A stretch of 52,330 bases of DNA, from assembly GCA_013372845.1 (NCBI GenBank), contig JAALOD010000009.1, positions 1 to 52,330 on the forward strand, in the 5' to 3' direction. Source of the DNA: Candidatus Udaeobacter sp. GTDB lineage: Bacteria > Verrucomicrobiota > Verrucomicrobiia > Chthoniobacterales > UBA10450. Both the position numbers and the translations under genes were made by a program. Each line of letters opens with the position of its first letter. Position 1 is the stretch's first letter. The notes under the pieces are model-generated. The model searched no databases. It was not told where the DNA came from and saw only the letters and a list, made by a program, of their open reading frames with translations. Positions 1-52,330 of the stretch are shown here, piece by piece.

Positions 1-22
1 GTCAAGGGACATACATCGACCA

Positions 23-412
23 TCACACTACTTGCGTTGCAATCCACCACGTGTTGCCAGCAGGATCCTTGACGCGGGCCCGGCGATCCGGGTCCTCCCC
101 TTTACGCTCGGGGGACTGCACCGAGACTCCACCGGCCTCGAGGGCTCGGTGGTAAGTCGTGTCCACATTGTCCACGTAGACATGCAGGTGTGCCGGAACC
201 GGAGGCCAATTCTCTCCAGCGTCGCCGATCATCACGACTGTGTCCCCAATCCGCACTTCAGCGTGCATGATCGAGCCGTCAGGCATGTCATAGCGCCGCA
301 GTTCACGAGCCCCGAATGCCTTCTTAAGGAAGTCGATGACCTGCTGGGCGCCGGCGGCAATCAGGTATGGTGAGACGGTGGAGTAGCCTTCCGGCTTGAA
401 TGAAATAGCCAT
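23..412 (-). CDS. VOC/glyoxalase (PhnB-like) family protein
   Basis: 129 aa ORF; SPYLIAAGAQQVIDFLKKAFGARELRR...HAEVRIGDTVVMIGDA...DPAGNTWWIATQ is typical of PhnB-like VOC proteins. Confidence 0.85.
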   Translation of the reverse strand: MAISFKPEGYSTVSPYLIAAGAQQVIDFLKKAFGARELRRYDMPDGSIMHAEVRIGDTVVMIGDAGENWPPVPAHLHVYVDNVDTTYHRALEAGGVSVQSPERKGEDPDRRARVKDPAGNTWWIATQVV

Positions 413-495
413 ATCGGTGTTAAAAAATAGTTGAAGTGTTTACCATCTAACGAGAAAGAGACGAATATTCGTAATCAAAGGCGAATATTTTTCGC

Positions 496-1215
496 CTAAT
501 TCGCGATCGTCGGATTGAGTCCAATCAACGCAAGCATGCGGCCGGTTTTTCCTTTTTCAGCGCGGTACGAATAGTAACGGTCCAGATCACAGGCGGTGCA
601 TACAGCTGGATCGTGAATTTCCTTCGCGCCAAGCGCGCGACATTGTCGGACAATTTGGGCGGCGAAATCGACCTCGTAATGTGGCGGGCGAATGCAGGGG
701 CTGAGTTGAACGATCATGTTCGCGGGATCGGAGCCGAAGCGATCAATCATTTTTTTGATTGCGTTGGGAACGACGCCGAGCTCGGTGCCTTTGCGACCGG
801 AATGAACCAGACCGATAGCCGGCGTTTTTGGATCGACAAGGTAAACCGCGCAGCAGTCGGCGACGTAAACGCCGAGCACGATTCCTTGTTGATTAGTGAT
901 GATGCCATCGCAGCCGGGGAAAAGTTTGTCATCGCAGCCGACACAGCCTGTAGCATCGACAATTCCGATTTTATCTCCATGAATCTGTTGGGCGGTGAAT
1001 ACGGGCCAATCGCCGACGCCGATTGCATTCCGAATTTCCCGGTGCGCCGCATCGAGCCTGTTCAGCACTTCGACTTTATCATGCGACACGTCGATGCCTG
1101 GAATTCTCTGCGCAAAAGCGTGACGACAGATTCTGATCGCGCTAAGCGCGGTAAACTGCTCGAACGGAGACTGCATCATTGCTCGAAGTTCAAAATCCCA
1201 AAAACCAAATCGCAA
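496..1215 (-). CDS. Polyphenol oxidase/laccase-domain (YfiH/PgeF-like) protein
   Basis: QIHGDKIGIVD, DGIITNQQGIVLGVYVADCCAVYLVDPKTPAIGLVHSGRKGTELGVV: Cu-oxidase_4 motifs. Confidence 0.85.
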   Translation of the reverse strand: MRFGFWDFELRAMMQSPFEQFTALSAIRICRHAFAQRIPGIDVSHDKVEVLNRLDAAHREIRNAIGVGDWPVFTAQQIHGDKIGIVDATGCVGCDDKLFPGCDGIITNQQGIVLGVYVADCCAVYLVDPKTPAIGLVHSGRKGTELGVVPNAIKKMIDRFGSDPANMIVQLSPCIRPPHYEVDFAAQIVRQCRALGAKEIHDPAVCTACDLDRYYSYRAEKGKTGRMLALIGLNPTIAN

Positions 1216-1224
1216 CCCGCGATT

Positions 1225-1305
1225 GTCATCCTGAGCGGAGCAAAGGATCTCTTTTTGTTTTTCTGGAAGGCGTTGACCCGAGATGTTTCGCTCCGCTCAA
1301 CATGG
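1225..1305. repeat. Intergenic imperfect inverted repeat (TGAGCGGAGC..GGATCTC type)
   Basis: CTGAGCGGAGCAAAGGATCTC (1231-1251) versus reverse complement of GAGATGTTTCGCTCCGCTCAA (1280-1300): 17/21 identical. Confidence 0.7.
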
Positions 1306-1375
1306 TAGCGCGAAAGGCATCTACGTTGTTGGAAATCTAAGCCTTCTCCATCGCCTGGAATTTGGACTTTGAGGC

Positions 1376-3001
1376 TTATTTGGAATTTGAAGTTCGGGAT
1401 CTTCCAGTCCGAATTCGCGGCCCGTCATCGTCACTTTGCTTTGGCTTTCCTTCCGCGTCCACGCCAGTGCCGGTGTAATAGGTCTTTGTTTTCGTGGCGC
1501 GCGGCGCGAGATCAGCAAACATCTCTTGGTACGTGCTCTGCGCGCCCGTGGCGCGATCGAATTCTGCCAACGACGAGTTATATCCGAATAGCGCTTGCAG
1601 GCGCGTCGATTGCGCGGTGAGCAGCTGCACCTGGGCATTGAGCACATCCAATTGAACTCCCGCGCCCGCATCCAGACGCGCCTTGGCCAGACGCAACGCC
1701 TCGTCGGCGAGCTCGACGTTTTTCTCCTGGCTTTTAACCAGCTCCTCGTTTTGCTGCAGATTTGAGTAGGCTTGTTGAATTTCCAGTTCCACCTGCCGAA
1801 CGTCATCGTCGTACGTGATCTTGGTTTCGGAAAGCAGAGCGCGCTGTTGTATGACCTGGCCAGCGATCGCGCCGCTGTCCCAGATCGGCAGGCTGCCCTG
1901 GACCAGTGCGAGCCACCCTTTTGAAATATCGTGCCAGCTGGAATTGACGGGTGAACTAACCCATTCGGCGCCGCCCGTTGTGGTGATGGCGGGGAGCCAC
2001 TGGCCTGCTGTCGCGCGTACTTGTTGGAGCTGGTTCAATACGTTTGCCCGCGCTTGTTTGAGAAACGGTCGCCGCTCCTTTCCCATCTCGATCGCGTCGG
2101 CCAGGTTAATGGGTCGCGGGATGTATGGCATTTCACCTAGCGCTTCCAAGGGCGGATTTTCACCGCGTCGTGGCTGGAAGTACAGACCGAGTGTCCTGGC
2201 CAGTTGCAACTTCGATATTCGCAAATTGTTCTGCGCGGTAATCAGTAGCGGAAGTTGGTTGTAATACGCCACCTCCGCTTGTAGCACGTTGAAGCGCGGA
2301 ACTGTTCCCGCTTCGAAGCGGTTCTGCTGGTCCTTTAACTGAGCGTCCAGAAGCTCCACCGATTGCTGGTTCACCTTGACGAGCTCGCGATTGACGATGA
2401 TCTGATAAAACTGCGTTTTCACTGTGGCGATCAGTTGGTCCAGAGTATTGCGAAACGCGAAGTAGGCGCTGTCGCGCTGAAAAAACGTGCCCCGGATCTG
2501 ATTGAAAGTTGTGCCGTTAAAAATGAGCTGCCTCCCGAGAACGGAGATGTTGTAGGACACATCGCTTAGCTCAGTAGCCGTAACGCCTGGGGTTGGCGAC
2601 GGATCTGCCACCTGCGATCGCGGCGAGTTAACAAGCGCCGCGGCCCCGGTGCTGGTCCCCGGCGAGGTACCACCCGTCGTTGTACCAGTCGTGGTGCTTG
2701 ATCCGAATATGCGGGCGCCACTCAGATTTGGATCAATCCATTCAAATTCCGCGTTCGCGTTGACCTGTGGCAGGGCCTGCGCGCGGACCTGAATGATCAC
2801 GCCTTTGGTGCGCTTGATCTCCTGTTCCGCGTTGAGGAGAGTCGGATTCTGTTGGAGCGCCGTGAGGATCGCCTGATCAAGGGTAAACGTGGGAACCTTG
2901 CCGGAGTTGCCCCCGGAACCTGTTCCGGTGCCTGCAATGGTCGGTTGCCCAAGCAGGGCAAACGCTGCAATAATCGCGAGAGAAAAGAAAAAGTTTCGCA
3001 T
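1376..3001 (-). CDS. TolC family outer membrane efflux protein
   Basis: 541 aa, signal peptide, FTLDQAILTALQQNPTLLNAEQEI..., long coiled-coil hairpins, ARLDAGAGVQLDVLNAQVQLLTAQ. Confidence 0.9.
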   Translation of the reverse strand: MRNFFFSLAIIAAFALLGQPTIAGTGTGSGGNSGKVPTFTLDQAILTALQQNPTLLNAEQEIKRTKGVIIQVRAQALPQVNANAEFEWIDPNLSGARIFGSSTTTGTTTGGTSPGTSTGAAALVNSPRSQVADPSPTPGVTATELSDVSYNISVLGRQLIFNGTTFNQIRGTFFQRDSAYFAFRNTLDQLIATVKTQFYQIIVNRELVKVNQQSVELLDAQLKDQQNRFEAGTVPRFNVLQAEVAYYNQLPLLITAQNNLRISKLQLARTLGLYFQPRRGENPPLEALGEMPYIPRPINLADAIEMGKERRPFLKQARANVLNQLQQVRATAGQWLPAITTTGGAEWVSSPVNSSWHDISKGWLALVQGSLPIWDSGAIAGQVIQQRALLSETKITYDDDVRQVELEIQQAYSNLQQNEELVKSQEKNVELADEALRLAKARLDAGAGVQLDVLNAQVQLLTAQSTRLQALFGYNSSLAEFDRATGAQSTYQEMFADLAPRATKTKTYYTGTGVDAEGKPKQSDDDGPRIRTGRSRTSNSK

Positions 3002-3097
3002 AGAGGCTTGGCGATTAGATGCGCGGACAGCAGCGCGCGGATTTAACGCCCGCCATTTTATCGGAGTCTGATAACACTGTCGCTGGGTAAGTGAAAA

Positions 3098-3610
3098 TCA
3101 TTTCGATTGGCAATAATCGTAAATTTTAGTGTAGATCTGCAACCACGCTTTTTGCTCATCGCGGGTGAGGTGTTCCAAAACCTTCATTAGATTGCCAACC
3201 ATTTCTTCGCGAATTCGCCGGACGAGCGCGGACCCCTTCGGCGTAATGCAGACCATTACCTTGCGCCGGTCGTCTCGCGCAACCGAGCGCACCACGTAAC
3301 CAAGATTTTCAAGGCGCGCCACCAAGCCGCTGGCAGCGGCGGTGGTATGCCCCATTTTCTTCGCAATCGCAGACATAGTGAGGACTTCTTTTTGATCGAG
3401 GAACGCGAGAAGAAAAAACTGCACGAAGGAGACGTTGCCAGGCGCGAGTTCCTTACAGAGACGCAACAAGAAACAGCGCTGCATCTCCAGAACGAAGTGG
3501 GAAAGTCGTTCCGCATCCGCACGAATTTGATCGACCGGATTTCGTGCAAACGCGGTGAGCATTCCAGTATTCAAGCCGAGTAAGCTAGAAATGCGGGCAT
3601 GGCCTGTCAA
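3098..3610 (-). CDS. MarR family transcriptional regulator
   Basis: wHTH: LTMSAIAKKMGHTTAAASGLVARLENLGYVVRSVARDDRRKVMVCITPKG; sits upstream of the TolC gene on the same strand. Confidence 0.85.
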   Translation of the reverse strand: MTGHARISSLLGLNTGMLTAFARNPVDQIRADAERLSHFVLEMQRCFLLRLCKELAPGNVSFVQFFLLAFLDQKEVLTMSAIAKKMGHTTAAASGLVARLENLGYVVRSVARDDRRKVMVCITPKGSALVRRIREEMVGNLMKVLEHLTRDEQKAWLQIYTKIYDYCQSK

Positions 3611-3633
3611 CCCGCTCCGGGCACGAGAATTGG

Positions 3634-4815
3634 TTAATCCCAGGTTTGAACATCGACAATTTCACCTGCTCTTAACGACTCACCTACAGCAATGCGCAAC
3701 AGCGCGTTTGACTGGCTCAACCCAAAAAGCGCATGCGATTCCTGGCGCCCGACGGGCACGAATGTTCCGTTCTCGATTCTGCCGCGAACGTAGTGAGGGC
3801 GATCGCCTTCGTTCGCGAGATCGGCGGTCAATCTTGCCGATGCTTTCGGCAGATTGAGGTTGTTCGCGCCCATCATTTTCAAGATCGCCGGATGCACAAA
3901 CTGCAGAAAAGTTACAAACGCTGACACAGGATTTCCTGGCAAACCGAATACAGCACATCCACTGGCTTCACCGAAAAGAAATGGTTTCCCTGGTTTAATG
4001 GCCACACGCCAGATGTCGATCTTGGCTCCGAGCGCGCGTAACACTGCCTGGACCAGGTCATGCTCGCCGACTGAGACGCCACCGGTAATAACAAGGATAT
4101 GACTTTTGATTCCGCGCTGGATCGCTTGGATCAATCGTTCGCGGTGGTCGGGGCAATGTTCGGCTGATTTCACGGATGCACCGCAATGTTGCACCAGAGC
4201 CTGAAGCAATGCCGAATTGCTGTCGTAGATTTGCCCCTGATCGAGCTTACTTCCTGGCGTGACGACCTCGTCGCCAGTAGAAACGATTGCTGCGTTTACC
4301 TGGCCGCCGACTGTCACATCAGCAAAACCCTGAGACGCCAGAAGAGCAATCGTCGTCGTACGAATCCTTTCGCCGCGGCCGAGAATTTTCTGGCCTTCCG
4401 CTAAATCGCAACCGCGCCGCCGAATGAATTCACCGGGATGGACGTCCACATTCACCACGATCTCGCCCCCTTCGCGCGTCGCGTCTTCCTGCATGACAAC
4501 CGCGTCCGCGCCGGCAGGTATCGGCGCCCCTGTGAAAATCCGAACCGCATCGCCAGGAGAAATCCGGAGCTGCCGATCCACGCCAGCCGGCTGCTCACCG
4601 ATCACTTGCAATCGCGCTCCTTTTTTGGATGAGCTGGCCACGATGGCATAGCCGTCCATGGCTGAATTATCGAAAGCCGGCAACGACAACCCTGCGACAA
4701 CACTACGTGCGCTGAAACAGCCCAGCGCGCCCGAAAGCGGGACTGTTCGTTCCGGCGTGGGACTGACCGCTTCCAAAATGCGATTGCGCGCTTCTTCCTC
4801 GCTGATCATCGCCAA
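3634..4815 (-). CDS. moeA: Molybdopterin molybdotransferase MoeA
   Basis: 393 aa; LPAFDNSAMDGYAI, GAPIPAGADAVVMQED, ITGGVSVGEHDLV, KPGKPFLFG, GLPGNPVSAFVTF. Confidence 0.95.
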   Translation of the reverse strand: MAMISEEEARNRILEAVSPTPERTVPLSGALGCFSARSVVAGLSLPAFDNSAMDGYAIVASSSKKGARLQVIGEQPAGVDRQLRISPGDAVRIFTGAPIPAGADAVVMQEDATREGGEIVVNVDVHPGEFIRRRGCDLAEGQKILGRGERIRTTTIALLASQGFADVTVGGQVNAAIVSTGDEVVTPGSKLDQGQIYDSNSALLQALVQHCGASVKSAEHCPDHRERLIQAIQRGIKSHILVITGGVSVGEHDLVQAVLRALGAKIDIWRVAIKPGKPFLFGEASGCAVFGLPGNPVSAFVTFLQFVHPAILKMMGANNLNLPKASARLTADLANEGDRPHYVRGRIENGTFVPVGRQESHALFGLSQSNALLRIAVGESLRAGEIVDVQTWD

Positions 4816-4857
4816 TCACTTCAATCAGCAATCAGCGATTGGCAATCAGCAATTCTT
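4811..4857. repeat. Degenerate 7-bp tandem repeat (CAATCAG) with GCCAATC/GATTGGC inverted ends
   Basis: gccaatcacttcaatcagcaatcagcgattggcaatcagcaattc; period about 7; overlaps the moeA start. Confidence 0.6.
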
Positions 4858-4880
4858 CGCGATATTCTCGCTCTGCTTTT

Positions 4881-4968
4881 GGTGAGGTGGCTGAGTGGTC
4901 GAAAGCAGCGCTTTGCTAAAGCGCCGTAGCCCAAAAGGCTACCGAGGGTTCGAATCCCTCCCTCACCG
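4881..4968 (+). tRNA. tRNA-Ser(GCT)
   Basis: Acceptor GGTGAGG/CCTCACC, D-arm GCTGAGTGGTCGAAAGC, anticodon loop TTGCTAA, long variable arm, T-arm GAGGGTTCGAATCCCTC. Confidence 0.95.
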
Positions 4969-5229
4969 GTTCCCTCGTGAGAAGCGCAAGCTCTCAGATT
5001 GAATAACATTTTTGCATATTCTCCCTACGCAAAGGGAAAGATTGTGAACGTGAGCGTCTTCACGCATGGCGAAGTCGCGTTTTGTCCGTACACCGGCAGA
5101 AAGTTTCGCGCGCCATAAAACACGTTGTTCGGTTTGCATTAGCTCCAGAGCGACGGACGCGCGGCGGGTTTATCGCGTCCGGAAAAGTAACGGAAACGTT
5201 TCTTTTGTTGGCCTTAAGAGGATTGGATT

Positions 5230-5559
5230 ATGAGCCATATGGAAACCATGCGTACCGAACAGAACAGCCTTGGGTTGGTCGAAGCGCCATCAGACAAACT
5301 TTTGGGGGATGCAAACAGCCGGATGGAAATGTCCTCCACCCCTGCTCAGGACGTTTATGAGATCCGCCCCCGTAAGGACCGGAACGGCTTTGATCTAATT
5401 AGCGATCGCCTCCGACGCGGCCCAATCTGGTATGCAGGACCCGATGCAGTTCGCAACGCGGTCGCATTCGCGAAGTACCGTTCTCTCTCGCGTTCACGCT
5501 GGGCGATCATCCGGGTGTTCAATGAAGCGGGCAAAGTAACCGAGATACACGAGCAATAG
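5230..5559 (+). CDS. Hypothetical protein
   Basis: 109 aa ORF with RBS-like AAGAGGATT upstream; no family recognised. Confidence 0.5.
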   Translation: MSHMETMRTEQNSLGLVEAPSDKLLGDANSRMEMSSTPAQDVYEIRPRKDRNGFDLISDRLRRGPIWYAGPDAVRNAVAFAKYRSLSRSRWAIIRVFNEAGKVTEIHEQ

Positions 5560-5653
5560 GGGGCGATTCTAAAAGCAGTGGGCGGCTACCGATCGACGAT
5601 TGATTCTACCGGGGGAAAGTGCGAGTAATCGTCCAAGCCGGAAGAATCTCACC

Positions 5654-6397
5654 ATGGGCGCGTTGACCGATAAAGTGGCACTCATCACCGGCGGTAGCAC
5701 TGGCATCGGCTTTGCCACTGCGCAGCAGTTCGTCGCCGACGGCGCGTACGTATTCATCACCGCGCGACGGCAAAAGGAGCTCGATCAAGCAGTGAGCACG
5801 ATCGGCAAGAACATCACCGGCATCGTGGGCGACGTGTCCAAGCCCGCCGATCTCGACCGCATCATGGCGACCATCGAAAAGCAGAAGAAGCACCTTGACA
5901 TCCTGTTTGCCAACGCCGGGGTCGCCACCTATCAGCGCCTGGGCGAGATCACTGAGGAGGAATTCGATCGCCACTTCAACATAAACGTCAAGGGGGCGCT
6001 GTTCAGCGTGCAAAAAGCGTTGCCGCTCCTTCGCGACGGCGCGTCGATCATCTTGTGTTCTTCGGTGGTTGGCTCGAAGGGGCTGGGAAACAACAGCGTC
6101 TACAGCGCCACGAAGGCTGCGTTGCGATCGTTCGCGCGCACCTTCACTACCGATCTCAAGGAGCGGAAGATTCGCGTCAACGTGGTCAGCCCAGGGGCGA
6201 TTAAGACGCCCGGTCTGGAGAATCTTGCTGGTGCGTCGGGCGACAAACTGGAAGCGTTGTTCGCCAACACGGTGCCACTCGGCCGGATTGGGCGCCCCGA
6301 AGAGATCGCCAAAGCGGTGTCGTTCCTCGCTTCGGATGCCGCCAGCTACATCACAGGCGCCGAGTTATTCGTCGACGGCGGGTTCGCACAGGTGTGA
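5654..6397 (+). CDS. SDR family oxidoreductase
   Basis: MGALTDKVALITGGSTGIGFATAQQF; NAGVATYQ; YSATKAALRSFARTFTTDL; SYITGAELFVDGGF. Confidence 0.92.
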   Translation: MGALTDKVALITGGSTGIGFATAQQFVADGAYVFITARRQKELDQAVSTIGKNITGIVGDVSKPADLDRIMATIEKQKKHLDILFANAGVATYQRLGEITEEEFDRHFNINVKGALFSVQKALPLLRDGASIILCSSVVGSKGLGNNSVYSATKAALRSFARTFTTDLKERKIRVNVVSPGAIKTPGLENLAGASGDKLEALFANTVPLGRIGRPEEIAKAVSFLASDAASYITGAELFVDGGFAQV

Positions 6398-6399
6398 TG

Positions 6400-6693
6400 C
6401 TGCAATGCGGAGCGCCGGCGCGTGCGCGTCGGGATGCCGCCCGGAACACACACGTTACCCTGCCACGGTGCTAATCGGTCGTCCGGGATGATCTCTGACG
6501 GCACAGGCCAACCCTGCTGCAAAATCATGCCTGCAGGCAGCGTGATCGTATCGCCGTTCTGCGCCAGCGTGTCGTGGATGGACTGAAGGTTTATTGACGA
6601 ACCATCGGAATCATAAACCGCTGCGAGCGCGGAAAACCCGTTCCAGATGAGGATAACGATGGCGCCTTTGCAGAGCGTTTGATATTTACACAT
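6400..6693 (-). pseudogene. N-terminal remnant of a secreted beta-helix-type protein
   Basis: Signal peptide followed by VYDSDGSSINLQSIHDTLAQNGDTITLPAG, the opening of secreted beta-helix proteins; reading then degenerates and ends near the SDR stop codon. Confidence 0.5.
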
Positions 6694-6738
6694 GGTTTCT
6701 CCCTATGTCCCCATTCGGACGAACTTGCTTCAATGGAC

Positions 6739-6769
6739 GCTAATGTCAGCATTAGCCGACAATATTGTC
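6739..6769. promoter_or_regulatory. Two operator-like palindromes
   Basis: GCTAATG-tcag-CATTAGC (6739-6756) and perfect 12-bp palindrome GACAATATTGTC (6758-6769), between a divergent gene remnant and an RHH-like ORF. Confidence 0.5.
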
Positions 6770-6903
6770 AATCGTAGTCTATGGATTTTTTCGCGCGAAA
6801 TTCACGGACGGGACCAGTCAGTCCCCCCGCCACCTTCGGGAAAATCTTCCATTTCATGCAAAATATGACGTACCTTCAGCCTCGCGTTTCCGTAGATGTT
6901 AGT

Positions 6904-7203
6904 ATGAGAAAGATTCAGGGACTCCCCAAGCTGGCCGACATGAAGAAGGATGCGCGCCTGACGATACGAATTCCGAAGGAATTAAAAGACAGGATCGAGG
7001 GGATCGATCGAATCTATGGCGTCGCGTTGCCCAAGATCGCAAATGAATGCCTCAAGGCATTTTGCGAGTACGTAGAACAAAAGAAACAGACGCCAACTTT
7101 CCCACTAAGCATTGGCCCATACTTACCCGGCGCCAAGGCGCCTTACCAAGGTTCAGCTCGCGCGCGCCGCGAACTTCGAAACGGTAACCGGCACAGAATA
7201 TAG
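6904..7203 (+). CDS. Small protein with Arc/CopG-like N-terminus (possible RHH regulator)
   Basis: KKDARLTIRIPKELKDRIEGIDRIYGVALPKIANECLKAFCEYVE resembles a beta strand plus two helices of RHH proteins; start uncertain (ORF opens at 6781). Confidence 0.5.
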   Translation: MRKIQGLPKLADMKKDARLTIRIPKELKDRIEGIDRIYGVALPKIANECLKAFCEYVEQKKQTPTFPLSIGPYLPGAKAPYQGSARARRELRNGNRHRI

Positions 7204-7360
7204 GAAAGTTACCGTCTCACGACCCCAGCGAGGCTTTTCCCCTATATATAAAGGAGACGCGCCGACCAGCCGTCGTGGTCTGTGGAGCTGTGTCTTGTAA
7301 TCCGACGTTGAGCGCCCGCGACGCCGCGGCCTCTCGACTCGCTGTGGTCCGCAACTGCGG

Positions 7361-7420
7361 GACGAAGGCGGGTTGGCGAAGACGGGCCCGCCACGCCGGA
7401 GCCTTGGCGAAGGCGGGTTG
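7361..7420. repeat. GC-rich intergenic repeat
   Basis: gacgaaggcgggttggcgaagacgggcccgccacgccggagccttggcgaaggcgggttg: internally repeated GCGAAGGCGGGTTG blocks. Confidence 0.5.
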
Positions 7421-7437
7421 AGCGTTTAGACTCTCGC

Positions 7438-8895
7438 GTGCGCACCGAATCACCGCAGATCCAAAACTTCATCGATGGCCAATTCGTTGAGCCAACCGGC
7501 GGGAAATACCTCGACAATATCGAGCCGGCTACCGGAAAACCGTATTCGCAAGTCGCGGACAGCGACGCGCGCGATGTAGAAGCCGCTGTCGCGGCAGCAG
7601 AGAAGGCGTTTATTGATTGGTCTAAAAAATCTGCAGCGGAGCGATCGAAATTTCTACTGCGTATTGGGGACTTGATCGAACGCGATCTGGAAAAACTCGC
7701 GCGCGCCGAATCGATCGACACGGGCAAGCCGCTCTCACTCGCGCGCACCCTGGATATTCCTCGCGCCGCGAGCAATTTCCGCTTCTTTGCCACGGCGATC
7801 CTGCACACGGAATCCGAAGCGCATGTTACCGACAATGTCGCGTTCAACTACACGCTGCGACAGCCGCGTGGCATCGCCGGATTAATATCGCCATGGAACC
7901 TGCCGCTTTATTTGTTGAGTTGGAAAATCGCGCCAGCTATCGCTGTCGGCAACACCGCTATCGCCAAGCCAAGCGAGCTCACGCCCATGACGGCTTATAT
8001 GCTTTGCGAGATCGTACGCGAAGCCGGTTTGCCGAACGGCGTCCTTAACGTCGTACATGGCACCGGTCCAAATGTCGGTTTTGCAATCACGGCGCATCCG
8101 AAGATCAACACCATCTCATTCACCGGCGGCACGGTAACCGGTCGCAAAGTAGCCGAGGCCTGCGCGCCGTTGTTCAAAAAAGTTTCGCTCGAGCTCGGCG
8201 GGAAAAACCCAAACATCATTTTTGCCGATGCTGATCTGGACGCTGCAATTTCAGGAAGCGTACGTTCTTCGTTCGCCAACCAGGGGCAGATTTGTTTGTG
8301 CGGGTCGCGTGTGTTTGTCGAGCGCTCCGCATACAAGGATTTCGTCCACCGCTTCATCGAGAAGGTGTCGCAACTCAAAATCGGCGATCCGCTCGATGAG
8401 AAAACGGACCAGGGTGCGATCGCAAGCAAAACCCAGCTCGATAAAATCAAGTTCTATGTCGACCTTGCACGGAAAGAAGGCGGGAAAGTCGCGCTCGGGG
8501 GTAAAACGCCGGAATCCATCAACGAGCGTTGTCGGGATGGTTATTTCTTCCAGCCCACAGTCATTACTGCCTTGCCGGTCTCGTGCCGCACAAATCGCGA
8601 AGAGATCTTCGGCCCGGTCGTCACGATCACGCCGTTCGACAATGAAGAGGAAGTGATCACGCAGGCGAACGATTGCGACTACGGCCTGGCCTCAAGTGTT
8701 TGGACACAAAACCTGAGTCGCGCCCATCGTGTCGCAGAGCGAATCAACACAGGCACGGTATGGGTGAATTGCTGGCTCGTGCGTGACCTGCGTGTCCCCT
8801 TTGGCGGCATGAAACAAAGCGGCGTCGGTCGCGAAGGCGGCGAGGAAGCGCTGCGCTTCTTTACAGAGCCGAAAAACGTTTGCATCGCTAAGTAG
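7438..8895 (+). CDS. Aldehyde dehydrogenase, 2-aminomuconate/2-hydroxymuconate semialdehyde dehydrogenase-like
   Basis: 485 aa, GTG start; NFIDGQFVEP, SPWNLPLYLLSWKIAPAIAVGNTAIAKPSELTP, FTGGTVTGRKVAEACAPLFKKVSLELGGKNPNIIF, GQICLCGSR; lies in a kynurenine locus. Confidence 0.88.
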   Translation: MRTESPQIQNFIDGQFVEPTGGKYLDNIEPATGKPYSQVADSDARDVEAAVAAAEKAFIDWSKKSAAERSKFLLRIGDLIERDLEKLARAESIDTGKPLSLARTLDIPRAASNFRFFATAILHTESEAHVTDNVAFNYTLRQPRGIAGLISPWNLPLYLLSWKIAPAIAVGNTAIAKPSELTPMTAYMLCEIVREAGLPNGVLNVVHGTGPNVGFAITAHPKINTISFTGGTVTGRKVAEACAPLFKKVSLELGGKNPNIIFADADLDAAISGSVRSSFANQGQICLCGSRVFVERSAYKDFVHRFIEKVSQLKIGDPLDEKTDQGAIASKTQLDKIKFYVDLARKEGGKVALGGKTPESINERCRDGYFFQPTVITALPVSCRTNREEIFGPVVTITPFDNEEEVITQANDCDYGLASSVWTQNLSRAHRVAERINTGTVWVNCWLVRDLRVPFGGMKQSGVGREGGEEALRFFTEPKNVCIAK

Positions 8896-8997
8896 AACTG
8901 ATGCGCAGTATCGGGGCGCATCCGCGACTACGCGTCTGCGTTGGATTGTCGTTCACAACTGAGTTGATCGTTGACCGACAATTGCCGATGGTCGGAT

Positions 8998-9300
8998 ATG
9001 TGCCGAGCCATCAAAACACTTCATAACTTCAGTCCACCTGCGACGGACGACGAGATTCGCGCTTCGTCGCTTCAGTTCGTCCGCAAGCTGAGCGGGTTCA
9101 CGAAACCTTCCAAGGCAAACGAGGCAGCTTTCAATCGTGCCGTCGATGATGTCGCTCACGCCGCCCAACATTTGCTCGATTCTCTTGTGACCACCGCGCC
9201 GCCGCGCGATCGCGCGGCCCAAGCGATGAAAGCACGCGTGCGATCCGCGAAACGCTTCGGTTCTGCGCAAGCCATCCTGACCGATCATAACCATAATTGA
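8998..9300 (+). CDS. DUF2277 domain-containing protein
   Basis: MCRAIKTLHNFSPPATDDEIRASSLQFVRKLSGFTKPSKANEAAFNRAVDDVA. Confidence 0.8.
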   Translation: MCRAIKTLHNFSPPATDDEIRASSLQFVRKLSGFTKPSKANEAAFNRAVDDVAHAAQHLLDSLVTTAPPRDRAAQAMKARVRSAKRFGSAQAILTDHNHN

Positions 9301-9387
9301 GAGGTAACCGCATCATTTACCAGGTTGCGCGTGCGCCACGATTCGCTACGAGATCACAGCCGAGCCGATGACGATGTCCAGAGGTAA

Positions 9388-10245
9388 TTGTTGAAAGTCA
9401 GAACACTGGCGTTCCTGTTTGCATTAGCGTCGACAGCGCTTGCGGTCGGCCAACAGTCGTCCATCGCTCCCGAAACGGTCGTCGTTCCGAGTGGAAAATT
9501 GCGTCTCAAGGCTTTTCTCTGGAAGCCAACTGGGCCGGGTCCCTTTCCAGCAGTTCTTTTTTGCCACGGGTCGGGTGGCGCTGACTCAAATCATACAGCT
9601 GGGCTTCCAATTACAGAAGCTGCCGAAAGACTTGCACCGCTGTTTCTCAAACACGGCTACGCATTTCTCTATCTTTTCCGCCGCGGACAAGGCCTTTCAA
9701 CTGATCAAGGGGCATTCATGCAAGACATTCTGCAGCGCGAGGAAGCAGCGAAAGGGAAAGAAGCTCGACAGCATTTACAGTTCGTGCTGGCCACTACGGA
9801 TCACCTTGACGACGTCATGGGTGGCCTGTCGTTCCTGAAAGCAACACCTGCAATCGACGCTACGCGTCTTGCGATCGTAGGCCACTCGTTCGGCGGACAG
9901 CTAACACTGCTCGCTGCCGAGCGCGATAACACCATTCGTGCGGAAGTGACTGTCTCCGCTGCCGCTGGTTCCTGGGAGCGCTCGCCCGAATTGCGCGAAC
10001 GGCTGCTCACTGCAGTTGATAAGACAACCGCGCCGATCATGCTGGTTCAGGCGTCGAACGATTACAGCACGGCACCAAGCTACGCCTTGGTCGATGAATT
10101 GGAACGTCTGCACAAGCCTCATCTGTTGAAAATTTATCCGCCCGTCGGTCAAACCTCAGAGGACGGGCACAATTTCCTCTACCTTGCGATCCCTCAGTGG
10201 GAGCACGACGTATTCAAGTTCCTCGATGAGCACGTCAAGCAGTGA
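9388..10245 (+). CDS. Alpha/beta hydrolase (dienelactone hydrolase / S9-like), probably exported
   Basis: TTG start, signal-like N-terminus; PAVLFCHGSGGADSNH, RLAIVGHSFGGQLTLL nucleophile elbow, EDGHNF. Confidence 0.82.
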   Translation: MLKVRTLAFLFALASTALAVGQQSSIAPETVVVPSGKLRLKAFLWKPTGPGPFPAVLFCHGSGGADSNHTAGLPITEAAERLAPLFLKHGYAFLYLFRRGQGLSTDQGAFMQDILQREEAAKGKEARQHLQFVLATTDHLDDVMGGLSFLKATPAIDATRLAIVGHSFGGQLTLLAAERDNTIRAEVTVSAAAGSWERSPELRERLLTAVDKTTAPIMLVQASNDYSTAPSYALVDELERLHKPHLLKIYPPVGQTSEDGHNFLYLAIPQWEHDVFKFLDEHVKQ

Positions 10246-10359
10246 CTTTAGGCCATTCGGGTTAATGTGTGCCCCGGAAGAATTCTCTCGGCCCTTTCAT
10301 GTGTGCGTTGTGCATAGAAATATCCGTGTGAACCTGCATAATCTGTTTAACGAGAATTT

Positions 10360-10719
10360 ATGAAATACGTCGACGAATATGTCTTGCCGGTACCGAAAAA
10401 AATTTAGCGGCTTATCGTCAGATCGCGGCGAAAGCCGCCAAAATTTGGAGAAAATATGGCGCGCTCGAATTTCGCGAATGTGTCGGCGACGATTTGAAAA
10501 CGACAAAGGTCAGATCGTTTCCGGGCCTGGTGAAACCAAAGCGCGGCGAAACCGTCGTATTCTCATGGATCGTTTACAAGTCGCGCGAGCACCGCGATCG
10601 CGTAAACGACAAGGTGATGAAGGATCCACAGATCGCCCGGATGATGCAGGGAAAGAAAATGCCGTTCGATTCGAAACGCATGTGCTTACGGCGGATTCAA
10701 AGTGATGGTAGACGCCTAG
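10360..10719 (+). pseudogene. DUF1428 (YbaA-like) protein with two frameshifts
   Basis: MKYVDEYVLPVPKK then TAG; the other frame continues NLAAYRQIAAKAAKIWRKYGALEFRECVGDDLK...PFDSKRMC; a third frame gives YGGFKVMVDA*. Confidence 0.8.
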
Positions 10720-10783
10720 AGGTTAGCGCCGCTTGGGCCGGATGTTGTTCCTGTTTCTCACCGGCTAGTGTAATACTCTGCTA

Positions 10784-11908
10784 ATGGAGCCAGCGGATGT
10801 TGGCGGGAGAAGATTTCGCACCGCCTTTGTTATCATTTTGGTGGTCGCGGTCTCCGCGCTTTTTCTAGCCGTAACCTGGCCTTTCCTGAAACCGCTCCTG
10901 CTCGGAGCATTGCTGGCCGGATTATGCCACCCGCTTTACCGGTGGATTACGCGGCTGCTCCGAGGTCGGCGATCGCTCGGTGCGATCGTCACGCTGGTGA
11001 TTCTTTTCATCGTCGTGGCTGGGCCACTGAGCGCATTTCTTGGAGTGGTCGTGCAACAGGCGCTGGCCGTGAGTAATCAAGCGATTCCGTGGGTACAACA
11101 ACACTTCGGCGCCGCCAGCACTTTCAACGCACACGACTGGCTCGTGCAAAGATTTCCGGCCCTGGCCGATCACGTGCCAAGCCAGGAGCAACTGGTCGAG
11201 AGCGTGGGTGCGGCGGCGAAATCCATCGGAGGCTTTCTGGTCACGGTGGCATCGCGGATGACGGCGACGACGGCTGCTTTTCTTTTGAATCTGTTCGTCA
11301 TGGTCTATGCGATGTTTTTCTTCCTGAAGGACGGCGAGAAAATCCTGGAGAAAATTTTCTATTATATGCCGCTCAGTGACGAGGACGAAGAGTTGATGCT
11401 GCAACGATTTACCTCGATCACGCGGGCCACTGTAAAGGGCACACTCGTGATCGGCATTATCCAGGGGGCTCTCGCCGGTTTCGCGTTCTGGGTAGCGGGA
11501 ATCGATGGTGCGGCGTTCTGGGGCACGATCATGGCGATCCTTTCGATTGTACCGGGGATTGGCGCGGCCCTCATCTGGATACCGGCTGTGATTTATTTGA
11601 TTGTGACCGGCCAGTTTCTAGCGGGACTGCTCTTGTTGGCCTGGTGCGCTGCGGTGGTGGGAACGATTGATAACATTCTGCGTCCGATCCTCGTTGGGAA
11701 AGATGCCAGGATGCCGGATCTTCTAATTCTAGTCGGCACACTGGGAGGATTGTTTCTCTTCGGGCCAATCGGGTTCATTGTCGGACCGATCGTGTGCGGA
11801 CTCTTCCTGACCGTGTGGGATATTTATGGAATGACCTTCAAAGATCTCCTGCCGCCAGTTAAAAGCTTCCGATCTGGGATCGTCAACAAACCAGATTCTG
11901 ACGCTTGA
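10784..11908 (+). CDS. AI-2E family transporter (PerM/YdiK-like)
   Basis: 374 aa multi-TM; FVMVYAMFFFLKDGEKI, GIIQGALAGFAFWVAGIDGAAFWGTIMAILSIVPGIGAALIWIPA. Confidence 0.9.
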   Translation: MEPADVGGRRFRTAFVIILVVAVSALFLAVTWPFLKPLLLGALLAGLCHPLYRWITRLLRGRRSLGAIVTLVILFIVVAGPLSAFLGVVVQQALAVSNQAIPWVQQHFGAASTFNAHDWLVQRFPALADHVPSQEQLVESVGAAAKSIGGFLVTVASRMTATTAAFLLNLFVMVYAMFFFLKDGEKILEKIFYYMPLSDEDEELMLQRFTSITRATVKGTLVIGIIQGALAGFAFWVAGIDGAAFWGTIMAILSIVPGIGAALIWIPAVIYLIVTGQFLAGLLLLAWCAAVVGTIDNILRPILVGKDARMPDLLILVGTLGGLFLFGPIGFIVGPIVCGLFLTVWDIYGMTFKDLLPPVKSFRSGIVNKPDSDA

Positions 11909-11942
11909 GCTCGAACCTCGAACCGAATCCAATCATCGATAA

Positions 11943-12368
11943 ATGAGCAAATCATTCCAAAGCTCGCGCGCACCTGAACCCGTCGGTGCATTTCCGCACG
12001 CCAAACGAGTTGGCAACCTTTTGTTTCTTTCCGGCATCGGGCCACGCAAGCGTGGCAGCAAGGAAATTCCCGGCGTGACGCTCGATTCGGCCGGCCACGT
12101 CGTCGGTTACGACATCGAAGCGCAATGTCGCGCCGTGTTTGAAAATGTGCGGCTCGTGCTCGAAGACGCTGGCACAAACTGGAGCGCTATCGTCGATGTC
12201 ACCGTTTTCCTGACGAACATGAAAAAGGATTTCCCGACCTACAACAAACTTTACGCACAATATTTTTCCGGTGACGGCAAACCAAATCCCACACGTACGA
12301 CGATTGAAGTCGGCGCGTTGCCGACGCCGATTGCGATCGAACTGAAAGTCATTGCGGCGTTGAGGTGA
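11943..12368 (+). CDS. RidA family protein, 2-aminomuconate deaminase-like
   Basis: GAFPHAKRVGNLLFLSGIGPR...VFENVRLVLEDAGTNWSAIVDVTVFLTNMKKDFPTYNKLYAQYF...PTRTTIEVGALPTPIAIELKVIA. Confidence 0.85.
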   Translation: MSKSFQSSRAPEPVGAFPHAKRVGNLLFLSGIGPRKRGSKEIPGVTLDSAGHVVGYDIEAQCRAVFENVRLVLEDAGTNWSAIVDVTVFLTNMKKDFPTYNKLYAQYFSGDGKPNPTRTTIEVGALPTPIAIELKVIAALR

Positions 12369-12380
12369 TTCCGCGAAGCG

Positions 12381-12405
12381 TAGGCTGGCAGCCTGTGCTC
12401 CCCGG
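12381..12405 (+). repeat. Dispersed palindromic repeat copy 1 (AGGCTGGCAGCCTGTGCTCCCC)
   Basis: taggctggcagcctgtgctccccgg; also at 42494-42518 (inverted) and 42605-42630. Confidence 0.75.
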
Positions 12406-12435
12406 AACTGCGAATTGAACGTTGGCTGTAGAGCG

Positions 12436-12933
12436 ATGAAGGTTTCCTTGAGCGTGAGCACCGGGCCGTTTCGCGTCATCGCAGCAGACCACACAGGCAT
12501 TACGGTCTCGAACCTTGAGCGATCGCTCGCATTTTGGCGCGACGTTCTCGGCTTCGAGCTTTCACACACCGCGCATCAAACTGGCGAAATGGCCAGTGAA
12601 ATCACTGGAGTCGAAGGTGCCGAGATCAAGCTTGCAGTCGTAAAAGCCCCCGGCGGTCACAAGATCGAACTGCTCGAATATCTGGCGCCGCTCGAGCGTA
12701 AATGGAATGTCGATCTTCGGCCCTGCGATGTTGGCTTCGTGCACGTCGCGCTCATCGTGGAGGATCTCGGCCCGATTCTCAGCGCAATCGAGACATCCGG
12801 TTGGAAAGCTGCTGGTAAACCGCAAACTCTTCGGTCAGGTCCGAACGCCGGAAAGCGGGTGGTATATGTTCGCGATCCCGATGGAACAACAATCGAGTTC
12901 ATGCAGCCGCCGCCCGAAGCGAACCGCGGATAA
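12436..12933 (+). CDS. VOC family protein (glyoxalase / extradiol dioxygenase fold)
   Basis: ADHTGITVSNLERSLAFWRDVLGFELSH...GHKIELLEYLAP...GFVHVALIVEDL...VYVRDPDGTTIEFMQ. Confidence 0.88.
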   Translation: MKVSLSVSTGPFRVIAADHTGITVSNLERSLAFWRDVLGFELSHTAHQTGEMASEITGVEGAEIKLAVVKAPGGHKIELLEYLAPLERKWNVDLRPCDVGFVHVALIVEDLGPILSAIETSGWKAAGKPQTLRSGPNAGKRVVYVRDPDGTTIEFMQPPPEANRG

Positions 12934-13024
12934 CGCGGATTCAACCGATTCGGAAGGACGGAAGACGTTCTGTTGCTTTTGATTTCTTTCCTTTGAATCT
13001 GTGAAATCTGCGTAATCTGCGGTT
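12922..13024. repeat. 30-bp imperfect inverted repeat made of 9-bp subrepeats
   Basis: AACCGCGGATAACGCGGATTCAACCGATTC (12922-12951) versus reverse complement of 12995-13024: 24/30 identical. Confidence 0.75.
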
Positions 13025-13025
13025 A

Positions 13026-14297
13026 ATGCATTTCTCCGCCGACGAAAATTTCGCACTGCAACTCGATGCCGAGGATCCGTTGCGGCATTTTCGGGAAAAA
13101 TTTTATCTCCCACTGGGCAAAGATGGCAAACCGCTGATCTATTTTGCGGGCAATTCGTTAGGCTTGATGCCAAAATCGGCGAGAGGAATCGTCGAAGAAG
13201 AATTAGACAACTGGGCGAAGCTCGGTGTTGATGCGCATCACGCGACCGGGACGCCATGGTACACCTATCAGGAGGCATTGCGCGAACCGACCGCGCGGCT
13301 TATTGGCGCGAAACCGCTGGAGGTAATCTGCATGAACAGCCTCACGGTGAACCTCCATCTCATGATGGCAACGTTTTATCGGCCGACCAAATCGCGTTTC
13401 AAAATCTTGATGGAAGAACCTGCGTTTCCTTCCGACACCTATGCAATTAAAACGCAAATCGCGCATCATGGGCTCAACCCAGGAGACGCACTTATTCTCG
13501 CACGGCCGCGCAACGGCGAGTTCACGATCCAAACGGAACTTATCGTCGACCTGATCGAGAAGCACGCCGATCAACTCGCTGTGGTGATGTTTGCCGGTGT
13601 AAATTTTTTCACTGGCCAATTGTTCGATATCGAGAGAATCACTGCTGCAGCACAGGCAGGCGGCATCGTCGTTGGATTCGATCTTGCCCATGCCGTGGGA
13701 AACGCCCCGTTGAAATTGCACGATTGGAATGTCGATTTTGCTGTCTGGTGTTCGTATAAATATCTAAACGCAGGTCCCGGCGCAGTCGCAGGCGCGTTCG
13801 TGCACGAACGACACGCGACCAACAGGAAATTGCCGCGGTTCGCCGGCTGGTTCGGCAACGATCCGAACACGCGGTTCCGATTGCATCTGGAACCCGAATT
13901 TAATCCAGTTGCGTCGGCCGACGGCTGGCAAATCAGTAATCCGCCGATTTTCTCGATGGCGCCATTGCGCGCCTCGCTCGCGATCTTCGATGACGGAGGC
14001 GGAATGGAACCGCTGCGCGCGAAGTCGATCAGACTTACCGGCTATCTGGAATTCCTGTTAACGGAAATTGGATCGAAAAAGTTTACCGTTATCACACCGC
14101 GCAATCCCGATGAGCGCGGTTGCCAATTGTCGATCCTGGCACATGAGCACCCCAAAGAATTGTTAAAGGAGCTCGAAACCGCAGGTGTAAAATGCGATTT
14201 CCGCGAACCCAACGTCATCCGCGTCGCCCCTACCCCACTCTACAATACCTTTCACGAAGTCTGGCGTTTTACGAGGATTCTGGCTCAGCATCAATAG
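13026..14297 (+). CDS. kynU: Kynureninase
   Basis: 423 aa; PLGKDGKPLIYFAGNSLGLMPKSA, GVNFFTGQLFDI, GFDLAHAVGNAPLKLHDWNVDFAVWCSYKYLNAGPGAVAGAFVHERH. Confidence 0.95.
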   Translation: MHFSADENFALQLDAEDPLRHFREKFYLPLGKDGKPLIYFAGNSLGLMPKSARGIVEEELDNWAKLGVDAHHATGTPWYTYQEALREPTARLIGAKPLEVICMNSLTVNLHLMMATFYRPTKSRFKILMEEPAFPSDTYAIKTQIAHHGLNPGDALILARPRNGEFTIQTELIVDLIEKHADQLAVVMFAGVNFFTGQLFDIERITAAAQAGGIVVGFDLAHAVGNAPLKLHDWNVDFAVWCSYKYLNAGPGAVAGAFVHERHATNRKLPRFAGWFGNDPNTRFRLHLEPEFNPVASADGWQISNPPIFSMAPLRASLAIFDDGGGMEPLRAKSIRLTGYLEFLLTEIGSKKFTVITPRNPDERGCQLSILAHEHPKELLKELETAGVKCDFREPNVIRVAPTPLYNTFHEVWRFTRILAQHQ

Positions 14298-14321
14298 CCG
14301 ATCTGTCGATTACCAGCCTCT

Positions 14322-14723
14322 CTACGGATTCTTGCGTTGAAGCGCAACGGCGAATGGGTGTAGCTCCGCCGTCATCAAGCCGCCCGCGACCGCTGGATCT
14401 TCCTGCATGAACTTTCTCGCTGCGTCTTCATCGGACGCCTCAAAAATGGCAATGCCAAATGTCTTGTCGCCTGGTTCTGATGTCCGTCCCGCAAGAATCA
14501 ATTGACCAGACTTGGCGGCGTGTTGAAACCGAACGAAATGGCGCTCGAGCACGGCATTATCCTCTTTCGTCCAGGCGGAATCCGCGTGCAGCCGCGGCAC
14601 CAGCCTTAACACATAGATAAACTGCTTCGGCTTGGCGGCCTTGGGTTCTTGCGCGTTCAGCGATTGTACGATCGCGAAAATGCAAATCAGCGGAATGAAT
14701 AGTTGGCGAGATCGGTTTTTCAT
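14322..14723 (-). CDS. YciI family protein with signal peptide
   Basis: FIYVLRLVPRLHADSAWTKEDNAVLERHFVRFQHAAKSGQLILAGRTSEPGDKTFGIAIFEASDEDAARKFMQEDPAV. Confidence 0.85.
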   Translation of the reverse strand: MKNRSRQLFIPLICIFAIVQSLNAQEPKAAKPKQFIYVLRLVPRLHADSAWTKEDNAVLERHFVRFQHAAKSGQLILAGRTSEPGDKTFGIAIFEASDEDAARKFMQEDPAVAGGLMTAELHPFAVALQRKNP

Positions 14724-14921
14724 GTGGTGATGTGGGTTGGGCGCGCGCGCGTTACCGTGTGCCCTGGGCGGACTTTATGCGAGCCTTCTTTGCTTTAAAT
14801 GCAGTCGCATCAGCAGCACCAGACAGCCAGACGGACTACCCGCCTCCGATTTCGGTCCGCGACTAAGTACGCGGTTATCGTTGCAATTCCAGTCGAGAGA
14901 TGCGAAAAGCCTGACCAGCGA

Positions 14922-15596
14922 ATGAAAATGTTGAAAATGATCCGCCACATTTTTTGGGTTGTCATGTTCCTCGTTCTGATCCATCCGACATGGGCTAAAG
15001 ACGAACGATCGATCAGGGATTTGGCCAAGGCGCTCACGAAGCTTGCGCCTGACATCGATCCCGCCGAAGCCGAGCAAATATCGGTGACGGCACACACGAC
15101 GGCGCGTAAGCTCGCGCGCGACTATCACGTCGTCTTAAACCCAGAGTTTCAAGCCTTCCTGGTCAACGTCGGCGCCCGAAAACGTGGCTGGTGCGGCCAT
15201 TGGGCACAGGATATCGGCACGCGTTTGAAGGAACTCAAGCCCAGGACGCTGGTGCTTCACTGGGGCGTCGCCTACGATCACACATCGAGCGAAAATAATT
15301 GCCTTGTAGTGACTGCGCGTAACCAGCCTTTCAAGGACGGAATCATCCTCGATGGCTGGCGGAGGGCTGGCCGACTATTCTGGTGCCCCGTTATAAAAGA
15401 CGACGAGTACGAGGTCGAACAGCATTACGGCCATTCCGGAATTACGGCATGGAAAGAGAATATGCAATGGAGTGCTTGGCTGCAGGATTACGAGCCGGGG
15501 AAGCCGAAATCGAAGATGGCAACCGATAGCAAAGCCAGCTCGGAACGCGATGAGCGAGGCGGCAACAGTGATTCAAGGCAACCGGTGACACCGTAG
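14922..15596 (+). CDS. Secreted hypothetical protein, possibly transglutaminase/papain-like fold
   Basis: Signal peptide; RKRGWCGHWAQDIGTRLKEL ... HTSSENNCLVVTARNQPFKDGIILDGWR; exact start uncertain (ORF opens at 14799). Confidence 0.6.
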   Translation: MKMLKMIRHIFWVVMFLVLIHPTWAKDERSIRDLAKALTKLAPDIDPAEAEQISVTAHTTARKLARDYHVVLNPEFQAFLVNVGARKRGWCGHWAQDIGTRLKELKPRTLVLHWGVAYDHTSSENNCLVVTARNQPFKDGIILDGWRRAGRLFWCPVIKDDEYEVEQHYGHSGITAWKENMQWSAWLQDYEPGKPKSKMATDSKASSERDERGGNSDSRQPVTP

Positions 15597-15745
15597 GGCG
15601 ACGCAGACTTATCCGCAGTACGCATTCAAAGAGTTTGCCGCCGCAACAGATCGTTGTCGTCAGATGCGCCTCAGAAGTGGCGACACAGACATCACGCTTT
15701 TGAATATCCGTGATATTGGCGCAATCCGCAGTTAAAGAATCCCTG

Positions 15746-17080
15746 ATGCCAGCTAAGTTTGTTCTCGTCGGCAGCGGCTTGGCCGGTGGATTGCTCGCAG
15801 CATACCTGGGGCGCCGCGGGTATGATGTCGATCTCTACGAACGCCGGACCGATCCACGCGAAGGCAATATTGTTGGTGGGCGCTCGATCAATCTGGCAAT
15901 TTCGACCCGTGGGATTCATGCGCTCGAACAGATCGGGATCGCTGACGAAGCGCTACGGCATGCGATCCCGATGCGCGGCCGGATGATTCATGATAAATCA
16001 GGCGCACTGCATTTCGCGGCTTATGATGTTGATCCCAGGAAATGCATCAACTCGATCGGTCGGGCTTCGCTTAACGCCGCGGTCATTGAGGCGGCGCAGC
16101 GTTACCCGAATGTGCGTGTCCATTTCAACCACAAATGCACCGACGTCGATCTGGCCGAAGCGGTGTGCCATTTGGAAACCGAGACCGGCAAAGTGACCGT
16201 GCGTGGCGATGCTGTGATCGGCGTCGATGGCGCCTTCTCAGCGGTGCGCGCTTCGATGCAACGAAACATCGACAATTTCCAATACGACGAGAACTATCTC
16301 GCACATGGTTACAAGGAGCTGACCATCCCGCCAGCGCCGGATGGGTCGTGGCGAATGGAAAAAAACGCTCTTCACATTTGGCCGCGCAAAAGCTTCATGA
16401 TGATTGCCCTGCCGAACCCGGACGGTTCGTTCACTTGTACGCTTTTCTGGGAATTCGAAGGTGCGCGCAGTTTCGCCACGACAAAAACGGACGACGACGT
16501 CCGGCGCTTCTTCGGTGAAGAATTTCCCGACGCAGTTCCCCTCATGCCGACACTGCTCGAGGATTTCAAGAACAACCCAACTGGCTCACTTGTGACGATT
16601 CGTTGCGCGCCCTGGTATTACCGTGACAGGGTCTGCCTGCTCGGCGATGCGGCCCACGCAGTCGTTCCATTTTATGGCCAGGGAATGAATGCCGCGTTCG
16701 AAGATTGCGTCGTGCTCGACGAGTGCCTGGGCAAATTTCCCGATAACCGCGAACGCGCTTTTGCCAAATATTTCGAATCCCGAAAAGAAAATGCCGATGC
16801 GCTCGCCGATCTGGCGATCGGTAATTTCATTGAAATGCGTGACAAAACCGCGTCGCGGACATTTCGCGCGAAAAAGAAACTCGATCATCTGCTCGAAGCC
16901 GCGCTGCCGGGTATGTATCTGCCACTTTACACCATGGTCACTTTTACCCGTATCCCATACGCGCAGGCGGCGCGGCGTGCTCGCTTGCAAGATCGAATCC
17001 TTTACACTGCGCTCATCGTTCTTGTTTTGATCGGAATCCTGGCGCTCGCAGTTTTGCCCGGCCGGTCTCAGCGGCAATGA
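15746..17080 (+). CDS. kmo: Kynurenine 3-monooxygenase
   Basis: FVLVGSGLAGGLLAAYLGRRGYDVDLYERR; GRSINLAISTRG; CLLGDAAHAVVPFYGQGMNAAFEDC; C-terminal TM segment. Confidence 0.95.
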   Translation: MPAKFVLVGSGLAGGLLAAYLGRRGYDVDLYERRTDPREGNIVGGRSINLAISTRGIHALEQIGIADEALRHAIPMRGRMIHDKSGALHFAAYDVDPRKCINSIGRASLNAAVIEAAQRYPNVRVHFNHKCTDVDLAEAVCHLETETGKVTVRGDAVIGVDGAFSAVRASMQRNIDNFQYDENYLAHGYKELTIPPAPDGSWRMEKNALHIWPRKSFMMIALPNPDGSFTCTLFWEFEGARSFATTKTDDDVRRFFGEEFPDAVPLMPTLLEDFKNNPTGSLVTIRCAPWYYRDRVCLLGDAAHAVVPFYGQGMNAAFEDCVVLDECLGKFPDNRERAFAKYFESRKENADALADLAIGNFIEMRDKTASRTFRAKKKLDHLLEAALPGMYLPLYTMVTFTRIPYAQAARRARLQDRILYTALIVLVLIGILALAVLPGRSQRQ

Positions 17081-17117
17081 ATCAATTTACGCTCTCCAGT
17101 CTTATACGCCCGTTTTC

Positions 17118-17570
17118 TTACTTGCGATTCCGTCCAGCGCTTCTTGAGCCAACGCGTTGATGCGCTTCCTGTTCCAGAGTCGCGACGACCTTGTTGAAAC
17201 CCCTGATATTGGCGGCGCTAACGCGACGGACAACGGCGCGTTCCAATGCAGATAAATGACGCTGGACGCGCTTCGCAAGCTTTCGCCCTTTTGCCGTTAA
17301 TCTCACGACGAATGTGCGGCGATCTGTTGCGCCGACCGTGCGCGTGATCAACCCGCGTCTTGCCAGGCGATCGAGAATGCTGGTCAAGGTCGATCTCTTG
17401 TGCGCGAGGCCACGATGGAGCTCAGCCACGTTGGCCCGGCCGGAATGGGCAAGCAGCCCTAAAACATGCGCTTCCGCCTGCGTCAACCCCCGTTGCCTCA
17501 GGTCGTCAAGATAAAGGCCGATTCGGTGCGTCGCACGGTGGACTGGATGAACAAGTCGCAGTGGCATCAA
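17118..17570 (-). CDS. MarR family transcriptional regulator
   Basis: LTQAEAHVLGLLAHSGRANVAELHRGLAHKRSTLTSILDRLARRGLITRTVGATDRRTFVVRLTAKG. Confidence 0.88.
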   Translation of the reverse strand: MMPLRLVHPVHRATHRIGLYLDDLRQRGLTQAEAHVLGLLAHSGRANVAELHRGLAHKRSTLTSILDRLARRGLITRTVGATDRRTFVVRLTAKGRKLAKRVQRHLSALERAVVRRVSAANIRGFNKVVATLEQEAHQRVGSRSAGRNRK

Positions 17571-17961
17571 TTGAAAGCGGCTTCAAATCCGGCTCTACCC
17601 ACGAAGTTCGCGCTTCGTCACTAAAAAGCCGTTCGGCCGAATAATAAGCGAGTGGAAAATTCTTTTCCAGCAATTGCGGATTTGCGTGGACGATGTCTTC
17701 CAAGCGTTCTGCGCGGCCGGCCGCGTGCGCGCCTGAGAGAAGATACACCCAAAATAACGTGATGGTCTCGTGATACTTTTCCGGCTTGCCGGCGGCCGCG
17801 GCGAATCGGCGCAACGTGTTGCGCATCTTATTTGCAGCCTGCCGCACGGACAAGGATTCGGCGAGATAGACCCACGCTACGTGCAAATGCGAAGCATGAT
17901 GGAAATCCGCGTTCGCGATCTCGCCTCGCTCGAGCGCGCGCGTTAATTCCACATCAGTCAT
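17506..17961 (-). CDS. Conserved hypothetical protein
   Basis: MTDVELTRALERGEIANADFHHASHLHVAWVYLAE...; overlaps upstream gene by ATGACTGA and downstream marR by 65 bp. Confidence 0.7.
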   Translation of the reverse strand: MTDVELTRALERGEIANADFHHASHLHVAWVYLAESLSVRQAANKMRNTLRRFAAAAGKPEKYHETITLFWVYLLSGAHAAGRAERLEDIVHANPQLLEKNFPLAYYSAERLFSDEARTSWVEPDLKPLSIDATATCSSSPPCDAPNRPLS

Positions 17962-18493
17962 GAATGCCGCCCTTTGCGAGAGCTTCGTTGATGGCCGTTT
18001 CCCAATGGATCCGCTGTTGCTCCGCCCAATGTGCGTCCAGTTTGGCAACCTCATCATTCCCCTCCGGCGCCAGCGCGGAACGCCGATACGTGATTGTCGC
18101 TTTGGAATGTTGTTCGCTGTCGGGAACAACGCGGATCTTGATCTCGTTAGCCGTGAACGGTGGTGCCATGACTACGTACTCCACCCGGCCGTTCCCAGGG
18201 TCGTATGTTGTGAGCAACCAGAGTCGATCCTTGCCATCGGCGCTTGTCGTAGTGAACACTGCCCCCTCGCGCTGCAGGGCTTGTGCCGGGTGAATGAAAC
18301 GCGGCGACCAACCTGGCGCCCACTCCGCCTCGCGCACCGGTCCAAAAAGGGGCGTTACATCGGCGACCGAGCCGTTTAACCCGATCGTGAAGGATTGTGT
18401 TCGCTGTTCAACCACCGCCCTGCCCGCTTCTCCAGCCAATGCCGCTTGAATCAGTGCAAGGCCGCACGCCCATCTCGTTAAACAGCTCTTCAT
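17954..18493 (-). CDS. SRPBCC-like secreted protein
   Basis: Signal peptide; VADVTPLFGPVREAEWAPGWSPRFIHP...AVFTTTSADGKDRLWLLTTYDPGNGRVEYVVMAPPFTANEIKIRVVPDSEQHSKATITYRR. Confidence 0.72.
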   Translation of the reverse strand: MKSCLTRWACGLALIQAALAGEAGRAVVEQRTQSFTIGLNGSVADVTPLFGPVREAEWAPGWSPRFIHPAQALQREGAVFTTTSADGKDRLWLLTTYDPGNGRVEYVVMAPPFTANEIKIRVVPDSEQHSKATITYRRSALAPEGNDEVAKLDAHWAEQQRIHWETAINEALAKGGIHD

Positions 18494-18495
18494 AA

Positions 18496-18541
18496 TATAT
18501 TACGATATAGTAAAATGCGATATCGTAATATACGATATCGT
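18496..18541. promoter_or_regulatory. Operator: 13-bp perfect inverted repeat plus adjacent palindrome
   Basis: TATATTACGATAT (18496-18508)-11 nt-ATATCGTAATATA (18520-18532), then ACGATATCGT (18532-18541); immediately 5' of the minus-strand operon starting at 18493. Confidence 0.75.
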
Positions 18542-18725
18542 CAACTATTAATTCGACTATTCGATTTTTTGAGAGAAGGTTAGCTGATTGCGCGATAAGG
18601 CAGTGCAGGAAAAATGGCTCGGGCCAAAAAAGAAGCTCAAGGAGGCTTTGGACTGGCGCCCTTTCCATAACCTCAGTCGGTTCATTTGAAATTGTAAGGC
18701 CCCGGGCGGGCTTGCTATTCCTCCG

Positions 18726-19382
18726 ATGCACCCACAAATTCGCCTGTCTTCTATTCTCGCTATCTGCTGTCTGCTTTTTGCCCCGCTTCTTCGCGCACAG
18801 GAGAATCCACTGAACGATCCTGACTTGAAGGAGATGCTAAAGGAGGCGCAGGAAATGCAGAAGGAAGCCAAGGAGCTTCAAAAACAAAACCCGACGTCGC
18901 CGGACACAAAAAAGAAACTCGCGGAAATGCTGTCGCAAGCGAAAGAAGAGGAAGCTCGCCAGGAGGAGCAGGAAAAACGTGAAAAGGAAAAAGTGCAGAC
19001 CGCGCTGAAGAAGCAACTCGAAGCGCCGGGACAGGTCGTGTTACCCGATTGGACACCGGCTACCCCCGAGTTCAAGGCCGCTGGAGCGCCAGCGCGAAAA
19101 ATCGTGGACGACGAAGTAAAAATTGTTCAGACCGGCACTTCTTCGCTTACTCCAGAGAAAATAGCGGACAGCTGGCAAGCGGCAGCAACCGCAGCGAACA
19201 ATCTCAATCAGAGCCTTAACAAGATTAATGTGAACGGCAAGATCACGAGGATCTTGTTCCTCAGCACGCGCACCGACCCCAGGCAAGAAGTGGAACTCGA
19301 GGCCAGCCGCGAACCGGACAGTAAAATTACCCAGGTAGAAATCTCCTTACCGTTACCAAAGCCGAATATCGAGAGGGAATAA
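18726..19382 (+). CDS. Secreted coiled-coil hypothetical protein
   Basis: Signal peptide; K/E-rich heptads LKEMLKEAQEMQKEAKELQKQ. Confidence 0.65.
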   Translation: MHPQIRLSSILAICCLLFAPLLRAQENPLNDPDLKEMLKEAQEMQKEAKELQKQNPTSPDTKKKLAEMLSQAKEEEARQEEQEKREKEKVQTALKKQLEAPGQVVLPDWTPATPEFKAAGAPARKIVDDEVKIVQTGTSSLTPEKIADSWQAAATAANNLNQSLNKINVNGKITRILFLSTRTDPRQEVELEASREPDSKITQVEISLPLPKPNIERE

Positions 19383-19446
19383 GACACCGCTTGGCATGAC
19401 GCAGGAACTTGCAATTCGCCTGAGCTAGGATTAACAAAATTATACT

Positions 19447-19890
19447 ATGGCCGATACATACGTTCCAATGATCAGCTCCGGTGTTGCAGGACCGCTTGGT
19501 GTTCTTCATCTACCACGTCTCTGGCTCAAAGTTTCGCTTGAGGAGCAAGGCAAACTCGCACCTGGTTATCCGGGCATCGGCAGAGGGTTTGATGCCATGA
19601 CTTGTGCCGCGCTCGGACTCGAAGAGCAGGCGGTAAAAGATTACATCAAACAAAACAAGCCGACTTATCCCGAATTCGAAAGCTGGGTAAAGAAGAACGC
19701 CAAGTCACTCAATCGAGACGCGGTTGAAAAGCATAACGCCGCGGTGCGTGGTTACATTCACGATGATGAGACGCGCAAGAGCGTTCTGGGTGCATGCGAC
19801 ATCGCGGATGAGGCTTCGGCTCCGAAAGACGCGGTGAACCTCAACAATCTCGACGATTGGTACGAGTTTCATCAGGTGGTCCTCAAGTAG
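19447..19890 (+). CDS. DUF5069-like protein
   Basis: GPLGVLHLPRLWLKVSLEEQGKLAPGYPGIGRGFDAMTCAALGLEEQAVKDYI. Confidence 0.65.
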   Translation: MADTYVPMISSGVAGPLGVLHLPRLWLKVSLEEQGKLAPGYPGIGRGFDAMTCAALGLEEQAVKDYIKQNKPTYPEFESWVKKNAKSLNRDAVEKHNAAVRGYIHDDETRKSVLGACDIADEASAPKDAVNLNNLDDWYEFHQVVLK

Positions 19891-20021
19891 CGAGACCACA
19901 TCGGAGCGAAGAAAGTTCGTCCCGGCGAGGGCGCCGAGAGTCCGAGCCGGACTTGCATAGCGCGCGGTGCGCGTGCGATTACTGCATTGACGTGAACGCA
20001 GGCGGCGTGGAGCATTCTCAA

Positions 20022-21149
20022 ATGCCATCGACGCAGACCAACGTAGCGCCATCATTTCGCAAGACGACTGAGACATTCACGGCCGGCGCCAAGAGCTTGT
20101 CCCAACGCTACTTTGTCTCCCCCGAGATTTTTGCGGATGAGCAAAAAAAGATTTTTTCCGCGCAATGGGTGTTAGCTGGGCATCAAAGTCAGATCACAAG
20201 ATCCGGTGATTACTTCCTCTCGGAAATCGCCGCTGAAAATTTGATTGTCGTCCGGGATCAAAGATCGACAATTCGCGGCTTCTACAACGTTTGCCGTCAT
20301 CGCGGGACGCGACTCCGGGAAGATCAGACCGGGCATGCGTCCGTAATTCAGTGTCCTTATCACGCATGGACATACGCACTGGACGGACGACTGCTTGGCG
20401 CGCCGCACATGGATGATGTCCCCGGGTTTGATAAAGCCGATTATTCACTTCACCCGGTGCACCTCGGTTTGTGGGAGGGATTCATTTTCGCAAATCTGGC
20501 GGATTCCCCTACTCCACTGGATAAATGGTTCGCGCCGCTGGCAGGGAAGTTCTCGCATTGGAATTTGCCGAAGCTGCGCTCAGCGAAACGGATCGATTAC
20601 GACGTGCAGGCGAATTGGAAGCTGATCTTCGAAAACTATTCGGAGTGCTATCACTGCCCGGGAGTGCATCCGGCGCTCTCGAAATTATCGCCGTACGACT
20701 CGGCCGAGAACGATCTAACCGAAGGACCTTTCCTGGGAGGATTCATGCGGATTACCAAAGGCAACAGCCTGACCATGAGCGGCAAATCTTGTGCGTTGCC
20801 AGTTGGCGATTTCCGGGATTTCCATCGCATTTTTTATTATTCCATTTTCCCCAACATGCTGCTCAGCCTGCACCCAGACTACGCGATGTTGCACCAGCTT
20901 CGTCCGATGTCGCCGGAGAGGACTTTAATATTTTGCGATTGGTTTTTTCATCCGGAAGCGTTCGAGCGAAAAGATTTCAAGCCCGAGGACGCGATCGAGT
21001 TCTGGGACATGACCAACAAGCAGGACTGGCACGTGTGCGAATTGAGCCAGCAAGGCATTGCCTCGCGCGCGTACGAGCCAGGCCCGTACTCGACACGGGA
21101 GAGCATTCCCGCCGCGTGGGACCGCGAGTATTTGCGTTACGTTTCGTAG
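20022..21149 (+). CDS. Rieske aromatic ring-hydroxylating / GbcA-like oxygenase, alpha subunit
   Basis: Rieske CRHRGTRL...CPYHAWTYALDGRL; mononuclear Fe ENYSECYHCPGVHPAL. Confidence 0.92.
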   Translation: MPSTQTNVAPSFRKTTETFTAGAKSLSQRYFVSPEIFADEQKKIFSAQWVLAGHQSQITRSGDYFLSEIAAENLIVVRDQRSTIRGFYNVCRHRGTRLREDQTGHASVIQCPYHAWTYALDGRLLGAPHMDDVPGFDKADYSLHPVHLGLWEGFIFANLADSPTPLDKWFAPLAGKFSHWNLPKLRSAKRIDYDVQANWKLIFENYSECYHCPGVHPALSKLSPYDSAENDLTEGPFLGGFMRITKGNSLTMSGKSCALPVGDFRDFHRIFYYSIFPNMLLSLHPDYAMLHQLRPMSPERTLIFCDWFFHPEAFERKDFKPEDAIEFWDMTNKQDWHVCELSQQGIASRAYEPGPYSTRESIPAAWDREYLRYVS

Positions 21150-21164
21150 CGCACGTGATTCGTA

Positions 21165-21292
21165 GAAGCGTTAAATCGTCGGACCGGAATTCCGCCGCAA
21201 GCGCCGCCAAGAACTCTGCGGAGAAACAGCCTTTGTCATCCAGTATGGCTTCGCCTCGTCGAAGCGTTAAATCGTTGAAAGGTTAAAGCGTT
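21165..21292. repeat. Degenerate 8-bp tandem repeats (GAAGCGTT)
   Basis: gaagcgttaaatcgtc (21165-21180) and gaagcgttaaatcgttgaaaggttaaagcgtt (21261-21292). Confidence 0.65.
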
Positions 21293-21309
21293 ACGGCGAG
21301 CATGCACTT

Positions 21310-22095
21310 ATGCCTTCGCTTACGTACGCCAGTTATCTTGACTTGGAGAAGCTGCTTACGCTTCAGAAACCTCGCTCGAGTCCGCCAGAGCACGATGAGA
21401 TGCTCTTCATCATCATTCATCAGACGTACGAGCTGTGGTTCAAGCAGTTGCTGCATGAGTTCGAGAAAATAAAAAGAGACTTTTCCGCAGGCGATCTTTT
21501 CGGCGCGATTCACACATTCAAACGTGTGCGCACAATCATGAAGGTCCTGGTCGCCCAGATAGATATTCTTGAAACGATGACGCCTTCTTCGTTCTCGAGT
21601 TTTCGGGACCGGCTCGAGACTGCATCGGGATTTCAATCCGTGCAGTTTCGAGAAATTGAATTTGCGCTCGGATACAAGCGCGAAACGACAGTCAGATATC
21701 TGAAGCCGGATTTCCCGGGATATGATGCGCTGCGACAATTGCTCCGAGAACGCAGTGTGGTCGATCATTTTTACGATTTCCTTGCTCTGCGCGGCGCACA
21801 AATTCCCGCAGACCTAAAGGATCGCGACGTCACTAAACCAAATGAACCCGACGAGCGCGTACAGGAGGAAATTCTGCAGCTCTACAAGAGTTCGCCTGAA
21901 TGCTCGATTCTCTTCGAATTGATGACCGATTTTGACGAAGGACTGCAGGAGTGGCGTTACCGGCACATCAAGCTTGTTGAGCGAACTATCGGAGCTAAGA
22001 AAGGCACCGGAGGATCACCCGGCGTCCCGTTTCTCAAGGAATCGTTGTTTAAGCCTGTGTTTCACGATTTGTGGGCGATCCGGCACGAACTGTAG
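21310..22095 (+). CDS. kynA: Tryptophan 2,3-dioxygenase
   Basis: LTYASYLDLEKLLTLQKPRSSPPEHDEMLFIIIHQTYELWFKQLLHE; SSFSSFRDRLETASGFQSVQFREIEFALG; TIGAKKGTGGSPGVPFLKES. Confidence 0.96.
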   Translation: MPSLTYASYLDLEKLLTLQKPRSSPPEHDEMLFIIIHQTYELWFKQLLHEFEKIKRDFSAGDLFGAIHTFKRVRTIMKVLVAQIDILETMTPSSFSSFRDRLETASGFQSVQFREIEFALGYKRETTVRYLKPDFPGYDALRQLLRERSVVDHFYDFLALRGAQIPADLKDRDVTKPNEPDERVQEEILQLYKSSPECSILFELMTDFDEGLQEWRYRHIKLVERTIGAKKGTGGSPGVPFLKESLFKPVFHDLWAIRHEL

Positions 22096-22111
22096 CGCGC
22101 AAAAGCACACC

Positions 22112-22212
22112 GTTGAAGGGTTGAAGCGTTGAAGCGTTCAAGCGGAATGCAGGACAAACAGGGGACCCGGAACTTTCCGTTGCAACGCTTTAACGCTTCG
22201 TCGCTTCGTTGA
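22112..22212. repeat. Inverted pair of 8-bp repeat arrays between convergent kynA and ACMSD genes
   Basis: gttgaagggttgaagcgttgaagcgttcaagcg (22112-22144) and aacgctttaacgcttcgtcgcttcgttga (22184-22212). Confidence 0.65.
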
Positions 22213-23242
22213 GTCCAAGAAATTGGCGCGCAGTTCCGGAAAGCAATTGCGCTTTCTCTTTGGCGGAAAGGTTCATCGATTCGATGAGTTCTCCCGCTTT
22301 TGCTTCACCTAAGGGAAAAGGATAATCGGACCCGAGGGCGACGCGTTGGGCACCGAAGAGCTTGAGCAATAGCGCCAACGCGTCGGCGTCGTGCACGAGT
22401 GAATCGACGTAGAACCGTGCAGGCGCGGTGCCGCCAGCAAGATAAGCGCGTGGATTTGTGTTGTTCTCCCCAGCCACCAGGTCCGGCCGCACGTGAAACG
22501 CTCGCTCGACACGGCCAACGGTAAATGGAAATGCGCCGCCGCCATGAGCGAACGCAACGCGAAGCTTGGGAAAGCGGTCGAACACGCCGCCAAAGATCAT
22601 CGAGCAGATCGCCAGCGAAGTCTCGGCGGGCATGCCGACAAGCCAGGGCAACCAATATTTGGGCATGCGCTCTTTGCCAAGCATGTCCCAGGGATGGACA
22701 AAAATCGCAGCGTTGAGTTTTTCTGCCGCGCTCCAAACAGGTTGAAGCGAAGCATTATCGAGGTTCAAAGCATCGATGCGTCCAGAGTGCGGGTTCGCGT
22801 CCACATGCGTGCCGATCTCTGCGCCGCGCAATCCCAGCTCGCGGACACATCTTTCCAGTTCGCCTGCTGCAAGATCCGGATCTTGCATTGGAATCGTCGC
22901 CAACCCTGCGAATCGCTTCGGATGTTCACGAACGACCTCCGCGATGTGGTCATTTAGTCGCCGGGAAAGATCCAAAGCATCAGCCGGTTTTGCCCAGTAG
23001 CTAAACATCACCGGCACGGTCGAGAGCACCTGCATCGAGACGCCATCGCGATGGCATTCCTCGATCCGCTGGACAGGATCCCAGACATTGTCCGTAATCT
23101 CGCGGAAGACACGGTCTCCGATCATCATGCGAGCGCAGCAGGGCTTGTAATGATCAAGCCTGACGAACCCGCTGTAACCGTATTTTGCGTCGAGGTCCGG
23201 CCAGTCGCGCGGCAGAATGTGGGTATGAAGATCGATCTTCAT
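22190..23242 (-). CDS. 2-amino-3-carboxymuconate-6-semialdehyde decarboxylase (ACMSD, amidohydrolase)
   Basis: MKIDLHTHILPRDWPDL, QVLSTVPVMFSYWAKP, HPWDMLG, AHGGGAFPFTVGR, LGSDYPFPLGE. Confidence 0.93.
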   Translation of the reverse strand: MKIDLHTHILPRDWPDLDAKYGYSGFVRLDHYKPCCARMMIGDRVFREITDNVWDPVQRIEECHRDGVSMQVLSTVPVMFSYWAKPADALDLSRRLNDHIAEVVREHPKRFAGLATIPMQDPDLAAGELERCVRELGLRGAEIGTHVDANPHSGRIDALNLDNASLQPVWSAAEKLNAAIFVHPWDMLGKERMPKYWLPWLVGMPAETSLAICSMIFGGVFDRFPKLRVAFAHGGGAFPFTVGRVERAFHVRPDLVAGENNTNPRAYLAGGTAPARFYVDSLVHDADALALLLKLFGAQRVALGSDYPFPLGEAKAGELIESMNLSAKEKAQLLSGTARQFLGLNEATKR

Positions 23243-23250
23243 TCAATAGA

Positions 23251-23290
23251 GCAAACGTCCAACGCTCAACATCCAACGCCCAACTTCGAA
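23251..23290. repeat. Degenerate CCAACGCT-type tandem repeat
   Basis: gcaaacgtccaacgctcaacatccaacgcccaacttcgaa; just upstream of the ACMSD start. Confidence 0.55.
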
Positions 23291-23345
23291 ATCAGAGAGA
23301 ATCGCACTGTTATTCCTGCTCCTGCGCCTGCTCTTGCTCGAGTTC

Positions 23346-23879
23346 CTACAGCGATTCCATCGGCGGCGCTTTCTCGACTTTCTTGCCGCATTTCTTGCAA
23401 GTACGGCGGGCGTCGTCATTCCAGAAATCCAGCATGGCCTGGCTGAAGTGCTCAACGATATCTGCGCAGTCGAAATGGATGTCTTCCACCAACGAGCCGC
23501 AATTCTCACAGTAAAAAATAACGTGCTCTTTTTCTCCCGGCGGCCGGCGGCGTTCGACCACGACACCGATCGTGTCCGGCGGACGCTGCGGCGAGTGCGG
23601 GACATTCGGCGGGATAAAGAATGTTTCGCCTTCTTTAACGATATGATCCACGATGCGGTCGCCTTCGCGAACGCGCACCTTGATGTCGCCCTTTAGCTGG
23701 TAGAAATACTCCTCCGAATCGACCAGGTGAAAATCGTTCCGCGCGTTCGGCCCTTTGATTACCATCACGAAAAAATCGCGGCCGTCGTAGAGATAGCGAT
23801 TGCTCACGGGCGGTTTAAATTTTTCGCGGTTTTCTTCGATCCAATTCTCCAAATTGATCGGCGGTTGCACAGTCTGCAT
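23346..23879 (-). CDS. nbaC: 3-hydroxyanthranilate 3,4-dioxygenase
   Basis: INLENWIEENREKFKPPVSNRYLY; GPNARNDFHLVDSEEYFYQLKGDIKVRV; HSPQRPPDTIGVVVERRRPPGE; C-terminal CENCG...CKKCG rubredoxin-like site. Confidence 0.95.
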   Translation of the reverse strand: MQTVQPPINLENWIEENREKFKPPVSNRYLYDGRDFFVMVIKGPNARNDFHLVDSEEYFYQLKGDIKVRVREGDRIVDHIVKEGETFFIPPNVPHSPQRPPDTIGVVVERRRPPGEKEHVIFYCENCGSLVEDIHFDCADIVEHFSQAMLDFWNDDARRTCKKCGKKVEKAPPMESL

Positions 23880-24017
23880 CAGGCAGAGCGTATTGGGACA
23901 AACGCACAGCGTCAAACGGGGATGGTGAATGGCAAATACTAGGGCGACGCCCGGCAGATTGGGACGCATAATTTAAGTTGAAGCGGCCTAACTAAACGCG
24001 GATAAATATCCGCCCTC

Positions 24018-24575
24018 ATGAACCCTGGCTGTTTTGTCCGCATTGCAGGCGCATGCCTGATCGCGCTAATCATTTGCGGTTGCGAGACATTTCCAGAGGG
24101 TCCCTACCCTCGCGCCACTGAGATCGGTTTTTGGAATGACGAAGGCGGTTCCGGACCGGCCAGGATCGTTGTTCATATCGGCGAACAGAAAGCCTACTTT
24201 TACAAGGGCAAACGACTGGTCGGCGAATCGACCGTTTCCACCGGCAAACCAGGGTTCTCGACGCCGCCCGGAAGCTATTCCGTTGTCTCAAAGAGCCCGG
24301 ACCACGTCTCAACCATATTCGGCGATTACATAGATGATTACGGCAATGTGGTGCGATCAAACATTGACGCTCGGAAGGATCGGCGTCCGCCAGGGACGCA
24401 TTTCGACGGTGCGCAAATGCCGTATGCTATGTTTTTCAGGGGCGGCTACGCGATGCATCAGGGCTATGTGCCACCCTTTGCCGCTTCTCACGGTTGTATT
24501 CGCTTGCCGAAGGGAATGGCGGGAAGATTTTACGAAAACGCCCCCGTCGGCACGCCTGTAAAGGTCACAGAGTAG
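24018..24575 (+). CDS. L,D-transpeptidase (YkuD), lipoprotein-like
   Basis: Lipobox-like ALIICGC; HQGYVPPFAASHGCIRLP catalytic motif. Confidence 0.9.
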   Translation: MNPGCFVRIAGACLIALIICGCETFPEGPYPRATEIGFWNDEGGSGPARIVVHIGEQKAYFYKGKRLVGESTVSTGKPGFSTPPGSYSVVSKSPDHVSTIFGDYIDDYGNVVRSNIDARKDRRPPGTHFDGAQMPYAMFFRGGYAMHQGYVPPFAASHGCIRLPKGMAGRFYENAPVGTPVKVTE

Positions 24576-24742
24576 CTCAAACATCGGAGGGTTGTTGGCC
24601 CGATGCTTTGGGGCGATATCGACCGCGGCAAAAGTGGGTTCGGATTAACTGCTTCGGCGATCGGCTACAGCTCCAAGACTTTGTGCTAAATTACCGGCTG
24701 CATATGAATCGGAGCATCATTGATGACGAGCGCAGCGGCGCG

Positions 24743-25873
24743 ATGCGATTGAACATTGACGAGTTGCAACGCTACTCGCGTCATCTCATCATGCCCGAGG
24801 TTACATCTGAAGGGCAAAGTCGACTCAAAGCTGCCCGCGTCTTGTGCATTGGTGCCGGAGGACTCGGATCGCCGGCCGCACTTTATTTGGCAGCCGCCGG
24901 CGTTGGGACAATCGGCATTGTAGATTTTGACGATGTCGATCTTTCGAACCTTCAGCGCCAAATTCTTCACGGAACAAAAGACATCGGTCGCGGCAAGCTG
25001 GAGTCGGCCCGCGATCGCTTGCACGACATCAATCCGCAGATCGAGCTCGAATTGCACAAGTGCCGTTTCTCCAGTGAAAACGCGCCTCAACTTGTGTCTC
25101 GCTACGACGTGATCGTTGATGGATCGGATAATTTTCCGACGCGATATTTGTCGAACGATGTCTGTGTTTTTGCGCGTAAGCCCAATGTCTACGGCTCGGT
25201 ATTCCGCTTTGAAGGACAGACAACAGTGTTCGCGCCTCATCTGGGCGGCCCATGCTATCGCTGTCTTTTTCCTGAGCCGCCTCCACCGGAGTCCGTTCCC
25301 AATTGCGCGCAAGCGGGCGTGCTAGGCGTTTTGCCAGGTATTATCGGAATGCTGCAGGCGATTGAGACATTGAAACTAATTTTGGGCATCGGCGAGGTGC
25401 TCGTTGGACGTCTTCTCCATTTCGATGCGCTTAAGGTAAAATTTCGCGAGCTCAACCTGCGACGCGATCCGCAATGTCCTGTCTGCGGCGAGAACCCAAC
25501 AATCTTCGCGCCGATTGACTACGAACAATTTTGCGGAGTGGGCGACGAAGGAGCGATCCCGGGGATGTCCCCGCACGAACTAAAGCGGAGGAAGGATGCA
25601 GGCGACCCATTCGAATTAATCGATGTGCGGGAACCGTTCGAATACGAAATTGCCCGGATTGACGGCGCAAAATTGATTCCGTTGGGAGAAATTGCCGAAC
25701 GATTAGACGAGCTGGAGCGCGAGCAGCCAATCATAGTTCATTGCCATAGTGGAAAACGCAGCGCTCAAGCGGTACGACTGCTACAGCAACGTGGTTTCGC
25801 CAAAGTTTACAATCTTGAAGGTGGAATCGATGCGTGGTCGGAGCAAATCGATCCCAACGTGCCGCAATACTAA
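24743..25873 (+). CDS. ThiF/MoeB adenylyltransferase with C-terminal rhodanese domain (MoeZ-like)
   Basis: YSRHLIMPEVTSEGQSRLKAARVLCIGAGGLGSPAALYLAAAGVG; CPVCG; rhodanese VHCHSGKRSAQAVRLLQQRG. Confidence 0.93.
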   Translation: MRLNIDELQRYSRHLIMPEVTSEGQSRLKAARVLCIGAGGLGSPAALYLAAAGVGTIGIVDFDDVDLSNLQRQILHGTKDIGRGKLESARDRLHDINPQIELELHKCRFSSENAPQLVSRYDVIVDGSDNFPTRYLSNDVCVFARKPNVYGSVFRFEGQTTVFAPHLGGPCYRCLFPEPPPPESVPNCAQAGVLGVLPGIIGMLQAIETLKLILGIGEVLVGRLLHFDALKVKFRELNLRRDPQCPVCGENPTIFAPIDYEQFCGVGDEGAIPGMSPHELKRRKDAGDPFELIDVREPFEYEIARIDGAKLIPLGEIAERLDELEREQPIIVHCHSGKRSAQAVRLLQQRGFAKVYNLEGGIDAWSEQIDPNVPQY

Positions 25874-25923
25874 GAGAGATCTTCGTTAAGGCCGGGATTT
25901 CAAACAGGCTGTTGCAGGGGAAT

Positions 25924-26553
25924 TTACTTTACCGCGGCGGCCAATTGTTCGGCACTTGGCACTCCACGCCATTGAGCGATCAATTCACCATTTCGGCCGA
26001 ACACAAAAACGCAAAAATCCGTTGCACCCTCCGCCTCCCCAAGCTGCGACGACACCGACCCATCAAAATCGGTCACAATGAAAATGTCTTTCCGCGCATC
26101 ACGTTTAATTCCCTTCCCGTCGTATCGGGCCTGAAGCCTCCTGGTCTCCTCGTTAACGCCATGCCGGATGAGCGCGGCGGCGATCCTTCGTCCGATCGCA
26201 GTATGCTTTCTCGCAAAGCGAATAATTGTGATCATTCTGTAATCCGGGTTGCCCAGGCAATATTCTGGAACGCGATCGGCCACGGTGCGCGCTTTTTCTC
26301 TATCTGTAACGGTGGCCAGCACGACGACAGTCACGTGTCCGCCAGCTGTAGAGTGTTTGTTTCCATCAATGTCGACGAACCCGAGCGAGTAGGTTGCCCC
26401 GATGGAAAGGGCTCCATTTAGGCGCGCTCCGGGAAGCACAATTAATGTTCCGATAAAGAAAAAGAATTGAAGTGCGCGCGGTTTCACAAGCAAGCACATT
26501 GGCGACAATGTCCTGCCCTGACAAGATTCAGCCTGTGTGCTCGATTTTTCCAT
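25924..26553 (-). CDS. Hypothetical thioredoxin-fold-like protein with TM/signal segment
   Basis: LSIGATYSLGFVDIDGNKHSTAGGHVTVVVLATVT...DFCVFVFGRNGELIAQWRGVPSAEQLAAAV; start uncertain. Confidence 0.6.
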   Translation of the reverse strand: MEKSSTQAESCQGRTLSPMCLLVKPRALQFFFFIGTLIVLPGARLNGALSIGATYSLGFVDIDGNKHSTAGGHVTVVVLATVTDREKARTVADRVPEYCLGNPDYRMITIIRFARKHTAIGRRIAAALIRHGVNEETRRLQARYDGKGIKRDARKDIFIVTDFDGSVSSQLGEAEGATDFCVFVFGRNGELIAQWRGVPSAEQLAAAVK

Positions 26554-27233
26554 TGTCGGGGACGACGCGCGAGGTCTGTATTTGGCTATCGGTCCTTTTC
26601 GTTCTTGGCTTAACAGGCTGTGATCGCATGGGCGCTTCTCGCCGTTCGCAGCTGATGCAGGACGCGGATACCAAATCGGCCCAGGGAGACTTCGCGCGCG
26701 CTATCAATTTGTATGAGGCCGCGCTCGATGACAGCCCGCGTTGTGCGGAGGTTCACTACAAGCTGGCTCTTCTTTATGACGACAAGCTGAACGACCCTGT
26801 GAGCGCGCTGCATCATTTCAGGCGTTATCTCGCATTGAGTCCGGCCGGCGCTCATGCTGCTGATGTCAAAAACTCGATCAAACATGATGAGATCGCCGCG
26901 CTGACGGTCTTGTCTGGCGATTCCGTCATCACCCGGTCCGAGGCGGCCCGCTTGCGAAACGAAAACCTTAATTTGCACAAGGAACTTGAAGCGCGCGCTG
27001 TGCCGGCGCGAAGTGTGACGGACAAATCGCAGGAAGGCGACACCAGCTCAAGAAAAACCGCCTCCAAGAAAGGAGACCGAAGCTACGTCGTGCAATCAGG
27101 CGATACGCTTTTCTCCATTTCGCGAAAGTTTTATAAATCGCCCAAGCGCTGGAAAGAGATCCTGGACGCGAACAGGAAGAATATTCGCGACCCCAAGAAA
27201 CTTACGGTGGGCCAGACCTTGGTTATTCCGTAG
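26508..27233 (+). CDS. LysM-domain lipoprotein with TPR-like segment
   Basis: LTGCD lipobox-like; TPR-like AINLYEAALDDSPRCAEVHYKLALLY; LysM YVVQSGDTLFSISRKFYKSPKRWKEILDANR. Confidence 0.85.
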   Translation: MSCPDKIQPVCSIFPLSGTTREVCIWLSVLFVLGLTGCDRMGASRRSQLMQDADTKSAQGDFARAINLYEAALDDSPRCAEVHYKLALLYDDKLNDPVSALHHFRRYLALSPAGAHAADVKNSIKHDEIAALTVLSGDSVITRSEAARLRNENLNLHKELEARAVPARSVTDKSQEGDTSSRKTASKKGDRSYVVQSGDTLFSISRKFYKSPKRWKEILDANRKNIRDPKKLTVGQTLVIP

Positions 27234-27258
27234 GTACTTTCGGAGTTGTCCGAGGAAT

Positions 27259-28251
27259 CTAGAACTTCACCTGGAGGGCCACTGCGCCCCCGAGGTTGGC
27301 CACTTGGTAATCGAAAACGCTTTGGTTCGATTGGCTTGCCGCCAACGTACTCACAGCGCTCACCGTAAGATATTTGTTCAAACGATAGTTTGCGGTAAGC
27401 GCGAGAATTTCGCTGATGTCGTCGCGGCCTCCTTCGTAATACTGGCGCACTACGAGCGTGCCCACGGCATTGACGAAAAAGGAGCGGGTGAGAACCGCCG
27501 AATACCCAAGATAGACTGCATAATCGCTTCGCTGGGCTGAGATCGCGTTGATGTTTGGCGGCTGTCCAGATTCCTCGGCCGCGATGCTGATATTCAAGTC
27601 GGCGCCCAGAGTGAGCGTTTGAGCGCGACCAAATTGAAACGGAATCCCCGCGTCTATGATGAAGGCGTGGTTTTGGAAGAAAGCCGCAAAGCTGTTTTTC
27701 TCGGTGAGCCGATTGTAATCGTACTCAACGCGCAAAAGCAGATTGTGCCACTGCGGCACGATATATCTGAAGCCGACTTCAAAATCAAAGCTTCCAAAAT
27801 TGAAGTTGTCGAATCGATCGTAATAAAACAGCTGCTCCCGGACATCAATCAGTCCGTACAGCGTGTTGGTGATCCGCGGCTCGTAAAAGGCTGCTGCTGC
27901 CGGTGCAACGACAAAATCGCTCTGCTCTCCGCTCCGCGTCAGAGCAACATTCGATGTCCAGTAAAACGGCGTGCCGACCGAAATGGTGAACGGTTGATAT
28001 TCTTCCACCCGTTTGAGGATTTGCTGTTCCCCGAGATCGGCGTCGCCAGGCGCTGCGGCAACATTGCCACCTTCGACAGCGCTTGGCGGGCCAGTGGTAG
28101 GAAAGGCCGACGGAGCCTGCTCGCGCGTCAACTGCGCCTGGTTTGCCGTCTGCGCCGAGCCGTCATTAGTTGAGGTAACAAAGAGCACGCACAACGTCGT
28201 GACGAACCCGCACAAATGACGGTCGATGCGAGATCTCACGAACGCGACCAC
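27259..28251 (-). CDS. Outer membrane beta-barrel protein
   Basis: 330 aa, signal peptide, alternating aromatic strands, terminal ...AVALQVKF. Confidence 0.75.
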   Translation of the reverse strand: MVAFVRSRIDRHLCGFVTTLCVLFVTSTNDGSAQTANQAQLTREQAPSAFPTTGPPSAVEGGNVAAAPGDADLGEQQILKRVEEYQPFTISVGTPFYWTSNVALTRSGEQSDFVVAPAAAAFYEPRITNTLYGLIDVREQLFYYDRFDNFNFGSFDFEVGFRYIVPQWHNLLLRVEYDYNRLTEKNSFAAFFQNHAFIIDAGIPFQFGRAQTLTLGADLNISIAAEESGQPPNINAISAQRSDYAVYLGYSAVLTRSFFVNAVGTLVVRQYYEGGRDDISEILALTANYRLNKYLTVSAVSTLAASQSNQSVFDYQVANLGGAVALQVKF

Positions 28252-28332
28252 TTCCTGCCTGGTTTGTCCATGACGCCGCTAATCTTCTCGGTCATATCAA
28301 TGAGCAGGTTGAATGTGCCAGGTGCCTAGTGG

Positions 28333-31300
28333 TTAGAAAGCCCGCGTGCCGCCACCAAGGCGATTATTGATCACTCCGCGATCGCGCGTTCGCCGAACAT
28401 CCGCCATGTCGCGGTCCGCTTTGATCATACGATTGACATTGAGGCGATCGGCGTTGACCGCGTGGCGCTGGCTGTGATGGGGAACCTTAAGCCTTCCATC
28501 AGCGCCTGGAACAGCACCATCGAGCAGAGAAAGCAACTGTCCGCTGTTTTGAATATTCATCACCGTTTTGGTCCTCTTCGCGTTCGTAGGATTGCCGGGC
28601 GACGGAGCATCAAACGGCGGGCGTTCTGAGAGTAGCCGCGGCCGGTTCGCACCGCGGCCAATAAACGTACCGGTAGTGTGGCCGTTACCGCCGAAGCCCG
28701 TATAGTTTGCGTTAGGGCTGCCCTCGGTAAAGTTTACATAAACATCAGCCGGATTTGGGCCGTCGATCCTGACCTTGACATCGTTGAAAATCGTGATCGA
28801 ATTCGCCGCCAGAATCTTTGCACTGTTCCCGCCGAGCGTGACGTTAGAAACGAAGTTGAGCTGGCCTTTACTTCCCGGCGCGTAAAGTTTCAATATCGTG
28901 TCAGCCGACAGGGTACCACCGCCGATAGTAAGCACACCGTTTGAGCCAAATACGCCGGCTTTGAGTACATCTGCGTGGGCGCTGGCATTATTGAATGTGA
29001 TCGATCCGTTCCCGTCCATGTAGGTGAGAAACGTCCCGCCTACGTTGTAATTGCCACCGTTAATCAGAATCGCGGCGGCTGCCGCCCCATCGCTGCCGTA
29101 AAACGCAATGGTTGCGTCGTTAGCAATGTTTGCGTTGCCGGCAACATCCATCCCGATAACACCTCCGCCGCCGATGACGCCGCCCTCGCTATTATCGATC
29201 TGAACCGATAAGGAATTCGCATTAATGTTCCCCGCCGCGGCGAGGCCAACAATGCCTCCGGTACCAATTTCTCCTCCGTTGTTCAGCAGCTCAAGCGTCA
29301 GATTGTTGGTGTTGAGGTTTCCTCCGATCGTGGCGAGAATGTTCGCCCCATTAACAACTTCATTGATGTTATTATTAACGCGAAGCGTAGTATCGCCGCC
29401 CGCGTCTGTAGTCAGATTGTTTCCGACACTTAAGAAAAGATTCGCGCCGGAGTTAACTACTTGGTGAACCGGAGTGATTATCTCGAGGTCAATTCCACCG
29501 GAGTTGGAGTCGTTGTGAGTGTTCAGATTATTGCCCACGAAGAGCGTCACATTTTCGCCGTTCTCTTGTGGAGACTGTACTGCCAGCTCGACCCCGGGGA
29601 ACAAATCGGCCGCGGTCAAATTACCGCCGACGCGAAGGTCGATATTGGCCCCCGTTCCTGATTGGTCAGTCGCCGACGTTTGCAATGCAAGTGATCCGCC
29701 AACAGTGAGATTTCTGTCCGCCAACACATCGATATTAGCTCCCGCTGTTAGATTGCTAATATCGGTGGCAATTGAGAAGTCGCCGCCGATCAGCAAGTCT
29801 GTGCCAGCGTAAAGCAGGACATTGAGACCCGAAGTAATTCCCCCATTTCGTCGAATAATGGTCAGGTCATTCGCAACATTGATCATCTGACCGGCGGAAA
29901 TACTCACATTCCCGTTAGAATTGAACGCCGTTTCATCAGAGATTTGACCGCTCCAATGCAAGTTTTGTCCGGCGAATAAAGTAATCGTCGGGGCATGGAT
30001 GGCTGCCTCACCGTTAATTGAAATGCTACGTCCAACGAATGCGTATAGATCGTCGGTTGTGATGCTCGACGTCATTGACATGTCGCGCTCGGCAAAAAGG
30101 CTGACTTGGCTTCCTGTGCTGATATTGGAGCCAAGGGTCAAATCACTGCTCGAACCGCGAGCGTAAATCGCCAAGTCGTGCAATCCGGAGAACGAAATGT
30201 TGGGACCCAGGGTAATTGAACCGTTCTGCGTTGCGAGCAAAAGGCCGCGGATACCTTCGAAGGTCAGTACGCCGCCGGCACCTCCGGAAGTAATGCCGTT
30301 AACGGCGATCAGGCCCAGATTGGTTTCACCATTTGTCGTGTCGATCGTTGGATCGCCAGTTAACTGGAGCGCGGTGAACTTGAAGCCCGCTCCCGAACTA
30401 TCGCCGATTAGGTCGTCGAAGCCGCTTGCGGTGTCAAAGGTCGATGTCGATCCAAAGGCCCACGCGGAGATCGGACCGTCAATCGATCGTCCGCGATAGA
30501 TTTTGCCGTAATCGGTTACGCCGTTGGTAGTGATGGAGGGATCAGTCGTAATGACTGTGCCACTCGTTATCACGTAAGGATTCGGGGAAGTAATCGTGCT
30601 TGGAGTACCAAACTTAGTCGGAGTCGGACTAACGCTCGGACTCGGACTAACGCTCGGACTTGGACTGACACTCGGGCTCGGACTAACGCTCGGACTCGGA
30701 CTAACGCTCGGACTTGGACTAACGCTCGGACTCGGACTGACGCTCGGACTCGGACTGACGCTCGGACTCGGACTAACGCTCGGACTCGGACTGACGCTCG
30801 GGTTTGGACTTGATGTCGAATTGCTTACTAAAACAACCGGGTTCGCGTTTGCGTTCTGATCGGTCGTGTCGATCACGTCTACTAGGTTTCTGGCAAGAGG
30901 CTGACTGGTTGGCAATTGCCCCGCAAGCTGCTGGTTAATCACGGCGAGGATCAACGGCAAGTTTGCCAGCGGCGGAAAATCTTGAATCAAACGCGACGTC
31001 TCAAGGACCAACTTTACATCAAACTTTTCCGGTTTCGTCATCCGCCCATCCGCCGTCATCATCATCATTTCGCCGCCGTGAACGGTCACAGCTTTTTCAG
31101 GATGACCAGCGGGATAAAACGTGCCGATCCCTTCCAAGACCATGAATTTCGTGGGCGGTCCCGTTGCCAAAAGAGCTGTACCACCTGTGACGGCCGCGGT
31201 GACAGCTGAAGTGCTGACCTTGACTGGGGCTTTATCGGGCGGGACCTCCAAGAGGACCGCACCACTGGTCAGGTCGAGTTCACGCGCACCGCGTTTAAAG

Positions 31301-31593
31301 CTGAAAATCGTATTCGCCCCAAGGCGCGTTATGGTGAGATCGCTAAAAGTCAGTTCGGCACGCGATTCCACGCCGGTACGCACCCCCATCTGCTGCGTGA
31401 CTGTGTCATTCACGGCCGCCGGCCGCGGTGCCCCCTGAGCTTCCAGCAACCGCACGTCCTGAATTATCTGCGAGACGTGCGCCTGTTGGATTTGTGCAGC
31501 GGTTCCAATTGGGCCTGTCCCAACAAAAAACAAGCAGACGCAAAACGGGCCGATCAGTCCACCCCACTGGGTTTGTATAAGAGACTTTTCCAT
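28333..31593 (-). CDS. Giant FecR-domain / beta-helix surface protein
   Basis: 1086 aa; signal peptide; FecR-like GVESRAELTFSDLTITRLGANTIFSF; Ser-Pro repeat linker; long G/N-rich haemagglutinin-like repeats. Confidence 0.82.
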   Translation of the reverse strand: MEKSLIQTQWGGLIGPFCVCLFFVGTGPIGTAAQIQQAHVSQIIQDVRLLEAQGAPRPAAVNDTVTQQMGVRTGVESRAELTFSDLTITRLGANTIFSFKRGARELDLTSGAVLLEVPPDKAPVKVSTSAVTAAVTGGTALLATGPPTKFMVLEGIGTFYPAGHPEKAVTVHGGEMMMMTADGRMTKPEKFDVKLVLETSRLIQDFPPLANLPLILAVINQQLAGQLPTSQPLARNLVDVIDTTDQNANANPVVLVSNSTSSPNPSVSPSPSVSPSPSVSPSPSVSPSPSVSPSPSVSPSPSVSPSPSVSPSPSVSPSPSVSPTPTKFGTPSTITSPNPYVITSGTVITTDPSITTNGVTDYGKIYRGRSIDGPISAWAFGSTSTFDTASGFDDLIGDSSGAGFKFTALQLTGDPTIDTTNGETNLGLIAVNGITSGGAGGVLTFEGIRGLLLATQNGSITLGPNISFSGLHDLAIYARGSSSDLTLGSNISTGSQVSLFAERDMSMTSSITTDDLYAFVGRSISINGEAAIHAPTITLFAGQNLHWSGQISDETAFNSNGNVSISAGQMINVANDLTIIRRNGGITSGLNVLLYAGTDLLIGGDFSIATDISNLTAGANIDVLADRNLTVGGSLALQTSATDQSGTGANIDLRVGGNLTAADLFPGVELAVQSPQENGENVTLFVGNNLNTHNDSNSGGIDLEIITPVHQVVNSGANLFLSVGNNLTTDAGGDTTLRVNNNINEVVNGANILATIGGNLNTNNLTLELLNNGGEIGTGGIVGLAAAGNINANSLSVQIDNSEGGVIGGGGVIGMDVAGNANIANDATIAFYGSDGAAAAAILINGGNYNVGGTFLTYMDGNGSITFNNASAHADVLKAGVFGSNGVLTIGGGTLSADTILKLYAPGSKGQLNFVSNVTLGGNSAKILAANSITIFNDVKVRIDGPNPADVYVNFTEGSPNANYTGFGGNGHTTGTFIGRGANRPRLLSERPPFDAPSPGNPTNAKRTKTVMNIQNSGQLLSLLDGAVPGADGRLKVPHHSQRHAVNADRLNVNRMIKADRDMADVRRTRDRGVINNRLGGGTRAF
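30626..30810. repeat. 18-bp coding tandem repeat, about 10 copies (SVSPSP)
   Basis: ggactcggactaacgctc-type unit at 18-bp spacing. Confidence 0.95.
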
Positions 31594-31602
31594 ATTCGGT
31601 CG

Positions 31603-32436
31603 CTACTGTGGGGCCGGGGCTGCTTTCGGACTCATGATTGGCGCTCGATGCGGCGTCACCAGCGCCGCAGTCGTGCGACCTGCTGTGTCGGTCTGCTCTT
31701 GGCCGACAGCCGACACTTGTGTGCCGCCCCCAAAAATGACCAGGTTTGTATCAATTAGAGTCTTGTTCGATTTCTCGCGCTGCTGCTTTTGGCTTTGTGC
31801 CGCGATCGACTTCACGCTCCGCAGTTGAGGAAAGTCGGTAATGAAGCGACTGGTTTTCATGAAGCGGTCAATATCGACATCTACGGGATCGCTGAGCGCA
31901 GACTCTGGGTTGCCAAACACCATTTGACCCGGACCGACGAGAACCGAATCGCCAAGATGTCCGGGGCGATACGTTCGCGCAGTGCCTTCCAACACCAAAA
32001 ATTTGTAGAAGCCTGGATGGTACTCGATCATGACGGTCGTGCCCGCCACGGCTGCAGCGACGCTGCCTGCGTGAATCGTTGCCCCATTTGCCTCTTTTGG
32101 AGCCTGAACAAGCACTGCTCCATCGCCCAGATTCAAACCGCGCGTCCCCCGAATAAAATCAAATGCAGTATGAGCAGTGAGGCGCACAACGGTTTCGTCA
32201 GAAAAAGTCACCTCAGCGCGCGATCCGTTGCCGGTCCGCACAATGGTCTGCTCGTGCACGATGTCGTTTACCAAAGCCCGCCGCCCGGTGTTCTTAGAGT
32301 CCGCTAATTGGACATGATTTTTTACTCGGGTGACCCGCGCTTCGTTAGTCGAAGCGGCATCCAGCCGGCCGGGAAACGACATCGCAAGGAACGCGATAAT
32401 CGTTATGAGGACAAAAAGGCAAAGCTGCCGGTTCAT
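31603..32436 (-). CDS. FecR domain-containing protein
   Basis: TIVRTGNGSRAEVTFSDETVVRLTAHTAFDFIRGTRGLNLGDGAVLVQAPKEANGATIHAGSVAAAVAGTTVMIEY. Confidence 0.85.
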   Translation of the reverse strand: MNRQLCLFVLITIIAFLAMSFPGRLDAASTNEARVTRVKNHVQLADSKNTGRRALVNDIVHEQTIVRTGNGSRAEVTFSDETVVRLTAHTAFDFIRGTRGLNLGDGAVLVQAPKEANGATIHAGSVAAAVAGTTVMIEYHPGFYKFLVLEGTARTYRPGHLGDSVLVGPGQMVFGNPESALSDPVDVDIDRFMKTSRFITDFPQLRSVKSIAAQSQKQQREKSNKTLIDTNLVIFGGGTQVSAVGQEQTDTAGRTTAALVTPHRAPIMSPKAAPAPQ

Positions 32437-32658
32437 GCATTTTGGTCGAAAACACCTAATTCCGGCGGGCTTTTTGGCGCCTAAACCTTGTTAGGTCAAG
32501 GATTTTTTACACCCCTACAACGTACTTATCCGGGAACGGTGCAGCGAAGTTTCTTGAAAAGTTCAGAATTCGTTCTTGCGTTTTAAAAACGGTCACAAAC
32601 GGCCCGGACAAAGACCGATTCTGGTAATGGGCAGTCAAGTTTTTCACGTAGAACCCGG

Positions 32659-33813
32659 CTACGGCGTTTTGGGTTCCTCCCTGTCGAGAACTGAGACACC
32701 TAGCAACTCGCGTTGCCACGGAACCAGCAATGCCGGCGCTCGCGTACCATCTGCGGCGATCGCCTCGAGCGTGCTTCGCGGCGCAATGAACGAAGGTTCC
32801 AGTCCGAGTTCCTCAGCGGATCTGTTGCGTCGGCGCCCCAGCTCTTCGGCGCGCTGGACTGTCTCATTGCTCGGTCGGGTTCCGAAGCGGCGACGCGAAA
32901 CTGGCCACGCTGATTCAGGCGCCCGCAACGCGGCTTGCGCTGCCTCGCGGAATGCCTCACGGCGGCGGACGGAAAAATGCCTATAGTCAGGAACGCTTCC
33001 CGAAGCGAATTTCACTGCGGCCTTCAAGAGCTCCTCATTCCGCAAGACGTGAAACGGAGGGCGATCTGCCTTTTCTGCTTCTTTTTCGCGCCATTGCCAA
33101 AGCGCACGAAGTACCGCAGCGGACCGCCCACGGAGTAAACCAGATCCGCGGATACGCCAAAGTTCGTCCTGATCGCGCGCCCGCGCCACCGCCGCCAGCT
33201 CAATGGCACGTTGGCATGACTGCCGCAGCCAATCCCGGCGCTCAGAGCGATCCAACTCGGCTTCCAATTTTTCGGCAAGGGGCAGCAAATAATGCACATC
33301 ATTAATCGCGTATTCCGCCATGCGCGCCGGCAGAGGTCGTTGTGCCCAATTCGCCTTTTGCGAACTCTTCAGCAAGGTGAGACCGAAATAGCGTTTCACC
33401 AACGCGGCCAGGCTAAATTCACGAATGCCGAGGAGGCGAGCCGCAATCATTGTGTCAAAGATTTTGCTCGCTGCCAGATTCAGACCGCGGCGCAGCATTC
33501 GCAGATCGTAATCGGCGCCGTGCAAAACGATTTCCTTTGCTTCCAGCGCCCGACGCAATGGCTCCAGATCGATATTGGCCAGTGGATCGACTATATAATC
33601 GCAAACAGCCCGCGCGGATTCATGACCCGGGGACTCGCGTGGCCCGGCATCAGTGACGCCACCTACCGCGCCGGTTGCCGGGACGCTGATTTGGAGCAAA
33701 CAAAGTTTTTCCCGATACGAATGCAGACTGTCGGCTTCGGTATCGACTGCAACGCGATCGCCAGATTCGATTTGCTGAACTAAACTTACGAGTCGCGCGG
33801 CGTCCGTAATCAC
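32659..33813 (-). CDS. rnd: Ribonuclease D (DEDD exonuclease + HRDC)
   Basis: VAVDTEADSLHSYREKLCLLQIS; LHGADYDLRMLRRGLNL; FDTMIAARLLG; ANWAQRPLPARMAEYAINDVHYLLPL. Confidence 0.93.
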   Translation of the reverse strand: MITDAARLVSLVQQIESGDRVAVDTEADSLHSYREKLCLLQISVPATGAVGGVTDAGPRESPGHESARAVCDYIVDPLANIDLEPLRRALEAKEIVLHGADYDLRMLRRGLNLAASKIFDTMIAARLLGIREFSLAALVKRYFGLTLLKSSQKANWAQRPLPARMAEYAINDVHYLLPLAEKLEAELDRSERRDWLRQSCQRAIELAAVARARDQDELWRIRGSGLLRGRSAAVLRALWQWREKEAEKADRPPFHVLRNEELLKAAVKFASGSVPDYRHFSVRRREAFREAAQAALRAPESAWPVSRRRFGTRPSNETVQRAEELGRRRNRSAEELGLEPSFIAPRSTLEAIAADGTRAPALLVPWQRELLGVSVLDREEPKTP

Positions 33814-33821
33814 GTTTCGCG

Positions 33822-35219
33822 TCAGCGCAATCCGCTCAAGAGCAATTCAGCGTTGGTTTTGGTCGCTTGCAGGTTATCGATCAGCTTTTCCATCGCTTCG
33901 AGAGGCGGAAGCGCTGCCATCGTTTTTCGCAACATCAGCACGCGTTCCCATTCATCGGGATGATACAACAACTCCTCGCGCCGGGTCGCTGAGAGCATCG
34001 GGTGGATGGCCGGATATAGCCGTTTCTCCTGCAGAGCGCGATCGAGATGCAACTCCATGTTGCCGGTGCCCTTGAATTCTTCGAAAATCAATTCATCCAT
34101 TCGACTGCCGGTCTCGGTCAAAGCGGTCGCGAGCACCGTCAGGCTGCCACCTTCTTCCACGTTGCGCGCTGAACCGAAGAATTTCTTTGGCTTAATCAGC
34201 GCCTTCGCCTCGACTCCGCCAGACATGATTCGTCCCCTGCCCGGCTGCAGATTGTTGTACCCGCGCGAAAGCCGCGTAATACTGTCGAGTAGAAGCACCA
34301 CGTCCTGTTTCATTTCCACGAGACGTTTGGCGCGCTCCATCACCATCTCTGCCACTTGAACGTGCCGCTGAACGCTTTCGTCAAAGTTGGAATGATAAAT
34401 CTGGCAATCGACTTCCCGCTCCAGGTCCGTCACTTCTTCCGGCCGTTCGTCGACCAAAAGTAATATGAGAACAACCTCAGGATGATTTACCCGAATCGCT
34501 TTGGCGATTTCCTTTAGGAGGATGGTCTTGCCCACTCGCGGCGGCGCGACGATAAGCCCGCGCTGCCCGCGGCCCAGCGGTGCCAGTAAATCCACCGCAC
34601 GCGCAGTTATGGAATTCGTCTTTGGATTTTCCAGAATGATCCTGCCCTGCGGGAATTGCGGTGTTAACTTGTCAAAGTCGGTCGGCTCCGTCCATTCTTC
34701 GGTCGCCTGGCCCTCAATTCTTGTGACTTTGTCGAGAGACAGGAATTTGCCGCGTTGCCCCGGCAATTGCACAGTCCCCGCAATCTTTTGCCCGGGCCGC
34801 AAATGATGTTGCTCAATGAGCGCGCGAGAGACGCAGACGTCCTCAGGGACAGGTAAAAAGTTCAATTTCGGCCAGCGCAACATGGCAAACGAATCGCCCA
34901 CCTGGTCGAGGAAACCTTCCGCAGTGACAGTAGCGCCGCTCACTAATGCCGCGCGGAGAATATCGAGAATATGCTGATTACGCGAGCGGGCGGGGTGCAG
35001 ATATACATCCAAACCCCGCGCCAATGCCTCGAGCTCTTCGCCTGAGGACTCTTGGAGCTCGTTTAGGTCGAGCGCGAGGTCGGTTTTTAAGTTGCGCTCT
35101 TCGTTGGAGCGCATCCTCGATGATTGGGGAGCCTCGGCTGCACTTTGACTGTCGGGAGGCAAGACGCCTGCCTCCATAGTTTCTGTGTGTGAGGCCGAGC
35201 CCTTTAGCTTTTCTTCCAT
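33822..35219 (-). CDS. rho: Transcription termination factor Rho
   Basis: GLIVAPPRVGKTILLKEIAKAI; LLVDERPEEVTDLEREVDCQIYHSNFDE; DSITRLSRGYNNLQPGRGRIMSGGVEAKAL. Confidence 0.97.
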   Translation of the reverse strand: MEEKLKGSASHTETMEAGVLPPDSQSAAEAPQSSRMRSNEERNLKTDLALDLNELQESSGEELEALARGLDVYLHPARSRNQHILDILRAALVSGATVTAEGFLDQVGDSFAMLRWPKLNFLPVPEDVCVSRALIEQHHLRPGQKIAGTVQLPGQRGKFLSLDKVTRIEGQATEEWTEPTDFDKLTPQFPQGRIILENPKTNSITARAVDLLAPLGRGQRGLIVAPPRVGKTILLKEIAKAIRVNHPEVVLILLLVDERPEEVTDLEREVDCQIYHSNFDESVQRHVQVAEMVMERAKRLVEMKQDVVLLLDSITRLSRGYNNLQPGRGRIMSGGVEAKALIKPKKFFGSARNVEEGGSLTVLATALTETGSRMDELIFEEFKGTGNMELHLDRALQEKRLYPAIHPMLSATRREELLYHPDEWERVLMLRKTMAALPPLEAMEKLIDNLQATKTNAELLLSGLR

Positions 35220-35815
35220 GATTGCTCTTGCCAAAGCGCGACAAGCTCCTTCGCTTGCTCCATAAGTGTCACACGGTCGCCGTTATTCCAGACAACATGA
35301 TCCGCACGTTTGATTTTCTCCTCCAGGGGCATTTGTGAGTTAATCATTTGTTCGGCTTCCGAGCGTTTCAGAGATTTTCGTTTCGCCAATCGGTCTAACT
35401 GGACATTTCGCGAACAGGCAACCACGACGACTCGCTCGCACAATGTTTCGCCGCCGGTTTCATAAAGAAGTGGAATGTCAGCAAAGAAAAAGTCGGGAGA
35501 ATTACGATGCTTTTTCGCCTCCGCCATCCACTGGCGACGAATCCGAGGGTGAAGAATTTGTTCGAGCGCGCGTCTCTTGGCCGCCTCTCGAAACACTATC
35601 GCCCGAAGTTTCGTTCGATTCAAGTCCCCATCTGGCGAAAAGACCCCGCCGCCAAACTGACCGAGGATTTCCTGTTTCACCTCTGGAAGTTCGGCGAGTG
35701 AACGCCCTGCCAGATCGGCATCAAAGAATTTCGCCGCGGGCACGATCTCGCGCAGGCAGTCACAAAACGTGCTTTTGCCCGTGGAGATTCCGCCCGTGAT
35801 TCCGATCGCAGGCAT
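35204..35815 (-). CDS. coaE: Dephospho-CoA kinase
   Basis: MPAIGITGGISTGKSTFCDCL; FFDADLAGRSLAE; ADHVVWNNGD; overlaps rho start. Confidence 0.93.
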   Translation of the reverse strand: MPAIGITGGISTGKSTFCDCLREIVPAAKFFDADLAGRSLAELPEVKQEILGQFGGGVFSPDGDLNRTKLRAIVFREAAKRRALEQILHPRIRRQWMAEAKKHRNSPDFFFADIPLLYETGGETLCERVVVVACSRNVQLDRLAKRKSLKRSEAEQMINSQMPLEEKIKRADHVVWNNGDRVTLMEQAKELVALWQEQSWKKS

Positions 35816-35825
35816 GGCGCGACGG

Positions 35826-38639
35826 TCACCGCGGGGTGATGCCTTCGGCAAGATCAACGTGAAACGTCTGTTTCATCTTCGTTGTACCAAAGGTTAACTC
35901 CGCTGTGTACTCTCCAGCTGGGAGAAGCCGCTTGGGATCGTCACCACCGTATTCAGCAATCACGTCCTTGGTCGGCCGCAGGTCCCAGGTCAACCGCGTA
36001 AAACCCGGTGTGCCCGGCGCTTTTAGATTTGCGACTGGCTGTCCGGTTGATTTTGTCACGACGATTTTGATTTCGTCGCCCGTAAACTCTCGCACCCAGA
36101 CTGTGAACAACGCCCCTTCAGGCGGATTTTGGCCGCGATAAATCCCCTTGCCATTCGAATCAACAAAGCCCGGTTGAAGATAAGCGCCGGTCACGGAACG
36201 CACGCTAAACAATTGAGCAGGCTTGGACGCAATCTCCGGTGTGAATTCGCGAAACGGGATCGTGTCGTCAAGAATGGCAATGCTGCGACCATGTGTTGCG
36301 ATGACAAGATCTGAGGTGCGCGGATGAATCTGGATGTCATCCACTCGGACCGAAGGAACATCGCCGATGCGCACCCAATGCGCGCCTTGATCGAACGACG
36401 CTAACACTCCGAAGTGCGTACCAGCGTAGAGTAATTTAGGATTGACCGGATCCTCGCGGACAACTTCAACAGGATTGCCCTGCGGAAGATCGCCTGTGAC
36501 GGATAGCCATGTTTTTCCCAGATCAGCGGTACGCAAAATCAAGGGGCTGTCATTACCCGAGCGATACGCATTGATCGCAACGTACGCCACATTCGCATCG
36601 AAATTGGAAGGCTCGATACGCACGACCCATTGACCGCGCGCCGGCTCCGGCAGATTGCTCGTCAATTCAGTCCATTTGCCACCGTCATTCTCTGTAATCC
36701 AAAGCCTCCCATCATCCGTCCCCGCCCACAAAAGACCAGCGCGCTTCGGTGACTCGGCAAGCGAAAAGACGACCCCGTAATTTTCCGCGCCGCTTCCAGT
36801 GGCGTTTGTTTTAGTTGCATCGTTGTACGTAAGGTCGGGACTGATCACAGAATATTTTTCCATCCGGTCGGTGAGTTTGAAGACACAGTTGCCGCCCAGG
36901 TAAATCACGCCCGGCTTATGCCGGCTCATGATCATTGGTGAATTCCAATGAAAGCGATAGCGCGGTTGACCTTCGGCTGGCTCGGGACGCAAACGGCGTA
37001 TCTCGCCATTTCGCAAATTGATCCGATGGACTTCGCCCTGCTGACTTTCCGCATAAAAGGTATCGCGGTCGGCTGGATCGAACAGGACATAAAAGCCGTC
37101 CCCACCAGCAAGCGCCGTCCAATCGCAGTTGCGAATGCCTTCCTTGCTCTGGACTCCGCTCGGCCCCACCCAGTTTTCGTTGTCTTGGAGGCCGCCGGCA
37201 ATTCGGAAATACGGTTTCGTGTCGTCTAGCGAAATCCGATAATATTCTCCCGAAGGAATCTTGTTCAGATGATCCCAGTTTTTGCCGCCGGCGAAACTTT
37301 GATACACACCGCCATCCGTCCCTAGGAGCAAACGTTGGCAAACTGGCGGTTTTGGAGGCTTGTTTTTATCTTCCGGTTTGGGCGGCTTCGGCGGCGGCGC
37401 TGTGCCGGGTTGAATCGCCAGCGCATGACAATCCGGATGAACTTTCTCACTTAGGTCTTCGCGAAAATTCTTGCCGCCATCATCAGACACCAGCAGGGCG
37501 AAGCCCAGAACATAAACGCGCTGATCGTTTGCTGGATCAATACGAATCTGGCTGAAATAAAATGGACGCGGATCAATGGCGCTCATGCGCGTCCATTTTT
37601 CGCCTCCGTCATCGGATCGAAAAACGCCGCCGGTCTTACTGCGCAGATCATCCAGCCTGCCAAATCCTCCCTCGTAACTTTGCACGACTGCCATGACGAT
37701 CCTCGGGTTAGTTGCGCTGATCGCCAGACCGATGCGACCGATTTGAGTGGGCAAACCGCCGGCAAGCTTCTTCCAAGTCGTGCCACCGTCTGTACTCTTG
37801 AAAATTCCCCCGACATCTTCACCACCAGACACGCCGGGGCCGGAAGTGAAACTCCATGGCGTGCGTTGTCGCGCATAAAGTGCAGCGTAAACTGTCTCCG
37901 CGTTCGTGGGATCGATGATCACGTCGCCACATCCAGTGCGCGCATCGTGTGGAGCAGCTGCTTTCAAAACCAGTTTCCATGTTTTGCCCGCATCAGTGGT
38001 CTTGAACAATCCGCGTTCGCCGCCATCCGCCCACAGGTTGCCCATTGCGGCGACGTAGGCGACGTCCGGTTTTTTGGGATCGACAACAATCCGCGCGATG
38101 GTACGGCTGTTTTTCAATCCGACGTTCTGCCACTTTTCTCCGCCATCGGTCGACCGATAAACACCATCGCCCCAGCCAGACGAATTCCGGTCGTTCGCCT
38201 CACCCGTTCCCACCCAAATCACATCTGAATCCGATGGCGCAACCGCGACTGCGCCAATCGAGAGCATCGGTTGCTTGTCGAAGATTGATTCAAAACTAAC
38301 GCCGTTGTCGTTCGTTTTGAAAACGCCGCCGTGTGCCAGGCCGACGTAGAAGACAAAAGGATTATGTGGACTAATCGCAATGTCCGAAACACGCCCACCC
38401 ATCACGGCCGGACCAATCGAGCGCGCTTTCAGATTTTTGAAAAGGACATCGGTCAGCTCGGGCGGGGTCGGCGACAGAGTCGGCGTCGGAGATGAAGATG
38501 AAGACAAAGACACGGTCGCGGTGGGCGACGCAACTGTGGCCGGCAAACGCCCGGGTTGCGTCTCCTCTTGTGCGGGCAGGCTGGGGACCGCACAAATCGA
38601 AAACAGCAAAGCGCACAAGTATGAAAATCGATTAGTCAT
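35826..38639 (-). CDS. BNR/sortilin-type beta-propeller exoprotein (VPS10/HCF136-like repeats)
   Basis: 937 aa; signal peptide; repeated GGVFKTNDNGVSFESIF, GVYRSTDGGEKWQNVG, LFKTTDAGKTWKLV. Confidence 0.9.
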   Translation of the reverse strand: MTNRFSYLCALLFSICAVPSLPAQEETQPGRLPATVASPTATVSLSSSSSPTPTLSPTPPELTDVLFKNLKARSIGPAVMGGRVSDIAISPHNPFVFYVGLAHGGVFKTNDNGVSFESIFDKQPMLSIGAVAVAPSDSDVIWVGTGEANDRNSSGWGDGVYRSTDGGEKWQNVGLKNSRTIARIVVDPKKPDVAYVAAMGNLWADGGERGLFKTTDAGKTWKLVLKAAAPHDARTGCGDVIIDPTNAETVYAALYARQRTPWSFTSGPGVSGGEDVGGIFKSTDGGTTWKKLAGGLPTQIGRIGLAISATNPRIVMAVVQSYEGGFGRLDDLRSKTGGVFRSDDGGEKWTRMSAIDPRPFYFSQIRIDPANDQRVYVLGFALLVSDDGGKNFREDLSEKVHPDCHALAIQPGTAPPPKPPKPEDKNKPPKPPVCQRLLLGTDGGVYQSFAGGKNWDHLNKIPSGEYYRISLDDTKPYFRIAGGLQDNENWVGPSGVQSKEGIRNCDWTALAGGDGFYVLFDPADRDTFYAESQQGEVHRINLRNGEIRRLRPEPAEGQPRYRFHWNSPMIMSRHKPGVIYLGGNCVFKLTDRMEKYSVISPDLTYNDATKTNATGSGAENYGVVFSLAESPKRAGLLWAGTDDGRLWITENDGGKWTELTSNLPEPARGQWVVRIEPSNFDANVAYVAINAYRSGNDSPLILRTADLGKTWLSVTGDLPQGNPVEVVREDPVNPKLLYAGTHFGVLASFDQGAHWVRIGDVPSVRVDDIQIHPRTSDLVIATHGRSIAILDDTIPFREFTPEIASKPAQLFSVRSVTGAYLQPGFVDSNGKGIYRGQNPPEGALFTVWVREFTGDEIKIVVTKSTGQPVANLKAPGTPGFTRLTWDLRPTKDVIAEYGGDDPKRLLPAGEYTAELTFGTTKMKQTFHVDLAEGITPR

Positions 38640-38703
38640 GAGGAGGCTACCATCGCGTTCTACGGCTACACGGCAAGCGCTTCACTTGGCGATTCTATGA
38701 GTG

Positions 38704-38727
38704 ACAGGCGAAGCGCCTGCCCTACAA
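38704..38727. repeat. REP-like intergenic hairpin
   Basis: aCAGGCGaagCGCCTGccctacaa between divergent genes. Confidence 0.5.
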
Positions 38728-38798
38728 TCGGTTACCGTAAGCGCGACAGTTTGCGATGTGCCGAATCATTGTAACCTTGTAACTTGTTTTAACTTCTT

Positions 38799-39575
38799 AT
38801 GACACAGCAAGTTTTGGCAGGAAAAGTCGGCCTGGTCTTCGGCGTGGCGAACAAGCGCAGCATTGCGTGGGCAATCGCAAAAGCATGGGCCTCAGCCGGT
38901 GCGCGCTTGATTTTCAATTATCAAGGCGAACGACTAAAGGAAAACGTCGAGGAACTGGTGGGCGAGTTTGGAGAGAATACCCCATTGTTTCCCTGCGACG
39001 TTTCCAGCGACGATGAGATCAACTCGTTCTTCGAAAACGTGCGGCGTGAGACCGATCGCGTCGATTTGATGCTTCACTCGCTTGCTTTCGCGCCGAGGGA
39101 AGCGTTAGAAGGCGATTTTGTGAGCACAACACGCGAAGCGTTCCGCATGGCACAAGACGTGAGCGCTTACTCGCTCGTGGCGCTCGCTCGCGAAGCGGCG
39201 CCCTTGATGACAAATGGCGGCAGCATCGTGGCCATGACTTACTACGGATCAGAAAAGGTCGTGCCGCACTACAATGTGATGGGCGTAGCCAAGGCCAGCC
39301 TCGAAGCGAGCACGCGCTATCTTGCCTACGACCTCGGGCCGAAAAAAATCCGGATAAACTGCATTTCCGCCGGACCGGTTCAAACGCTGGCCGCGCGTGG
39401 CATCAGCGGGTTCACGTCGATGTTGAAGCATTATCACGAACGCGCGCCTTTGAAGCGCAGCTGTGATCCGGCCGAGTTAGGCGCCACCGGAGTCTTTCTT
39501 GCCAGCGATGGGGCCGCCGCAATAACCGGCCAGGTCATCTATGTCGATGGCGGGTATCAAATAATGGGAATGTAA
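38799..39575 (+). CDS. fabI: Enoyl-[acyl-carrier-protein] reductase FabI
   Basis: LAGKVGLVFGVANKRSIAWAIAKAWASAGARLIFNYQGERL; MTYYGSEKVVPHYNVMGVAKASLEASTRYLAYDLG; GQVIYVDGGYQIMGM. Confidence 0.95.
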   Translation: MTQQVLAGKVGLVFGVANKRSIAWAIAKAWASAGARLIFNYQGERLKENVEELVGEFGENTPLFPCDVSSDDEINSFFENVRRETDRVDLMLHSLAFAPREALEGDFVSTTREAFRMAQDVSAYSLVALAREAAPLMTNGGSIVAMTYYGSEKVVPHYNVMGVAKASLEASTRYLAYDLGPKKIRINCISAGPVQTLAARGISGFTSMLKHYHERAPLKRSCDPAELGATGVFLASDGAAAITGQVIYVDGGYQIMGM

Positions 39576-39664
39576 CCGGGGTCCTCCTCTCACTCTTACT
39601 CTTGCTCGTAATTGAATCGTGGCGCGGCGCGCCCGGCCGTCGCGCCCTACTTTCATCATGACAT

Positions 39665-39967
39665 ATGATTGCGCGAATCTGGCACGGCTGGACGAAACGA
39701 GCGGACGCAAACGCGTACGAGAACATGCTGCGGGACGAAATTTTCCCGAGCATTGCTGCGCGAAACATCAAAGGCTACCGCGGCGCAGAATTGTTCATCC
39801 GCGAAGATGACGATGAAATGGAATTCGTCACCCTGCTTCGATTTGATTCACTGGATGCCGTGAAAAAATTCGCCGGCTCCGATGAGACCAGGCCTGTGAT
39901 TTTTCCGGGTGTCGAAAAACTCCTTACACGGATGGAGCCGGCGCGGCATTATCGCGTGGCGATCTGA
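39665..39967 (+). CDS. Antibiotic biosynthesis monooxygenase (ABM)-like small protein
   Basis: MIARIWHGWTKRADANAYENMLRDEIFPSIAARNIKGYRGAELFIREDDDEMEFVTLLRFDSLDAVKKFAG. Confidence 0.82.
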   Translation: MIARIWHGWTKRADANAYENMLRDEIFPSIAARNIKGYRGAELFIREDDDEMEFVTLLRFDSLDAVKKFAGSDETRPVIFPGVEKLLTRMEPARHYRVAI

Positions 39968-40103
39968 GGAGGAACGCGTTGATAGATTCCAGGCGGCAAA
40001 GCCGCATTCATTCGCCATCGTCTTCGGAGAAGCCGATCCACTTGTAGCAGCCCCGAAAGCGTTCGGGGTTGCCCCACAACTCAGGCGCGCCACGTTAGTC
40101 CCT

Positions 40104-41477
40104 ATGGAACTCGCTTCGAAGCTTCGGGAACTTTTGGGCAACGAAATTGTCGCAGACGATCCTGAAACCGTCGCAGCCCACAGCGGGGATAAATGGTTTG
40201 CAGCTCACGAGCCGGATGCCGTCGTTTTTGCCAGATCGACAGGCGACGTCAGCAAACTACTTGAGTTCGCATCGCGCGAAAAAATTCCTGTCACAGCGCG
40301 AGGCGGTGGATTTGGTTATGTGGGCGGATGCGTGCCGGCACGCGCTGGAATTGCCCTGTCGCTGGTGCAGATGAATCGCATTAAGGAAATCAGCTTCTCC
40401 GACGCCGTTGCGATTGTCGAACCGGGAGTCTTTACCGCGGACCTGAAATCGGCGGTGCGCGCACAAAAATTGTTTTATCCGCCGGACCCCGCGAGCATGA
40501 AGGATTGTACCATCGGCGGAAACGTCGCCACGAACGCAGGCGGACCGCGTTGCTTGAAATACGGCGTGACGCGAAATTACGTAATCGGCCTCGAAGTGGT
40601 GCTGGCTAATGGCGAGGTGCTGCGAACTGGCGGTCGCGTGCACAAGAACAAGACCGGATTCGATCTGATTGGCCTGTTCGTTGGATCGGAAGGAATGCTG
40701 GGCGTGGTTACTGAGATCACCCTGCGTTTGCTTCCGCTTCCACCGGCGCGCGCGACGTTGTCGGCTGCGTTTGCGACTGCGGCGAAAGCTGCCGAGGCGG
40801 TGCAAGCAATTTTTGCGGCGGGGTTTTTGCCTTGTTCACTCGAAATCGCTGATCACTTCACGCTGGAAGCGGCGCGACGCGATCTGGGCAAAATGCTTGT
40901 GCCCGAGGGGAACGCACATTTGCTCGTCGATCTCGATGGACAAGAGGAAAGTGTCCGCGTCGAATCTGCCGCGATTCGTAAATTGCTGGAGAAAAGAAAA
41001 CCAAATTCGCTGGAAACGGCGATCGGTGAGGCGGATTGTGAAAAGCTGTGGGCTCTGCGCCGACAATTCAGCAATTCACTTCGCGCGACCGGGCTGACGA
41101 AGTTAAATGAGGATGTGGTCGTGCCACGCAGTCATCTGGTCGATCTGATGGAATTCGCGGAGACACTGCAGACTAAATATGAATTTCCGATCGCCTGCTT
41201 TGGTCACGCCGGAGACGGCAACATCCACGTTAACATCATGGCCGACCGCTACAATCGCGACGCCGCTGTGCGTGAAAAAATCGAGCATGCGCTCGACGAT
41301 CTCTTCGCACAGGTGCTGGCCTGGGGCGGCGTCATTACAGGCGAACACGGGATCGGTTTGGCCAAGAAACGCTGGTGGTCGAAGGCGACCAGCGACGTGG
41401 CGCGCGAGTTGCATCGCCGGCTCAAACAAGCGCTCGATCCAAACGGAATTTTAAATCCGGGAAAATTTGTTGACTAA
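40104..41477 (+). CDS. FAD-binding oxidase, glycolate oxidase subunit GlcD-like
   Basis: VTARGGGFGYVGGCVPARAGIALSLVQMNRI; GNVATNAGGPRCLKYGVTRNYVIGLEVVLANGEVLRTGGRVHKNKTGFDL; CFGHAGDGNIHVNIM; TGEHGIGLAKKRW. Confidence 0.93.
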   Translation: MELASKLRELLGNEIVADDPETVAAHSGDKWFAAHEPDAVVFARSTGDVSKLLEFASREKIPVTARGGGFGYVGGCVPARAGIALSLVQMNRIKEISFSDAVAIVEPGVFTADLKSAVRAQKLFYPPDPASMKDCTIGGNVATNAGGPRCLKYGVTRNYVIGLEVVLANGEVLRTGGRVHKNKTGFDLIGLFVGSEGMLGVVTEITLRLLPLPPARATLSAAFATAAKAAEAVQAIFAAGFLPCSLEIADHFTLEAARRDLGKMLVPEGNAHLLVDLDGQEESVRVESAAIRKLLEKRKPNSLETAIGEADCEKLWALRRQFSNSLRATGLTKLNEDVVVPRSHLVDLMEFAETLQTKYEFPIACFGHAGDGNIHVNIMADRYNRDAAVREKIEHALDDLFAQVLAWGGVITGEHGIGLAKKRWWSKATSDVARELHRRLKQALDPNGILNPGKFVD

Positions 41478-41615
41478 TCTGAATCCGCATCGAAGTTCGG
41501 CGAGCATTTTACGGCGCATCGAATTCGCCGCGACTGACGCGCATCCGCGTCCTCGTGAACGAAGATAAAGAAAGATGCACTTCTTCCTTTTTCGCGCTCC
41601 CCTAACAACACAACA

Positions 41616-42467
41616 ATGAAACCAGGAAAACTTACTCACACGATTGCGGTCATCCTTTCGTCGATCTCATCCCTTTTTGCGCACGGCACGGGAGAAAAGA
41701 CTGAACCTGCCAAAACTAAGTTCAGCAAAAAATCCGACAAATCGGCAGACGATCGTTCAACCGGCGCGACTTCAATCTCATTTATCCCGGGGCAATTATT
41801 TAAGACACGATCGGACGCCGCACAGCGTTATCCGTGGAAAAGCAATATCGTCACAACAGTTTTCTGGATTGGTGAGCAAGCGGGAGGTAATAATCTGGTG
41901 CCCAATCGTACCAGCTGCTGGGACAAACAGTGGACGAAAAATTATGGCGGCAGTGACGATCCGAATCGTGCCCATCGCAGCAACTATATTCCGGTAAAAT
42001 TTACGCCGCGACAGAACCCATTCTACTGCGCGCTTCCCTATAACGACAAGGCGCGCACCGGTCATCGTCCGGAAGCATCGCGCGTTGTTCCGTGGTTCAA
42101 AGAGGCCTATCAAGGACCCGCCGTTTCAACTTGCAAGGGGCGATGGATCGCCATCCGCAAGGGTAATCGAACGGCTTACGCGCAATGGGAAGACGCTGGC
42201 CCATTTCGCACCGATCATTGGCAATACGTGTTCGGCAACGAACGCCCAAAGCCGAATCTGAACAAAGGTGCTGGCCTCGATGTCTCGCCTGCCGTCCGCG
42301 ATTACCTCGGATTACAAGAAACAGACGTAACCGAGTGGAAGTTTGTAGATTTCAGCGAAGTGCCGCGCGGTCCGTGGTCCACTCATGGCGATAATAACAC
42401 TTTCCTAGTTAACGAGCGCAAAAAAGGCAAAGCGGTTGCGGAAAAGATGGGCACAATCGCCCGTTAA
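41616..42467 (+). CDS. Secreted protein with double-psi beta-barrel-like region
   Basis: Signal peptide; AYAQWEDAGPFRTDHWQYVFG...NLNKGAGLDVSPAVRDYLGL resembles D-x-GPF / DLS..LGL of DPBB domains. Confidence 0.65.
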   Translation: MKPGKLTHTIAVILSSISSLFAHGTGEKTEPAKTKFSKKSDKSADDRSTGATSISFIPGQLFKTRSDAAQRYPWKSNIVTTVFWIGEQAGGNNLVPNRTSCWDKQWTKNYGGSDDPNRAHRSNYIPVKFTPRQNPFYCALPYNDKARTGHRPEASRVVPWFKEAYQGPAVSTCKGRWIAIRKGNRTAYAQWEDAGPFRTDHWQYVFGNERPKPNLNKGAGLDVSPAVRDYLGLQETDVTEWKFVDFSEVPRGPWSTHGDNNTFLVNERKKGKAVAEKMGTIAR

Positions 42468-42493
42468 GCGTGCCTGGACGCATCTTTCGCGCT

Positions 42494-42518
42494 GGGGAGC
42501 ACAGGCTGCCAGCCTGTA
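42494..42518 (-). repeat. Dispersed palindromic repeat copy 2
   Basis: ggggagcacaggctgccagcctgta, reverse complement of copy 1. Confidence 0.75.
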
Positions 42519-42604
42519 GTTGACGGCAGCCCTGCCGGCAACATCTTTTCGCACGCGATTGCTACGTGGTACTGTTTCGCAGTCTGGGCAAGCTGCCGAG
42601 AGTT

Positions 42605-42630
42605 GCAGGCTAGCAGCCTGCGCTCCCCGG
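42605..42630 (+). repeat. Dispersed palindromic repeat copy 3
   Basis: gcaggctagcagcctgcgctccccgg. Confidence 0.75.
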
Positions 42631-42699
42631 AAACACGCGAGACCCGTGCGATTACCCAATCCACTCGATCACCGACTTCTAACCGATTCCACAAGAGTA

Positions 42700-44025
42700 A
42701 TGCGGAATCGCCGATTGGTTCGCTTTTCTTCTTCTGCGATCTGCATCGTACTGGTCTTTAGCATCACCGCGTCGACAGGCGCAGCGGCGGAGACCGGCAC
42801 GCTTCTCACGGGCAAGGCCGCCATGGGCGATTGGACCAACGATGCGCCCGGCGTGCGACGCAAGATCACTGTTCAAGATTTGCCTCCTCCGAGTTCAAAT
42901 GCCCTGGCAATTAACCTGGCGCGCGTTGCCCGACGTCCAGCAGACGCACGGCTGCAAGTGCCGGCCGGTTTCAAGATCGACCTTTATGCTGATGGTTTCC
43001 GCGATCCGCGTTTTCTACTCACTGCGCCCAATGGCGACATCTTCGTGGTAGAAAGTCGCGCTAATCGGATCAAAGCGCTGCGCAACGGCAAAGACAGCGG
43101 AAAATCGCACGTCGTCGAAACATTCGTCGAACAGGGTTTGAACAAACCGTTCGGTATCGCCTTCTATCCGCCGGGCAGTGATCCCCAGTTTTTATACGTC
43201 GCAAATACGGATGGGATAATTCGGTTTCCCTATCGTAATGGCGATCTCAAAGCGCGCGGACCAGCGCAACAACTGGCCGCTCATCTTTCGCCCGGCGGAT
43301 TATTGCGCGGCGGCGGACACTGGACACGCGACATCGTTTTCTCGCCGGATGGCAAAAAGATGTACGTGTCGATCGGTTCACGCTCGAATGTGTCGGATAA
43401 AGCCACGGAGGAAAATCGCGCGCGCATCTTCGAGTTCAATCCCGATGGTACGGGGCAAAAGGTGTTTGCCTGGGGAATTCGTAATGCCGTCGGGATCGCA
43501 TTTCGTCCCGGGACGAATGAGCTGTGGATGAGCACAAACGAGCGGGACGAAATCGGCGAGGATTTGCCACCCGACTACATCAGCAGTGTGAAACCCGGCG
43601 GCTTCTACGGTTGGCCCTGGTTTTATATTGGCAACCATCCGGACCCCCGACACAAAGGAAAACATCCTGAGCTTGCTGAAAGAGTCATTGTTCCGGATGT
43701 GCTCGTCGAGGCGCACTCGGCCACGCTTAATTTGTGTTTCTACACTGGCGACCAATTTCCGTCTGAATACAAAGGCGACATCTTCGCCGCTTTCCACGGT
43801 TCATGGAACCGGGTGAAACGCACCGGCTACAAAGTCGTGCGTGTGCCATTCGATCATTCAACAGGCAAAGCGCGTGGGGAATATGAGGATTTCGTAACTG
43901 GTTTTGTAACGGCCGAAGGCAAAGTCTGGGGTCGTCCAGTGGGAATGACCGTTGCAAAAGATGGCACCCTTCTCTTCAGCGAGGATGGCAACGGCACCAT
44001 CTGGCGCGTGAGCTACGGTCGATAA
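42700..44025 (+). CDS. PQQ-type sorbosone/glucose dehydrogenase-like beta-propeller
   Basis: LQVPAGFKIDLYADGFRDPRFLLTAPNGDIFVVESRANRIKAL; GHWTRDIVFSPDGKKMYVSIGSRSNV; GSWNRVKRTGYKVVRVPF. Confidence 0.9.
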   Translation: MRNRRLVRFSSSAICIVLVFSITASTGAAAETGTLLTGKAAMGDWTNDAPGVRRKITVQDLPPPSSNALAINLARVARRPADARLQVPAGFKIDLYADGFRDPRFLLTAPNGDIFVVESRANRIKALRNGKDSGKSHVVETFVEQGLNKPFGIAFYPPGSDPQFLYVANTDGIIRFPYRNGDLKARGPAQQLAAHLSPGGLLRGGGHWTRDIVFSPDGKKMYVSIGSRSNVSDKATEENRARIFEFNPDGTGQKVFAWGIRNAVGIAFRPGTNELWMSTNERDEIGEDLPPDYISSVKPGGFYGWPWFYIGNHPDPRHKGKHPELAERVIVPDVLVEAHSATLNLCFYTGDQFPSEYKGDIFAAFHGSWNRVKRTGYKVVRVPFDHSTGKARGEYEDFVTGFVTAEGKVWGRPVGMTVAKDGTLLFSEDGNGTIWRVSYGR

Positions 44026-44098
44026 AGTTAGAAGCTGTTAACCCCGGCAAAAGAAAATTGCTGCAGGCGATGTTGCGCATAATCTGCCCTACCGCAGC

Positions 44099-45727
44099 AT
44101 GAAGATTGGTTTTGCTCAAATTAACCCGACTGTCGGGGATTTGAGAGGGAACTGCGAACTGATCATCGGCGCTTATGAGCGGCTCGCCGCCGCAGGCGCG
44201 GAATTAGTGCTGACACCGGAACTGTCCCTCACCGGCTACCCTCCCCAGGATCTGGTTTTTAAATCGCGCTTCGTCCCGGAAAATCTTGCTCTGCTGGAAA
44301 AACTGCATGCTCAGGTAGGGGAATCGGCATTGCTGGTCGGATTCGTGGATCGCAATGAGGGGCGGGGCAAACCGTTTCATAACTCTGCCGCTTTACTCGA
44401 GCGCGGCAAACCGATCCGAAAGACGTACAAGTCGCTTTTGCCTACGTACGACGTTTTTGATGAGGACCGTTATTTCGAGCCGGCGACGCGTGTCCAGCCA
44501 TTTGAGGTGCATGGGAAGAAAATTGGTGTGACCATTTGCGAGGACATCTGGACAGACAAATATCTGCCGCGACCGCTTTACGACGTCGAACCCCTGCGCG
44601 CCCTCTTGGAGCAAGGGGCAGAGATCATTCTCAACCTGAGCGCGTCGCCGTTTCGTCTGGGAGCGCCGGCGTGCCGGCTCGAGATGATCGCGGCGCAAGC
44701 CCGGACTTATCAACGGCCAATTTGTTACTGCAACGTCGTTGGTGGGAACGATCAACTGATCTTCGATGGAAATTCGATCGCCGTGAATGCTTCAGGCGAT
44801 TCTATCGCGCAGTTGGCGGCATTTCGTGAAGACGAGAAGATCGTCGATACGAATTCGATCGACGCGATAGAATTTCGCGAAGCCAAGACAGAGGAGCAAC
44901 TTTTGGCCGCTCTTTCACTCGGGCTTCGTGATTATTGTCGAAAGTGCAACTTCCGTTCCGCGGTGGTGGGTCTGAGTGGCGGAGTCGACTCCGCAGTCAC
45001 TGCGGTCATCGCGGTCGATGCACTGGGCGCAGAGAACGTGACCGGCGTTTCCATGCCCAGCCCTTACTCGTCCCGCGGCAGCATCGACGACGCGCGCGGC
45101 CTTGCCCGCAACCTCGGAATCAAATTTGTAGAAATCCCGATCGCCGAGGCGTTCAAAGTTTTCAAAGCGCAGTTCAAAGACATTTTCAAAGGCCTGCCCG
45201 AAAACGAGACGGAAGAGAACATGCAGCCACGCTTACGCGCCATGACGTTGATGGCGCTGTCGAACAAGTTCGGCCACCTCGTGCTTAGCACTGGCAACAA
45301 GAGCGAGCTGTCCGTGGGTTACTGCACGATCTACGGTGACATGGCAGGTGGCCTTGGCGTAATCAGCGACGTGCCGAAGACGACGATTTACGAGTTCGCA
45401 CGCTGGATCAACAGGAAGGGCGAGATCATTCCGACATCCACCATCGAAAAGGCGCCCAGTGCCGAGTTAAAACCAAATCAAAAGGACCAGGACACGTTGC
45501 CGCCGTATGAAATTCTCGACCAAATCCTGCAGCTTTACGTGGAAGAAAACTTAAGCGCACGCGACATCATTGCGCGCGGATTCGACGAGAAAACGGTGCG
45601 CTGGGTGCAGCGCCGCGTTGATCTAAATGAATACAAGCGGGAGCAAGCGGCGCCCGGTTTGAAAGTAACAAGCCGCGCCTTTGGGATGGGCCGCAAAATG
45701 CCGATTGCGCAGAGGTACGTGGATTAA
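44099..45727 (+). CDS. nadE: Glutamine-dependent NAD+ synthetase
   Basis: N-terminal nitrilase MKIGFAQINPTVGDLRGN...; synthetase VVGLSGGVDSAVTAVIAVDALG; STGNKSELSVGYCTIYGDMAGGLGVISDVPKT. Confidence 0.97.
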   Translation: MKIGFAQINPTVGDLRGNCELIIGAYERLAAAGAELVLTPELSLTGYPPQDLVFKSRFVPENLALLEKLHAQVGESALLVGFVDRNEGRGKPFHNSAALLERGKPIRKTYKSLLPTYDVFDEDRYFEPATRVQPFEVHGKKIGVTICEDIWTDKYLPRPLYDVEPLRALLEQGAEIILNLSASPFRLGAPACRLEMIAAQARTYQRPICYCNVVGGNDQLIFDGNSIAVNASGDSIAQLAAFREDEKIVDTNSIDAIEFREAKTEEQLLAALSLGLRDYCRKCNFRSAVVGLSGGVDSAVTAVIAVDALGAENVTGVSMPSPYSSRGSIDDARGLARNLGIKFVEIPIAEAFKVFKAQFKDIFKGLPENETEENMQPRLRAMTLMALSNKFGHLVLSTGNKSELSVGYCTIYGDMAGGLGVISDVPKTTIYEFARWINRKGEIIPTSTIEKAPSAELKPNQKDQDTLPPYEILDQILQLYVEENLSARDIIARGFDEKTVRWVQRRVDLNEYKREQAAPGLKVTSRAFGMGRKMPIAQRYVD

Positions 45728-45737
45728 GCGAATATCG

Positions 45738-45810
45738 TGCACCGTGCAGGAATCGAACCTGCAACCCAGTGATTAAGAGTCACTTGCTCTGCCAATTGAG
45801 CTAACGGTGC
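45738..45810 (-). tRNA. tRNA-Lys(CTT)
   Basis: GCACCGT/ACGGTGC acceptor, anticodon loop CTCTTAA, T-arm GCAGGTTCGATTCCTGC, discriminator A. Confidence 0.95.
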
Positions 45811-45932
45811 AATTGCCTGTTTCCCAGGTGAATGCTACACAAGCGTGTACTTTCGTGCTGCCAAAATCGGTAGCGGATTCGGTAGCGTAAAATTGCACGT
45901 TGTGTTAGCATTTGCACGTGAAGGAACGAAAA

Positions 45933-46397
45933 TTACTCATACCGACTCGCTGCACAACGCGGAGCGACAAGGTTTGTGGAGACATGGCCCGGTGCCATTT
46001 CGATGAATAAGTTCGTTCCGAGTTCGCGCAGGACTTCGAGCGGGTCGAACCAACGCACCGGATGCGCAACACTAGTCGCGAGATCCTCGCGGATAGCGTC
46101 AGCGTCGTAGAGGGAGCGACCGCCACGATTGCTTATGTAAGGCACGGCGGGTGGCCGCAGTGGGAGTGTGCTCATTGCCTTCTCCAGGCGATCGGCGACC
46201 GGCTGGAGCAGCGGGCAATGCGACGGAACACTGACCGCCAGTCGCTCGGCACGGCGAGCACCGTGTTGAAGCGCTTGCGCGATGACGGTAGCGAGCGTGA
46301 TCTGGTGATTCGCAGCACGCGGCGAGTTGCAGCCGACGAAGGAAGACTTTGCCATCTTGGCGGTCATTGTCGGCGTTCCGTATTCCACTGAAGGCAT
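45933..46397 (-). pseudogene. C-terminal fragment of an acyltransferase (FabD / malonate decarboxylase MdcH-like)
   Basis: NSPRAANHQITL...GARRAERLAVSVPSHCPLLQPVADRLEKAM...VPYISNRGGR...VAHPVRWFDPLEVLRELGTNLFIEMAPGHV; no GHSxG active-site half upstream. Confidence 0.75.
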
Positions 46398-46552
46398 GCT
46401 TCACACTGAGGCGGCGGCGGCACCCCCAATTCCACGGCATACGGTGTGAAGATGCTGTATTGCCGAAAATCTGGTGGTAGCGCGGTCGCGCACTAACTAA
46501 CTGTCAACAATCAACTCTCAACTAAGAACTATTTTTCAGCTTAACTTCTCCG

Positions 46553-49228
<2,676 letters not shown>

Positions 49229-49532
49229 GCCTAATGCAATCGCGACAAAGGAGGAGAGTCCAGACGTAGTCACCTTTGAGTGTGTTCTGCGTGCCGGATA
49301 GCCCTCGAATAAATAACCAATGTAATACAAGAATCCCGGAGCCGACAGGGCTTGAACCCCCATCGTGCTTCGGTGTCCGTGAAGGAAAAATCTCGGAGGG
49401 AACAGTAAACCACCGACGAGACTGTATTAGTGAAGCCATTCGGCTTTTGGACGAACTGTGCCTGCTCACTCGCAGAGCCGGCGCCGCAATTCCCGCGTGA
49501 CAAACTTCAATTATTTAGCTAAAAAGGTGCGC

Positions 49533-50405
49533 ATGTTTCGAGCCCTCGCTCTAGTTTTAAGTTTGGTTTCACTTGCTCCAGCGCTTTTCGCAACGCAACT
49601 CGACCCTTCCCATCAGCTTATAATAAGCGTCCGCGATCAGAAGCTGATGCTTGTGCAAAACGGCGGGAAAGTGGCCACATATCCGGTGTCCACGTCGATG
49701 TTTGGTGTGGGCGACTCTTGGGGACGAATGACAACTCCTATTGGCTATCTCGCAGTCGAAAAGAAAATCGGCGACAACGTCCCGTCCGGCGCCGTCTTCC
49801 ACAATCGGCGGTTAACCGGTGAAATTCTGCAGCCAAATGCTCCTGGTCGCGACCCAGTGATCACACGCATCATCTGGTTGCGTGGATTGGAAGCGCAAAA
49901 CGCGCATGCATTTCAGCGTGGCATCTATATCCACGGCACACCGCAGGAGAAAACAATCGGTCGCCCTGCCAGTTATGGCTGCATTCGGATGAAATCGAGC
50001 GACGTAGCGGAGCTGTACAATCGCGTTCCCGTGGGAGCAGTCGTGCAGATTATTCCCGACCGACTTCCGAAAACGGTACAAGCACTGCCGGTGCAATTGA
50101 CTCATACTCTCGTGGCTGCGACCGCACCACCTCAGACTCAAACGGATAATCGACGTCGGCTGCCGAAAGTAGCGAAAGCGCCACGGGTACAGCCCACGAA
50201 CAGCGGTATCACTGCGAGCGCACTGGCCGCACCACCTCAACACTTAACGCAGAACCAGCCACAAGCGCAGCCCGCAACCCGGAATCAAGATCAGCTTGGA
50301 TCTAAAGAGAGTGCGGGCACTCTGACCGCCGAAGAAATGCAGATGGGCGGAGCGCATGCGGCCGAGCGACAAAAAGCGAAGCTCGCATTGAATAAAGGGT
50401 TGTAG
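49533..50405 (+). CDS. L,D-transpeptidase (YkuD) with Pro/Gln-rich C-terminal tail
   Basis: Signal peptide; IYIHGTPQEKTIGRPASYGCIRMKSSDVAELYNRVPVGAVVQI. Confidence 0.9.
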   Translation: MFRALALVLSLVSLAPALFATQLDPSHQLIISVRDQKLMLVQNGGKVATYPVSTSMFGVGDSWGRMTTPIGYLAVEKKIGDNVPSGAVFHNRRLTGEILQPNAPGRDPVITRIIWLRGLEAQNAHAFQRGIYIHGTPQEKTIGRPASYGCIRMKSSDVAELYNRVPVGAVVQIIPDRLPKTVQALPVQLTHTLVAATAPPQTQTDNRRRLPKVAKAPRVQPTNSGITASALAAPPQHLTQNQPQAQPATRNQDQLGSKESAGTLTAEEMQMGGAHAAERQKAKLALNKGL

Positions 50406-50449
50406 CGCTCGCACGTGCGGCATGCTCCCGAGTGGCCGCTACGTAGTTT

Positions 50450-50545
50450 TACCAGCAATGGCCACCACCCGCGCTCCAGGAGGCGGCAGAGCCTGGCCGC
50501 GAGCCCGGCGTTGAACAGGGTCGGTCGTCCGCGCTTCCGTTTCAT
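50450..50545 (-). pseudogene. Possible remnant of a helix-turn-helix protein N-terminus
   Basis: MKRKRGRPTLFNAGLAARLCRLLERG resembles KRGRPxxFxxELAxRLCxLLxxG openings; coherence lost afterwards. Confidence 0.3.
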
Positions 50546-50569
50546 GCGGTGATCGACTTTTGAGTCTGG

Positions 50570-50760
50570 CCTCACTTTGTCCTTAGCCGATTCCAATTCC
50601 AAAAAAGCTGTCAGCTTGTCATGCCTGTGCACAACGTAACGCTTTCCATCTCCGCAATGGGCGTCTGCAATCCAGATTGTTCGTCCCTCAGAATCCAAGG
50701 CTGAGACCCAGCCCCAACCGGCTTTGCTGAGATTGTCGGCGATGATTTCCCCGTACTACA
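50570..50760 (-). pseudogene. Remnant of a small conserved hypothetical protein
   Basis: IIADNLSKAGWGWVSALDSEGRTIWIADAHCGDGKRYVVHRHDKLTAFLELESA read with no usable start; in-frame TAG just upstream. Confidence 0.5.
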
Positions 50761-50826
50761 CGGGTGGCAATTCCTCGGTCGCCAAAGAAAGATCGCAGTG
50801 AGCTTCCGATGTTCGGTGTTGGGCGC

Positions 50827-52329
50827 TCATGCTTCGACTCCGATTTTTTTAAGCAACGCCGGGAATCGTGGGTCGGCACGCAAGTCATCCAAACCGGCAC
50901 AGATGCAGTATTCCCGCAGATACGCAAGGCTACCGTTTTCGTGTTCCATGCCGCGCGCAAAACAAGCGAACGCTTCATCGTGATTACCTAAACTTGCGTG
51001 AACCAAACCCAGATAAGGTGGCTGGACATACATGTGCTTTCCGAGTTCGCGCAAATCTTCGAGAACCTGTTGAGCTTCGGCCTTCCGATCCAGCCGGCCC
51101 AGCAGGCACCCGAGGTCGGCCAATGGAACAGGCCCTCCTCCCAGCATCACCGCTTTGCGCAAGTCTGCGACGGCAGCATCGTGCATTCCCTGAGACCAAT
51201 GGGCCAAGCCCAACATCCAATATGTCCCAAAGAAGTTTGACTCTAGATCAAACAATCTATGGGCTTGTTCGAGCATCAGATCATACCGGTGAACCAACCA
51301 GTAGAGTCCTGCTGCGCCGAGATTGTTCATGGGGGATAAGGGATCGAGCTGTAGCGCCCACCGGGCATGAGTTACCGCCTCTTCGGTCCGTCTCCTGCAC
51401 GCCAAAAAAAGGCTGTAATGCTCGTGAGCGGTGACGTAGTTTGGGTTAAGCCTGATCGCTTGTTTAAAGCAGTCTTCAGCCCTTGACCAGTCCCTCTGGT
51501 TCCAAAATCTTACCATGGCCAAGGCGGTCTGTGTTTCGGCCAGGTTCGGATCGAGTTTCACTGCTTTTTCTGCGGCCAGATCGTGAGGACCGATTACAGA
51601 AAGCTTCTCTTCAAACGAGAGATGTCCGTAAAACCAGCCGTGTTGAAAAGAGAGCGATAAGGCAGCATAAGCTAGTGCGTAGTTTGGCTCTATTTCGAGG
51701 GCTTTTTTGCAACACTCGATGCAGCGCTTAAAGCCCTCACCAGTGAATTTGTTAAAGTGATACCTGGCCTCGAGATAAAGTTGATAGGCGTCGGGGTTGT
51801 AAGTGCCATGTTTCCCCAAGGGTTGATCGCCTGCGCCAACCAGTTGCATCTCTAGGGCGTCCACGATTTCGCGCGTAATCTCATCCTGAATCGCGAAGAC
51901 CTCTTGCATTTCGCGATCAAACGTTTGGGACCACAGGTGATCGCCGTCTACTGCATTAATCAATTGCGCCGTGATGCGTAGCCGGTTGCCAGCTTTGCGC
52001 ACACTGCCTTCCAAAATCGTTTTCACATTCAGTTGGTCACCGATCCGGCGGATGTCCTCATTTTTCCCTTTGAACGCAAAGCTCGAAGTCCGGGCGGGGA
52101 CGCGAAGCCCCTTCAATCGTGAAAACGACATTATCAGGTCTTCTGTCAGGCCGTCGCTCAGGTATTCATTCTCCGGGTCTGGGCTCATGTTCAGGAAGGG
52201 CAACACGGCAATCGATTTCTGAGTCGAAGAAGATTCATCGGCACGCACGAGGTCCGGTGGACCCGACGCTGCGCCCTCGTATCCGACCCAATAAACCTCC
52301 AGAGGTCGCATCATATTCTTGAGTTTCAC
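50827..52329 (-). CDS. TPR protein with FlgO/adenylate-cyclase-associated domain, truncated by window edge
   Basis: KSIAVLPFLNMSPDPENEYLSDGLTEDLIMSFSRLKGLRVPARTSSFAFKG...LEGSVRKAGNRLRITAQLINAVDGDHLWSQTFDR then TPRs; N-terminus off the window. Confidence 0.88.
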   Translation of the reverse strand: MKLKNMMRPLEVYWVGYEGAASGPPDLVRADESSSTQKSIAVLPFLNMSPDPENEYLSDGLTEDLIMSFSRLKGLRVPARTSSFAFKGKNEDIRRIGDQLNVKTILEGSVRKAGNRLRITAQLINAVDGDHLWSQTFDREMQEVFAIQDEITREIVDALEMQLVGAGDQPLGKHGTYNPDAYQLYLEARYHFNKFTGEGFKRCIECCKKALEIEPNYALAYAALSLSFQHGWFYGHLSFEEKLSVIGPHDLAAEKAVKLDPNLAETQTALAMVRFWNQRDWSRAEDCFKQAIRLNPNYVTAHEHYSLFLACRRRTEEAVTHARWALQLDPLSPMNNLGAAGLYWLVHRYDLMLEQAHRLFDLESNFFGTYWMLGLAHWSQGMHDAAVADLRKAVMLGGGPVPLADLGCLLGRLDRKAEAQQVLEDLRELGKHMYVQPPYLGLVHASLGNHDEAFACFARGMEHENGSLAYLREYCICAGLDDLRADPRFPALLKKIGVEA

Positions 52330-52330
52330 C

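Follow-up and report, generated by a model that had tools for sequence, protein, structure and literature searches.

A three-gene FecR and outer-membrane barrel locus of Candidatus Udaeobacter as a candidate branch of CHASE2-linked envelope signaling

The locus and its encoded proteins

The window (the whole 52,330-nt stretch of DNA that was analyzed, from the uncultured soil bacterium Candidatus Udaeobacter sp.) carries three consecutive minus-strand ORFs, separated by gaps of 9 and 81 bp (Table 1). They encode a small FecR-domain protein, a giant FecR-domain protein and an outer-membrane β-barrel protein, the last of these from a GTG start. Comparison with congeners gave Ka/Ks values of 0.11–0.25 across all three genes (0.19–0.25 for the small FecR gene), and the trio is therefore considered to consist of real coding genes under purifying selection. 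A convergent LysM-TPR gene adjoins the trio, and a LysM gene was also found near the barrel-FecR pair of one other locus (L127).

Table 1. Features of the three-gene locus (positions are those of the window)
Feature	Position	Strand	Basis
Small FecR-domain protein, 277 aa; Sec signal peptide, Pro-rich tail	31603..32436	-	ORF, PF04773
FecR core of the small FecR protein	31978-32241	-	
Giant FecR protein, 1086 aa; signal peptide, FecR module, Ser-Pro linker, β-solenoid, C-terminal cap, basic tail	28333..31593	-	
FecR module of the giant; 180-aa conserved stretch also present in the small FecR protein	30961..31491	-	profile match
18-bp tandem repeat (x 10.2) coding for the Ser-Pro-rich linker	30618..30801	-	giant gene
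Predicted β-solenoid of the giant, residues 340-953	28735..30576	-	AlphaFold2
Outer-membrane β-barrel, 330 aa; signal peptide, ~60-aa pre-barrel segment, 12 predicted strands, C-terminal Phe	27259..28251	-	
Pre-barrel motif P-x-D-x-D-L-G-E-Q-x-I-L-K	28009..28050	-	conservation in 73 barrels

Most structural claims of a preliminary description of this DNA were borne out, namely the order and spacing of the genes, the FecR domains of the two larger-numbered ORFs, the Ser-Pro tandem linker and a barrel without an obvious POTRA region. The FecR domain (PF04773) scored 46.3 bits in the small protein and 43.8 bits in the giant, against a Pfam cut-off of 24. The AlphaFold2 model of the giant's FecR module resembles periplasmic FecR/PupR-type anti-sigma domains (Foldseek matches 4m0h/4m0n and 6ovk, E ~2e-5, rmsd 2.7–3.2). 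In the homologues inspected by eye, a signal-peptide-like N terminus directly precedes the FecR module, and no cytoplasmic N-terminal anti-sigma domain was found in them.

The repeats of the giant had been called haemagglutinin-like. This label was only partly upheld: no Pfam haemagglutinin or TPS match was obtained, while AlphaFold2 does predict a long β-solenoid. In the model it comprises ~60 short strands (Gly+Asn 25%, net charge ~-33), and its length would be ~10–16 nm, depending on the number of residues per coil. A Pfam scan of 40 giants detected FecR in all of them and a TPS domain in none. A genome scan for TPS also gave no match, but control genomes lacked matches too, which makes this a weak absence. 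One to three FecR partners accompany each barrel. In many family members the partner is a FecR protein of only ~270 aa, and the N-terminal FecR module is the sole part common to partners of very different length. A search with the small FecR protein identified no relative on plasmids at E 1e-5. Viral contigs yielded no relative either.

The barrel is predicted to have 12 strands, most of the barrel region being modeled by AlphaFold2 with pLDDT >90. The protein ends with phenylalanine, a terminal residue typical of BAM substrates. Its only Pfam match was below threshold (BBP2_2, 18.6 bits versus a cut-off of 23.7). No POTRA domain was detected in a Pfam scan of 73 barrels or in the model, and no plug was found in the window barrel. 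Foldseek matches reached a TM score of at most ~0.6; they included the autotransporter translocators NalP and EstA as well as FapF, with porins and small-molecule channels scoring equally, and the barrel resembles the channels OmpG, CymA and COG4313 as much as anything else. The pre-barrel motif lies in the best-conserved stretch of the protein (Gly74 is invariant and Asp72, Gln76 and Leu79 are near-invariant among the 73 barrels); it is a candidate docking or plug segment.

Conservation of the barrel-FecR pair and its linkage to CHASE2 cyclases

The barrel-FecR pair is strongly conserved over Verrucomicrobiota. A search with FecR only recovered 67 named loci of this phylum, 53 of which carry a barrel gene on the same strand, directly adjacent in 52 cases; seven of the other 14 loci are interrupted by contig ends. 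Conversely, a FecR gene adjoins each of 28 barrel matches in relatives, contig ends aside, and is also adjacent to the strong barrel matches in a sample of 388 genomes of the phylum. Loss of this synteny in relatives, which the preliminary description had named as evidence against its proposal, was thus not observed.

In many lineages the pair is adjoined, often head to head, by a gene for a CHASE2 adenylate/guanylate cyclase, this divergent neighbor having the Pfam domains CHASE2 and Guanylate_cyc. CHASE2 was found within 6 kb at 29 of 68 distinct barrel loci. Among the 18 barrel genomes of the 388-genome sample other than that of the window, 17 encode CHASE2 at most ~5 kb from a barrel, and all 18 encode it somewhere, compared to 123 of 370 other genomes (Fisher p = 6e-9). 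In some loci (L048, L049, L052, L154, L158-L160), cyclic-nucleotide-binding genes follow downstream. The CHASE2 genes, with these occasional cyclic-nucleotide-binding neighbors, therefore point to a signaling role of the pair.

No cyclase gene adjoins the trio in the window or in most of its clade. The window genome nevertheless retains an unlinked CHASE2 cyclase (G000:C53), which is 84% identical to the barrel-linked cyclase of a congener (G012, locus L043). The two are sisters (100% SH-aLRT) within the clade of barrel-linked cyclases, and the same Mur-ligase gene is located downstream of both. Another cyclase of the window genome, paired with a FecR-TPR gene on contig C64, falls outside this clade. 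The orthologous cyclase is kept in all 11 genomes of the genus that have the barrel. It also occurs in congeners in which no barrel was matched (17 of 24), several of which have a lone FecR gene elsewhere, and strict dependence of the cyclase on the barrel within the genus is therefore not supported. Giants longer than 1070 aa occur at none of 29 CHASE2-linked loci, compared to 8 of 23 unlinked loci, a restriction that could mean a changed function.

Proposed signaling role of the trio and alternatives

On balance, we favor the explanation that the trio is a divergent branch of a barrel-FecR-CHASE2 envelope-signaling module, in which the cyclase has become unlinked and one FecR partner greatly enlarged. 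Such a module would consist of the 12-strand outer-membrane barrel, one to three exported FecR proteins and an inner-membrane CHASE2 cyclase, followed in some lineages by cyclic-nucleotide-binding effectors. We infer the following physical contacts, direction of signaling, cyclic nucleotide output and location of the giant. The barrel would have a holding or sensing role at the outer membrane, and the FecR module would dock on its periplasmic face, perhaps at the conserved pre-barrel motif. Together, barrel and FecR would control how active the CHASE2 cyclase is and so change intracellular cAMP/cGMP. In the lineage of the window, the genes would have separated from the cyclase, which was retained elsewhere in the genome, and the Ser-Pro linker and β-solenoid of the giant probably span the envelope or extend beyond it, serving as a sensing or contact part. 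The match of the FecR-module model to periplasmic signaling domains of anti-sigma regulators was counted in favor of this explanation. The missing cyclase neighbor at the window locus and through most of its clade, the barrel-less congeners with a cyclase and the confinement of giants >1070 aa to unlinked loci were counted against it.

The preliminary description had viewed the trio mainly as a stand-alone surface-display module. This is not supported, since the pair adjoins a CHASE2 cyclase gene in many lineages. A modified form is possible, if clearly less probable than signaling: the FecR module would target or dock its protein to a 12-strand barrel lacking POTRA, and this barrel would anchor or export FecR-fused β-solenoids as surface adhesins, the cyclase link having been lost in this lineage as the module became structural. 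The restriction of the shared part to an N-terminal module, like the TPS domain of TpsA, is consistent with such a role, as are the presence of up to three partners per barrel, the large giants where CHASE2 is unlinked, and the translocators and FapF among the Foldseek matches. In the longest giants (up to ~2200 aa), the solenoid would extend ~30–40 nm at 22 aa per coil and is probably too long to stand in the periplasm. However, the low TM scores shared with porins and small-molecule channels and the absence of POTRA argue against display, many partners of ~270 aa have nothing obvious to display, and the CHASE2 linkage is left unexplained.

Display and signaling might also be combined, although we regard this as rather unlikely. 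The FecR module would then be a general docking or export tag, and the POTRA-less barrel would carry FecR-fused solenoids to the surface, where their engagement would be read back via barrel and FecR by the CHASE2 cyclase, giving a sensor of surface contact with a cyclic-nucleotide output. Less probable still is a periplasmic scaffold, in which FecR proteins would act, without a signaling role, as spacers between outer membrane and peptidoglycan anchored to a channel-forming barrel. The Pro-rich tails, the Ser-Pro linker, the LysM genes and the channel-like character of the barrel would fit this. The close, phylum-wide association with CHASE2 cyclases does not, and the LysM gene, found in no clade but that of the window, is encoded on the other strand.

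The earlier statements that FecR is not a sigma-factor regulator here, that sigma factor and TonB receptor are missing, and that the pair is not a classical two-partner secretion system all held. A degenerate FecI-FecR-FecA iron-signaling system is highly improbable and was rejected: only the FecR domain suggests it, whereas the FecR proteins have a signal peptide in place of a cytoplasmic anti-sigma domain, the 12-strand barrel lacks a plug, the contig of the window has no Sigma70_r2 or Plug match (the rest of the genome has 19 and 6 matches, respectively), and neither a sigma factor gene nor one for a TonB receptor was seen beside the pair among the identified neighbors in relatives. Classical two-partner secretion was rejected on the absence of TPS and POTRA domains and on the number of strands (12, not 16).

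Relation to known systems

FecR-CHASE2 and barrel-CHASE2 links are known in other phyla; no report of the three-part combination was found, and the literature search turned up no work on Verrucomicrobia that deals with FecR domains or with CHASE2 cyclases linked to barrels. In Campylobacterota, CHASE2 adenylate cyclases are clustered with a FecR-domain outer-membrane protein (PMC9239204), and the BiofilmReg operon of Burkholderia combines FecR-LysM with a CHASE2 histidine kinase (PMC5192318). These systems likewise tie an exported FecR-domain protein genetically to a CHASE2 receptor, but are described without a dedicated 12-strand barrel. In Verrucomicrobiota, the cyclase gene is mostly divergent from the pair (and unlinked in the window genome), and the FecR copies are multiplied, some with giant β-solenoids. 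In Sinorhizobium meliloti, the outer-membrane barrel NsrA acts via the CHASE2 cyclases CyaK/CyaD1/CyaD2 and then Clr (PMC7529298, PMC13001267). The likeness is one of scheme, an outer-membrane β-barrel that feeds CHASE2 cyclases and cAMP. NsrA is a far larger protein, whose barrel occupies residues 600–1200. The FecR protein SMc02177 of this species has been shown to be a target of Clr but not to be a partner of the receptor (PMC5498481).

With FecA-FecR-FecI the trio shares the FecR fold and the scheme of outer-membrane barrel, periplasmic relay and cytoplasmic output; in our proposal, barrel and cyclase would replace the TonB-dependent receptor and sigma factor. Two-partner secretion (type Vb) also pairs a large repetitive β-solenoid protein, with a conserved N-terminal domain, with an adjoining barrel gene, and differs in the features given above. 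FapF and the autotransporter translocators are 12-strand translocating barrels with a passenger of their own; the barrel here is also predicted to have 12 strands and matches them in Foldseek, but porins score equally. Lsa33, a surface adhesin of Leptospira with a FecR domain, has been reported to bind host ligands (PMC3444417). The NCBIfam similarity to it was weak, its score (19.7 bits, E 4e-4) being well under the cut-off of the family. Lsa33 is a predicted lipoprotein with no barrel partner described.

The NsrA pathway of S. meliloti was the only worked example encountered of how a signal outside the outer membrane reaches an inner-membrane CHASE2 cyclase. Because the barrel-FecR-CHASE2 cluster is compact and retained across the phylum, it makes this route, and the question of what CHASE2 receptors sense, testable with three genes. 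It also suggests that many signal-peptide-bearing "FecR domain-containing proteins" belong to cyclic-nucleotide signaling and not to iron regulation, and the giant FecR solenoids of mostly uncultured soil Verrucomicrobia would be candidates for the sensing of contact or of ligands. In Ruegeria, a FecR gene directly precedes a CHASE2 cyclase gene.

Gene trio and barrel-FecR synteny

The preliminary description placed three minus-strand genes here, separated by 9 and 81 bp, with FecR domains in two products and a Ser-Pro tandem linker in the giant one. ORFs at these positions bear this out; both domains exceed the FecR cut-off of 24 bits, and the linker is encoded by a DNA tandem repeat (18 bp × 10.2). 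Ka/Ks was 0.11-0.25 for all three genes, compared with congeners. The trio lies between a convergent LysM-TPR gene and, on its opposite flank, genes for RNase D, Rho and CoaE; upstream of these three lies a gene for a Sortilin-Vps10/BNR-repeat protein. The 52-kb contig belongs to a 3.2-Mb genome (83% complete), whose close named relatives are MAGs of uncultured soil Verrucomicrobia and Chthoniobacterales.

Coordinates of the trio and of related features (G, genome; C, contig within it; L, locus in a relative unless stated)
Feature	Location	Strand	Remark
Small FecR-domain protein, 277 aa	window 31603-32436	minus	ORF; FecR domain 46.3 bits
Giant FecR-domain protein, 1086 aa	window 28333-31593	minus	ORF; FecR domain 43.8 bits
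Barrel protein, 330 aa	window 27259-28251	minus	ORF
Sortilin-Vps10/BNR-repeat protein, 937 aa	window 35826-38639	minus	
FecR-TPR protein (629 aa), then CHASE2 cyclase (667 aa)	G000:C64 (L070:4440-8519)		window's own genome; no barrel
cNMP-binding histidine kinase	L048:5981-7267		candidate effector
cNMP-binding histidine kinase	L049:9078-10253		candidate effector
cNMP-binding MscS channel	L158:7836-9338		candidate effector
Large SprB-repeat protein	L113:2-2407		
Large SprB-repeat protein	L063:1487-5956		
Stop-interrupted FecR stretch	G002:C4:12733-13056		
Stop-interrupted FecR stretch	G008:C72:1947-2282		
Stop-interrupted FecR stretch	G010:C176:61788-62111		
Stop-interrupted FecR stretch	G012:C291:11423-11761		
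Stop-interrupted FecR stretch	G026:C192:1058-1396		
Stop-interrupted FecR stretch	G031:C527:2667-2990		

Among relatives, 28 barrel matches adjoin a FecR gene wherever the contig extends far enough, and strong barrel matches in a 388-genome phylum sample again had a FecR neighbour. Named genomes were also queried with the FecR sequence alone. A barrel was found at 53 of the 67 loci returned, always on the same strand and in 52 cases with no space for an intervening gene; of the other 14, seven stop at a contig edge and seven have no barrel in the available surrounding DNA. In most cases the barrel comes first and the FecR gene(s) follow; in the window's clade the order is FecR, giant FecR, barrel. 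Up to three FecR partners may accompany one barrel, and the N-terminal module is all that these partners have in common. The FecR-giant-barrel trio also occurs on QIAB01000137, binned as Acidobacteria gp1 (small FecR protein 64% identical), which may reflect mis-binning or transfer.

Linkage to CHASE2 cyclases

In many lineages, a gene divergent from and just upstream of the barrel encodes a CHASE2-domain adenylate/guanylate cyclase. A profile built from this neighbour detected a cyclase within 6 kb at 29 of 68 distinct barrel loci. Linkage was checked independently with the Pfam CHASE2 model in the 388 genomes (barrel score >85 bits): leaving out the window's own, 17 of 18 barrel-bearing genomes had CHASE2 within ~5 kb of a barrel, and in eight the two genes stood head to head within ~0.5 kb (G044, G121, G221, G272, G289, G331, G361, G372), the sole exception being G070, a member of the window's family. 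CHASE2 was present in 18/18 barrel genomes versus 123/370 others (Fisher p = 6e-9, counting genomes as if unrelated). Genes for cNMP-binding histidine kinases and an MscS channel directly downstream of barrel-FecR pairs encode candidate effectors. At some loci of the window's relatives, a large SprB-repeat protein gene, divergent from the barrel, occupies the place that the cyclase has at other loci. Three genomes carry, beside the linked pair, a second barrel-FecR pair without CHASE2 linkage (G121:C1, G221:C2, G289:C49; L102, L077, L103).

The window's genome has two CHASE2 genes, on contigs C64 and C53. The former follows a FecR-TPR gene; the latter has neither FecR nor barrel adjacent. With the barrel-linked cyclase of congener G012 (locus L043), the C53 cyclase shares 84% identity and a downstream Mur-ligase gene; the two are sisters inside the barrel-linked clade, with the C64 cyclase outside (quick tree, SH-aLRT supports only). 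Within the genus, C53-type cyclases occur in 11/11 genomes with a barrel (the window's genome among them), but also in 17/24 without a barrel match; the trio's likely partner is thus present, although dependence is not strict.

In Campylobacterota, CHASE2 cyclases are found clustered with a phosphodiesterase, a TPR protein and an outer-membrane protein that carries a FecR domain (PMC9239204); Burkholderia has FecR-LysM together with a CHASE2 kinase (PMC5192318), and the barrel protein NsrA of S. meliloti works via CHASE2 cyclases (PMC7529298, PMC13001267). The Verrucomicrobiota module combines these two published links, FecR-CHASE2 and barrel-CHASE2; no description of it was found in the literature searched, which took in only a minority of subscription papers. 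In Ruegeria, a FecR gene lies immediately ahead of a CHASE2 cyclase gene.

Predicted structures and giant FecR proteins

The barrel was modelled with 12 strands (AlphaFold2, 73 aligned barrels; mean pLDDT 80.9, barrel part mostly >90), preceded by a poorly modelled segment of ~60 aa containing the motif PxDxDLGEQxILK, in which Gly74 is invariant and Asp72, Gln76 and Leu79 nearly so. Phe is the last residue in nearly all complete barrels. Foldseek matches include numerous outer-membrane channels and autotransporter translocators, at modest TM scores; these make the fold class plain but are not decisive for function. The preliminary description's observation of the genes stands, and its interpretation is supported in part; its surface-display reading ranks as the main rival, in which the barrel serves display or export, and we consider it rather improbable. 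We lean towards the trio being one offshoot of an envelope-signalling module of barrel, FecR and CHASE2 proteins, an offshoot that is not linked to its cyclase and has a giant FecR solenoid.

For the giant, AlphaFold2 (40 aligned giants; mean pLDDT 79.3) predicts a FecR domain followed by a disordered linker (~227-321), then a beta-solenoid spanning 340-953 and lastly a short tail. Its FecR part matches the Parabacteroides anti-sigma protein 4m0h/4m0n and the PupR periplasmic signalling domain 6ovk (Foldseek); the FecR homologues read open with a signal-peptide-like segment. Where the cyclase is linked, the median FecR protein is ~306 aa long and none exceeds 1070 aa, whereas at unlinked loci with both flanks covered the longest FecR has a median of 925 aa and 8/23 exceed 1070 aa. 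Most of the unlinked giants belong to a single part of the order, so the pattern reflects one or a few evolutionary events. At 22 aa per coil, the longest solenoids would measure ~30-40 nm, which suggests that they extend out of the periplasm. Several congeners contain, perhaps as decayed copies, FecR stretches that share 51-58% identity with the N terminus of the giant but are broken by one or two stop codons.
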